A stretch of DNA of 37,734 nucleotides from a virus, in the IMG/VR virus record IMGVR_UViG_3300030060_002869, positions 1 through 37,734 of that record. One strand, written 5' to 3'. Numbering within the stretch: the first letter of the stretch is position 1; every line of letters begins with the position of its first letter. Below are positions 1 to 37,734 of the stretch, piece by piece. The translations under genes and the position numbers were made by a program. Under the pieces are notes generated by a model. That model was not told where the DNA came from. It saw only the letters and a program-made list of their open reading frames with translations, and made no database searches.

Positions 1-93
1 TGCATTAAGTAATAATGGAGTACTGGCAGCAACCAAGCCAATAACAGCAGTAGATACAATAGTAGAAACTTCTGGAATGTACTGATCTTTGAA
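1..93. repeat. 93-bp exact repeat, copy 1
   Basis: Bases 1-93 equal 37252-37344 in the same orientation. The match stops sharply at base 94 and the two genes are then only related. The repeat may extend left of the window. It lies in the hydrophobic C-terminal part of two paralogous genes. Confidence 0.9.
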
Positions 94-561
94 TGCGACG
101 TCCTCATAAATCGTTATACACTCAATTCCATCATCACCTCTTTTATGACCAGTAACACGCTCTAGCCTTTTTTCGTTACGAAAATCTCCAACCCTCTGAT
201 CTTTTTTGCTCGGACAATCAGGTATTAAAGGTTCTTTTTTTTTATCTTTTGGTATCTCTGTTTTTGGTGGTTTGCCCTCTGGTAACTTTTCTTGCTCTGT
301 AACTGGTGCTGCTTGTTCTGTAATAATTAAATTTTGTGCATCATATATCAAAGGTGTAAATGATGGAAAAGGGCAATCAGATATAACACCATTCGGATCA
401 TCTAATATAAGATTTCTGTTGCCAGTATTTCTTGTGTCTCTGTGGTAATAATTACAGCCAATAACATTAATATTTGAATGTTCGTAATTAGGTATGTAAG
501 TCTGAGGTAAATGTATTTCTGGAATTACTATTTCTGGTATAACAATTTCTGGTATTTCCAT
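1..561 (-). CDS. Proline-rich phage accessory protein, copy 1 (3' end cut by window)
   Basis: An open frame of 187 codons starts at ATG 561 and runs off the window start with no stop. The N-terminus has near-repeats of the form PEIVIPEIVIPEI, a CNYYHRD segment and a DDPNGV motif. The middle is rich in Pro, Lys and Glu. The C-terminal part is hydrophobic (STAVIGLVAASTPLLLN), a likely membrane or amphipathic segment. It is a paralogue of the gene at 37189-37734; the first 93 bases of the window are identical to 37252-37344, whereas the rest is clearly diverged. By analogy with copy 2 it lacks only about 20 C-terminal residues. Its ATG overlaps the upstream stop as ATGA, so it is probably translationally coupled. 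Similar proteins with a hydrophobic-then-lysine-rich tail occur in marine cyanophages as I recall. Function is unknown. Confidence 0.75.
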   Translation of the reverse strand, partial: MEIPEIVIPEIVIPEIHLPQTYIPNYEHSNINVIGCNYYHRDTRNTGNRNLILDDPNGVISDCPFPSFTPLIYDAQNLIITEQAAPVTEQEKLPEGKPPKTEIPKDKKKEPLIPDCPSKKDQRVGDFRNEKRLERVTGHKRGDDGIECITIYEDVAFKDQYIPEVSTIVSTAVIGLVAASTPLLLNA

Positions 562-770
562 CAAAGTGGCAATGATTTACCAGTAGATGTTGGTAGTTTT
601 TTATCAATCTGTGTCGGTAAAATCTCTGTGACTCTTTCCATGACTTCATTCATTACTCTTGTCTTAAATTGTTCTGAAGAAAAATACTTGTAAGCATAGA
701 CGCCACCGCCTAGCATTGACGTAGAAATAATAAAACTTAAAATAGATAATATTTGAGAGATTTTAGCCAT
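561..770 (-). CDS. Small single-span membrane protein (69 aa)
   Basis: The product begins MAKISQILSILSFIISTSMLG, a clear N-terminal membrane segment at about residues 4-25, followed by a soluble tail of about 45 residues with an amphipathic stretch and a Pro/Thr/Ser-rich end. I chose ATG 770, with AAGG-like purines upstream, over an in-frame GTG at 806 that would add twelve residues. The stop overlaps the start of the next gene as ATGA. Proteins with this pattern recur near fibre genes of marine cyanophages as I recall. A holin-like or spanin-like role is possible because no other lysis gene is recognisable, but nothing in the sequence proves it. Confidence 0.7.
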   Translation of the reverse strand: MAKISQILSILSFIISTSMLGGGVYAYKYFSSEQFKTRVMNEVMERVTEILPTQIDKKLPTSTGKSLPL

Positions 771-868
771 GAGAGAAGCCTTTGCAAAAGCATTAGTACC
801 TGTCACTATTATAACTTTCTGCTCTATTTGTGCATTGGCTCCACTCTATGTTTCTCTGTCAATGATGA

Positions 869-1222
869 CTAGAACTTATACTTTAAACCAACCTTAGTTC
901 CATAACTGTTAGTGTCGTCAGTCACTATAGAAAACTCTCCATATACATCAATATTTTTTGATGCAACTACAGAGCCACCAACTTTACCAGAGAAGTTTGT
1001 TTCTGAATCTGCACCATCTGGGTTGTTGAGATACGCACCACCTTGAATGTAGTAGCTACCAAAGGCATTACCATTTTCATAACCAAGATGTAAGTCAGTG
1101 CCAGAGCCAGTGTAATCTTTGCCTGTATAAGAACCATTGTTTTCTACGTTTACATAGAAACCAGCAAATGCAGGTGTTGATAAAGCTGAAGCAGCAGCTA
1201 TTGTTAGTACTTTTTTAAGCAT
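869..1222 (-). CDS. Small exported beta-barrel (porin-like) protein
   Basis: This 117-residue protein has a signal peptide (MLKKVLTIAAASALSTPAFA, cleavage predicted after residue 20). The mature part alternates polar and apolar residues, with many Gly, Asn, Tyr and Asp, and ends in GLKYKF. A terminal Phe is typical of outer-membrane barrels. About 97 mature residues would give roughly six to eight strands. Similar small barrel-like proteins are present, from memory, in marine picocyanobacteria and their phages. It is the only gene here with both a signal peptide and an OM-type C-terminus. It may alter the host surface, for example in superinfection exclusion, but this is inference. It is separated by 45 bases from the gene before it and could have its own promoter. 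Confidence 0.75.
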   Translation of the reverse strand: MLKKVLTIAAASALSTPAFAGFYVNVENNGSYTGKDYTGSGTDLHLGYENGNAFGSYYIQGGAYLNNPDGADSETNFSGKVGGSVVASKNIDVYGEFSIVTDDTNSYGTKVGLKYKF

Positions 1223-1267
1223 TATTAAAAAGAATAAAGCTCAATGATAATCGTTTTTAACTTAAAT

Positions 1268-1423
1268 TCAACTCTTAGGTGTTTCTGTTTTTGGTTCGTC
1301 TATTTTATTTTGCTCATCAATTTGTTGCTGAACTATCTTCATTGCACCTGTCGTCTCGTGCAAAGCAACAATTAACTGCTCTCTTTCCACAGCTAATTGT
1401 GTAAGTTTTTCCTGTAAATTCAT
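1268..1423 (-). CDS. Small coiled-coil protein (51 aa)
   Basis: An ATG at 1423 directly follows the stop of the upstream gene (TAA then ATG). The product starts MNLQEKLTQLAVEREQLIVA and is almost entirely charged helix with heptad-like Leu/Ile spacing up to residue 38, then a Pro/Lys/Glu tail. The pattern fits a short coiled coil. Such proteins are common among small downstream genes of marine phage fibre regions, function unknown. Abutting placement supports translation. Confidence 0.65.
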   Translation of the reverse strand: MNLQEKLTQLAVEREQLIVALHETTGAMKIVQQQIDEQNKIDEPKTETPKS

Positions 1424-1675
1424 TTATTCGTAAACCTTTTTACCATCAGTAATTGCTTTATCTATGGCAGTAAAGTCTTCTGATGTCCAGATAGAAGTTG
1501 TATCATCAAGCTTTTTATAAGCTTTGATTATTTCAAGATGATCTACATTACGCTTGATCTTATCTTTGTATTCGGTGTCAGTTTCATCTGAAGCCTTTGC
1601 AGTGTTGATAACAGTTACACTATCACCAGCAGCAGAGAAAATTGCTGCGATTTCATCTGCGGTTCTTTCTTCCAT
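1424..1675 (-). CDS. Hypothetical protein next to the tail fibre (83 aa)
   Basis: An acidic, helical protein beginning MEERTADEIAAIFSAAGDSV. There is no signal peptide, membrane segment or recognisable motif. It lies 26 bases after the fibre gene in transcription order and abuts the 51-aa coiled-coil gene, so it probably shares the late transcript. A fibre assembly or fibre accessory role is suggested only by position. Confidence 0.65.
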   Translation of the reverse strand: MEERTADEIAAIFSAAGDSVTVINTAKASDETDTEYKDKIKRNVDHLEIIKAYKKLDDTTSIWTSEDFTAIDKAITDGKKVYE

Positions 1676-1701
1676 AATAAAAAAATAGATTTGTTTACAG
1701 T

Positions 1702-4700
1702 TTACCCTGCTTCGAGGGCTGTGACTTTTGCTGATAATTCTTGAACTGCTTTTACTAATATTGGTACAAATTTGCCATAAGAAGCTTCTAGTTTTTCTGG
1801 ATTGGATTTATAGACAGCACCAATATAATCATTTTTGTCACCTAATACTGCATCAATTTCTTGAGCTATAAAGCCAAGTTCTGTCTTTCCATTATTATCA
1901 CTAGGTTCACGCATTGCCCATTTAAACTTTCTTGGTCTAAGCGCATTTATTATATCAAGGCCATCTTCTGAATCAACAATATCTGTTTTGTCTCTTTCAT
2001 CAGAAAGTGCGCTTATTGTTTGTACTTGACAACGGATGGCAGTAATACTTGAATTACCAAGAGTAACTTCATTAGTTGCGTTATTAGCACTTGGGTCTGC
2101 CTGATAACCCAGAGATGTGCAATTTGAGCCTGTTGTTATAAGATCACCTGCTGTTGCTCCTAAAGCAGTGTTTTGTGCTCCAGTTGTGTTTAAACGCAAA
2201 GCTTTGAATCCTACAGCAGTGTTATCATCTGCAGTTGTGTTATCTGCTAACGCATTTTGACCTAAAGCTGTACACTGTGTTCCAGTTGTATTATCTTGCA
2301 TGGCATCTTTACCAAGAGCCACGTTGTTATTACCTGTAGTGTTTGCTGGCATTGCACCTTTACCTACTGCTGTATTACCAGCTCCAGTCGTGTTTACTGC
2401 TAATGTAAAATATCCAAGGGCTGTATTATTACTAGCAGTTGTATTAGCATCTAAAGCTTGATGCCCTATAGCTATGTTTTGACCTCCTGTAGTATTAAGT
2501 CCTAATGCGTTTTTACCTATAGCTATATTTTGACTTCCTGTAGTGTTTGCGTCTAAAGCAAAAGCACCGACAGCTGCGTTGTTAGTTCCAGTTGTATTTA
2601 GTTTTAGTGCCTCATGTCCAATAGCTGTATTATAATTTGCTGTTGTATTAGCAGTTAAAGCCTCAAACCCAACTGCTGTACTACCTATTCCTGTCGTATT
2701 ATGATCTAAACAAAGTGAACCTACTGCAACAAGACTGTGACCTGTCGTTGTAAATCCTAAAGCAGCCCTACCTACAGCAGTGTTATCATTTGCTGTTGTG
2801 TTTGAATCTAAAGCTAAAGAACCTATTGCAGTATTTCTAGTTCCAGTCGTATTTGTTAACAATGTTCTTCTACCAACGGCTGTATTGTCATCAGCAGTTG
2901 TGTTAGCTTCTAATGCTCTCCTTCCTACAGCAGTATTATTTTCACCAGTTGTATTATTTTCTAATGCTGAATCTCCTACTGCGGTATTTTCATCTGCTGT
3001 TGTGTTTGCAAATAAAGCAGCATTACCTATAGCTGTATTAGCAGCACCAGTTGTATTAGAACCTAAAGAATTTCCACCAACCGCAACATTAGCTGCTGCA
3101 GTGATGTTTGAATCTAAAGATTGAAAACCAATAGCTACATTTAATGTACCTGATGTGTTTACTCTTAAAGAATCTCTACCAACAGCAGTGTTGCTATCGG
3201 CTGTAGTATTAGCACTTAAAGAATTATGTCCAATAGCAACATTAGAATCTCCAGTTGTGTTTGCATCTAAAGCCGTAGAACCTACCACAACATTGGCTGT
3301 ACCTGTTGTGTTTGCTCCTAATGCTGCTCTTCCTACAGCAGTATTATTACTTGCAGTAGTATTAGCATCTAAAGCTTCTGAACCTACGGCAGTGTTATTT
3401 GCTCCAGTTGTGTTTGCTAATAAACTAAGAAAACCAATTCCTGTATTATGACTAGCAGTTGTGTTTGCCCCTAACGCAGCAAGACCAATCGCAGTATTAT
3501 TACTTGCAGTGGTATTTGAGTCTAATGCTTCAACTCCTATAGCAACGTTACCAGCACCAGTTGTATTTGCTAGTAGAGCAAGTGCACCCACAGCAATGTT
3601 ATTACTAGCAGTTGTATTATTTGCTAATGCTGCTCTACCTAAAGCAGTATTGTTTTCACCAGTTGTGTTTCCGCCTAAAGCACTTCTACCCAAAGCTGTA
3701 TTATTACTTGCGGTTGTATTAAGAACTAACGAATTAAAACCTACAGCAGTGTTGTTTTGCCCTGTAGTTGTAGAACTTAAAGATGACCTACCAATTCCTG
3801 TATTTTCACCTCCAGTAGTTAACGCATCTAAAGATACTGAACCTAAAGCGGTATTATTAGTACCAGAAGTTAGTTCAGATAAAGCACCTTTACCTATTGC
3901 AGTATTATCTGCACCAGTAACAGCAGCATCTAAAGCATTTTCTCCAAGAACAGTATTACCAGCAACAGAGTTTGCACCTTTACCTATATCTATTGAATTT
4001 ATTGTTGCATCAGCAGTTCCAGTGATAGCTCCTGTTACATCAAATCCAGTCGCTGATGTTTCTGCTTTTTTACTGTTGTCGTGATATAACTCTACTGCTC
4101 CGTTTTCATTAAATCTAGCTATAGCTTCAGTATTAGCAGGATTATTTATATGTAAACTGTTAGTTAATATGCTTAAATTTCCAGTTCCACTATCTTCAAT
4201 AAAACTGTGTGCTCCAGAATGATAAATTTTTAAATCTTGCGAATCTCCCAACTGTAATTTTTTATTATCAGGTAAAGCAATATGCTCACTACTTGTCCAG
4301 CTATCAGTTGAATTGATCCAATTAAATGTATGATTCGTACTTCCAAGTAAAGTTATTCCACCACCATCAGCCGTAGTATCACTTGGACTTGATACCTTTC
4401 CAAGCTCTATATTTTTATCCTCTACCGTAAGAGTGGTACTATCAATTGTTGTCGTAGATCCATTAACCGTTAAATTTCCAGAAACCGTCAAATTTCCTGA
4501 TATCGTTCCACCAGCAGCAGGTAATAAACCTAAATTTGCTGCACCGATTTGACCAGCCGCAGATACATTTATATATGCATCATTAGCAGCATTTCTAATC
4601 TTTAATGTATTTGAATTTGTATCAGCAAAAAATTGAAAGGGATATGTTGTCGAAGGTGCAGAACTACCACTTTGATTTGTAGCACTTGCCTGCATTGCAG

Positions 4701-4764
4701 TATTAATAGCTTGTCTAACTACAACACCAGTGCCGTTTTGTACGGATAAAGAATCTTGTGCCAC
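1702..4764 (-). CDS. Tail fibre with 17-residue repeats and S74-type intramolecular chaperone
   Basis: This 1020-residue virion protein probably binds the host receptor. Residues 1-130 form the base, with LTVNGSTTTIDSTTLTVEDK, a stem motif widespread in marine phage fibres. Residues 270-898 hold about 37 tandem 17-residue units of the type NTAVGRAALGANTTGxx, expected to form a long beta-helical or trimeric stalk. Residues 921-1020 match a peptidase S74 chaperone: SDERDK carries the Ser and Lys expected at the self-cleavage site, followed by GFIAQEI and a C-terminal helix. The family trimerises the fibre and then cuts itself off. The start is GTG (GTG GCA CAA). Repeat copies are diverged at DNA level, so the array looks old. 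Long open frames on the opposite strand here are a by-product of the repeats. Confidence 0.93.
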   Translation of the reverse strand: MAQDSLSVQNGTGVVVRQAINTAMQASATNQSGSSAPSTTYPFQFFADTNSNTLKIRNAANDAYINVSAAGQIGAANLGLLPAAGGTISGNLTVSGNLTVNGSTTTIDSTTLTVEDKNIELGKVSSPSDTTADGGGITLLGSTNHTFNWINSTDSWTSSEHIALPDNKKLQLGDSQDLKIYHSGAHSFIEDSGTGNLSILTNSLHINNPANTEAIARFNENGAVELYHDNSKKAETSATGFDVTGAITGTADATINSIDIGKGANSVAGNTVLGENALDAAVTGADNTAIGKGALSELTSGTNNTALGSVSLDALTTGGENTGIGRSSLSSTTTGQNNTAVGFNSLVLNTTASNNTALGRSALGGNTTGENNTALGRAALANNTTASNNIAVGALALLANTTGAGNVAIGVEALDSNTTASNNTAIGLAALGANTTASHNTGIGFLSLLANTTGANNTAVGSEALDANTTASNNTAVGRAALGANTTGTANVVVGSTALDANTTGDSNVAIGHNSLSANTTADSNTAVGRDSLRVNTSGTLNVAIGFQSLDSNITAAANVAVGGNSLGSNTTGAANTAIGNAALFANTTADENTAVGDSALENNTTGENNTAVGRRALEANTTADDNTAVGRRTLLTNTTGTRNTAIGSLALDSNTTANDNTAVGRAALGFTTTGHSLVAVGSLCLDHNTTGIGSTAVGFEALTANTTANYNTAIGHEALKLNTTGTNNAAVGAFALDANTTGSQNIAIGKNALGLNTTGGQNIAIGHQALDANTTASNNTALGYFTLAVNTTGAGNTAVGKGAMPANTTGNNNVALGKDAMQDNTTGTQCTALGQNALADNTTADDNTAVGFKALRLNTTGAQNTALGATAGDLITTGSNCTSLGYQADPSANNATNEVTLGNSSITAIRCQVQTISALSDERDKTDIVDSEDGLDIINALRPRKFKWAMREPSDNNGKTELGFIAQEIDAVLGDKNDYIGAVYKSNPEKLEASYGKFVPILVKAVQELSAKVTALEAG
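2071..3957 (-). repeat. About 37 tandem 51-bp units inside the fibre gene
   Basis: Each unit codes for 17 residues with consensus N-T-A-V/I/L-G-x-x-A/S-L-x-x-N-T-T-G/A-x-x. The unit length stays constant across the array; first and last units are degenerate. The invariant Gly, Leu and NTT positions suggest a solenoid rung. Confidence 0.9.
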
Positions 4765-4788
4765 AATAAAATTTATTTTACATTTATA

Positions 4789-7700
4789 CTATCTTAATCC
4801 GTTGGCTTGGTAAACAAAATTACGATTTACAAAATTACCACCAGAATCTTTTACATCTGCATTAAATCCAGATTTGGTTATTGATGAGATTGCAATAGTA
4901 TCACCTGTTTGAATATTTACTATATTTGCATTGACTATTGGTACAAATCCATTTACTCCTCCAATAGTTACACTAACTCCAGTAAAGAATTTATTCGGAA
5001 ATGTAACTGCCTTTTGTGCAGTGCCACTCGCAATTTGACTTGTTGGAAATTGAGTACTAGATGTCATAAACATTTTAAAACCAAGTTCAGTCACACAAAT
5101 ATTTGATGTCGTACTTGAAGAACTTAAAGCTACCTTAAATTTAAACCCTCTAGCCTTTAGAAGGGTTTTACCAAATTCTTGGAAAGCAGTAAATGTAGCT
5201 GATCCACTATTAGGGTCATCATTTGTTGTACTAACAAAAATCTTTGCATCTACATCCGAAACTGCTGACCCAGTTGAAACATTAAATCCAGTAGCAGATA
5301 ATCTTCTTTCAAGTAACACATCATGAATCTCTTCTAAATCTAAAACATTATCAAATTCATATTCTCCACTAGCTAATACATCATTTGGGAAATCCCAACT
5401 CACAAGATTATCTACATCAGATACAGAATCCCAAAGTATATTACCTTTCAAAACAATACCAGTCAAAGGTGTTGGATAGTTTGGTGGATTGTATTTCTCT
5501 ACATTACTAAAAGTACCTTGAAATGTAGGATTATCTGTGTCTTCTTTTCTATCTAATATTAAAGTATGATTTCCAGTAATAGCAGTAAGTACAACACTTG
5601 CTGGATTTGCACTTTGTTTTCCTGCTATATTTTCAAAAACAACAAAATATTTTCCTGTAATAGCTGGTACGTTTGCACTTGTAGAATTACCTGCGACTGT
5701 TAACAATGAAACAGCATCAGCAAAAGTAGCATTTGTTTTTGTACTGTGTTTGATTACTACAGATCCACCTGATATAACGTCTATTGAAGTTGATTGTGTC
5801 CAGTTTAATGTTGCTTGCGTACTACTTACTTGAGTAATTTGTAAATTAGTAACATCATCTGGCACTGATGTATTTCCTACAGAATTAAATGTTAAATCAC
5901 TTGAAGTAGAAGATAACTGTCCAAGCAAATTATATGAAAATACTTGTATCTCATATTTTCCTTTACGATTATTAAGAATTTCAAAATCTGGTCTTGGAAC
6001 TCTTTCGCTAATAAAATTATTATTTTCAAAACGATAATTAACTAGATATTCAACTACACCAACAATAGGCTGCCAAGAAACAATTATTTTTGATGATGCT
6101 TGATTGTTTATATTTATGATTGTTTCAACAGCAACTAAATTTGATGGTGGATCTGTTAATTCATTAAGGTTTGTTATATCTCTTGCTGGCAAAGTTAAAT
6201 TATTTTCAATAAAATCATATTTTTCATTTACATAAGACAAAGCAGTAATTTTATAATTTATATCATCTTCTTCTTCTACATTGATAACTCTAAATAATTG
6301 TGCTGTTACTGTAGTATTTTCAAGCAACCAAACCGTATTAACATTTGGAGTTTGAGAATAAGCAGAACTTACAGTTATTGTTCCGCCTGAGATTGATGAA
6401 ATTGACCTACTTTCAAAAGTTCCATTAGGTAAAATCAAACCTAAAGTGGCATTATTAGCAGTTGTCAGATCCGTTGCACTTGTATCATCTACAGTTACAA
6501 CAGTTGTAGAGGTAACAGATTTTAACCTACCTCCTCTTCTTACACCTGCCCTTACGGGATCATTTATTTCTATAACAGCTCCAGGTCTTACTATTGCACC
6601 AGAATCAATTGAGGTTGTAAATGTACAGACCTCAGTTTCATTAGCTTCACTGAAAAGTATTGCACGACCTAATCTTGCAGCTTGCCCTCTAGAGGTACAT
6701 GCAAAACCTTTCACTTGTTTTACTATATGCCCAATTTTATTTATAAGAGCAGTATCTTCTACAACCTCATAATCTATCTCCCTGCTATCCATATTGAAAT
6801 AAGATACAGATACAACACTTGATCTTGTCTTAGCACTGCTACCAGAATAACTAAAACCTTCTTCACCTACATTTGATAAATTAAATAAATAACTTGCATC
6901 TGTTGGTTTATCTTGCGTAATTGTTATTGATCCAGCAGACCATATAGGCATACAACGCATTACACCTGCAAGGTCATTTATAAGATCAAAAGCTTCACTA
7001 GGAGATTGAATATTAACATTGCAACTAAATCGAGCTTCCTGTCCTCCTCTACCATCACTTACAAGAGTATTTGCAAACTTACTTGCGTTTACAAAGGAAA
7101 ATAGATCTAAACTACTATCTGTAATATGATCTCCAAATCCATATCTTGTATTAGTCAATAGATCAAGCAAACACATTGCTGGACAATTAGTATAAACTGC
7201 TGCACCCATAGAGCCACCAAAGATATATCCATTTGGATAAACTATTCTTCCTGTCGAATTATCTACCTGTGGACTACCTGAACCACCTGCACCTGCACCT
7301 GGTATTCTTACTTTTATTCCTCTAATTCTAAATTTTCTCGTAGGAATAGAACCAAATTCCTCTGATGCTATTCTTAATGCAGTGTAAGCACTACCGTTAT
7401 ATGGTGGTGCTTGATCAACAATTTCTGTAAAACTTGAAAATTGAAAAGCATCAACTAATTTTACATCGGTGCTATCTGCTGTGACCCTGATTACTCTGAT
7501 ATCAACAGGAAAAGCACCTGTGACATCTACCCTATAATCTTTTTGATATGTTGATTGTGCTCGACCTGAAATTGTATCTAGTATTACATCAGTAAAACCA
7601 CCTGAATTATATTGAACCGCAATTTTTAATTCAACAGAAGAACCTAAAAAATCTCCTTTATCAGTTACTTTTTGTAATTGTGGAAAACTTATTGTAATTC

Positions 7701-8172
7701 TAATTCCATCAACATTTGTATTTGTTATTTGTCTTGTTACTGGTGTTGATTGAGTAACAGTTACACCTACAGGAGTGGTAGATTGACTTTCTGGTATGCC
7801 AGAAATAACTGATTGAGGTGATGTTCCTTCTCTAGATTTAAAGTTGCCAGTAATATTATTACCATCTTTAAAACCAGTAAAATTAAAATCTGAAGATGAA
7901 GGTGAAGATGCAGATGCAGATGATTTTAATATGGGAGTATTGTTTAAAAAAATATCTTTTAAAAATGAATTTCGATATTCCTGTGAACTTTTATTTGTAA
8001 AACCATCTTTAGAGGCAGTTGCACTACCTTCGATTTCACCTTCAGAAAGCAGATCAAGAAGAGTTGCAAACTGCTTACTTTGTAAATCATTGTTTGAGCC
8101 AAGAAGTATTTTAGCCATTTTTTGAAAACCGCCACCTCCAGCACCTCTAATAATTTTGTTATCTTTTGTCAT
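4789..8172 (-). CDS. J: Tail tip host-specificity protein, lambda J-like
   Basis: This protein of 1127 residues is close to lambda J (1132). The N-terminal half has J-family features: KDIFLNNTPI, the GSAYTALRI...RGIKVRIPG segment, LLTNTRYGFGDHI, and a region comparable to the tip ring domain. Residues about 680-850 look like fibronectin type III modules (PPSNLVAVETI...IVSWQPI and VPDDVTNLQITQ...LNWTQS). The C-terminal part is probably the outer fibre-attachment domain. It forms the tail tip and contacts the receptor. It follows gene I with an ATGA overlap and precedes the fibre gene, as in lambda-type tail clusters. Confidence 0.92.
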   Translation of the reverse strand: MTKDNKIIRGAGGGGFQKMAKILLGSNNDLQSKQFATLLDLLSEGEIEGSATASKDGFTNKSSQEYRNSFLKDIFLNNTPILKSSASASSPSSSDFNFTGFKDGNNITGNFKSREGTSPQSVISGIPESQSTTPVGVTVTQSTPVTRQITNTNVDGIRITISFPQLQKVTDKGDFLGSSVELKIAVQYNSGGFTDVILDTISGRAQSTYQKDYRVDVTGAFPVDIRVIRVTADSTDVKLVDAFQFSSFTEIVDQAPPYNGSAYTALRIASEEFGSIPTRKFRIRGIKVRIPGAGAGGSGSPQVDNSTGRIVYPNGYIFGGSMGAAVYTNCPAMCLLDLLTNTRYGFGDHITDSSLDLFSFVNASKFANTLVSDGRGGQEARFSCNVNIQSPSEAFDLINDLAGVMRCMPIWSAGSITITQDKPTDASYLFNLSNVGEEGFSYSGSSAKTRSSVVSVSYFNMDSREIDYEVVEDTALINKIGHIVKQVKGFACTSRGQAARLGRAILFSEANETEVCTFTTSIDSGAIVRPGAVIEINDPVRAGVRRGGRLKSVTSTTVVTVDDTSATDLTTANNATLGLILPNGTFESRSISSISGGTITVSSAYSQTPNVNTVWLLENTTVTAQLFRVINVEEEDDINYKITALSYVNEKYDFIENNLTLPARDITNLNELTDPPSNLVAVETIININNQASSKIIVSWQPIVGVVEYLVNYRFENNNFISERVPRPDFEILNNRKGKYEIQVFSYNLLGQLSSTSSDLTFNSVGNTSVPDDVTNLQITQVSSTQATLNWTQSTSIDVISGGSVVIKHSTKTNATFADAVSLLTVAGNSTSANVPAITGKYFVVFENIAGKQSANPASVVLTAITGNHTLILDRKEDTDNPTFQGTFSNVEKYNPPNYPTPLTGIVLKGNILWDSVSDVDNLVSWDFPNDVLASGEYEFDNVLDLEEIHDVLLERRLSATGFNVSTGSAVSDVDAKIFVSTTNDDPNSGSATFTAFQEFGKTLLKARGFKFKVALSSSSTTSNICVTELGFKMFMTSSTQFPTSQIASGTAQKAVTFPNKFFTGVSVTIGGVNGFVPIVNANIVNIQTGDTIAISSITKSGFNADVKDSGGNFVNRNFVYQANGLR

Positions 8173-8723
8173 TTCACTATTTGTTCAGTATCAACACCTG
8201 CACTTATTACAACACTTCCTGTGAATATTTCACCATAAACTATAGGAACGGGCGTACCTGCTCTGCTAGTCTGTTGGATTCCAGAAAAACTATAAGACAA
8301 TTTTGGGTCTTGTTCATTTGAAAAATTATGAGCTTTAGGATGTGGAAATAACATTTGCGAAACACCCTGCAACATCAAAGAAACACCTATATTTTTAAGA
8401 AATGGTGCAAAAAACAAACCACCTGAGACAATTCCTAAACCTAGTAAAACTGCACCACCTAAAAATTTGCCTACACCTCCAGCACCAATTATTACAGGTA
8501 TAAAATGTATATCTTGTTGCCCTAAAGGATAATCTAATTCTGATTCATCTATTTCATAATTACCAATCTTCACTTGATAATATTTTGGAGTCATGTGTTT
8601 ATCTATACCTTCAAAATTATTTATTAAAAAACTAACAGCTTTTGCAAGGCTATCTACTTGAACTTCAAATTCCGTATGACCAACAAATTCAGCAAGTTCT
8701 CCATAAAGTTTTATTTTACGCAT
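8169..8723 (-). CDS. I: Tail assembly protein, lambda I-like
   Basis: The 184-residue product has an N-terminal ubiquitin-like fold pattern (MRKIKLYGELAEFVG...). A long Gly-rich hydrophobic stretch follows at about residues 77-120 (GAGGVGKFLGGAVLLGLGI). The C-terminus contains GTPVPIVYGEIFTGSVVISAG, characteristic of lambda gpI and related tip assembly proteins. It lies between K and J, with overlaps of eight and four bases. It acts during tail tip assembly. Confidence 0.9.
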   Translation of the reverse strand: MRKIKLYGELAEFVGHTEFEVQVDSLAKAVSFLINNFEGIDKHMTPKYYQVKIGNYEIDESELDYPLGQQDIHFIPVIIGAGGVGKFLGGAVLLGLGIVSGGLFFAPFLKNIGVSLMLQGVSQMLFPHPKAHNFSNEQDPKLSYSFSGIQQTSRAGTPVPIVYGEIFTGSVVISAGVDTEQIVK

Positions 8724-9417
8724 GATAACGATACCTTTTCCCAGTACATTTAAATAACCATTCTGAGTATGGTTCTCTACAAGATAGTCTATCTGCTAAG
8801 TGATGTAAAACCATATCTCCTAAAAAAATAGCCACATGATTCAAAGTTGGATACATTATTGACATTAATAATACATCTCCTTCTTCGAGATTTTCATTAT
8901 TGTTTAATTCTCTAAAGCCAGTTTGTGCGGCATAAGATTCAAACAAAGGATTTTCTAAAAATTCTAAAGGCGTCATATTTCTTTCGTAATCTTTTAAAAT
9001 AATATTTCTTTCTTCTCTATACCAATCCACAACTAAACTCCAACAATCAGTAACACCAAAAACCCATTTACGTCCTAATAAAGGTGCTTTATACCCACAA
9101 GGTTCATAATATCCCCATTTTTCAGTTTTTGGATTCACAATATGCCAAGGAAGTTTTGTGCGTTCACAACATAATTTATCTGCTTGACTAGGTTCTGGTG
9201 GAGTAACAGGATGAGAATGAACAATTGCAATGACATCTCCTTTATTAGATGCTTTTACATAATCAATTGGATCAAGAATAAAAGTTTGATATGGACTTAG
9301 AGATAAATTATTGCAACAAATATATTTTTCTTTACCTTTTATATTTACTAATAATCCAACAGATTCTTTAGGATCTTGCTGTTTTGCATGAAACAATGCA
9401 GCTTCTTTCCAATTCAT
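8716..9417 (-). CDS. K: Tail tip peptidase, lambda K-like (JAMM plus NlpC/P60)
   Basis: This is a two-domain protein of 233 residues. The N-terminal domain has a JAMM metal site: H67-S-H69-P followed by PSQAD with D80, and E18 upstream. The C-terminal domain is NlpC/P60-like: C125 in GVTDCWSLV as nucleophile, H194 in LNHVAIFLGD, and a further His pair near 205. Both domains are standard for lambda gpK. The NlpC/P60 half is a cell-wall peptidase used in tip assembly or genome entry. It is the only visible peptidoglycan-acting enzyme in the window. ATGA overlap with L upstream. Confidence 0.92.
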   Translation of the reverse strand: MNWKEAALFHAKQQDPKESVGLLVNIKGKEKYICCNNLSLSPYQTFILDPIDYVKASNKGDVIAIVHSHPVTPPEPSQADKLCCERTKLPWHIVNPKTEKWGYYEPCGYKAPLLGRKWVFGVTDCWSLVVDWYREERNIILKDYERNMTPLEFLENPLFESYAAQTGFRELNNNENLEEGDVLLMSIMYPTLNHVAIFLGDMVLHHLADRLSCREPYSEWLFKCTGKRYRYHA

Positions 9418-9992
9418 ATGTTAATTGTACCAATAGAAGGAAACTCTTCTCTAGTGCATTGTCTTTTCGGTGCACGAATGCCAGCCATATCTAATACTGA
9501 TGCAAGCTCAAATTGAACTATTTCTCTATTTTCTATAGATTTACGATCAATTACAAAAATTTCTTGCGGAAACTCTGCTGTTGGATCTGGTGTACCGTAA
9601 GGATTAACATTATTAGGAAAATTAAATATATCTAAAAATTTTGCAAGAGTTCTTATACGAACAACAGTTGCACCTGTCAGGTCATTACCAGTAGTTGTTT
9701 GATTTACATTTAACAAGATAGATGTAATTGTTCCAAATGCGTTACTGACAGTTAAAGTCGGTCTAGGTAGTTGCCCTCTTTGAAAAGCAAAACCTTCTGC
9801 TTTTATTGGAAAACGTTGATATGCATTTTCTTGCCAAATCACTTCTCCGTTATCTTTTAAACTTGTACCGTTATGAAATCTATGAGTAGTTGCAGATCCA
9901 TGCAATGCAACTGTAGTTGTTAAAGTAAAAAGTTCAATAATCGAGGAAGGATTTATATTTTGTAAATCATCTATGATATTTGCAGTACTCAT
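9414..9992 (-). CDS. L: Tail tip protein, lambda L-like, lacking the C-terminal cluster region
   Basis: The 192-residue product has gpL hallmarks: IIELFTLT near the start, ENAYQRFPIKAEGFAFQRGQLPRPTLTVSN, a YGTPDPTAEFPQEIFVIDRKS segment, and LASVLDMAGIRAPKRQC. In lambda (232 aa) the C-terminal domain continues from APKRQC with further cysteines that hold a [4Fe-4S] cluster. Here it ends 13 residues after that Cys (TREEFPSIGTINI) and no other Cys is present. The stop lies in an ATGA overlap with K, so truncation looks native and not an error. Confidence 0.9.
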   Translation of the reverse strand: MSTANIIDDLQNINPSSIIELFTLTTTVALHGSATTHRFHNGTSLKDNGEVIWQENAYQRFPIKAEGFAFQRGQLPRPTLTVSNAFGTITSILLNVNQTTTGNDLTGATVVRIRTLAKFLDIFNFPNNVNPYGTPDPTAEFPQEIFVIDRKSIENREIVQFELASVLDMAGIRAPKRQCTREEFPSIGTINI

Positions 9993-10555
9993 GGTTCAAA
10001 TACCTCTCGAAATGTTACTTGTATTACAGCCCTATTATTAAAAGGGATAGACTTACTCCAAGATTCACAGACATATTTACCAGAACCAGACAATGTGATT
10101 GAAACATTTCCGCTAGTTGAAGCTGCTGAATCTGCCGAAACTGTAAAAGTATTAGAATTTACAACAGAGGCAACAAGAAACGTACCGTCAATAGCAGACC
10201 CAGATGTATAATCTATTGTCAATTCATCACCTAAAGCAATACCATGATTTGTAATTGTAATGGTAACTGTAGTGCCTGATTGTGTGTATGTTCCTGTTTT
10301 AACAAAACCTTCGCCTGCTGGCGTAAAATCAAAGCTAGCATTATCATTTGCTCTGCTATCTAAAAATGCCTCTATAACATCTGCTTCGGTTTCAGACACA
10401 TTAAAAGTTAAATCATATATCTTTGGATTTTGATGTGGTACAAGTCCAAATAAAATTCTATGTTCAAATCCATCAGCAAAACGTACTGTTTTTGTTTTTG
10501 GTTGTGATTTTTTTTGTTGCCCGTATGTAGGGCTAATTGATGGAAAAGTTGCCAT
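9989..10555 (-). CDS. M: Tail tip protein, lambda M-like, with an inserted beta domain
   Basis: Residues 1-83 (KTKTVRFADGFEHRILFG... and FDFTPAGEG) and 158-188 (KYVCESWSKSIPFNNRAVIQVTFREVFEP) match the gpM family of minor tail proteins. Between them, residues about 84-156 form a Thr/Ser/Val-rich segment (HGIALGDELTIDYTSGSAI, then FLVASVVNSNTFTVS) that looks like an inserted Ig-like beta domain. Such decorations are frequent on marine phage virions. The start overlaps the tape-measure stop as TAATG; ATGA overlap with L. Confidence 0.88.
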   Translation of the reverse strand: MATFPSISPTYGQQKKSQPKTKTVRFADGFEHRILFGLVPHQNPKIYDLTFNVSETEADVIEAFLDSRANDNASFDFTPAGEGFVKTGTYTQSGTTVTITITNHGIALGDELTIDYTSGSAIDGTFLVASVVNSNTFTVSADSAASTSGNVSITLSGSGKYVCESWSKSIPFNNRAVIQVTFREVFEP

Positions 10556-12546
10556 TATGCAAGTAAACCTCCGGGACGTTTTTGTTTAACAAGTTCAGAT
10601 TCAATTGCTGCTGATAAAGCCACCCCAAGCTGCTTACCTTCTGATTCATTTCCTTCTACAGATGAACCTGAAGCATCAACGGAAACATTTATGATATTTG
10701 TTGTACTTCCTACTAATTGATTGTTCGGGATTATATTGCCACCTCTTGCACCCATCTGTAATAATTCTGGGCCTTTCTCACCAACTACAAAAGCACCACC
10801 AGCAGAAACATTGCCACCATTTGCTCTAAAGCCTACTGCTGAAGCTCTGCCAATAAATTGATTTGTAAAACCTCCTCCTCCAAAAATACCTCCTAATACA
10901 CCTCCAAAGAAGTTTCCTATTCCAGAAACAGCCCTTTGTATGGCAACTTCTATTAACTTTCTTTTAAGGTTTTCTAAGACATTCATTGCGGCTTGTGCAA
11001 GTGTTTGAGTGCCCATTACAGCATTAGTAAGGTTTGAAACGATGCCTTGCTCTATTCCTTGACCTATTTCCATAAATTTTTCTTTTAATAAATCAGCTTC
11101 AGATTTTACATCTTGTAATTTATCAGAAAATTTAATTGTTCCAAGAGAAAGGCCATTAACTAAAAAGCTTGTTTGTCCTATGCTTTCTTTAAATAAATCT
11201 GCAGTAGAAACATTATTTGCTAAAGAAGAATTTATATTTGCAAAATTATTAGCTAGGTCTGAAGAAGTTTCTTCAACTCCAAAAATATTTTTATCAATAG
11301 ATTTAACGAACTTATTAGTTTTGCCAAGATTTACATTTAAAAGATCAGTAGGTGTAATCATTTTTTCAAAAGAAAGCATTGTTTCTTTAGCTTCATTATT
11401 AGACTCTTTTAAATTGTTTTTAATTACTTTTGTTTTTGTTTCTTGATTTTTTAATTCTTTAGAAGTTAAAGCATTTGTGATTAATTCCTGCTTTTTTAAA
11501 TTCATTAATTCTTGAAATTCTTTTCTTGCTTGAGGATTAGTTATTCCTTCAAATCTTCCAAATTTTTTTCCTTTACCAAAAAGTTCTTTAGTGGCTTCAT
11601 CTCTTGCTTGTGTTTCAATCTTTATCATATCTTTTTTCCCTAACTTACTTACCAAACCAATACTTTCCACTAGCTTTGTGATTTGTCCGACAGCATCTAT
11701 GGCAAGATTTAAAACTGTTTTTATTTCATCTTCAAGTTCAGTTCCTATTGCTCTTGCAAGGGTTTCTATTGAATCTTGTAAGGTACTTAATCTGCCACTC
11801 AAAGTATCAGCTTGTGCAGATGCCCCTCCAAAAAACTCACCTCCTTCACTTGTTAAATTAACAATTGCTTCCCTAAATTGATCAGCACTTATCGCACCTT
11901 TACTCATTGCATCTGCCAACGCCTCTGCAGACATTCCTGTTATTCTTTGTAATTCTTTAGTAACATTTATCCCTTTTTCTAATAACATAATATTTTCTTC
12001 TTGCTGAAATTTATTTTTTGCCACAACTTTACCTATAGCAAGGGAAACTGAGTCAATATCAGCACCAGCCGTTCCAGCAATATCAGCGATTCTTCGTGTC
12101 ATATCAGTTACTTTCTCAGTCTCAACACCAAAAGCTTTCATGCGCTTAGTTATTTCTATTAATTGACTACTTGTAAAAGGTGTTACAGCACCGAAATCTT
12201 GCATCTCTTTTATAATTTCGTTTGTTTTTTCTACAGAACCCGTTAATACTTCAAGACTTTTTCTTTGACTTTCTAATTCTGCTGTTTTAACAAAAATAAA
12301 TCTTGCTGTTGCAGCAACAGCCAATGCTTTTAATAATGGCCCTAATGCACCTGTTAATGTTTTAACACCAGATGAAGCCTGTTTAGCAGACCTTCCAGTA
12401 TCTCTTAATGATCTATTTGATTTATCTAATCTTCCTTTAAGCTTATTTGTACTCTGACTTAATTTCTTAGTTTGGTCATTAACTCTTTTTAATGGTGCTA
12501 TTGCGTTCTGTGCATCAACTATTAATCTTACCGTTGATTGTGCCAC
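10555..12546 (-). CDS. H: Tail tape measure protein
   Basis: This 663-residue protein begins with a GTG start. The N-terminal half is helical and contains the conserved tape-measure region (LEVLTGSVEKTNEIIKEMQ, then FGAVTPFTSSQLIE, MLLEKGINVTKELQ and SAEALADAMSKGAISADQFR). Hydrophobic segments lie near residues 68-85 and a Gly/Phe-rich stretch at about 540-570 (GIGNFFGGVLGGIFGGGGF). The end has VGEKGPELLQMG, typical of lambda-type tape measures. At about 0.15 nm per residue the length predicts a tail of roughly 100 nm, an estimate from the known ruler rule. It follows the G/G-T gene, as expected. Confidence 0.92.
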   Translation of the reverse strand: MAQSTVRLIVDAQNAIAPLKRVNDQTKKLSQSTNKLKGRLDKSNRSLRDTGRSAKQASSGVKTLTGALGPLLKALAVAATARFIFVKTAELESQRKSLEVLTGSVEKTNEIIKEMQDFGAVTPFTSSQLIEITKRMKAFGVETEKVTDMTRRIADIAGTAGADIDSVSLAIGKVVAKNKFQQEENIMLLEKGINVTKELQRITGMSAEALADAMSKGAISADQFREAIVNLTSEGGEFFGGASAQADTLSGRLSTLQDSIETLARAIGTELEDEIKTVLNLAIDAVGQITKLVESIGLVSKLGKKDMIKIETQARDEATKELFGKGKKFGRFEGITNPQARKEFQELMNLKKQELITNALTSKELKNQETKTKVIKNNLKESNNEAKETMLSFEKMITPTDLLNVNLGKTNKFVKSIDKNIFGVEETSSDLANNFANINSSLANNVSTADLFKESIGQTSFLVNGLSLGTIKFSDKLQDVKSEADLLKEKFMEIGQGIEQGIVSNLTNAVMGTQTLAQAAMNVLENLKRKLIEVAIQRAVSGIGNFFGGVLGGIFGGGGFTNQFIGRASAVGFRANGGNVSAGGAFVVGEKGPELLQMGARGGNIIPNNQLVGSTTNIINVSVDASGSSVEGNESEGKQLGVALSAAIESELVKQKRPGGLLA

Positions 12547-12571
12547 AGAAACAAATAACCTTTATTATATA

Positions 12572-13101
12572 TTACCTTGATTTAGCCTTTTGTCGCTGCA
12601 TTTCTCTATGTTCTCTGTCATATTTAACTTCGTAATATGCAGCCCAATATATCAACTCTTCCTCTGTAATAGATATTCTTAATTCTTGTAATGTTTTACT
12701 TAATTCTGTTGCAAGGAATAATTCAAAATTTAGCCAATTATCCCTTGTTATTCTTTTTTTGCTGTTTCAACATCTAACTGTATATCCATCATAAATAACT
12801 CAAGATCATTTAAAACCTTTTCTGGTAATGATCTTTGTAATATTGGCGCATCTGACATATCAAAAGCTGGTGTACCATCTTCTTTCTGTGCCGTTTTACA
12901 TAACAACTGAGTTGAAACTGTTAAAGCTTCATCAGTGCCAGCTAATTGTTGTGCTTTCTGCCTATCAAATCTAGTTATAGGTGGAAAGTAAATAGTTTCT
13001 AAAACTTTATTATTAGAATCTTTAAGGTCATACTTCCTTCTAGAAGTCATCTCATCTTTGTAACCATTGATAAGAATATCTGCTGTTCTTTGATTAGCCA
13101 T
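12572..13101 (-). CDS. GT: Tail assembly chaperone G-T fusion made by -1 frameshift
   Basis: Frame 0 from 13101 stops at 12748. A run of seven A residues on the coding strand (bases 12754-12760) in codons GCA AAA AAA allows a -1 slip. After the slip the frame stays open for 60 codons to TAA at 12572-12574. The downstream part reads RITRDNWLNFELFLATELSK and ends EEELIYWAAYYEVKYDREH followed by a basic tail, a composition typical of the T domain of tail chaperones. The predicted fusion has 176 residues. Position directly before the tape-measure gene is where this frameshift is conserved in long-tailed phages. The T part has no start codon of its own in a sensible place. Confidence 0.85.
12748..13101 (-). 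CDS. G: Tail assembly chaperone G
   Basis: The 117-residue product is the unshifted form (MANQRTADILINGYKDEMTS...). It is charged and mostly helical, ends VETAKKE, and sits between tail tube and tape measure. In related phages G is made in excess over G-T and coats the tape measure protein during tail assembly without entering the virion. The stop TAA lies just after the slippery run. Confidence 0.85.
   Translation of the reverse strand: MANQRTADILINGYKDEMTSRRKYDLKDSNNKVLETIYFPPITRFDRQKAQQLAGTDEALTVSTQLLCKTAQKEDGTPAFDMSDAPILQRSLPEKVLNDLELFMMDIQLDVETAKKE
12754..12760 (-). other. Slippery heptamer for -1 frameshifting (A AAA AAA)
   Basis: On the coding strand the zero frame reads GCA AAA AAA GAA TAA. 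Slipping back one base at the second AAA re-pairs perfectly and opens the T frame (AGA ATA ACA). The zero-frame stop lies one codon further on, which may help by pausing. No obvious strong downstream pseudoknot was found by eye. Confidence 0.8.
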
Positions 13102-13108
13102 AAGTTAA

Positions 13109-13528
13109 TTAAATAGCAGAAGTAATAGTGCCGTTTGGTTTAAATGTAATTGTAATTGTATTAATATCACCCATTGAAGAACTTTGCTCAAAGTTTGTTA
13201 TTAAACCATCAAAACTAATTTTTTTAGTTGCACTAGAACCATCAGGAAATAATTCAAAAGCTGCTGTTGCATTATCACCAGTAGTTAATACACCATCCAT
13301 AAAGGTTGCAGTTTCACCACTAGCAGCAGCATCATATACAAGCTCGGCAGTTCCTTCCCCCTCTATTAAACCACCAACAAAAGATTTAAAAGTGTCACCT
13401 TGTACAGTTGTTTCTTGAGTATCTTTAGTAATAGACATAGACCAAGACCTTGTACCTAAAACAGGGTTTACGGAAGAACCGCCATCATCAAATTTGACCT
13501 GTCCAACATCACCTTTTACAGCAGCCAT
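13109..13528 (-). CDS. Major tail tube protein
   Basis: A 139-residue beta-rich protein: VLGTRSWSMSITKDTQETTVQ, FVGGLIEGEGTAELVYD, KKISFDGLITNFEQSSS and NTITITFKPNG. These segments match the tail tube fold seen in many siphophages. It lies between the tail terminator/47-aa gene and G, the standard place. It polymerises into the tail tube around the tape measure. Confidence 0.85.
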   Translation of the reverse strand: MAAVKGDVGQVKFDDGGSSVNPVLGTRSWSMSITKDTQETTVQGDTFKSFVGGLIEGEGTAELVYDAAASGETATFMDGVLTTGDNATAAFELFPDGSSATKKISFDGLITNFEQSSSMGDINTITITFKPNGTITSAI

Positions 13529-13557
13529 AACAATTAAAAGAAAGATTTATAAATATA

Positions 13558-13701
13558 TTAACCTTTTTCAGCTTTTTTTACATCTTTTTTTGTTGCTTGT
13601 TGTTTTTCAAAATATCTTCGGCATTGTGGATCCCAATATTTTCCATCTCTTCTGCCTTTTACAGCTTCAATTGCATCAAGCATTTCTTCAGTAAATTCCA
13701 T
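13558..13701 (-). CDS. Small basic protein between tail terminator and tail tube (47 aa)
   Basis: ATG at 13701 starts MEFTEEMLDAIEAVKGRRDG, then KYWDPQCRRYFEKQQ and a Lys-rich tail. It begins one base after the stop of the tail terminator gene and ends 29 bases before the tail tube start. Tight spacing and a non-random sequence support it. I do not recognise a family. Confidence 0.65.
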   Translation of the reverse strand: MEFTEEMLDAIEAVKGRRDGKYWDPQCRRYFEKQQATKKDVKKAEKG

Positions 13702-13702
13702 T

Positions 13703-14122
13703 TTAGAGTTCCTCAAATATTTCAAATGTTATACGAATTTGTGTTTGAAATTTACCTTCAGGACTTTGTGATAAAACTTCAGGACCAATAGGTGAATCAA
13801 AAATAACATTTGAAACTGTTTCTTTATTGTATAGGTCACGAAGTCTTTTGCAAATAGTAAAATTAGCACCACTACCAATACCAGAATTTGTAAAAACATC
13901 TAAAACAATTAAACCAACAACTGAATTTGTACCACTTGCATCGCCTTGAGTTAAATATGAGCCAGCACCAAAACTTGTTGTACATTGAACAAAAGAATCT
14001 TGAGCAGAAGAATCAAATGGCATATTGTTAAATACAACTGGTATTACTGGACTCGTAGCAAGTTCTGTAGCAAGTCTTGCTTCAATAGTTTGTCTTACTG
14101 TATTAAGGTTTACTGCTGCCAT
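13703..14122 (-). CDS. Tail terminator (lambda U / DUF4128-like)
   Basis: The 139-residue product begins MAAVNLNTVRQTIEARLATE and has PVIPVVFNNMPFD followed by a beta-rich core and ITFEIFEEL at the end. This order (N-terminal helix, PVxxxN motif, beta sheet ending in a strand) matches tail terminators that cap the tube. It lies directly after a minor tail/tail completion gene with a one-base TAATG overlap. Confidence 0.8.
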   Translation of the reverse strand: MAAVNLNTVRQTIEARLATELATSPVIPVVFNNMPFDSSAQDSFVQCTTSFGAGSYLTQGDASGTNSVVGLIVLDVFTNSGIGSGANFTICKRLRDLYNKETVSNVIFDSPIGPEVLSQSPEGKFQTQIRITFEIFEEL

Positions 14123-14478
14123 TACATACCCCTAATAATTTTTTTTAATTCATTTGGTATGTATTGAGTTGTAAGTTGTTTGGCTTGTAATTCTGGAAAA
14201 CCTTTTATGGTCTGTTGCCTTGTTCTATATCTTCCTTTCCAACTAGGCGGTAGTGAAGTTCCATAAATAACTGGTTCTGCATATTCAACATTATTAATAA
14301 TTGTTCCTTTAAATTTTTGTATATTAGTTTTCCAACCAAGTCTTAAATTACCTGTATCTACAGGTGTTGCGTTTTTAGAAAGTTCTGTCCAACGTAATGT
14401 TGTTCTTTGTACTAACTCTTGTACTGCTTCTCCCATAAGATCATCTATTTGATCTAATCTTATTTGCCGTACCATCAT
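14122..14478 (-). CDS. Tail completion / minor tail protein, HK97 gp10-like
   Basis: The 118-residue product has ELSKNATPVDTGNLRLGWK, the PVDTGxLR signature of the HK97-gp10/minor tail Z family, and a basic C-terminus. It joins head connector and tail terminator during assembly. Its ATG overlaps the stop of the preceding gene (ATGA). Confidence 0.85.
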   Translation of the reverse strand: MMVRQIRLDQIDDLMGEAVQELVQRTTLRWTELSKNATPVDTGNLRLGWKTNIQKFKGTIINNVEYAEPVIYGTSLPPSWKGRYRTRQQTIKGFPELQAKQLTTQYIPNELKKIIRGM

Positions 14479-14831
14479 GCCCTCACAAATATTTCAAAAG
14501 TGATTGGAATATTATTTTGTTGATTAGTAGTTATAGAAATAATATTATAAACAACAGATGCAATAATTACTTTATCTTTTGGTGTCGGTACAAATGTAAT
14601 ATCACCAGCAGATATTGTAAGTTTTTTATCCTCTGCCTGTATTAAATCATTTACTTCATTATTATTTATATTTTCAAGTAAACCTTTTACAACAGTATCA
14701 CTATTACTTTCGCTTACTTCTCCAGTCGCAGTATTATATGCACCATTTGTAATCTGTCTTATTGTTACATTACCACCTAATTTATTAAGGCTTTTAGATG
14801 CAACTTTTTTAAGAGAAGAAGCAAGACCCAT
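14475..14831 (-). CDS. Head-tail joining protein (putative)
   Basis: This 118-residue protein starts MGLASSLKKVASKSLNKLGG, followed by beta-rich sequence with a DDxITFVPTPKDKVI-like stretch (AGDITFVPTPKDKVIIASVV). Size, fold pattern and position between connector and gp10-like gene fit a head closure protein. Family assignment is by position and composition. Confidence 0.65.
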   Translation of the reverse strand: MGLASSLKKVASKSLNKLGGNVTIRQITNGAYNTATGEVSESNSDTVVKGLLENINNNEVNDLIQAEDKKLTISAGDITFVPTPKDKVIIASVVYNIISITTNQQNNIPITFEIFVRA

Positions 14832-15067
14832 CAGACTCTATATGCGACACAAGCACCGCTTGATAATGTAATACTTGTAAAAACACCATATAATACAAAA
14901 CCAGCAGGGAAAGTTTCAGAATTAATTGAATTACCAGTAAGGTTTGATGTGGCCGTGTTAACTTGTGTTGATTCTTTAAAATCAATTCTTTTAAATCTTC
15001 CTGTATGTGCTGCAGTATCAGTAATCAGTTCAGCACCTAATGAAAAATCTGGGTCAGCATTGTACAT
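14831..15067 (-). CDS. Hypothetical virion-region protein (78 aa)
   Basis: The product (MYNADPDFSLGAELITDTAA...) is beta-rich with FPAGFVLYGVFTSITLSSG near the end, resembling small head spike or decoration-like proteins. It begins three bases after the connector stop and overlaps the next gene by one base. Similar short proteins are found in head-tail regions of marine phages as I recall; function unknown. Confidence 0.65.
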   Translation of the reverse strand: MYNADPDFSLGAELITDTAAHTGRFKRIDFKESTQVNTATSNLTGNSINSETFPAGFVLYGVFTSITLSSGACVAYRV

Positions 15068-15069
15068 AG

Positions 15070-15630
15070 TTAGCTCCTTTTAATTGCGACGTTGCCGGGT
15101 CCACTAATTCGTAAACCGGTGAAGTACCGTTCAAATAGTGGCGGTACTCTATCAGCACCAACAGAACCAAAGAAATTAGGTTCTACATCAAGACTGCCAA
15201 GTTTGACTTTCTTGAAATCTTCAAGGCCACTTAATCCTAAACCATCACGATTATTATTCAAGTAAACAGCTAATATTGCTTGTGCTTTTTTAACTTGATC
15301 TGGTATTTCTGTATCTGTAAAATAATCTGTTGATATACGAAAAGGAAAGCCAACAGAATATGTATTTATATAGGTATCTGGTTTTCTAACACCAGTTCTA
15401 GGCCATTGTAATGCTTGTGTATCGGTTACTCTTGCGCCTAAAAATCTTTCTCTGTCAATTCTTATAGCAGCAGTGAATAAAGCTCTGTTTTTATTATCAT
15501 TACTTGATCCGTCCCATGCAGAAACATCATCATCTGCTATCAAACCTTCAATAATTAAATTGGCATCAGACAAAGTAAGATAGCTATTTGCTGATGATCC
15601 TCCTACTGTTGCGTCTATCGTGATTGCCAT
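15070..15630 (-). CDS. Head-tail adaptor (connector), DnaT-like/gp6-type
   Basis: The 186-residue product has SANSYLTLSDANLIIEGL, then NKNRALFTAAIRIDRERFLG and ALQWPRTGVRKPD. This SY-tLxxA plus WPRxG pattern marks a phage head completion family often named DnaT-like. It ends with a Lys/Arg-rich tail. It would bind beneath the portal and link to the tail. The 47-aa gene at 15584-15727 overlaps its 5' end. Confidence 0.78.
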   Translation of the reverse strand: MAITIDATVGGSSANSYLTLSDANLIIEGLIADDDVSAWDGSSNDNKNRALFTAAIRIDRERFLGARVTDTQALQWPRTGVRKPDTYINTYSVGFPFRISTDYFTDTEIPDQVKKAQAILAVYLNNNRDGLGLSGLEDFKKVKLGSLDVEPNFFGSVGADRVPPLFERYFTGLRISGPGNVAIKRS

Positions 15631-15727
15631 TTTGTTTTACTTTTGTTTTCTTTTTTTTAGAGGGAACAGAGACTACCAATTTGGCAGCCTCTTGTTCTCT
15701 CATACGCTTGAAAGCGAAGATTCCCAT
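15584..15727 (-). CDS. Small basic protein between capsid and connector genes (47 aa)
   Basis: ATG at 15727 overlaps the stop of the decoration gene as TAATG. The product starts MGIFAFKRMREQEAAKLVVS and then becomes strongly basic. Its last 47 bases overlap the connector gene in another frame. The coupled start and the analogous small Lys-rich genes at this place in other marine phages support it, but its composition could also arise by chance. Confidence 0.5.
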   Translation of the reverse strand: MGIFAFKRMREQEAAKLVVSVPSKKKKTKVKQNGNHDRRNSRRIISK

Positions 15728-16092
15728 TAACTTGAGGCACCCTTAAGTGCAACAAAATTAATAACAATAGCTTCACTTAATGAACCAGCAGAAACATTAG
15801 AAACTGTGATTGCAAAAGAACCAGCAGCAATAGTGTTTGCAGCTACAAGATAACTGCCAGCAGTGCCAGCAGAACCATGATTGACAACTACAACATCAGT
15901 TGCAGCAATTTTGTCATTTGTAACTGTAAATGATACTTCTGCAGCAGCAGCTAATGCTGCGTCATTCATTGTGATTTGACCTGACTCTGCATTAAGAGTT
16001 ACACCTGTACCCTTGTTTGTTGCTTGCGTTACTGTACCACCTGTTGTTGGTCCAGCTAACTTTCCAGCAGTAACTTCAAATTGTGATGGCAT
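15727..16092 (-). CDS. Head decoration-like protein (121 aa)
   Basis: The product has GTVTQATNKGTGVTLNAESG and AAEVSFTVTNDKIAATDVVV, an Ala/Val/Thr-rich beta pattern. This motif is common in decoration or fibre-base modules of marine phages. It directly follows the capsid gene, with a 12-base gap. A role in stabilising or decorating the capsid is likely by position. Confidence 0.7.
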   Translation of the reverse strand: MPSQFEVTAGKLAGPTTGGTVTQATNKGTGVTLNAESGQITMNDAALAAAAEVSFTVTNDKIAATDVVVVNHGSAGTAGSYLVAANTIAAGSFAITVSNVSAGSLSEAIVINFVALKGASS

Positions 16093-16104
16093 AATTAATT
16101 ACCT

Positions 16105-17136
16105 CTAGTCTTGAGTTGAAACATTAGTGGCTCTTACGATACCAATGTTTTTTGTTTCATAGACTTTCGACCAGTTGCCTACAGTTCCTAGTTGGGTTCT
16201 GTTTGGGTTTGTTGTAGTAACAGCCCATTTTGAACCAACAGGGTGATATGTATAGTGAAGATCAATCGCCATAGCATCAGATTTAGCCAGAATATCTCTG
16301 TCTGTCTCTGTTGTAAGACCAGCTTGCTCGCCACTTGCTACAGCACCAGCGGTAAAGAAATATGTACTGTATTCTGTTGAAGATCCACTACCTGTTGTAG
16401 AAACGTCATCAGAAACAATAACTCTTAGTCCGCAATAAGTTGGTACAGTATCATTTCCACCAGCATATGCAGGCTGAATAGTACCACCAGATGCAGTAGC
16501 AGAACCACCATTTCCATCTGAAGCTAAAACATAGTCAACCATTTTTCTCTCAACAAGATCATAGTAAACTTTGCTATGCATACAAACGGCTGTAAGTTTG
16601 TCGCCCTGATCTCCAAGAATTGATCTTGCTTTTGCAACGTGTCTTGGACTTAATGTTGTTGGTGTATCACTTGAACCACCATCAATAGTTAAAGCAAAAA
16701 ATGCAGCATTAGAATCTGTTGAATTAACAGAACCAAATACTCCATCAAGACAAGCAAGTAAATCTTTTTGTCTTTGGTTTGCTATATATGCACCAATCTT
16801 CTGGCCTATTGCTGCCATAGGATCTGAGCCTGCTGCCAATGCAGCTAAGTCTCTTGATTCAAATGCACGTCCTCTATGTAAAATAACACCAACTTGTTTG
16901 TCAGTTGTGATTTTACCGGGTGTTAATGAACTTGAATCTGATAAAACTTCAAAATCTCCACTTAAATTTGCAGAGAAAAAAGGGACGTTGACGAAATCAC
17001 CACCCTCAGTAGCATTTAGCTCAGCCATAGGTGCAACCACACCGCTTGCGAGAAATGAATCTCGTGCAGTTGTTTGCTCTATGACATAAGGCGTAAATAT
17101 CTCTGGAATGATAATGTCACTCCTTAGAACTGCCAT
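16105..17136 (-). CDS. Major capsid protein
   Basis: This 343-residue protein has the features of an HK97-fold coat protein: an N-terminal IIIPEIFTPYVIEQTTARDSF, then EGGDFVNVPFF, LHRGRAFESRDLAAL, and IGAYIANQRQKDLLACLDGVFG (the spine helix). The C-terminal segment contains ILAKSDAMAIDLHYTYHPVG. There is no long N-terminal delta domain; scaffolding is supplied by the separate upstream gene. It is the largest product in the head region and is flanked by scaffold and decoration genes. Confidence 0.88.
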   Translation of the reverse strand: MAVLRSDIIIPEIFTPYVIEQTTARDSFLASGVVAPMAELNATEGGDFVNVPFFSANLSGDFEVLSDSSSLTPGKITTDKQVGVILHRGRAFESRDLAALAAGSDPMAAIGQKIGAYIANQRQKDLLACLDGVFGSVNSTDSNAAFFALTIDGGSSDTPTTLSPRHVAKARSILGDQGDKLTAVCMHSKVYYDLVERKMVDYVLASDGNGGSATASGGTIQPAYAGGNDTVPTYCGLRVIVSDDVSTTGSGSSTEYSTYFFTAGAVASGEQAGLTTETDRDILAKSDAMAIDLHYTYHPVGSKWAVTTTNPNRTQLGTVGNWSKVYETKNIGIVRATNVSTQD

Positions 17137-17208
17137 GTGTTCAAAAGTAAAATTAACGGTGTGGGCGTAACCCTATCTGGCTCTGCGTAGCTTTGCCTTT
17201 GTTCTATA

Positions 17209-17901
17209 CTAGCGTGTTTTTGCGATATCTCTCAACTTTTGCCATGTTTCTTTGCCATGTACTTTATATATACGTCCTTGTTCTCCTAAATTTTCTGTTT
17301 CTTTTAAAAATGGTTTTATCATATCTTCAGAAAAGTTTGTATTTGAAGGTCTTGATATTGGCGCACCACCACCATTTATAGATTTATTTTTTAACAAGTA
17401 AGGTTTTTCTTTTTCTAATTTATTTTTCACATATTCTGCTACTGGTAATTGTTCATAACCATCTACTACTACTGGTAATCCATCTTTAATTTGTATTTGT
17501 TCTTTTGGTACAAGATTATTTAAAACCAACTCTGGATCATGTGTAATATCAGAAAGTGCTTGGATTGACGGACCTATTAACTCAAGCTCTCTGTTTCTTG
17601 CAGATAATTCTTCAATTTTCTTTTTATCTTCTGCAGAACGATCTCTGTATTGTTGTTCTAAAGCTTGTGTTGCTTCTGTATATTTGCCTTCACTCTCAAG
17701 TTTTTCTTGCTCTATTTTTTGTTTAAATGCTAACAAAGATTCATAATCATCTGGCACAGATTTTTCTTCTTTTTGGTTTTTTAATTTACCAATAAGTTCA
17801 TAATTTTTTTGTTCTAATTTTTTTATTGATTCTTTGAGTTGTTCAACTTCTGTGTTGTTTGGAGTTGGTGGCGTAACCACCTCTTTGTTTTCTTCAGACA
17901 T
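17209..17901 (-). CDS. Scaffolding protein
   Basis: The 230-residue product is acidic, has a Pro/Thr-rich N-terminus, then a coiled coil over residues about 17-110 (EVEQLKESIKKLEQKNYELI and following). A basic C-terminal segment (KETWQKLRDIAKTR) fits a capsid-binding tail. Composition and position just before the capsid gene are those of phage head scaffolds. No protease motif is seen. The 72-base gap to the capsid gene contains no recognised element. Confidence 0.8.
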   Translation of the reverse strand: MSEENKEVVTPPTPNNTEVEQLKESIKKLEQKNYELIGKLKNQKEEKSVPDDYESLLAFKQKIEQEKLESEGKYTEATQALEQQYRDRSAEDKKKIEELSARNRELELIGPSIQALSDITHDPELVLNNLVPKEQIQIKDGLPVVVDGYEQLPVAEYVKNKLEKEKPYLLKNKSINGGGAPISRPSNTNFSEDMIKPFLKETENLGEQGRIYKVHGKETWQKLRDIAKTR

Positions 17902-17939
17902 AAATTAAAGCGTAGCCTTTAAAAATTAATATATCAGAT

Positions 17940-18224
17940 TTATGACCATTTGACTTTATCAGACCAAAAGGCAGCACTCATCTTACCTTTTGCAATATTT
18001 TTTGCGTGTCTAGCTTTAAATGATCTTCGTTTTGCTTTATCTGCATCAGACTCGCCTTGTCTAGGTGGTTTATTTTTTGCACCTTGCATACCAAAACGTA
18101 TAAGTTTTATTCTGTCACCTTCTTTCGCCAAAACTACATGTGACTTTTTTGGGTGTGATGGTGTTCTCTTTGGTTTATTAAAACCAGATAAACCAAATCT
18201 TTTAAGTCTCGGATCTTTTGTCAT
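17940..18224 (-). CDS. Small basic phage protein, DUF6321-like
   Basis: The 94-residue product has KLIRFGMQGAKNKPPRQGES, then RRSFKARHAKNIAKGKMSAA followed by FWSDKVKW. This string is typical of a small conserved phage family (I believe DUF6321), of unknown role. It is strongly basic. It overlaps the 63-aa gene by four bases (ATGA) and opens towards the scaffold gene. Confidence 0.8.
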   Translation of the reverse strand: MTKDPRLKRFGLSGFNKPKRTPSHPKKSHVVLAKEGDRIKLIRFGMQGAKNKPPRQGESDADKAKRRSFKARHAKNIAKGKMSAAFWSDKVKWS

Positions 18225-18412
18225 TTTTTTCTATATTTTTCTGGGTCTATTGCATTTAAAAATTGAATCAAGTGAAGCTCTTGCCACTCTTCTACATCAT
18301 CTGGTAAGCAAAAGATTTTACGCAAACAATTTTTTTCAGTAAAAGAATCATATCTTTGAGAAAGAATTTTTTCTCCAAGTTCTTTTTTCCAATCTGTAAG
18401 GGTACACTTCAT
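18221..18412 (-). CDS. Hypothetical protein (63 aa)
   Basis: The product (MKCTLTDWKKELGEKILSQR...) is mixed-charge and helical with two Cys in the centre (KNCLRKIFCLPDD). It has four-base ATGA overlaps at both ends. I do not recognise a family. Being locked in a chain of overlapping genes supports expression. Confidence 0.65.
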   Translation of the reverse strand: MKCTLTDWKKELGEKILSQRYDSFTEKNCLRKIFCLPDDVEEWQELHLIQFLNAIDPEKYRKK

Positions 18413-18564
18413 TTACCTTTCCTCTTTATTGCCATGTTGTGTGCTTCAGTGAAAGAAACCCCTTCTCTCATCTTACGTTTCATATATTCCATATGAGCCT
18501 TTGTATGACCATGCGTTTCCTGATGTTTTTTAAGAGTGTTCTTTTGTCTTGTGGTAAGTTTCAT
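18409..18564 (-). CDS. Small His/Lys-rich phage protein (51 aa)
   Basis: ATG at 18564 overlaps the stop before it as ATGA, and the stop overlaps the next start as ATGA. The product starts MKLTTRQKNTLKKHQETHGH, followed by MEYMKRKMREGVSFTEAHN and a basic end. The RQxxTLKKH...H..HM..M pattern recurs in small phage proteins as I recall. It may bind nucleic acid; function unknown. Confidence 0.75.
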   Translation of the reverse strand: MKLTTRQKNTLKKHQETHGHTKAHMEYMKRKMREGVSFTEAHNMAIKRKGK

Positions 18565-18812
18565 TTTCGGTATCTTTTGTAAATTGCCATGTCAACTGTT
18601 CTTGCCTTATCTCCTCTCATATAACTATTTACTCTGCCAAATGACCAAGCTTGCATAGTAACATTTCTTGATCCACCAGAAAGATATGCGCCTTGTCCTT
18701 TTCTGTAAACAGCAGCAAGTTCGCCATATTTAAACTTTGTACCTTCAGCTTTTGCCTTTAGTGCTTTTTTTACGGCGGCGCTTAGTGGTTTTCTTCTTGC
18801 TTTTTGTGACAT
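18561..18812 (-). CDS. Small basic phage protein, DUF5824-like (83 aa)
   Basis: The product has KYGELAAVYRKGQGAYLSGG, then SWAFGRVNSY-like sequence (AWSFGRVNSYMRGDKARTVD) and a basic end. The arrangement resembles a conserved small phage family (possibly DUF5824). I use ATG 18812 and not the TTG at 18821. Its first 68 bases overlap the previous gene in another frame. It shares the late operon. Confidence 0.75.
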   Translation of the reverse strand: MSQKARRKPLSAAVKKALKAKAEGTKFKYGELAAVYRKGQGAYLSGGSRNVTMQAWSFGRVNSYMRGDKARTVDMAIYKRYRK

Positions 18813-18987
18813 CTTGGGCAACTCTTGATTTTTGTACCGCTTTTATATCAATAAAAGCACCAGATTTGTAAAGCTTTGCTGTTCTTTTTATTTCAGCAGC
18901 TTTGGCAGCAGGATTTTTTGAACCTGACAAATACTTTTTTGCAATGCCAGTTTTTTTGTCTTTAGGTACCCTTCTTAGCTTTCGCAT
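18745..18987 (-). CDS. Small Lys/Arg-rich phage protein (80 aa)
   Basis: The product has RRVPKDKKTGIAKKYLSGSK, then NPAAKAAEIKRTAKLYKSG and a basic C-terminal tail rich in Lys, Arg, Ser and Thr. The KKYLSGxKNPxAKAAEI pattern is one I associate with small conserved proteins of marine phages. Both ends overlap neighbouring frames (26 bases with the 31-aa gene, 68 bases with the 83-aa gene). A nucleic acid-binding or packaging-aid role is plausible because of the charge. Confidence 0.72.
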   Translation of the reverse strand: MRKLRRVPKDKKTGIAKKYLSGSKNPAAKAAEIKRTAKLYKSGAFIDIKAVQKSRVAQDVTKSKKKTTKRRRKKSTKGKS

Positions 18988-19057
18988 CTTTTTTTGGTTT
19001 AATAGTCTGTTTTGCTTTTTTTGCTTCAGACAATCTTTCAGCTAATGATTTACTCAT
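18962..19057 (-). CDS. Lys-rich micro-protein (31 aa)
   Basis: ATG at 19057 overlaps the stop of the 22-aa gene as TAATG. The product is MSKSLAERLSEAKKAKQTIK followed by a short Lys-rich end, an amphipathic helix with basic face. It overlaps the 80-aa gene by 26 bases. It could alternatively be the leader of a frameshifted product. Tight coupling favours translation. Confidence 0.55.
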   Translation of the reverse strand: MSKSLAERLSEAKKAKQTIKPKKDAKAKKGT

Positions 19058-19125
19058 TACTTTTTACCACCTTTCTTTTTTTTCTTTTTTGGTTTTGGAG
19101 AACCATAAGACATTCCACCGGGCAT
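19057..19125 (-). CDS. Lys-rich micro-protein (22 aa)
   Basis: The product is MPGGMSYGSPKP followed by a run of lysines and GGKK. The TAATG overlap with the next gene shows coupling. Comparable MPxG...K-rich peptides exist near portal genes in other marine phages as I recall. Very short, so moderate confidence only. Confidence 0.5.
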   Translation of the reverse strand: MPGGMSYGSPKPKKKKKKGGKK

Positions 19126-19157
19126 AGCAATACAAATAGCTATTTATATCATATCTT

Positions 19158-19307
19158 TTATTTTGTTTTCCGTCTTGATTTTTTCTTTTTCTTACCAGCT
19201 TTTGACAAAGCAATAGCAACAGCTTGGCTTCTTGAGAAACCTTCTTGTATTAATTGCCTTATATTGCCTGTAATTGTCTTTGGTTGTCTCCCTTTTTTAA
19301 GTGGCAT
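19158..19307 (-). CDS. Small DUF6496-like protein (49 aa)
   Basis: The product starts [20 protein letters not shown] and contains [20 protein letters not shown] before a basic end. The pattern (KKG...I..NI..LI.EG....[11 protein letters not shown]) is a well-known small protein family in phages and bacteria, often called DUF6496, function unknown. It overlaps the 3' end of the MuF-type gene by 11 bases. Confidence 0.8.
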
Positions 19308-20475
19308 TTGGATATTTTTTTATTAACTCTTTTAATGGTAACTCTGTTCCATCATCTTTTATTATTAATCGCAAAGCCTCTCTTGGACTTTTGCTTTTTT
19401 TATCAATTAGATAATTAAAAAATCTTTTTTTATTTCCGAGTGCCTCTTGTTGTATTGATGGATTATCTTTTAGCCAAGTTGCATAATTAGTACCTTGTGG
19501 CACTCTACCAGTAGCACTTGGTCTGGTATCAGGAAATTGTCTGCGTAAATCTTTATCATCAATAATTGGAACAGTAGTTGACCTACAATTAAAATGCTGT
19601 GGTGGCATAGGTCCTTCTCCATATTTAAAAGTTTTTCCATCTAAACTTCCGCATATTGCACTTGTTCTAGAATCTAATGTGGCAACGTATTCATATTCTT
19701 GCGTAACATTTTGATTTGCTGCATAAGTTTCCTGATTAACAGAATTTTGTACTTGATTAACAGAAGTTCTTACAATCGTCATTACTTGATTGTTTGCTAA
19801 CCTCATGCCATCTCCACCAGCAAGTCTTTGTGCTTTTGCTGTCATTTCTTGATTTAAACCAAACTGTAATCTTCCTCTAAGTCTTTTTGCAATTTTTGGT
19901 ATGGATTCTCCTTCTGTAATACCTATACGAATCTGACTAGATATTAATTCTGCTTGCTTTGTAGATATTCCACGAAATGCTTTTTCTGCTACTTGACCAC
20001 TTGGTAAAGTTATTGCAGAACCTTTTGCTGCAGTAAGGTTAAATGTTCTTTGTACAGTTGGTTCTAAATCAGTTGGTAATGTTAATATGTTTACTTCTGT
20101 TGGATCAGTAAAGACAATACTACGAGCAAAGTCTGGTGATATTTGTACAGAATTAACACCAACAGCACCTTTCGGTAAAACCCTCTCAAGTTGATCTTTT
20201 ACAAATTCTGTTTGAAATACAGCAAGACCTTGAAGTTCATCTGCCAAATAAACCGAACTTGCAACTGACCAGCTTTCAAGACTCTCTTTCATCTGTACCA
20301 ACATAGCTCTTATTCTTGCAACAGTAGCTGGTGCTGTTACTTCATCTATGGTTGCTAATTTATTTGTTAAATCTAAAATTACATTGTTGTAATTCGTAAT
20401 AATCTGTCTTGCAACTTGGTTGCTGTAGCGGTTTAAATCAATCGCCTCTCTGTAAAAAGTCTCAGGTGTTGACAT
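19297..20475 (-). CDS. MuF-type head morphogenesis protein (SPP1 gp7-like)
   Basis: The 392-residue product has a helical N-terminal half and, in the C-terminal half, the MuF signature: [20 protein letters not shown], then [21 protein letters not shown] and [14 protein letters not shown]. This minor head protein is packaged with DNA in related phages and binds the portal. An extra C-terminal helical part ([20 protein letters not shown]) is common. It lies three bases after the portal gene, as expected. Confidence 0.9.
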
Positions 20476-20478
20476 AAA

Positions 20479-21894
20479 TTAAGCTGCATCTTGCTCTGGT
20501 TCTTCTGGTTCTGCTTCTTGTTTTGGCTGTGCCATTTCAACCATGCCACCAGTTTGTGTTGCTTCTATTTCTTCCTCAACATCAAATTCATCACCAAGAA
20601 CCTCGCCTTCAGTTAGTTGGTCAAGTAATGTTTTTTGTGTAATAGAGCCAGATGTGTAAAGAGTAAGAAGTGCTTGTATTTCTTGTGGCTCAAGTCTTTG
20701 TGATAAGAAGTCTCTATTTACAAAACAACTACCAGCTTCTGAGTTCAAATATTGGCCATGAAACATTAAACAGTTATCAATCATGTCTTGCATCTGTTGA
20801 GCTACTACCATCATTGTTGAATCTCCTTGCGATCTATCTATTCGTTTTGCTTCTGCTGTTTCTGCCGATAGCTTTTGCCCTAATACTGCTGCAAGACCTA
20901 ATTCATTTATTTGACTTTCTAATCTATCTAATCTACGAAACTGTGCATCATAACTTTTGCCATCTGGCTCAATATATTCGGCACGACCATCTGCTGGAAA
21001 TGCTATTGCTTCGCCGGGTCCAGCCGATACCTCTTCAGCATTTTGTGGAAAGCCATAGAAAGCAAGCATTGGTACAGCAGAGATATGTAATTGGTTATCA
21101 AGATCAGATTGTATTTGATAAGCTTTTAAATTTAATTCTGCAATATCTGCCATTGGTGGTCTCGATTCAAGAAGATTAACTCTGTTTGAATATGCAACAG
21201 AAAAAGGTATTTTATCTAACGGCATTGTTCCTTCATCTATCTTTGTATATTTTCCAGTTTTATTTTTTCTATGTATTTCAAAATTGCCGGGTGTTAGCAA
21301 CCTTACTTGCTCAACAATTTTCTCTCCATATAAGCCATCTGGTTCTGATACTTTTTCAAGAAGTCTTAATTGTGTTAACTCCAAAGAACCTTTTATCATT
21401 TCTGTTCGCCAACCTAAAATATCTCTCGGTGTATATGTAACCCAATATGGTCTTGCATTTTGTCCTGTTGCTGGCGCATCTACCAGTACACCAACATGAC
21501 CGTAACGAATCATTCTTCTTGCAGTTTCATAAGTCCATACGTTGAGATCATTACCTTGTAAATCTACATTGAATAAATGTTCTCTAATATCATCTGCTGT
21601 ATCGCTTAACCTAACTGGTTTACGAGTAAGCATACCAGCCAACATTCTTTCTAATCTTAAAAAATAAGGTGGGCAGACAGACCTTGATAATCTATTGTCA
21701 TAACTTTCATCAAGTTCTCTCGGTTCTTGCATTAAATATTTTCTATGTTTTGACCGCATTTGATATGTTCCACCAAGTAAATCTTCAATTAATATCCAAT
21801 GTGGTTCTTGTTGGTACCAAGTATTATTAGGATCATTTATTTCTGTTCCTTTATTAGTTATCTGTTTATTTAAGTTGCTGTAGCCAGAATACAC
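20479..21894 (-). CDS. Portal protein (DUF4055-like)
   Basis: The 471-residue protein starts with GTG at 21894; an in-frame stop lies just upstream, and GGAG precedes the start by eight bases. It contains LLGGTYQMRSKHRKYLMQEP, RRMIRYGHVGVLVDAPATGQ, YTPRDILGWRTE and AAVLGQKLSAETAEAKRIDR, which fit the portal family of lambda-type marine phages. The acidic C-terminus (ending EAEPEEPEQDAA) is typical. It forms the DNA-entry dodecamer at the capsid vertex. Confidence 0.9.
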   Translation of the reverse strand: MYSGYSNLNKQITNKGTEINDPNNTWYQQEPHWILIEDLLGGTYQMRSKHRKYLMQEPRELDESYDNRLSRSVCPPYFLRLERMLAGMLTRKPVRLSDTADDIREHLFNVDLQGNDLNVWTYETARRMIRYGHVGVLVDAPATGQNARPYWVTYTPRDILGWRTEMIKGSLELTQLRLLEKVSEPDGLYGEKIVEQVRLLTPGNFEIHRKNKTGKYTKIDEGTMPLDKIPFSVAYSNRVNLLESRPPMADIAELNLKAYQIQSDLDNQLHISAVPMLAFYGFPQNAEEVSAGPGEAIAFPADGRAEYIEPDGKSYDAQFRRLDRLESQINELGLAAVLGQKLSAETAEAKRIDRSQGDSTMMVVAQQMQDMIDNCLMFHGQYLNSEAGSCFVNRDFLSQRLEPQEIQALLTLYTSGSITQKTLLDQLTEGEVLGDEFDVEEEIEATQTGGMVEMAQPKQEAEPEEPEQDAA

Positions 21895-21934
21895 AATTCA
21901 ACTCCGTTGTTTGTTTTTAGTTTAAACAATAATC

Positions 21935-23275
21935 TTAATAAAGCCTAATGCCAGTTTTGCGGCCAGCAGACATATGTAAGGGATTGAACAACCGCCAAGT
22001 TATATAACCTAGCGCATCGTTCATATGATCGTACCCTGCATCTTTGTCTGGTTCACCTCTTTCGTTATAACTTTGCAATTCTAAACATTCAATTAGTTTA
22101 ACAGCTTTTTTTGAAATCATTAATCTTGTTTCACCTTTACCATTTAACAGCAAACCTTGAACAGAGTTTACTCTGTCTCTTACTGGTGGATTAGACAAAG
22201 CAGATTGATTTACAAAGCCATAACTTTCTAGTATTTGGATATCGGTCTTTGTAGCATTTGTACTTCTGTTTCCACCTGACGCATCAGGATAGATATATAT
22301 TTTGTTGAAAGGGTATCTTGTTTTGATTTCCTTTGCAATGCTGTCAGTATCGTGGCTTTTTGATATTTCATCTATGACCATAAATTTATTACCTACTGCC
22401 ACACCAATTACTGCATTCATGTTGCCAATGTTAAAGTCAATTCCAATTCTTAATGGTTCATTATCATCTACAAAGGGGTGATTATTTAAAACATGAATTT
22501 TACGATCAAACTTATCATAGACTTGCCCTGTGGTTAAGTTGCAGAAATTTCCGTTGAGGTAAGCCTGTATTAGTTGTGGTGGGTAGTTTTCGAGTAATGA
22601 ATCAATAAATCCCTCTGGGAGGTAAGGATTATCTGCTGTTCTTGCTTTTATCAACCGAGTATCTTCTTTGGCGTTTTTTTCAAAGGTGTCAAACGCCCAA
22701 GCATGACCCTCTGGTGTTGTAGTCGCATAGAACTGCTGTACATTACCTGACCGCAGTCTAGCAAGTGCCATATTCATTGCTTGTTCTGCATCTCTCTTGT
22801 TTACCGTATCTGCTTCATCAAAACCTACAGCACATAAGTTTTGGCCACGCAATCTTTGGTAGGTCAATATAGTTCTTAATAAAATTGTATGTATGCCTTC
22901 TTTAAATTGCAGTTGGTATTCTGGCAGCGGACTAGCTCTAAATGTATATGGTATCTGCCATTCATCTAACAAGTCATTCATAGTCCTCATTAAAATGTCT
23001 CTGAGCATGGCAGAAGTTGGCTCAAAGATTGCTGAGATATGACCAACATTCATAGATGCCAATAGTATTGATTTGCTTACAAGTGCATAAGTTTTACCAG
23101 CACCAAAACCACAAACAAGAGCTAATTTTCTATGTTCTGTATCTGCGCAAAACTTTTCTTGATGTGGAAGTAAATTTGATTTTATTCTATCTTGAACTTT
23201 TTTTGTAGAAGGTATATCAAAAAGACCATCACTAAATAACACATGGCCTTTTTTAACTGTTTCAAGGATACTCAT
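21935..23275 (-). CDS. terL: Terminase large subunit
   Basis: I use ATG 23275, which overlaps the TerS stop as ATGA; a TTG six bases earlier is less likely. The 446-residue protein has Walker A (GFGAGKT, 56-62), Walker B (AVGFDEADTV with D153/E154), the coupling motif FYATTTPEGHAW, and a C-terminal RNase H-like nuclease: D280 in IGIDFNIGNMN, D331 in YPDASGG, and D416/D420 in YDHMNDALGYITW. It pumps DNA into the procapsid and cuts concatemers. Confidence 0.95.
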   Translation of the reverse strand: MSILETVKKGHVLFSDGLFDIPSTKKVQDRIKSNLLPHQEKFCADTEHRKLALVCGFGAGKTYALVSKSILLASMNVGHISAIFEPTSAMLRDILMRTMNDLLDEWQIPYTFRASPLPEYQLQFKEGIHTILLRTILTYQRLRGQNLCAVGFDEADTVNKRDAEQAMNMALARLRSGNVQQFYATTTPEGHAWAFDTFEKNAKEDTRLIKARTADNPYLPEGFIDSLLENYPPQLIQAYLNGNFCNLTTGQVYDKFDRKIHVLNNHPFVDDNEPLRIGIDFNIGNMNAVIGVAVGNKFMVIDEISKSHDTDSIAKEIKTRYPFNKIYIYPDASGGNRSTNATKTDIQILESYGFVNQSALSNPPVRDRVNSVQGLLLNGKGETRLMISKKAVKLIECLELQSYNERGEPDKDAGYDHMNDALGYITWRLFNPLHMSAGRKTGIRLY

Positions 23276-23595
23276 GAACAAAGATCCGCTAACTTTGCTG
23301 CTGTATTAATTGCACCAAGAGCTATATTCAGTTGTCCAGAACGTCTTGCTTCCATCTGTAAAGTGCTGCACTGAGCTAATAAATCAGCAATCATCTGTGG
23401 TCTTTCTATATCCCAATCTGCCCTAAGTTGTGTTCTTGCTTCTTTTAAATAATTATCAACTGTCCTCTTACTAACCCCCCAATTTTTTGCAGCGTATTGA
23501 ATACAATCAGACCTTCTACCACCACTGGCAATAATTCTTGCGCATCTTGCAACACGCAATTCTGTTTCTGCTTGGGTTGTGCCTGAAGCTGCCAT
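23272..23595 (-). CDS. terS: Terminase small subunit
   Basis: The 107-residue product has a helix-turn-helix (IQYAAKNWGVSKRTVDNYLK) followed by helical oligomerisation sequence. Position immediately before TerL, size and HTH type fit TerS. It recognises the packaging site. The start overlaps the methyltransferase stop (TAATG). Confidence 0.85.
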   Translation of the reverse strand: MAASGTTQAETELRVARCARIIASGGRRSDCIQYAAKNWGVSKRTVDNYLKEARTQLRADWDIERPQMIADLLAQCSTLQMEARRSGQLNIALGAINTAAKLADLCS

Positions 23596-24248
23596 TATGC
23601 TGTTTTTTCAATAAGGTATCCAGAGAAATCGCCAAATTTAAACCAGTTTATGAAATCGCCAGCAAGTTGATCTTCTGTAATAGGTCTTTGTACACCTGAC
23701 AAAGATAATTCTTTTTCAATTATCTCATCTGAATTTGTACCAGATGCTTTTTTGCCAGCTAATGTAAGACGATAGAAAACAGTTGAAGCGTAGCCACCAA
23801 TTGGTTCTAACTTGTCAAAGACAATAATTGCCCCTCCGGGTTTACATTTCTCCCTTAGTCTTAGCATAAGATTAAATCTTTTGGCTGGTGGAATAAACAT
23901 TAAACATAAAAATAAAACAGATAAATCAAAATCTTGTGCAATAAAAGTTTCTGCTTTACTGCAAACAATATCGCCCGGTGCTTTATATAGTTTTATCATT
24001 TCTTGACTTGGTTCTATGCCAATTAAATGTGCATTTCTTTCTTTTAAAATTGGTGCTAATGCTCTGCCAATATTACCAGTAGATGCACCGAAATCGTAAA
24101 CAAGACCATTTTCTGGTATATAGTGTCTTGCCACATGAAGAATTGCGTTTGTTGCGAGGTCATACCAAGGCAACTGTTCTCTAACATGACGATCAAAACC
24201 TCTTGCAACATTAGAAGTTTCAAAAGACCAGTTTGTAGGTATGTCCAT
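23595..24248 (-). CDS. Class I SAM-dependent methyltransferase
   Basis: The 217-residue product has SAM motif I at residues 50-61 (VYDFGASTGNIG), the acidic residue E79 at the end of strand 2 (IGIEPSQEM) and a strand-4 region (DLSVLFLCLMFIP). The layout is like CmoA/UbiE small-molecule or tRNA methyltransferases, not like a DNA N6-adenine enzyme, since no DPPY-type motif is present. The substrate cannot be told. It is encoded after a C5 methyltransferase, a PP-loop ATPase and a ParB-like protein, so it may act in the same pathway. Confidence 0.85.
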   Translation of the reverse strand: MDIPTNWSFETSNVARGFDRHVREQLPWYDLATNAILHVARHYIPENGLVYDFGASTGNIGRALAPILKERNAHLIGIEPSQEMIKLYKAPGDIVCSKAETFIAQDFDLSVLFLCLMFIPPAKRFNLMLRLREKCKPGGAIIVFDKLEPIGGYASTVFYRLTLAGKKASGTNSDEIIEKELSLSGVQRPITEDQLAGDFINWFKFGDFSGYLIEKTA

Positions 24249-24407
24249 TTAATGTAATCCAGTAAGGGGATCTAGGTCTTCATTTGTAATGTCATACCAT
24301 TTATCATAACCATCAAAATCTTTTAAAAATTCATAGGTTCTTTTATCGTATGTTGAGTAAAAAATCATACCGTGGTAAGGATTTAAAGGAAATTTAATTT
24401 TTAACAT
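24249..24407 (-). CDS. Hypothetical protein (52 aa)
   Basis: ATG 24407 overlaps the C5-methyltransferase stop in ATGTTAA. The product starts MLKIKFPLNPYHGMIFYSTY, continues KRTYEFLKDFDGYDKWYDIT and ends acidic; it is aromatic-rich. A longer frame starting inside the methyltransferase (24488) is unlikely. It abuts the next gene's start. No known family. Confidence 0.65.
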   Translation of the reverse strand: MLKIKFPLNPYHGMIFYSTYDKRTYEFLKDFDGYDKWYDITNEDLDPLTGLH

Positions 24408-25459
24408 TTCTCTAAAATATTTTTGGCAATAGTTTCTGCAATTTTGGCCATCATAAGTGGTGGTACAGCCCTGCCGACTCGTTCCCATTTTTGGTACAGA
24501 TTACCATGCAAAATAAAATCATCAGGAAAACTGCTGATTCGTTTTAATTCTTGAATTGTAAATAGGCGAGGTTCTGACCAATGGTATTTATCCATAGTTC
24601 CTTGTACAACAGTATTAGCAACACGAAATGGCGATTGCTTTACATGAGAAAAAAATTTATTTTGCCCAGTTAATTTCAAAGCTGCTTTATAAAATTGATC
24701 GCCGGGTTTTGTTAGTTTCCATAAACGATAAGTTTCTGTATTTGGATCAATATGTTTATATTCGTTAGATTCTTCAACACCAATAAGTGCTTCGCCTACA
24801 GAGTATTGATATGGAATTGGTTTTGGGTGTGCTGGTTCTATGTTTAAATCGTTTCTAACTCCTACAAAAATTGTTCTTTTTCTCATCTGTGGAACACCAA
24901 GCCATTGAGCATCAAGGACTTTACATTTTACGTTGTAACCACAATCACGCAGTTTAGAAAGTATACGTTTGAAATAACCTTTAGCAGTACCTTGTACAAG
25001 ACCAGCAACATTTTCTGCTACAAAAACTTTTGGTTGTAAACCATTTAATATTCGAGCATATTCAAAAAATAAATCATCAACCCTTTGGGTTGTTTCACTA
25101 TATTTTTTTTCCTTACCCCAACCAGCTTCCCTTTTACCACCAATAGAAAAAGCAGCGCAAGGGGGGCTGCCATCAAATAAATCAAGTTCGCCTTTTTTTA
25201 AGTTTATTTTATCTAAAATGTCATCTGCAGTAATTTTTCTTATATCGCTTGGGTCAAGATAACTGTTTGGGTGATTAGCTTTATAAGTTTGTCTTGCTGA
25301 TTCTATAAATTCATTTGCATATACAACTTTATATCCAGCGATACGATAACCAAGACAAGAACCACCGCAACCAGAGAATGTTGAAGCAACTTTAAACCCA
25401 TTCCATGGTGTTGCTTGTATTTCTTTCATAGAAGGTATTTTGTATTCTGGTTTAGGCAT
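24401..25459 (-). CDS. DNA (cytosine-5) methyltransferase
   Basis: Starting at ATG 25459 (AAAGG upstream, eight-base overlap with the PP-loop gene), the 352-residue protein has motif I STFSGCGGSCLGYRIAG (26-42), motif IV GSPPCAAFS with catalytic C101, motif VI ENV (150), motif VIII QMRKRTIFVGV (191-201) and motif X RVGRAVPPLMMAKIAE near the end. All catalytic motifs are intact. It should transfer methyl to C5 of cytosine in DNA. The target-recognition region is short, so the site is probably simple. It may protect phage DNA from restriction, or supply 5-methylcytosine for a further modification by its neighbours. Confidence 0.93.
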   Translation of the reverse strand: MPKPEYKIPSMKEIQATPWNGFKVASTFSGCGGSCLGYRIAGYKVVYANEFIESARQTYKANHPNSYLDPSDIRKITADDILDKINLKKGELDLFDGSPPCAAFSIGGKREAGWGKEKKYSETTQRVDDLFFEYARILNGLQPKVFVAENVAGLVQGTAKGYFKRILSKLRDCGYNVKCKVLDAQWLGVPQMRKRTIFVGVRNDLNIEPAHPKPIPYQYSVGEALIGVEESNEYKHIDPNTETYRLWKLTKPGDQFYKAALKLTGQNKFFSHVKQSPFRVANTVVQGTMDKYHWSEPRLFTIQELKRISSFPDDFILHGNLYQKWERVGRAVPPLMMAKIAETIAKNILEKC

Positions 25460-26279
25460 AGATGCCTTTTGCGATTCTGTTATAAATACCAATTGGTGAT
25501 TTTGAATTAGGTTTATACTTAGAAATTACCGCATTTCCAACTGTTTCTGCAATCTTGCTGTCACCAAGTTGTAAGTTTGTATGAGGTTTTATTTTTAAAC
25601 AATCCAATTCTGGATAATGCTTGCGTATAACTTCTTTTTGTCTTGGCTTATTAAGTTCTTTCCAATTTTTATCTATCCATAAAGAAAAAACAGAAGGATA
25701 AAAGTATGGATTACAAAGTTGTATTTGATTTAATTCACAGAGTTTCATTAATCGTTTAGTGCCAGCAGATTCTAAATTTGCAAAATAATCTTGTCTAAAT
25801 TTTTTAAATTTTAAGTCATCTTTTGAATAATGAATCATTGCTTTTTTAGAAAGTCCAAAGTGACCATCAGCAGCAACACCTGTCACAAGTGTCTCATCTT
25901 TAAATTCTTTCATTATTTTTATTAAGTAGAAAAAAGGGAAAAGACACTCTATGGCAGTTTTTTTCTTACAACCTACTTTTTTTATAAGATGTTTTACAGT
26001 CTCAACAATCTCATCTTGTTTATAAGGTAAAAAAACAGGTACAAATGTAAGGTTAAACTTATATGCAAGTTTTCTTGCTGCTTCAAAGTCAGATGAAAAT
26101 TTTTCTTTCCCAAAAGTAAATGAATATATGCGTACTTTTTTTCCTACATCAAGAGCAGATAAAACAACAGAAGAAGAATCAATACCACCAGATGTTGCAA
26201 CACAAATTTTTTTTGGTAATGGTTTTATTATTTCTTGTAAAAGAGTTCTTATATTATTTTGCTTTTCCACTCCATTCAT
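25452..26279 (-). CDS. PP-loop ATP-pyrophosphatase (asparagine synthase C-domain-like)
   Basis: With ATG 26279 the protein has 275 residues. The PP-loop ICVATSGGIDSSSVVLSALD holds SGGIDSS at residues 30-36. The segment TLVTGVAADGHFGLSKKAM corresponds to the second ATP-binding motif of asparagine synthetase-type enzymes (GDGADE-like). There is no glutaminase domain, so this is not a full asparagine synthetase. The family adenylates an acid or carbonyl group so that ammonia or sulphur can attack. It sits between ParB-like and C5-methyltransferase genes, overlapping both, which suggests a shared nucleic acid or nucleotide modification path. Substrate unknown. Confidence 0.8.
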   Translation of the reverse strand: MNGVEKQNNIRTLLQEIIKPLPKKICVATSGGIDSSSVVLSALDVGKKVRIYSFTFGKEKFSSDFEAARKLAYKFNLTFVPVFLPYKQDEIVETVKHLIKKVGCKKKTAIECLFPFFYLIKIMKEFKDETLVTGVAADGHFGLSKKAMIHYSKDDLKFKKFRQDYFANLESAGTKRLMKLCELNQIQLCNPYFYPSVFSLWIDKNWKELNKPRQKEVIRKHYPELDCLKIKPHTNLQLGDSKIAETVGNAVISKYKPNSKSPIGIYNRIAKGIYA

Positions 26280-26757
26280 ACCCACAAGAAGGACATCTGT
26301 GTTCTGTTTCTAAATCTTCATCAACATCTTTAAAATCTTCGGGTGCTTCTGCATCTGTCCTATCGTCCATTAATTCTGTTAAATCTTCTGGTTCAAACCA
26401 TGGGTCAATCTCATGTTCCATTGATAAGTGATGAAGCATTGAAGCATCCCAATCGGACAAGTCAGATGTTCTGTTATCTGCAAGAGCAAGACCAACTTTC
26501 TGATCTTCTGTAAGTCCAGTACGTTTTATTGCAATTATCTCTTTGCCATCTGATTCAATAACACGAACATTTTCTAAGCCAGCAGCTTTTGCACCTTCTA
26601 CAGTTCCATTGCCAGCCAATATACGGCCATCTTCGTCAATAACTATTGATCTTGCTGCACCATATCTTTCTAATGATTCTTGTATTAAAGACGCAGAACG
26701 GTCTGTTCTTTTTCTAGCGTTTTTATGGTCAGACTTAAGTTCGTTAATTTTTGTCAT
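26254..26757 (-). CDS. ParB/sulfiredoxin-like domain protein with CPxCG tail
   Basis: The 167-residue product has ARKRTDRSASLIQESLERYG, then GRILAGNGTVEGAKAAG (44-60) and LTEDQKVGLALADNRTSDLS followed by DWD. These are hallmarks of phage ParB-like proteins. The last residues read EHRCPSCGYEWSGKAK, a half zinc ribbon with only two Cys. ParB-like proteins often pair with PP-loop enzymes (the IbrA/IbrB pair is one example). The 3' end overlaps the PP-loop gene by 26 bases. Possible roles are DNA nicking or CTP-dependent DNA binding. Confidence 0.88.
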   Translation of the reverse strand: MTKINELKSDHKNARKRTDRSASLIQESLERYGAARSIVIDEDGRILAGNGTVEGAKAAGLENVRVIESDGKEIIAIKRTGLTEDQKVGLALADNRTSDLSDWDASMLHHLSMEHEIDPWFEPEDLTELMDDRTDAEAPEDFKDVDEDLETEHRCPSCGYEWSGKAK

Positions 26758-27292
26758 TAGTTTTTTGCATTGATTTTACGATAGCTTTTTCTGTAGGAAA
26801 AGAAAACAAGCCATCGACCTTAGTTAAGTTTTCTTTTACAACTTCTATGTAGTAAGGTGTTTCAACTTTCTCTCCATTTGCTCTTTTATTTCTTAGTTGG
26901 TTTACATCTTTTGCAGTTTTTTCCCAGTTTTGTTTTCTCTCTGTATGTATTTGCCTTATCTTTTCTTTTTCCATAGAAAACCCAACAGGTTGTGGTTCTC
27001 CTCTAATAGATAAAACAGTATTTATATTTCCATGGTTATCTCTAAAACCTTTTTTGGTTTTATCTTCATCAGTTTCTTTTTCATAAGCAGCTTTACAATG
27101 ACAAATAATTGCTAAATCTTGTCCACCGCAAATATTTCCTTTTTTATCTCTGTCATAGTCTGGAATAAATCTATTAACAAAACCATCTGAATTAGATACT
27201 AAACCAGAGTCATAACAAGCAAAACATTCTACTTTTGGAATATAAAATGTAGTGTCTCTATCAAGTGCGGTTCTTCTGTAGTTAACTGTCAT
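26744..27292 (-). CDS. Hypothetical protein with Cys-rich, zinc-finger-like N-terminus
   Basis: In this 182-residue protein Cys residues at 23, 26, 55, 64 and 66 (CFAC, CGG and CHC) could bind zinc. The C-terminal half is charged and helical. It sits seven bases after the O-like gene stop, and overlaps the ParB-like gene by 14 bases. I do not recognise a family. Position after an initiator suggests a replication helper, but there is no lambda P or AAA+ motif. Confidence 0.7.
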   Translation of the reverse strand: MTVNYRRTALDRDTTFYIPKVECFACYDSGLVSNSDGFVNRFIPDYDRDKKGNICGGQDLAIICHCKAAYEKETDEDKTKKGFRDNHGNINTVLSIRGEPQPVGFSMEKEKIRQIHTERKQNWEKTAKDVNQLRNKRANGEKVETPYYIEVVKENLTKVDGLFSFPTEKAIVKSMQKTNDKN

Positions 27293-27298
27293 TGGAGG

Positions 27299-28114
27299 TT
27301 AAAAGGGTACGTCTTGGCCATTAGGTTTATCTTTTTCCCATGGCTTTTTATTAGTTGTATCAGACTTTCTTTGTTTGTACAGGGCTTCTGCTTTATTTTT
27401 TACATATCCTTCATAGCTTTCATCTCTTAACCATCTAAAGCAATTAGGAAAACAAACAGCAAACCCACCTTTTTTCTCTGTTTGTCTTTGTTGGATAATT
27501 GCTAATTCTAAACAGTTTTGTAAATATGGTGCTGTCTTTTTTTTCATTATTTTCTGATACTCTGCCCATGCCTTTGGTTTATTTTGACCACTAGCTCTTT
27601 TTTTAATAGCAAGGTAAGTTTCCCAAAATAAAAGAAAGTCATCAGAATAATCTTTTTTAGTATATTTTTTATCTAGTTCTTTTGTATCTAGTTTAGTTGT
27701 ATCTAGTTTGGTGGCATCTGCTGCTATGGGGCATGGCATATTCTGCCATAGGGGCATAGCATTTGCTGCAGGGGTGCAGGATTTGCCACGCCCATTAATA
27801 CTAGGTTCTGGTACATTAGCTAAATGCCAAACAGTAACTTTATACAAGTTGCTTCCCTGTTCCCCATTACGACCCTTTTGATGTGTTCTTTCTAAATATC
27901 CTAAAGAGACAAGTTGGTTAACAACTTTCTGTGCTGTTCTTTTTGATATACAAGCATTTTCTGCGATAGTCTTTAAAGCTGGCCAACATTGTTGATCGTT
28001 TTTATTTGCATAGCTCTGTATTACCCAAAGTACTGCTAGTTGATTTGGTTGTATTTTACCTCTAAGATTTGTTGGTAGTGCGGTAAATTGATACCCCTGT
28101 GGATTGAATGACAT
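27299..28114 (-). CDS. Replication initiator, lambda O-like with HTH_36 domain
   Basis: The 271-residue product has an N-terminal winged helix (residues about 20-100: PNQLAVLWVIQSYANKNDQQ, ISKRTAQKVVNQLVSLGYLE). A low-complexity linker (130-150) contains repeated KLDT units coded by 15-bp DNA repeats, and a C-terminal helical domain follows (FLLFWETYLAIKK, CFPNCFRWLRDESYEGY). Winged helix, repeat-bearing linker and a C-domain is the plan of lambda O, where the origin lies inside the gene. The end (NGQDVPF) is unusual. It starts the long leftward block; its ATG overlaps the divergent rusA start by seven bases. Confidence 0.8.
   Translation of the reverse strand: MSFNPQGYQFTALPTNLRGKIQPNQLAVLWVIQSYANKNDQQCWPALKTIAENACISKRTAQKVVNQLVSLGYLERTHQKGRNGEQGSNLYKVTVWHLANVPEPSINGRGKSCTPAANAMPLWQNMPCPIAADATKLDTTKLDTKELDKKYTKKDYSDDFLLFWETYLAIKKRASGQNKPKAWAEYQKIMKKKTAPYLQNCLELAIIQQRQTEKKGGFAVCFPNCFRWLRDESYEGYVKNKAEALYKQRKSDTTNKKPWEKDKPNGQDVPF
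27671..27780. repeat. Iteron-like repeats inside the O-like gene, possible replication origin
   Basis: Four 15-bp units begin at 27671, 27686, 27701 and 27716; the first three share ATCTAGTT and the fourth has ATCTGCTG. Next comes a perfect inverted repeat ATGGCA-5-TGCCAT at 27733-27749, then G-rich repeats GGGGCAT at 27728 and 27751 and GGGGTGC at 27771. The group falls in the linker of the predicted initiator, where lambdoid origins lie. No sequence-based proof of binding. Confidence 0.6.
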
Positions 28115-28536
28115 CTTTTAAATTCTCCGTAAATGGTCTTGAGGCAGCACCGCAGGGCAGTAAAAAATATATCGGTAATGGTCGAATGATTGAAGTAAGT
28201 AAGAGAGTGAAACCATGGCGAGAATTGGTTAAAAGGGAAGCTAGTAAAATAAAACAACCACCTATCAAGGGTGCTTGTTATGTAGAAGCCACTTTTCGTT
28301 TTAAGAGGCCGAAGGCTCATTATTACACCAATGGCAGTCTCCGTACAGGGTCACCTAGAAATGTTACGGTTCGAAGAAATGACTTAGATAAACTCGTAAG
28401 GTCTAGTTTAGACGCTTTAAGCGGAATTACTTTTTTAGATGATTCTCAAGTAACAATTCTTACAGCGAAAAAAAGATATTGTGAAGAAGGAGAACAAGTA
28501 GGTGCAGATATATTAGTCGTAGCATTAGAAGAATAA
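28108..28536 (+). CDS. rusA: Holliday junction resolvase RusA
   Basis: This 142-residue protein has FRFKRPKAHYYTNG and the catalytic region RNDLDKLVRSSLDALSGITF with D92, D94, K95, D102 and the DD pair at 111-112, as expected for RusA. It resolves four-way junctions before packaging. Its ATG lies inside the start of the divergent O-like gene, so its promoter must lie in that gene. Confidence 0.93.
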   Translation: MTSFKFSVNGLEAAPQGSKKYIGNGRMIEVSKRVKPWRELVKREASKIKQPPIKGACYVEATFRFKRPKAHYYTNGSLRTGSPRNVTVRRNDLDKLVRSSLDALSGITFLDDSQVTILTAKKRYCEEGEQVGADILVVALEE

Positions 28537-28632
28537 TCAGGGGATAGATCAGTCAACCTCGCCGAGACTGCCCTGCCATTACAGCTTTCAGCCCTCGTGT
28601 TGCAATGGGCATCAGGCTCCCTGACTATTTTT
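28537..28632 (+). other. GC-rich structured intergenic segment after rusA (possible RNA or terminator)
   Basis: The 88 bases 28537-28624 are about 57% G+C by my count, unlike the A+T-rich surroundings. Ends pair: TCAGGGG (28537-28543) with CTCCCTGA (28617-28624). Inside are several short hairpins (CTC-GCC-GAG; GCCC...GGGC). A T5 tract follows at 28628-28632. It has no open frame. It may be a rightward terminator, a small RNA, or a leftward control site. Confidence 0.45.
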
Positions 28633-28648
28633 ATTGTACACTTTATAC

Positions 28649-28674
28649 AAAAAAAAGCTGCCCTGTAAAGGGCA
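28649..28674 (-). terminator. Rho-independent terminator, leftward
   Basis: On the minus strand, a six-base-pair stem TGCCCT/AGGGCA with a four-base loop (28659-28674) is followed two bases on by eight T (28649-28656). It ends the two-gene leftward unit 28693-29130. It stands between that unit and the O-like gene. Confidence 0.8.
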
Positions 28675-28692
28675 ACTAATAAGAGAAAGTCT

Positions 28693-28971
28693 TTAGGCTT
28701 TTTTCTTGTTTATACCATCGTGTTCTGCAAAAAGTTTCTTTTCTAGTGGTTCTATAGTGTCGCTGTCTAGAATTTCTAAGTTTAGACCCATAGTATAAGT
28801 GCCATCTTTAAGACACTCTATATAACCACCTCGGTTGTAAACTCTTACAAAAACTGCTCTTTTATCAATACTGTAGATACCGTATTGTTCGGCTAGTTGT
28901 TCGCCTTTTCCTTCTGTATAAGGAACATCGATGTAATCGTTCTTCCAAGTTTCAAAGCTAATAGTTGTCAC
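28693..28971 (-). CDS. Hypothetical early protein (92 aa)
   Basis: It starts with GTG at 28971, directly after the stop of the 52-aa gene. The product (MTTISFETWKNDYIDVPYTE...) is acidic with a beta-rich centre (YSIDKRAVFVRVYNRGGYIE) and a lysine-rich end. It shows no known motif. The terminator lies 18 bases after the stop. It belongs to a small unit under a hairpin-leader promoter, so it is probably an early function, perhaps regulatory. Confidence 0.7.
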   Translation of the reverse strand: MTTISFETWKNDYIDVPYTEGKGEQLAEQYGIYSIDKRAVFVRVYNRGGYIECLKDGTYTMGLNLEILDSDTIEPLEKKLFAEHDGINKKKA

Positions 28972-29130
28972 TTACTTAACCTCCTCTACGTTGTATTTGC
29001 CAACTAAGAATTGCTGACCTTCTTTATTAGCTACTGTCCAGATTGTTCTTGTCTTTTTAAGAACTATAACTGGAACATCTAACTTGCCAATGTAAGTCAT
29101 GTTGTGTGTTGCTTGAAATTTAGTTTTCAT
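28972..29130 (-). CDS. Hypothetical early protein (52 aa)
   Basis: ATG 29130 opens MKTKFQATHNMTYIGKLDVP, then VIVLKKTRTIWTVANKEGQQ and FLVGKYNVEEVK. The pattern of short beta strands suggests a compact SH3-like fold. Preceded by promoter/leader copy A: ATG follows the leader hairpin by 17 bases. The upstream GTTTAA shows no Shine-Dalgarno sequence. First gene of a two-gene leftward unit. Confidence 0.7.
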   Translation of the reverse strand: MKTKFQATHNMTYIGKLDVPVIVLKKTRTIWTVANKEGQQFLVGKYNVEEVK

Positions 29131-29147
29131 TTAAACCTTGGGGTTGT

Positions 29148-29174
29148 GGGATCTCTCCCTATATCTCAATTATA
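29148..29174 (-). promoter_or_regulatory. Promoter and hairpin leader, copy A (leftward)
   Basis: On the minus strand TATAAT (29169-29174) is followed by nine bases TGAGATATA and then a hairpin GGGA-GAGA-TCCC (29148-29159). Seventeen bases later comes ATG 29130. The transcript probably starts a few bases before the hairpin, so the mRNA would carry it at its 5' end. Same arrangement as copies B and C. No conserved -35 box. Confidence 0.75.
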
Positions 29175-29203
29175 ATCTAAGTTTCCCTAATATCTACCAT
29201 AAG

Positions 29204-29227
29204 TACACCAGTTCATAAACCGAACAT
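29204..29227. promoter_or_regulatory. Conserved upstream box between divergent early promoters
   Basis: TACACCA, six variable bases, then AAACCGAACAT. The box is 29 bases from the -10 of leftward promoter A and 29 from that of rightward promoter B. A second copy is at 30480-30503, 30 bases before promoter C. Likely a binding site for an activator or repressor; the protein is not identified. Confidence 0.7.
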
Positions 29228-29256
29228 TTTTACTGTACATACACTTTAGGGAGAGT

Positions 29257-29285
29257 TATAGTGGATATATAGAGCAGAGATGCTC
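29257..29285 (+). promoter_or_regulatory. Promoter and hairpin leader, copy B (rightward)
   Basis: TATAGT (29257-29262), nine bases GGATATATA, then a hairpin GAGCA-GAGA-TGCTC (29272-29285). ATG 29302 follows after 16 bases that begin CCAACCTC. The stem sequence differs from copies A and C but pairs perfectly. Confidence 0.75.
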
Positions 29286-29301
29286 CCAACCTCAAAAAAC
29301 T

Positions 29302-29490
29302 ATGGCAAAACGCTACATGACCAAAGCAGAAGCAGTTATCTGTTTTAGACAGCTTTGGAATCTTAACCCAGTATGGGAAAGAAAAGACAAAGTTGCAAAA
29401 AGAGAATCTTGGAACAACTTTACAGACTCACTGTGTAAAAGTGACAACATTTCTTTAAAGCAATATGAAAGTTGGGATAATCCTTACTAA
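29302..29490 (+). CDS. Small conserved phage protein (62 aa, WNNFTDSLCK motif)
   Basis: The product starts MAKRYMTKAEAVICFRQLWN and has KRESWNNFTDSLCKSDNISL then KQYESWDNP. This pattern (MTKAEA...WNNxTDxLCK...QYxxWxNP) is recurrent in marine phages as I recall, of unknown role. First gene after promoter B; its ATG lies 16 bases from the leader hairpin without a Shine-Dalgarno sequence. The stop overlaps the next start (TAATG). Confidence 0.75.
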   Translation: MAKRYMTKAEAVICFRQLWNLNPVWERKDKVAKRESWNNFTDSLCKSDNISLKQYESWDNPY

Positions 29491-29636
29491 TGACAGAAAA
29501 AGAATTTAAAGAAGCACTTGCCAGATTACATGACCGTTATCTATTTGAAAGCCAGATGACTTCTGAAAACTACCTACGACAAGAAAAAGCTATTCAAACA
29601 GCATACTTAAACACCCTTTATAAAAAAGTAAAATGA
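29490..29636 (+). CDS. Small helical protein (48 aa)
   Basis: It starts at ATG 29490 within TAATG and ends in an ATGA overlap with the DUF2958 gene. The product MTEKEFKEALARLHDRYLFE continues as a charged helix. No known motif. Both couplings support translation. Confidence 0.65.
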   Translation: MTEKEFKEALARLHDRYLFESQMTSENYLRQEKAIQTAYLNTLYKKVK

Positions 29637-29959
29637 AACTACTTACAAAAGAAATCCTTAAAAAACTTCCAAAGCTTTACAGCCAACCAGCACATGATGA
29701 CCTTTCACAAGAAATGGTCTTTTATGTAAAGCTATTTACACCCGACAGCAACTGGACTTGGTTTATCGCTGAATACGACCCAAAGACAGAAATTGCTTGG
29801 GGTTTGGTAAAAGGCCACGAACAAGAATTTGGTTCTTTCGATATGAAAGAAATTAAAGAACTTAGAGGTCCTTTTGGCTTACCAGTAGAAAGAGACATCT
29901 GCTTTGACCCTATAAAAGAAAAAGAACTTTTATTGAAAATTTCTAACGGTACAGATTAA
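29633..29959 (+). CDS. DUF2958 family protein
   Basis: The 108-residue product shows the family pattern: LLTKEILKKLPKLYSQ, then VFYVKLFTPDSNWTWFIAEY, WGLVKGHEQEFGSFDMKEIK and LRGPFGLPVERDICFDP. DUF2958 proteins are widespread on phages and plasmids; function unsettled. Its ATG overlaps the 48-aa gene stop and its TAA is directly followed by the HNH start. Confidence 0.9.
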   Translation: MKLLTKEILKKLPKLYSQPAHDDLSQEMVFYVKLFTPDSNWTWFIAEYDPKTEIAWGLVKGHEQEFGSFDMKEIKELRGPFGLPVERDICFDPIKEKELLLKISNGTD

Positions 29960-30475
29960 ATGTACTGTAAGGCAAAAAAACTGCCACCATTTGATGTTGT
30001 AAATAAACTTCTCACTTACAACATCTTAACTGGTGTATTTAATTGGAAAATTAACAAAGCAAATAAAAAAGCTGGTTCAAAAGCGGGCTATTTAAAAAAA
30101 ACTGGTTACATTTATATTTCAATTAATAAACAAGAATGTGCAGCACATAGAGTTGCTTGGTTATTAGTTACAAAAAAAGATCCTTGGCCTTTTGAAATTG
30201 ACCACATAAACCATAACAAAAGTGATAATGCTTTTAAAAATTTAAGAAAAGCAACTATACAACAAAATAGCTCTAACAGATTAAAAGGTATTAATAACAC
30301 CTCTGGCCATAAATCAATTACATATCTAAGTCATCAAACTTTAAATCCATATGTAGTTTGCATACATCAACAAAATAAAAGTCATTATGTTGGTTCATTT
30401 TCTACATTAGAAATGGCAATAAAAGCTAGAGACAAAAAAGGTAAAGAGTTGTATGGAAAATTTTATAACCCTTAA
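29960..30475 (+). CDS. HNH homing-type endonuclease with AP2-like C-terminus
   Basis: In this 171-residue protein the HNH core is H63 in CAAHRVAWLL, D81-H82 in EIDHINHNKSDN, and N94 in FKNLRKAT. The C-terminal part (SITYLSHQTLNPYVVCIHQQ, then HYVGSFSTLEMAIKARD) matches AP2-type DNA-binding tails of free-standing homing nucleases. It abuts the DUF2958 stop and precedes the control region of promoter C, so it may have inserted between two early units. It probably nicks or cuts DNA and spreads by homing. Confidence 0.9.
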   Translation: MYCKAKKLPPFDVVNKLLTYNILTGVFNWKINKANKKAGSKAGYLKKTGYIYISINKQECAAHRVAWLLVTKKDPWPFEIDHINHNKSDNAFKNLRKATIQQNSSNRLKGINNTSGHKSITYLSHQTLNPYVVCIHQQNKSHYVGSFSTLEMAIKARDKKGKELYGKFYNP

Positions 30476-30479
30476 ATGT

Positions 30480-30503
30480 TACACCAATAAACAAACCGAA
30501 CAT
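30480..30503 (+). promoter_or_regulatory. Conserved upstream box, copy 2
   Basis: The same element as 29204-29227: TACACCA, six different bases, AAACCGAACAT. It lies 30 bases before the -10 box of promoter C and begins just after the HNH gene. The fixed spacing argues for function. Confidence 0.7.
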
Positions 30504-30533
30504 GGAAGGGTAGCCAATAGGGAAAACCCTGTC

Positions 30534-30560
30534 TATAATTGAAGTATAGGGCGAGAGCCT
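30534..30560 (+). promoter_or_regulatory. Promoter and hairpin leader, copy C (rightward)
   Basis: TATAAT (30534-30539), nine bases TGAAGTATA, then a hairpin GGGC-GAGA-GCCT (30549-30560; the outer pair is G-T). ATG 30577 follows after 16 bases starting ACAACCCCC. Just upstream AGGGAAAACCCT makes a second small inverted repeat. It should drive the recombination operon. Confidence 0.75.
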
Positions 30561-30576
30561 ACAACCCCCAAAAAAA

Positions 30577-30756
30577 ATGGTAGATCAACTACAACAAGAG
30601 ATAGACCAAGTAAAGGTCAAATTCCAAGAAGCACAAAACGGCTACGCTTTCTGTTGTGCCACTGGCGATTTTACAGAGCTAAGCAAGCACAAAAAAAATG
30701 TTGCTAAATACAGAAAGCAACTTTCATTCTTACTAAGACAGAGGGCAAACGCATGA
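30577..30756 (+). CDS. Small early protein (59 aa)
   Basis: The product MVDQLQQEIDQVKVKFQEAQ is a charged helix, followed by NGYAFCCATGDFTELSKHKK and a basic end. Adjacent Cys 26-27 are notable. It is the first gene after leader C; ATGA overlap with the next gene. No family recognised. Confidence 0.65.
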   Translation: MVDQLQQEIDQVKVKFQEAQNGYAFCCATGDFTELSKHKKNVAKYRKQLSFLLRQRANA

Positions 30757-30887
30757 GAAACTTTTTCTTATACCTAGCAGTCGGTGGTATTTTTTATACC
30801 GCTTTTACTTCTTCACTACAAGACATGACTAAAGCAGATTGTCTTGCTGGTGTACAAACAGCCTGTACAGAGGTAGCTAAATGGTAA
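30753..30887 (+). CDS. Small membrane or exported protein (44 aa)
   Basis: ATG 30753 (ATGA overlap) gives MRNFFLYLAVGGIFYTAFTS, a membrane or signal segment, then SLQDMTKADCLAGVQTACTE with two Cys that could form a disulphide outside the membrane. Overlaps the next start by seven bases. Unknown function; perhaps envelope-targeted. Confidence 0.62.
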   Translation: MRNFFLYLAVGGIFYTAFTSSLQDMTKADCLAGVQTACTEVAKW

Positions 30888-31144
30888 GAGACATACAAAA
30901 GATTCTTGAAACTTTACAAGAACAAGAGAAAAAACAAAATACAAGCAAGCTTGAAATCGTTCATGGTTGTATAGAACTTGCAAACATGGTAAAAGAACTT
31001 GGTGTAAATACCACTGAATGTATGGTGGCTCTTGATAAAAAAATAGGTATTATCAAAGAATTTATTATTCAACAAGCTGAAAAAACAACAGAGCTACAAA
31101 TCAAAATTATTCAATTAGAGGATAAACTTAATGCCAAAAACTAA
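30881..31144 (+). CDS. Coiled-coil early protein (87 aa)
   Basis: The product (MVRDIQKILETLQEQEKKQN...) is almost all charged helix with leucine/isoleucine heptads, ending ELQIKIIQLEDKLNAKN. It overlaps the 44-aa gene by seven bases and the exonuclease gene by 14. Likely a dimeric helper; no enzyme motif. Confidence 0.7.
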   Translation: MVRDIQKILETLQEQEKKQNTSKLEIVHGCIELANMVKELGVNTTECMVALDKKIGIIKEFIIQQAEKTTELQIKIIQLEDKLNAKN

Positions 31145-31931
31145 ACCAGAATACATACCAGCAGAGGTATATCATGCAGATCCAGCTTATTCTGCTAGTG
31201 ATCTGAAGCTTATTACAAGCACTTGCCCACAAGTATTTTATCAAAGTAAATACGAACAAAAGAAGTTAGAACACGAACCAGCTTTAAAAAAAGCATTTAG
31301 AACTGGTGAGCTATGCCACGCATTTACTTTAGAACCAGATAGGGCTAAAAAAGCGTATGGTGTTTGTCTTAGTAGATCAACTAAAGCTGGTAAGGCACAA
31401 GCAGAAGAAATGGCAGCAAAAGGCATAGAACCAATTACTGCGCAAGAGTATGAACTTGCTAGTAATGTTGCTAATGCTGTTAGAGATCACCCAATCGCAA
31501 AGAAACTTCTTGCAAATGGTTTTGCAGAACAAAGCTTCTGGAAAGAGGACAAAGAAACTGGTCTTACTTGTAAAGCAAGATGCGACTTTTTAAATGGCGA
31601 TACTATAGTTGACCTTAAGACAACTGGCGAAGGTAATAGCAATCCCGACAAGTTTATTAAATCAATAGCAAACTTTCTTTATCACTTACAAGCTGCTCAT
31701 TACTTAGAAACTATTGGTGCAAAGCGATTTGTATTTATAGCAGTTGAAAAAGTCTATCCATATGCCATAAGCATTACCGAGCTTGATGAAGATGCTCTTA
31801 TTGAAGGTAAAAAGCTAAGACAAGAAGCATTACGACTTATACAAGACTGTCATGCTGATGCTTATTGGCGTGGCTATTCAGAAAAAATTCACAAACTCAG
31901 CCTACCAAAATGGGCTTACAAACAAAACTAA
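31131..31931 (+). CDS. RecE-like PD-(D/E)XK exonuclease
   Basis: The 266-residue product has PAYSASDLKLITSTCPQVFY and FRTGELCHAFTLEPD at the N-terminal side, then E133 or nearby in AEQSFW, D152 in KARCDF, the core VDLKTT (D161, K163) and YHLQAAHYLE with Q187. This matches the RecE/YqaJ/DUF3799 exonuclease group. It should resect DNA ends to give single strands for the ERF protein encoded just downstream. Confidence 0.88.
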   Translation: MPKTKPEYIPAEVYHADPAYSASDLKLITSTCPQVFYQSKYEQKKLEHEPALKKAFRTGELCHAFTLEPDRAKKAYGVCLSRSTKAGKAQAEEMAAKGIEPITAQEYELASNVANAVRDHPIAKKLLANGFAEQSFWKEDKETGLTCKARCDFLNGDTIVDLKTTGEGNSNPDKFIKSIANFLYHLQAAHYLETIGAKRFVFIAVEKVYPYAISITELDEDALIEGKKLRQEALRLIQDCHADAYWRGYSEKIHKLSLPKWAYKQN

Positions 31932-31935
31932 AACA

Positions 31936-32619
31936 ATGACAACAGAAACAGTAGCTATCGAAGCATTAGCAGAAGCTTTACAAAAAGCACAAGCAGAATT
32001 TCCAACAATGGGTAAAACCAAACAAGTTGGTGTAGGTTCTTTTGGTTATAGTTATTTACCACTTGAACAAATGCTTTCTTTGGTAACACCTGTACTTCTT
32101 AAGCATGGTCTTTGTCTTTCTCAAGGCTTTGGCTGTAGCCCTACAGGACAAACACTTATAGTTACAAGACTTTTACATAAAAGTGGTGCTTTCATAAAAA
32201 GCGAACTGCCAATATTTTTATCTGAAAGAGATATGGCAAACCCTAAGAAAAACCAAACACACAACTGGGGTGGTGCTGTTACATATCAAAGAAGATACAG
32301 CATTAAGTTGATCTTAGGTCTTGAAACAGATATGGATTTTAATATGGAAGAAGAAGAAGAAATACAAGATAAAAATGTTAATAAAGGCGAAGTAATACAA
32401 ACTTTACGAGAGCAAGTAAAAGCAAAAACATCTAATAAATCAGATACAGATGTTACTTTTGGTCTTGCTAAAAATGCAATATTAAATGCAAAAAGCAAAG
32501 AACAACTTACAGATCATCAAAAAAATATTGCAACTAGATTTGCACAAGGTAAACTTACTCTTACACAAAAAGAGCAACTAGAAACTCTTATTGTAAACAA
32601 ATTAAAGGTACTTAAATGA
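31936..32619 (+). CDS. erf: ERF family single-strand annealing recombinase
   Basis: Start ATG 31936, five bases after the exonuclease stop; an earlier in-frame ATG lies inside that gene and is unlikely. The 227-residue product has IEALAEALQKAQAEFPTMGK, FGYSYLPLEQMLSLVTPVLL, LCLSQGF and THNWGGAVTYQRRYSIKLIL then GLETDMDFN, the signature order of ERF proteins. The C-terminal part is charged and less conserved. It pairs complementary single strands during recombination-dependent replication. Confidence 0.92.
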   Translation: MTTETVAIEALAEALQKAQAEFPTMGKTKQVGVGSFGYSYLPLEQMLSLVTPVLLKHGLCLSQGFGCSPTGQTLIVTRLLHKSGAFIKSELPIFLSERDMANPKKNQTHNWGGAVTYQRRYSIKLILGLETDMDFNMEEEEEIQDKNVNKGEVIQTLREQVKAKTSNKSDTDVTFGLAKNAILNAKSKEQLTDHQKNIATRFAQGKLTLTQKEQLETLIVNKLKVLK

Positions 32620-32855
32620 TAGAACAAGACCAACCATATTTATCTACCAAAGACCTAGCTGAACGCTACGGCATCACACAAAGAACCATAAAAAAATGGC
32701 GAACTAATACTAGGCGAGGTAAAGCAGAAGGTCCACAATGGTATGACGTACCACGACAAGCAACTGCTTTAGGGCAACCGCTTATACGTTATGCTCTCCC
32801 ACAAGTTTTAGCGTGGGAAGAAACAAATTCAATTACACCAATTAAATCTTTTTAA
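32616..32855 (+). CDS. Small HTH (excisionase/MerR-like) DNA-binding protein
   Basis: The 79-residue product has YLSTKDLAERYGITQRTIKK followed by WRTNTRRG, a winged helix-turn-helix with basic wing, and RQATALGQPLIRYALPQVLA. Such AlpA/Xis-type proteins bind DNA as regulators or architectural factors. With no integrase in sight, a regulatory role is more likely. ATGA overlap with erf. Confidence 0.82.
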   Translation: MIEQDQPYLSTKDLAERYGITQRTIKKWRTNTRRGKAEGPQWYDVPRQATALGQPLIRYALPQVLAWEETNSITPIKSF

Positions 32856-32858
32856 ATT

Positions 32859-33143
32859 ATGGCTTACGAAAATCTATTCTCTGGACGTTTAGTTCTTTTT
32901 AATAATTCTGAAAAAAAATCAGAAAAATCACCCGATATGAGTGGCACAGTTGAGTTTACTTTAGAAGGTGCAATGGCTTTAACTGAATGGATTACAGCAC
33001 AAAAAGGCGAAGAAAATTATGCTGGTGATACGGTTATAAAAATTCCTGTAAGTGCTTGGCATAGAGAATCAAAAAAAGGTACTGGTTTTATATCAGGGCA
33101 ATTATCAGTAGCAAAACCTGTTGCAGAAGAATTACCTTTTTAA
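32859..33143 (+). CDS. Putative single-stranded DNA-binding protein with acidic-Phe tail
   Basis: The 94-residue product has KSEKSPDMSGTVEFTLEG, WITAQKGEEN, VIKIPVSAWHRESKKGTGF and ISGQLSVAK and ends AEELPF. A small OB-like beta pattern and a terminal acidic motif with Pro-Phe recall SSB proteins, whose tails recruit partners. It lies after the ERF and HTH genes. No direct proof of DNA binding. Confidence 0.6.
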   Translation: MAYENLFSGRLVLFNNSEKKSEKSPDMSGTVEFTLEGAMALTEWITAQKGEENYAGDTVIKIPVSAWHRESKKGTGFISGQLSVAKPVAEELPF

Positions 33144-33146
33144 ATT

Positions 33147-33461
33147 ATGAAAAGAACTGAATCAGAATTTATCCAAGCTAAATTTTTTGACGCTTATGAT
33201 GAATCAACATCTAACAGAAAATCAACTTTAAGTTTACTAGCTGTTTATCAATTATTTCATGATGAAAACGGCCACTGGTGTTTATTTAAAAATAATCTTG
33301 GTATTGACTGTGATAAACATAAAGATCAAGATTATGCAGCAAAGTTAATTGAATCAGAAGATATATTTGACTTGTTTCGAGTGTTATCTGAAGAACAATT
33401 TAACAATCATAAAAAGCACTACAACAAAGAATATAAATATCAAAATGAGGACGTTGAATAA
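33147..33461 (+). CDS. Hypothetical protein (104 aa)
   Basis: The product (MKRTESEFIQAKFFDAYDES...) is acidic and helical, with VYQLFHDENGHWCLFKNNLG in the centre and a charged C-terminus (HYNKEYKYQNEDVE). Spacing is three bases from the gene before and zero from the next (TAA ATG). No family recognised; early operon member. Confidence 0.7.
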   Translation: MKRTESEFIQAKFFDAYDESTSNRKSTLSLLAVYQLFHDENGHWCLFKNNLGIDCDKHKDQDYAAKLIESEDIFDLFRVLSEEQFNNHKKHYNKEYKYQNEDVE

Positions 33462-33824
33462 ATGACAAAAGCACTTCCAAAAATATCTAATCCAAAACTT
33501 CCTCATAATGTAGCAGTATTTCAAGACCATCTTTCTCTTGGTCTTGAGTGCTTTGAATTAGATTGGTTTGATTTTAGACCACATACTTGTGAAAATAAAG
33601 AACATGGTGTTGGTATTCTTTTCTCGCAATTAGACAAAAATCATACAGATTCTTGTGCAGCAAATAATGTAATTATTGTTTCTAATAAAGGTTTACATTT
33701 TCCTAATGAAAAGTTAATGCCTTTTACAAATGAACAACCTCCTACAAAAATGGCTTTTTTAGTTTTATCAGCAATGGTAATGCAAGAGCCATTATATTTT
33801 GAATGCCCTTGTTGTGATAACTAG
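33462..33824 (+). CDS. Hypothetical protein with C-terminal Cys motif (120 aa)
   Basis: The product has FELDWFDFRPHTCENKEHGV, HTDSCAANNVIIVSNKGLHF and ends FECPCCDN. The Cys/His set (HTC, KEH, DSC, CPCC) could bind zinc. It directly follows the previous stop. Not recognised; may be a nucleic-acid or protein interaction module. Confidence 0.7.
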   Translation: MTKALPKISNPKLPHNVAVFQDHLSLGLECFELDWFDFRPHTCENKEHGVGILFSQLDKNHTDSCAANNVIIVSNKGLHFPNEKLMPFTNEQPPTKMAFLVLSAMVMQEPLYFECPCCDN

Positions 33825-33837
33825 ATGAGAAATAATT

Positions 33838-34464
33838 ATGAGAGAAAGTTTAAAAGACTTACGAGGTAAGCTTGTCGCTTGGCATGGTTGGGAAACAAGC
33901 CAAAGACATAACAGAACATGGATTTGTATTTCCAAAGCTTATGTAATTCAATGGGATAGAAATGCTGCAATACAAAAAATTGTAGAAAAAAAAGGTGGTT
34001 TTTATTTAGATCATTTTTGGTTAAGTGGTGATAAAAATACAATAGAACCTCAACCAATTAAGCTTTATAACAAAGTTGGAGGTGTTGGTATTGTACGAAC
34101 ATACATGAGAAAAAATGGCTCGATTGACTACACAATTAAAATGCCATCTGACCTATGGAATGTAGAAAGTTTTATTGATTTATACAATGAGGAATATAAA
34201 CAAACAACACCAAAACAAAAGATAGAAAGATTAAATGAAGGCTTAAAACATATCAAAAACCATGAAACTAATAGTGAACATATTTTATATGGAATTACTA
34301 GATCAATAAGCAGTTTAAAAAAAGAACTAGAAGAGGAGAAAAGATATATAAAAAATTCTGTAAATGCAACAGAAAAGGCTTTGAAAACTGCAACTATGAA
34401 TGGCAAATGTTCTAAAATAAATTTATTTAAAAATAAAAAAATAGTAAAAGTAAAAGGGTTTTAA
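33838..34464 (+). CDS. Hypothetical protein with coiled-coil tail (208 aa)
   Basis: The N-terminal 120 residues are mixed alpha/beta (LRGKLVAWHGWETSQRHNRT, RTYMRKNGSIDYTIKMPSDL). Residues about 130-190 are strongly helical (KKELEEEKRYIKNSVNATEK). The C-terminus is basic. Thirteen bases after the previous stop. No catalytic motif seen. Early operon member. Confidence 0.7.
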   Translation: MRESLKDLRGKLVAWHGWETSQRHNRTWICISKAYVIQWDRNAAIQKIVEKKGGFYLDHFWLSGDKNTIEPQPIKLYNKVGGVGIVRTYMRKNGSIDYTIKMPSDLWNVESFIDLYNEEYKQTTPKQKIERLNEGLKHIKNHETNSEHILYGITRSISSLKKELEEEKRYIKNSVNATEKALKTATMNGKCSKINLFKNKKIVKVKGF

Positions 34465-34466
34465 TA

Positions 34467-34760
34467 ATGAGTAAACACCACCCAAAATCAGCACTAAAGC
34501 TAAAAAAACTAAAAGAAAATCGACTTAAAGAATTAGAAAAAAAACTTTTAGATATTACATTAAAAGGTCAGGATCATTATGTTTTTATTGATGAAAATAA
34601 TAAAGCACAACTGGTAAACAAAGATGGAAAATGGATTAATGAAAATATTAGAAAAGCAATTACAGAATATAATTATTTTGTTGATAAAACAAAAAAAATG
34701 ATGATAAGAGACTTTAAAAAAGAAGAATTAGAGGCATACTGTAAACAATATGAAAATTAA
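34467..34760 (+). CDS. Hypothetical lysine-rich protein (97 aa)
   Basis: The product begins MSKHHPKSALKLKKLKENRL; a basic helix is followed by KGQDHYVFIDENNKAQLVNK, a beta hairpin-like segment, and another helix (KEELEAYCKQYEN). Two bases separate it from the gene before. Not recognised. Confidence 0.68.
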   Translation: MSKHHPKSALKLKKLKENRLKELEKKLLDITLKGQDHYVFIDENNKAQLVNKDGKWINENIRKAITEYNYFVDKTKKMMIRDFKKEELEAYCKQYEN

Positions 34761-34763
34761 TTT

Positions 34764-34883
34764 ATGAATACAAAAGATCGAATAGTTGCTGCAAAAAAAC
34801 GTATAAATGAATTAGAAATATTAATTAAATATTGGTCTATGAAAAAAACTATTGAAAAACAAAGACAGTATCAAATTATCTAA
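34764..34883 (+). CDS. Small basic helical protein (39 aa), last gene of the early block
   Basis: ATG 34764 lies three bases after the previous stop. The product MNTKDRIVAAKKRINELEIL continues IKYWSMKKTIEKQRQYQII, a basic amphipathic helix. Its end overlaps the convergent gene end by eight bases, so no terminator fits between them. Confidence 0.6.
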   Translation: MNTKDRIVAAKKRINELEILIKYWSMKKTIEKQRQYQII

Positions 34884-35154
34884 AAAATCTTTTTTGAATT
34901 TTTTTAAAAAAACTTGGTTTTTTCATCTCTTTTATTTCTGCTATTGCAACTATTGCTTCAAGTTCAACTAACCGACCAAGAACAGAAGCAAGAAAAACAT
35001 CTTGTTTCATTTGATGTCTTATTAAATGTGTACAGTATTTTTTTACATTATCAATATCATTACTAGCCATTACATCTCTGCAACGCATTTCAACAGAAAG
35101 TTGTAACTCTGCTGGTGCCTCTTCTATTTCAATGTTTAAAAATTTACTATTCAT
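34876..35154 (-). CDS. Hypothetical protein (92 aa)
   Basis: The product (MNSKFLNIEIEEAPAELQLS...) has an acidic N-terminus, a helical centre (RDVMASNDIDNVKKYCTHLI, VFLASVLGRLVELEAIVAIA) and a basic Phe-rich tail. It overlaps the 53-aa gene by four bases and converges on the early block. Function unknown. Confidence 0.7.
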   Translation of the reverse strand: MNSKFLNIEIEEAPAELQLSVEMRCRDVMASNDIDNVKKYCTHLIRHQMKQDVFLASVLGRLVELEAIVAIAEIKEMKKPSFFKKIQKRFFR

Positions 35155-35312
35155 TTTACTGGAAATAATTTTTCTTCAATCATTTTTACGATTGCATCAT
35201 CTATATCATTATCTGATTTAGAAACCAAATCTTTTAAAAGAGATAAGGCAGCTTTACGTAAGGATTCAGATTTACCAAACTTGATAAATAAGCCAATAAA
35301 AAATTTAGACAT
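35151..35312 (-). CDS. Small helical protein (53 aa)
   Basis: I use ATG 35312 and not the upstream TTG at 35342. The product MSKFFIGLFIKFGKSESLRK has a hydrophobic, basic start, then LSLLKDLVSKSDNDIDDAIV and KMIEEKLFPVK. This could be an amphipathic membrane-associated helix bundle. It is the first gene of a two-gene leftward unit, divergent from the 84-aa gene. Confidence 0.68.
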   Translation of the reverse strand: MSKFFIGLFIKFGKSESLRKAALSLLKDLVSKSDNDIDDAIVKMIEEKLFPVK

Positions 35313-35345
35313 AATTTTTGTGTTACTTTCCAAACATACCAATAT

Positions 35346-35373
35346 TTGCTATTTTTGGCTAACTACCTATATT
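35346..35373 (+). promoter_or_regulatory. Candidate sigma70-type promoter, rightward
   Basis: TTGCTA (35346-35351) and TATATT (35368-35373) are spaced by 16 bases. This promoter would transcribe the 35419-37196 unit. One arm of a 10-bp inverted repeat overlaps its -10 region. Confidence 0.5.
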
Positions 35374-35412
35374 AGCTTTATAACGCTATCTCCTCACACA
35401 TTTAGGTAGTTA
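35360..35412. repeat. 10-bp inverted repeat around the divergent promoter region
   Basis: TAACTACCTA at 35360-35369 and TAGGTAGTTA at 35403-35412 are perfect inverted copies, 43 bases apart start to start. Between them lies TAGC-8-GCTA. The right arm also makes a small hairpin AGGT-AGTT-ACCT near the ATG at 35419. Possible operator pair or RNA/DNA stem. Confidence 0.7.
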
Positions 35413-35418
35413 CCTTTT

Positions 35419-35673
35419 ATGGAAGATCAAGAACCGAGTAAAGTAGAAACCATTGTAAAAATCTGTATTTTAATTTGGAGTGCAACACTGCTTTCTCTTT
35501 CTTATTACGAACCGCCTAGCGGTAAAAAAATTGTAGATTTTGACCCGACATTTATTGCAAGTATTTTTTCAGCGTCCACTGCCTCACTAGGTTTATCAAT
35601 TAAAGGTAATAGAAATAACAAACAAAAAGACGTTATAGTAGATAATAAGAACAATAATGTGGGTATTAAATGA
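35419..35673 (+). CDS. Small membrane protein (84 aa), holin candidate
   Basis: A first membrane segment at about residues 12-30 (IVKICILIWSATLLSLSYY) and a weaker one at 45-61 (FIASIFSASTASLGLSI) are followed by a charged, Asn/Lys-rich tail. Size and topology fit a class II holin, but no endolysin is beside it. It heads the rightward unit with three secreted proteins. Its stop overlaps the next start (ATGA). Confidence 0.7.
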   Translation: MEDQEPSKVETIVKICILIWSATLLSLSYYEPPSGKKIVDFDPTFIASIFSASTASLGLSIKGNRNNKQKDVIVDNKNNNVGIK

Positions 35674-36188
35674 AAAAACTGCTACTTATTGCCTGTTTTA
35701 TGCTCCCTTCAGCCGCTTTTGCTGATATAACGCAGAAATTTACAACATCTGCACAGATCACTGTAGATATGCCATATAGCGTTACAAATAAATTAGGAAC
35801 TACTTATTCATTATCAGGTAACAATATTACTCCATCTGTAACTTCTGGAGGATCTACAACCTCTGGAGCTATCGGTGGGTTAAATGTTGGATCATTAACT
35901 GATGGAGTTCCAGCTTTGATTCAAACTGACAAGGCCATTACAAGTGCTGGTTCTGCATTTTCCATAACAGAATCGGCAACTATAGGTGATGCCACACCAT
36001 CTGCCATAACACCATCATCAGGTATCTCTGCATTACCTCATTTATCGGGTCAGACAACAATAGGATCAGGTGGTACAGCAGGAAATTTAGGTATGACCAG
36101 TTTGTCTAGTGGAGTTCATACTTGTACCGCAGGAGGTAGTGGTACTAGCTGTATTGGTCAAACAACAGTTACAATAACCATTGACTAA
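35670..36188 (+). CDS. Secreted Gly/Ser/Thr-rich protein 1 (172 aa)
   Basis: A signal peptide (MKKLLLIACFMLPSAAFA) is followed by a mature part rich in Gly, Ser and Thr with repeated TxxSG turns (TTSGAIGGLNVGSL, SGQTTIGSGGTAGNLG) and two Cys near the end that could pair (HTCTAGGSGTSC). It has no enzyme motif and looks like an extended beta surface protein. ATGA overlap upstream; its stop overlaps the TTG start of the next gene. Confidence 0.72.
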   Translation: MKKLLLIACFMLPSAAFADITQKFTTSAQITVDMPYSVTNKLGTTYSLSGNNITPSVTSGGSTTSGAIGGLNVGSLTDGVPALIQTDKAITSAGSAFSITESATIGDATPSAITPSSGISALPHLSGQTTIGSGGTAGNLGMTSLSSGVHTCTAGGSGTSCIGQTTVTITID

Positions 36189-36618
36189 ATTTTGGCTGCT
36201 ATTAATAATATTATTTCCTGTCAGAATCCTCGCAAACCCAGTCATACCAACATTTCGTACAGGGAGTTCAAGTACAAATTCTCAGAGCCAATCTGTAGTG
36301 ACAGAAAATATCACCAGCTATCAATACCGCACAGGATACTCAGTAAGTGTTTCAGGGCATAATATTGAAAGTAATGACATTAATGGCTATATCAATTCAA
36401 TTCCTTCAGCAGAATCTACTCAAACAGTTAATGGTATTAGCTTTTCATATACAAATCCTAATCTGGAAGGTGTACCAAGATGGAAAATAGTAAACGAGGG
36501 TCAGCCATTCAGTTTGGTAGAAACAGTAATAGGCAGTGGAATCGACACAATAACAACAATAAACCGCACCATAAACACCACTACAACAACCACTGTAGAA
36601 ACTACCTTTGGTCAGTAA
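36181..36618 (+). CDS. Secreted protein 2 (145 aa)
   Basis: A TTG start (TTG ACT AAA) overlaps the stop of the gene before. The signal peptide MTKFWLLLIILFPVRILA is followed by a Ser/Thr/Asn-rich mature part (FRTGSSSTNSQSQSVVTEN) that ends with a Thr-rich tail. Its last 139 bases are open in a second frame that belongs to the next gene. The signal sequence resembles that of protein 3 (PVRILAN versus PTRVLAN), suggesting tandem relatedness. Confidence 0.68.
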   Translation: MTKFWLLLIILFPVRILANPVIPTFRTGSSSTNSQSQSVVTENITSYQYRTGYSVSVSGHNIESNDINGYINSIPSAESTQTVNGISFSYTNPNLEGVPRWKIVNEGQPFSLVETVIGSGIDTITTINRTINTTTTTTVETTFGQ

Positions 36619-37196
36619 TTCTTTTGATCCTTTGCCCTACAAGGGTTTTAGCTAATACAACAGTTGCAAGTCCTAGTTCTAACGCACAAGGTACAGTGAA
36701 TAATAATGCAACCATGATAGCTCCACAATCTACACCAGTTTTTAGAATGTCTCAGGGGATTATATGTAGCTCTCCAAGTCTTACAATTACTCCTTACGTT
36801 ACAGATGCTTGGTCATTTAATACCCCTAAAGAAACTGTGACAAGACAAAATATTTATGATGAAGATACTGGCGAGATCAAATATGTACAAGAAACACCTA
36901 GATTTGAAAAAGAAAATTTTAATTTAAATTATGGAATATCTGCACAAATAACTGTTCCTTTAGGAAAAGCACCAGAATTATGTTTGAAAGCTACAGAGGT
37001 AAATATTAAAAATCAAGAATTGTTATATCAAAAAACCTTATTAGAAACTGCCATGTTTCGTTTAAAGCTCTGCGGTGAGCAAGCAAGCTTAGGTGTAACT
37101 TTCGTAGGCAAGTATGCAAGTATTTGTGAAGGGATAGAAGTAGCAATACCACCAAATCAAGTTATACCACATACACATAAATTAGAATCTAGGTAG
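36480..37196 (+). CDS. Secreted protein 3, start uncertain
   Basis: The clear part begins with a hydrophobic signal-like segment LWSVILLILCPTRVLA and a mature domain (PVFRMSQGIICSSPSLTITP, YGISAQITVPLGKAPELCLK, ETAMFRLKLCGEQAS). It has several Cys and resembles a periplasmic or surface protein. The only in-frame ATG is 36480, which would add 42 odd His/Asn-rich residues before the signal segment. An ATT at 36618, overlapping the previous stop as TAATT, is an unconventional alternative but leaves a very short signal. The 3' end overlaps the convergent gene by eight bases. Confidence 0.65.
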   Translation: MENSKRGSAIQFGRNSNRQWNRHNNNNKPHHKHHYNNHCRNYLWSVILLILCPTRVLANTTVASPSSNAQGTVNNNATMIAPQSTPVFRMSQGIICSSPSLTITPYVTDAWSFNTPKETVTRQNIYDEDTGEIKYVQETPRFEKENFNLNYGISAQITVPLGKAPELCLKATEVNIKNQELLYQKTLLETAMFRLKLCGEQASLGVTFVGKYASICEGIEVAIPPNQVIPHTHKLESR

Positions 37197-37734
37197 ATTT
37201 GTCTTTTTTCTTTGTCAGTTTTTTTACGATCTGCTTCACAATGGGTTTGACTGCATTAAGTAATAATGGAGTACTGGCAGCAACCAAGCCAATAACAGCA
37301 GTAGATACAATAGTAGAAACTTCTGGAATGTACTGATCTTTGAAGGGAACGTCTTCATAAATCGTGGTGCATATAGTTCCATCTTCGCTTCTTTCATGGC
37401 CTACGACACGTTCCAACCGCTTTTCGTTACGAAAATCTCCTACTCTTTGATCTGTTCTGCCAGGGCAATCTACAAAAACTTCTTCTTTTTTATCTTTTGG
37501 TAGTTCTGGTTGTGGTGGTTTACCTTCGGGTAACTTAGCTGGTTCGTCATTTACAACAGCAGCCTCTTCAACAATAATCAGTTGATCTGCCTGATAATTC
37601 ATCGGTATAAAAGACGGATATGGACAGTTACTTACAACTCCGTTTGGGTCTTCTATCAATAAATTTCTATTTCCAGTATTCTTAACATCTCTATGAAAGT
37701 ATTTACAACCTATAGTCTCTACATTTAAAGGTTC
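37189..37734 (-). CDS. Proline-rich phage accessory protein, copy 2 (5' end cut by window)
   Basis: An open frame from the window end to the stop at 37189, 181 residues. It matches copy 1: CKYFHRD, NTGNRN, EDPNGV, a Pro/Lys/Glu-rich middle (KLPEGKPPQPELPKDKKEE), CPGRTDQRVGDFRNEKRLER, and the same hydrophobic STAVIGLVAASTPLLLN. It ends AVKPIVKQIVKKLTKKKDKS plus one Thr, a basic tail that copy 1 lacks because of the window edge. About 30 N-terminal residues are missing by comparison. Function unknown; virion or membrane-associated role possible. Confidence 0.75.
   Translation of the reverse strand, partial: EPLNVETIGCKYFHRDVKNTGNRNLLIEDPNGVVSNCPYPSFIPMNYQADQLIIVEEAAVVNDEPAKLPEGKPPQPELPKDKKEEVFVDCPGRTDQRVGDFRNEKRLERVVGHERSEDGTICTTIYEDVPFKDQYIPEVSTIVSTAVIGLVAASTPLLLNAVKPIVKQIVKKLTKKKDKST
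37252..37344. repeat. 93-bp exact repeat, copy 2
   Basis: Identical to bases 1-93 in the same orientation; it codes for the hydrophobic segment of both paralogues. Flanking sequence is only related. Confidence 0.9.

Follow-up and report, generated by a model that had tools for sequence, protein, structure and literature searches.

Three early promoters of a marine phage are each followed by a small hairpin with the same GAGA loop and a different stem, and the question raised by this locus is whether the hairpin is an RNA structure kept by selection and what it might do at the head of an early message. The stretch analysed is a 37,734-bp siphophage record in IMG/VR (called the window at its full length), kin of the Synechococcus and Prochlorococcus phages KBS-S-2A, S-H1, and MED4-184. 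Compared with these phages (KBS-S-2A and S-H1 of Synechococcus, MED4-184 of Prochlorococcus), its capsid protein shows 68–78% identity and its terminase ~55%; because of these identities, the host is likely to be a picocyanobacterium, which is inferred only via the related isolates and is not shown. The structural genes run leftward, and the early region (~28.6–34.8 kb) is composed of divergent small genes together with genes for exonuclease VIII and an Erf-like annealing protein. Elsewhere in the record, we noticed a protein (25452–26285, minus strand) with a match to the Asn_synthase domain (PF00733, E 6.6e-10) and a weaker match to QueC. Also, a 40-base stretch near the start of the record (~30–70, CAACCAAGCCAATAACAGCAG...) has an identical copy near the end (37281–37320), around which diverged similarity is seen, possibly reflecting a duplicated gene or terminal redundancy.

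Three promoter-hairpin units in the early region

An initial annotation had described three units, one leftward (A) and two rightward (B and C), in which a TATAAT or TATAGT hexamer is followed by exactly nine bases ending in TATA, a GAGA-looped hairpin, a short linker, and ATG. All three were found as described, and their features are as follows.

29182–29198, minus strand: unit A upstream promoter element GGTAGATATTAGGGAAA, with the GGTA...GGGAA signature also seen upstream of in-family copies
29169–29174, minus strand: unit A -10 hexamer TATAAT (sequence, pattern search)
29148–29159, minus strand: unit A 5' hairpin GGGA[GAGA]TCCC (pattern search, fold, model R1)
29131–29147, minus strand: unit A linker ACAACCCCAAGGTTTAA with the ACAACCCC box, 17 nt, then ATG at 29130
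28972–29130, minus strand: A operon gene 1, the first after unit A, 52 aa, unknown
28693–28971, minus strand: A operon gene 2, 92 aa, without Pfam/PHROG match
28656–28677, minus strand: intrinsic-terminator-like site (9 pairs, then a T-run) closing the short A operon
29220–29254, plus strand: unit B upstream element, with CCGAACA (29220–29226), GTACAT (29235–29240), and GGGAGA (29249–29254)
29257–29262, plus strand: unit B -10 hexamer TATAGT (sequence, pattern search)
29272–29285, plus strand: unit B 5' hairpin GAGCA[GAGA]TGCTC (pattern search, fold, model search)
29286–29301, plus strand: unit B linker CCAACCTCAAAAAACT, 16 nt, then ATG at 29302
29302–29490, plus strand: B operon gene 1, 62 aa, PHROG 336, widespread in cyanophages and of unknown function
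30496–30526, plus strand: unit C upstream element, with CCGAACA (30496–30502), GGTAGC (30509–30514), and GGGAAAA (30520–30526)
30534–30539, plus strand: unit C -10 hexamer TATAAT (sequence, pattern search)
30549–30560, plus strand: unit C 5' hairpin GGGC[GAGA]GCCT, outer pair G-U (pattern search, fold, model search)
30561–30576, plus strand: unit C linker ACAACCCCCAAAAAAA, 16 nt, then ATG at 30577
30577–30756, plus strand: C operon gene 1, 59 aa, at the head of the recombination operon with exonuclease VIII and Erf

Between the -10 hexamer and the hairpin lie TGAGATATA in unit A (after TATAAT), GGATATATA in unit B (after TATAGT), and TGAAGTATA in unit C (after TATAAT), but the claim of exactly nine bases ending in TATA held only within the window; in the relatives, 4–10 bases are found there and TATA is not conserved. 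The paired stem claimed for unit C (GGGC/GCCT) held with the correction that its outermost pair is G-U, and the absence of a Shine-Dalgarno sequence between the hairpin and ATG held for most copies (40/47), the exception being A-type leaders with AAGG or GAGG. No other GAGA hairpin after a -10 was found in the window by pattern search (two forward, one reverse, and 0 in the control). An HNH endonuclease gene (29960–30475, plus strand) is situated between units B and C and begins directly where the gene before it stops.

The hairpin was included in the minimum free energy structure of 7/7 leaders folded, with a total of -4.4 to -14.6 kcal/mol, and that of unit A scores 25.8 bits with model R1, of which the unit A copy is itself a part. 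In single-sequence folding of the three window leaders, however, z was only about -0.8 to -1.8 for the stem alone; given these modest z-scores, our case is built on comparison and not on folding energy.

Constant loop and covarying stems among relatives

Leaders were collected from loci encoding relatives of exonuclease VIII and by two pattern scans, and two further searches widened the census of clades; the contigs of the relatives are fragments, and no expression data exist here. In the IMG/VR relatives, we found 164 leaders of this build, corresponding to 91 distinct leader-gene pairs and 32 unrelated families of downstream proteins. The first pattern scan, which used the build of the window itself, gave 29 matches, only four of which were genuine, the remainder being unpaired.

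In clade I, the cassette upstream of the hairpin reads CCGAACA, ~7 nt, GGTA(C/G), ~6 nt, GGGAA, 8–9 nt, and TATAAT, followed by 7–10 nt, the hairpin, ACAACC(C/T)C, and ATG. The stems of this clade include GGGA/TCCC, GAGCA/TGCTC, GGGCA/TGCTC, GGGCA/TGCCC, GGGC/GTCC, and GGGC/GCCC, and further AGGC/GCCT, GGCA/TGCC, GGGCAA/TTGTCC, and GGGTAA/TTACCC. Clades II and III, with exonuclease VIII ~55–61% identical to that of the window, differ from clade I in both promoters and stems (GAGGA/TCCTT, GCCC/GGGC, GTGAGA/TCTCAC, TGGGA/TCCCG, AGTCA/TGACT, and GCCA/TGGC); a five-base loop variant, GGCA[GAGAT]TGCC, is also among their leaders, as a GAGAU pentaloop in clade III. The distance from the stem to ATG in the relatives is 14–27 nt (usually 16–18 nt), and the linker varies by clade (ACAACCCC, ACCTCG, or CCTTGC). 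In three leftward leaders (L079, L083, and L086), we noticed that GGGAGAAGATTCC could give a five-base GAAGA loop like that of lambda boxB in place of GAGA.

The stems covary. The covariation score of 24 distinct leaders (set A3) was 0.621 as against 0.212 +/- 0.037 in the shuffled sets (0/500) and fell to 0.03–0.12 when the partner was slid; in the same set, both sides were changed in all six pair columns. The covariation count of another set (A5) is not relied on, since this set includes distant leaders that were chosen for pairing. Stems before orthologous genes differ (e.g., GGGC/GTCC, GCCC/GGGC, and AGTCA/TGACT), and six different paired stems are found upstream of a single ortholog family (MKNFFLYL). 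Furthermore, two loci with near-identical promoters and genes carry GCCA/TGGC (L088) and GGCA/TGCC (L089), namely a compensatory flip from C-G to G-C with the surrounding sequence matching.

Would chance or inheritance, with three similar promoters copied inside one phage, suffice to explain the pattern? The classes A–E within clade I are indeed clearly related cassettes, which speaks for such an origin. Against it are the unrelated stems before orthologous genes, the flip between L088 and L089, and the enrichment in clades II and III, whose promoters differ greatly; the scans not conditioned on pairing also contradict this explanation, which we regard as all but excluded.

In one of those scans, all viral contigs were searched for the upstream promoter signature alone, with no requirement for the hairpin, and 37 distinct sites were obtained (32 in-family and 5 unrelated). 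A GAGA loop flanked by four or more pairs was present at 32/32 of the in-family distinct sites and 0/5 of the unrelated viral sites. When the signature was searched in 84,980 species genomes, the hairpin was found at 0/47 distinct sites, and the matches were chance-like; occurrence of the module in hosts or prophages is rejected, as the signature matches in those genomes were all without the hairpin. In a second approach, every tetranucleotide that follows a strong -10 by 9–15 nt and lies upstream of an open reading frame with an ATG start was counted. A stem was found to flank GAGA at 38/50 sites in near relatives, compared with 11/2183 for all other tetranucleotides, and at 13/32 sites in distant relatives, compared with 19/3032 (Fisher p 1e-61 and 3e-19, respectively, which are indicative only because the sites are related by descent). 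Other GNRA loops had a flanking stem at 0/70 sites in the near and 1/104 in the distant relatives.

It may also be argued that a phage regulator uses the palindrome as a DNA operator that would overlap the transcription start. In favor of this idea, an inverted repeat lies at a promoter in a divergently transcribed region, and the upstream boxes (CCGAACA, GGTA, and GGGGAA) show that protein sites exist nearby. An operator would, however, conserve its half-sites, while here the pairing is conserved and the stem sequence is not at all; conservation is found in the loop, which is not palindromic, and wobble on the sense strand is G-T and never A-C. Indeed, the eight distinct inner stems from the signature scan contain 29 Watson-Crick pairs, 3 G-U pairs, and 0 A-C or other pairs. 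Wobble confined to G-U on the sense strand points to selection on the sense-strand RNA rather than on DNA, and we consider the operator very unlikely.

The initial annotation had proposed that selection maintains an RNA structure here, in which a GAGA loop of the GNRA type is constant and the stems covary, and had stated that loss of pairing in the leaders of related phages would refute it. The pairing is kept in those leaders, so that the refutation fails and the proposal is supported. Comparison, therefore, shows the hairpin, its pairing, the invariance of its loop, and its coupling to the promoter irrespective of the downstream gene. Unrelated genes are found behind one hairpin class, and different classes occur ahead of one gene family (32 protein families in total); by the same comparison, the module belongs to the promoter and not to the gene.

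The module also marks slots of small, exchangeable early genes. One cassette precedes many different small genes in the leftward slots of L004, L007, L013, L021, L035, L041, L045, L046, and L048, and five gene families, for example, lie behind the GGGCAA class. These leftward slots are apparent hot spots of gene exchange, and it is possible that takeover or anti-defence genes are among their contents. No such leaders were found in the isolates KBS-S-2A, S-H1, S-CBS1, MED4-184, and MED4-117; two model matches in S-H1 were discarded as GC-rich, apparently coding DNA. A single leader, GTAG[GAGA]CTAC, in a more distant relative (L108, <50%) was not accepted either, since chance is possible at that rate.

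Inferred position at the transcript start and possible functions

The transcription start was placed seven bases past the -10 and is hence inferred, not mapped. Clade III has canonical promoters, in which at least 5/6 bases of TTGACA are matched in 14/17 cases at 17 nt from TAATAT, and the first stem base falls at -1 to 2 nt relative to the inferred start (mode 0); the corresponding figure for clade I is mostly 1–4 nt after that start. With the exception of one site, the loop is always 9–14 nt past the -10. Judging from this promoter geometry, with no transcript data, transcription is inferred to start at or near the base of the stem, making the hairpin the 5'-terminal RNA. As for the promoters themselves, CCGAACA, GGTA(C/G), and GGGGAA stand in for the -35 in clade I, whereas clade III has an ordinary TTGACA; the boxes of clade I may be a site for an activator or a variant sigma factor.

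The initial annotation had offered three functions (protection of the 5' end, control of translation, and boxB-like protein binding). None of these is singled out by our results, but the placement at the 5' end suits protection best. RppH and RNase E require single-stranded 5' termini, and 5' structure stabilises mRNA (PMC3997798); in Prochlorococcus MED4, furthermore, RNase E is increased by a MarR-type factor of a cyanophage, and phage transcripts are reportedly shielded by antisense RNA (PMC9692554). We place first, because the strict 5' position favors an effect on the 5' end, the idea that the hairpin shields early mRNA from decay by host RppH and RNase E, while admitting that this function is inferred without measured half-lives and that it could more readily turn out wrong than right. 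Each unit would then be an early promoter of the host RNA polymerase with a TATAAT-type -10, from which the transcript would open with 0–4 unpaired bases, a stem of 4–9 bp with free sequence, and the invariant GAGA loop, followed by an unstructured C/A-rich linker of ~17 nt and the start codon. Such a cap-like hairpin would withhold the unpaired 5' terminus that both RppH and RNase E need, allowing early phage messages with short leaders to persist in a host with RNase E levels that can rise during infection. The loop would probably be kept constant by a host or phage protein that also binds it.

Several observations weigh against protection. Stems of 4 bp are weak protectors (about -4 to -8 kcal/mol in most leaders), up to four unpaired bases are predicted in clade I leaders, and the related isolates without the module indicate that the device is not general. 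Also, pure stabilisation would take any loop, but GAAA, GCAA, UUCG, and others are never used; a loop that never changes calls for a loop-binding factor, and stability alone is insufficient. A bolder reading is possible, in which the very start of the message carries a sequence-read "cap," the GAGA loop being recognised there by a dedicated phage or host protein. If this were true, phage messages would be marked for survival, preferential translation, or processive transcription with their stems drifting freely, and the hairpin would represent a phage RNA signal of a new class, separate from the lambda nut family.

The main rival, which remains possible, is a recognition site in nascent RNA like boxB or put, where RNA polymerase itself, or a protein of the phage or the host, would bind the GAGA loop and alter early transcription (e.g., passage through terminators). 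A constant loop on varying stems suits recognition of the loop, and the hairpin heads both leftward and rightward early operons, with a terminator after the short A operon. HK022 putL is likewise located just downstream of PL (PMC9378689), and pentaloops (GAGAU and possibly GAAGA) are seen in clade III. Nonetheless, no boxA was seen, and with the hairpin at the predicted 5' end, a boxA on its 5' side cannot be in the transcript; antitermination sites do not require a distance from the -10 nearly as strict as the one seen here. No arginine-rich protein like N was recognised, the early proteins having no relevant Pfam/PHROG match, and no gene tracking the hairpin perfectly across the relatives was found. 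A lysine-rich early protein of 97 aa (34467–34760, plus strand) was rejected as a hairpin-tracking factor, as it is absent from clade II contigs having the hairpin. This protein occurs in many hairpin-bearing relatives but not in the cultured isolates examined and is a candidate nucleic-acid binder.

Translational control, in which a loop-bound protein or the hairpin itself would govern how readily ribosomes reach the nearby start codon, appears unlikely. It would fit the short leaders, mostly without Shine-Dalgarno sequences, and the C/A-rich unstructured linker of fairly constant length. The start codon is, however, not covered by the hairpin in the folds; the linker differs among the clades, with 14–27 nt from the stem to ATG, and one cassette is placed ahead of 32 unrelated gene families. 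Two further ideas on the linker were rejected: a pseudoknot pairing GAG of the loop with CUC of the linker does not hold in the ACAACCCC leaders, and pairing of a CCTTG-type linker box with 16S rRNA is only partial and not general.

Comparison with known systems

No Rfam family matched the window at or above the curated threshold, and no description of the module was found in the open-access literature searched, which is weak evidence because most subscription papers were outside the search. Within these limits, the results agree with the initial annotation, which knew of no description of the module, and the GAGA 5' hairpin is likely an RNA signal not yet reported in marine phages kin to picocyanobacterial phages. 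It is a compact element for which selection shows from sequence alone in the invariant loop, the strongly covarying stems, and the tie to the 5' end, and it occurs in phages related to picocyanobacterial ones, whose post-transcriptional control during infection is poorly known. A testable question is thereby raised, namely whether a loop-specific 5' hairpin can act as a cap in bacteria.

Messages of phage T7 can begin in a hairpin, and T7 class III leaders start with TATAGGGAGA, as unit A also reads. This likeness of unit A to a T7 promoter was rejected as a coincidence, since TATA/GGG is not conserved in the relatives, the bacterial -10 is conserved, and the promoter differs. The PeSL of T4-type phages is reportedly a composite promoter-terminator motif (Arbiol 2010 and Comeau 2014, as cited in PMC4503421), and its cassettes are similar to the present ones in that a small promoter and a stem-loop are repeated between exchangeable early genes. 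The stem-loop of PeSL is described as a terminator, however, whereas the GAGA stem-loop is downstream of the promoter, inside the leader, and without a T-run.

HK022 putL RNA (PMC9378689) is also a structured RNA directly after an early promoter, but put spans ~70 nt with two long stem-loops, while the GAGA module is one hairpin of 12–22 nt with ATG after 14–27 nt. The lambdoid boxB/nut hairpin, bound by N, is likewise small, with a GNRA-type loop (a fold inferred from sequence in our case), and is found in early leaders on both strands; the GAGA module differs in being mostly a tetraloop instead of a pentaloop, in starting from ~+1 with no boxA upstream, and in the lack of a recognised N-like protein. 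The stabilising 5'-terminal stem-loops of ompA and papA (Emory/Bouvet/Belasco, PMC3997798) similarly consist of a hairpin placed at the very start of the message, with few unpaired bases and whichever gene comes next. In these, a free loop is expected, whereas GAGA is invariant over many unrelated stems; the stem of the module is short, it forms a repeated family on phage early promoters, and its stabilising effect is only inferred. In its presumed working, the GAGA module resembles the 5' stem-loops or the boxB hairpins, while it meets the full definition of neither.
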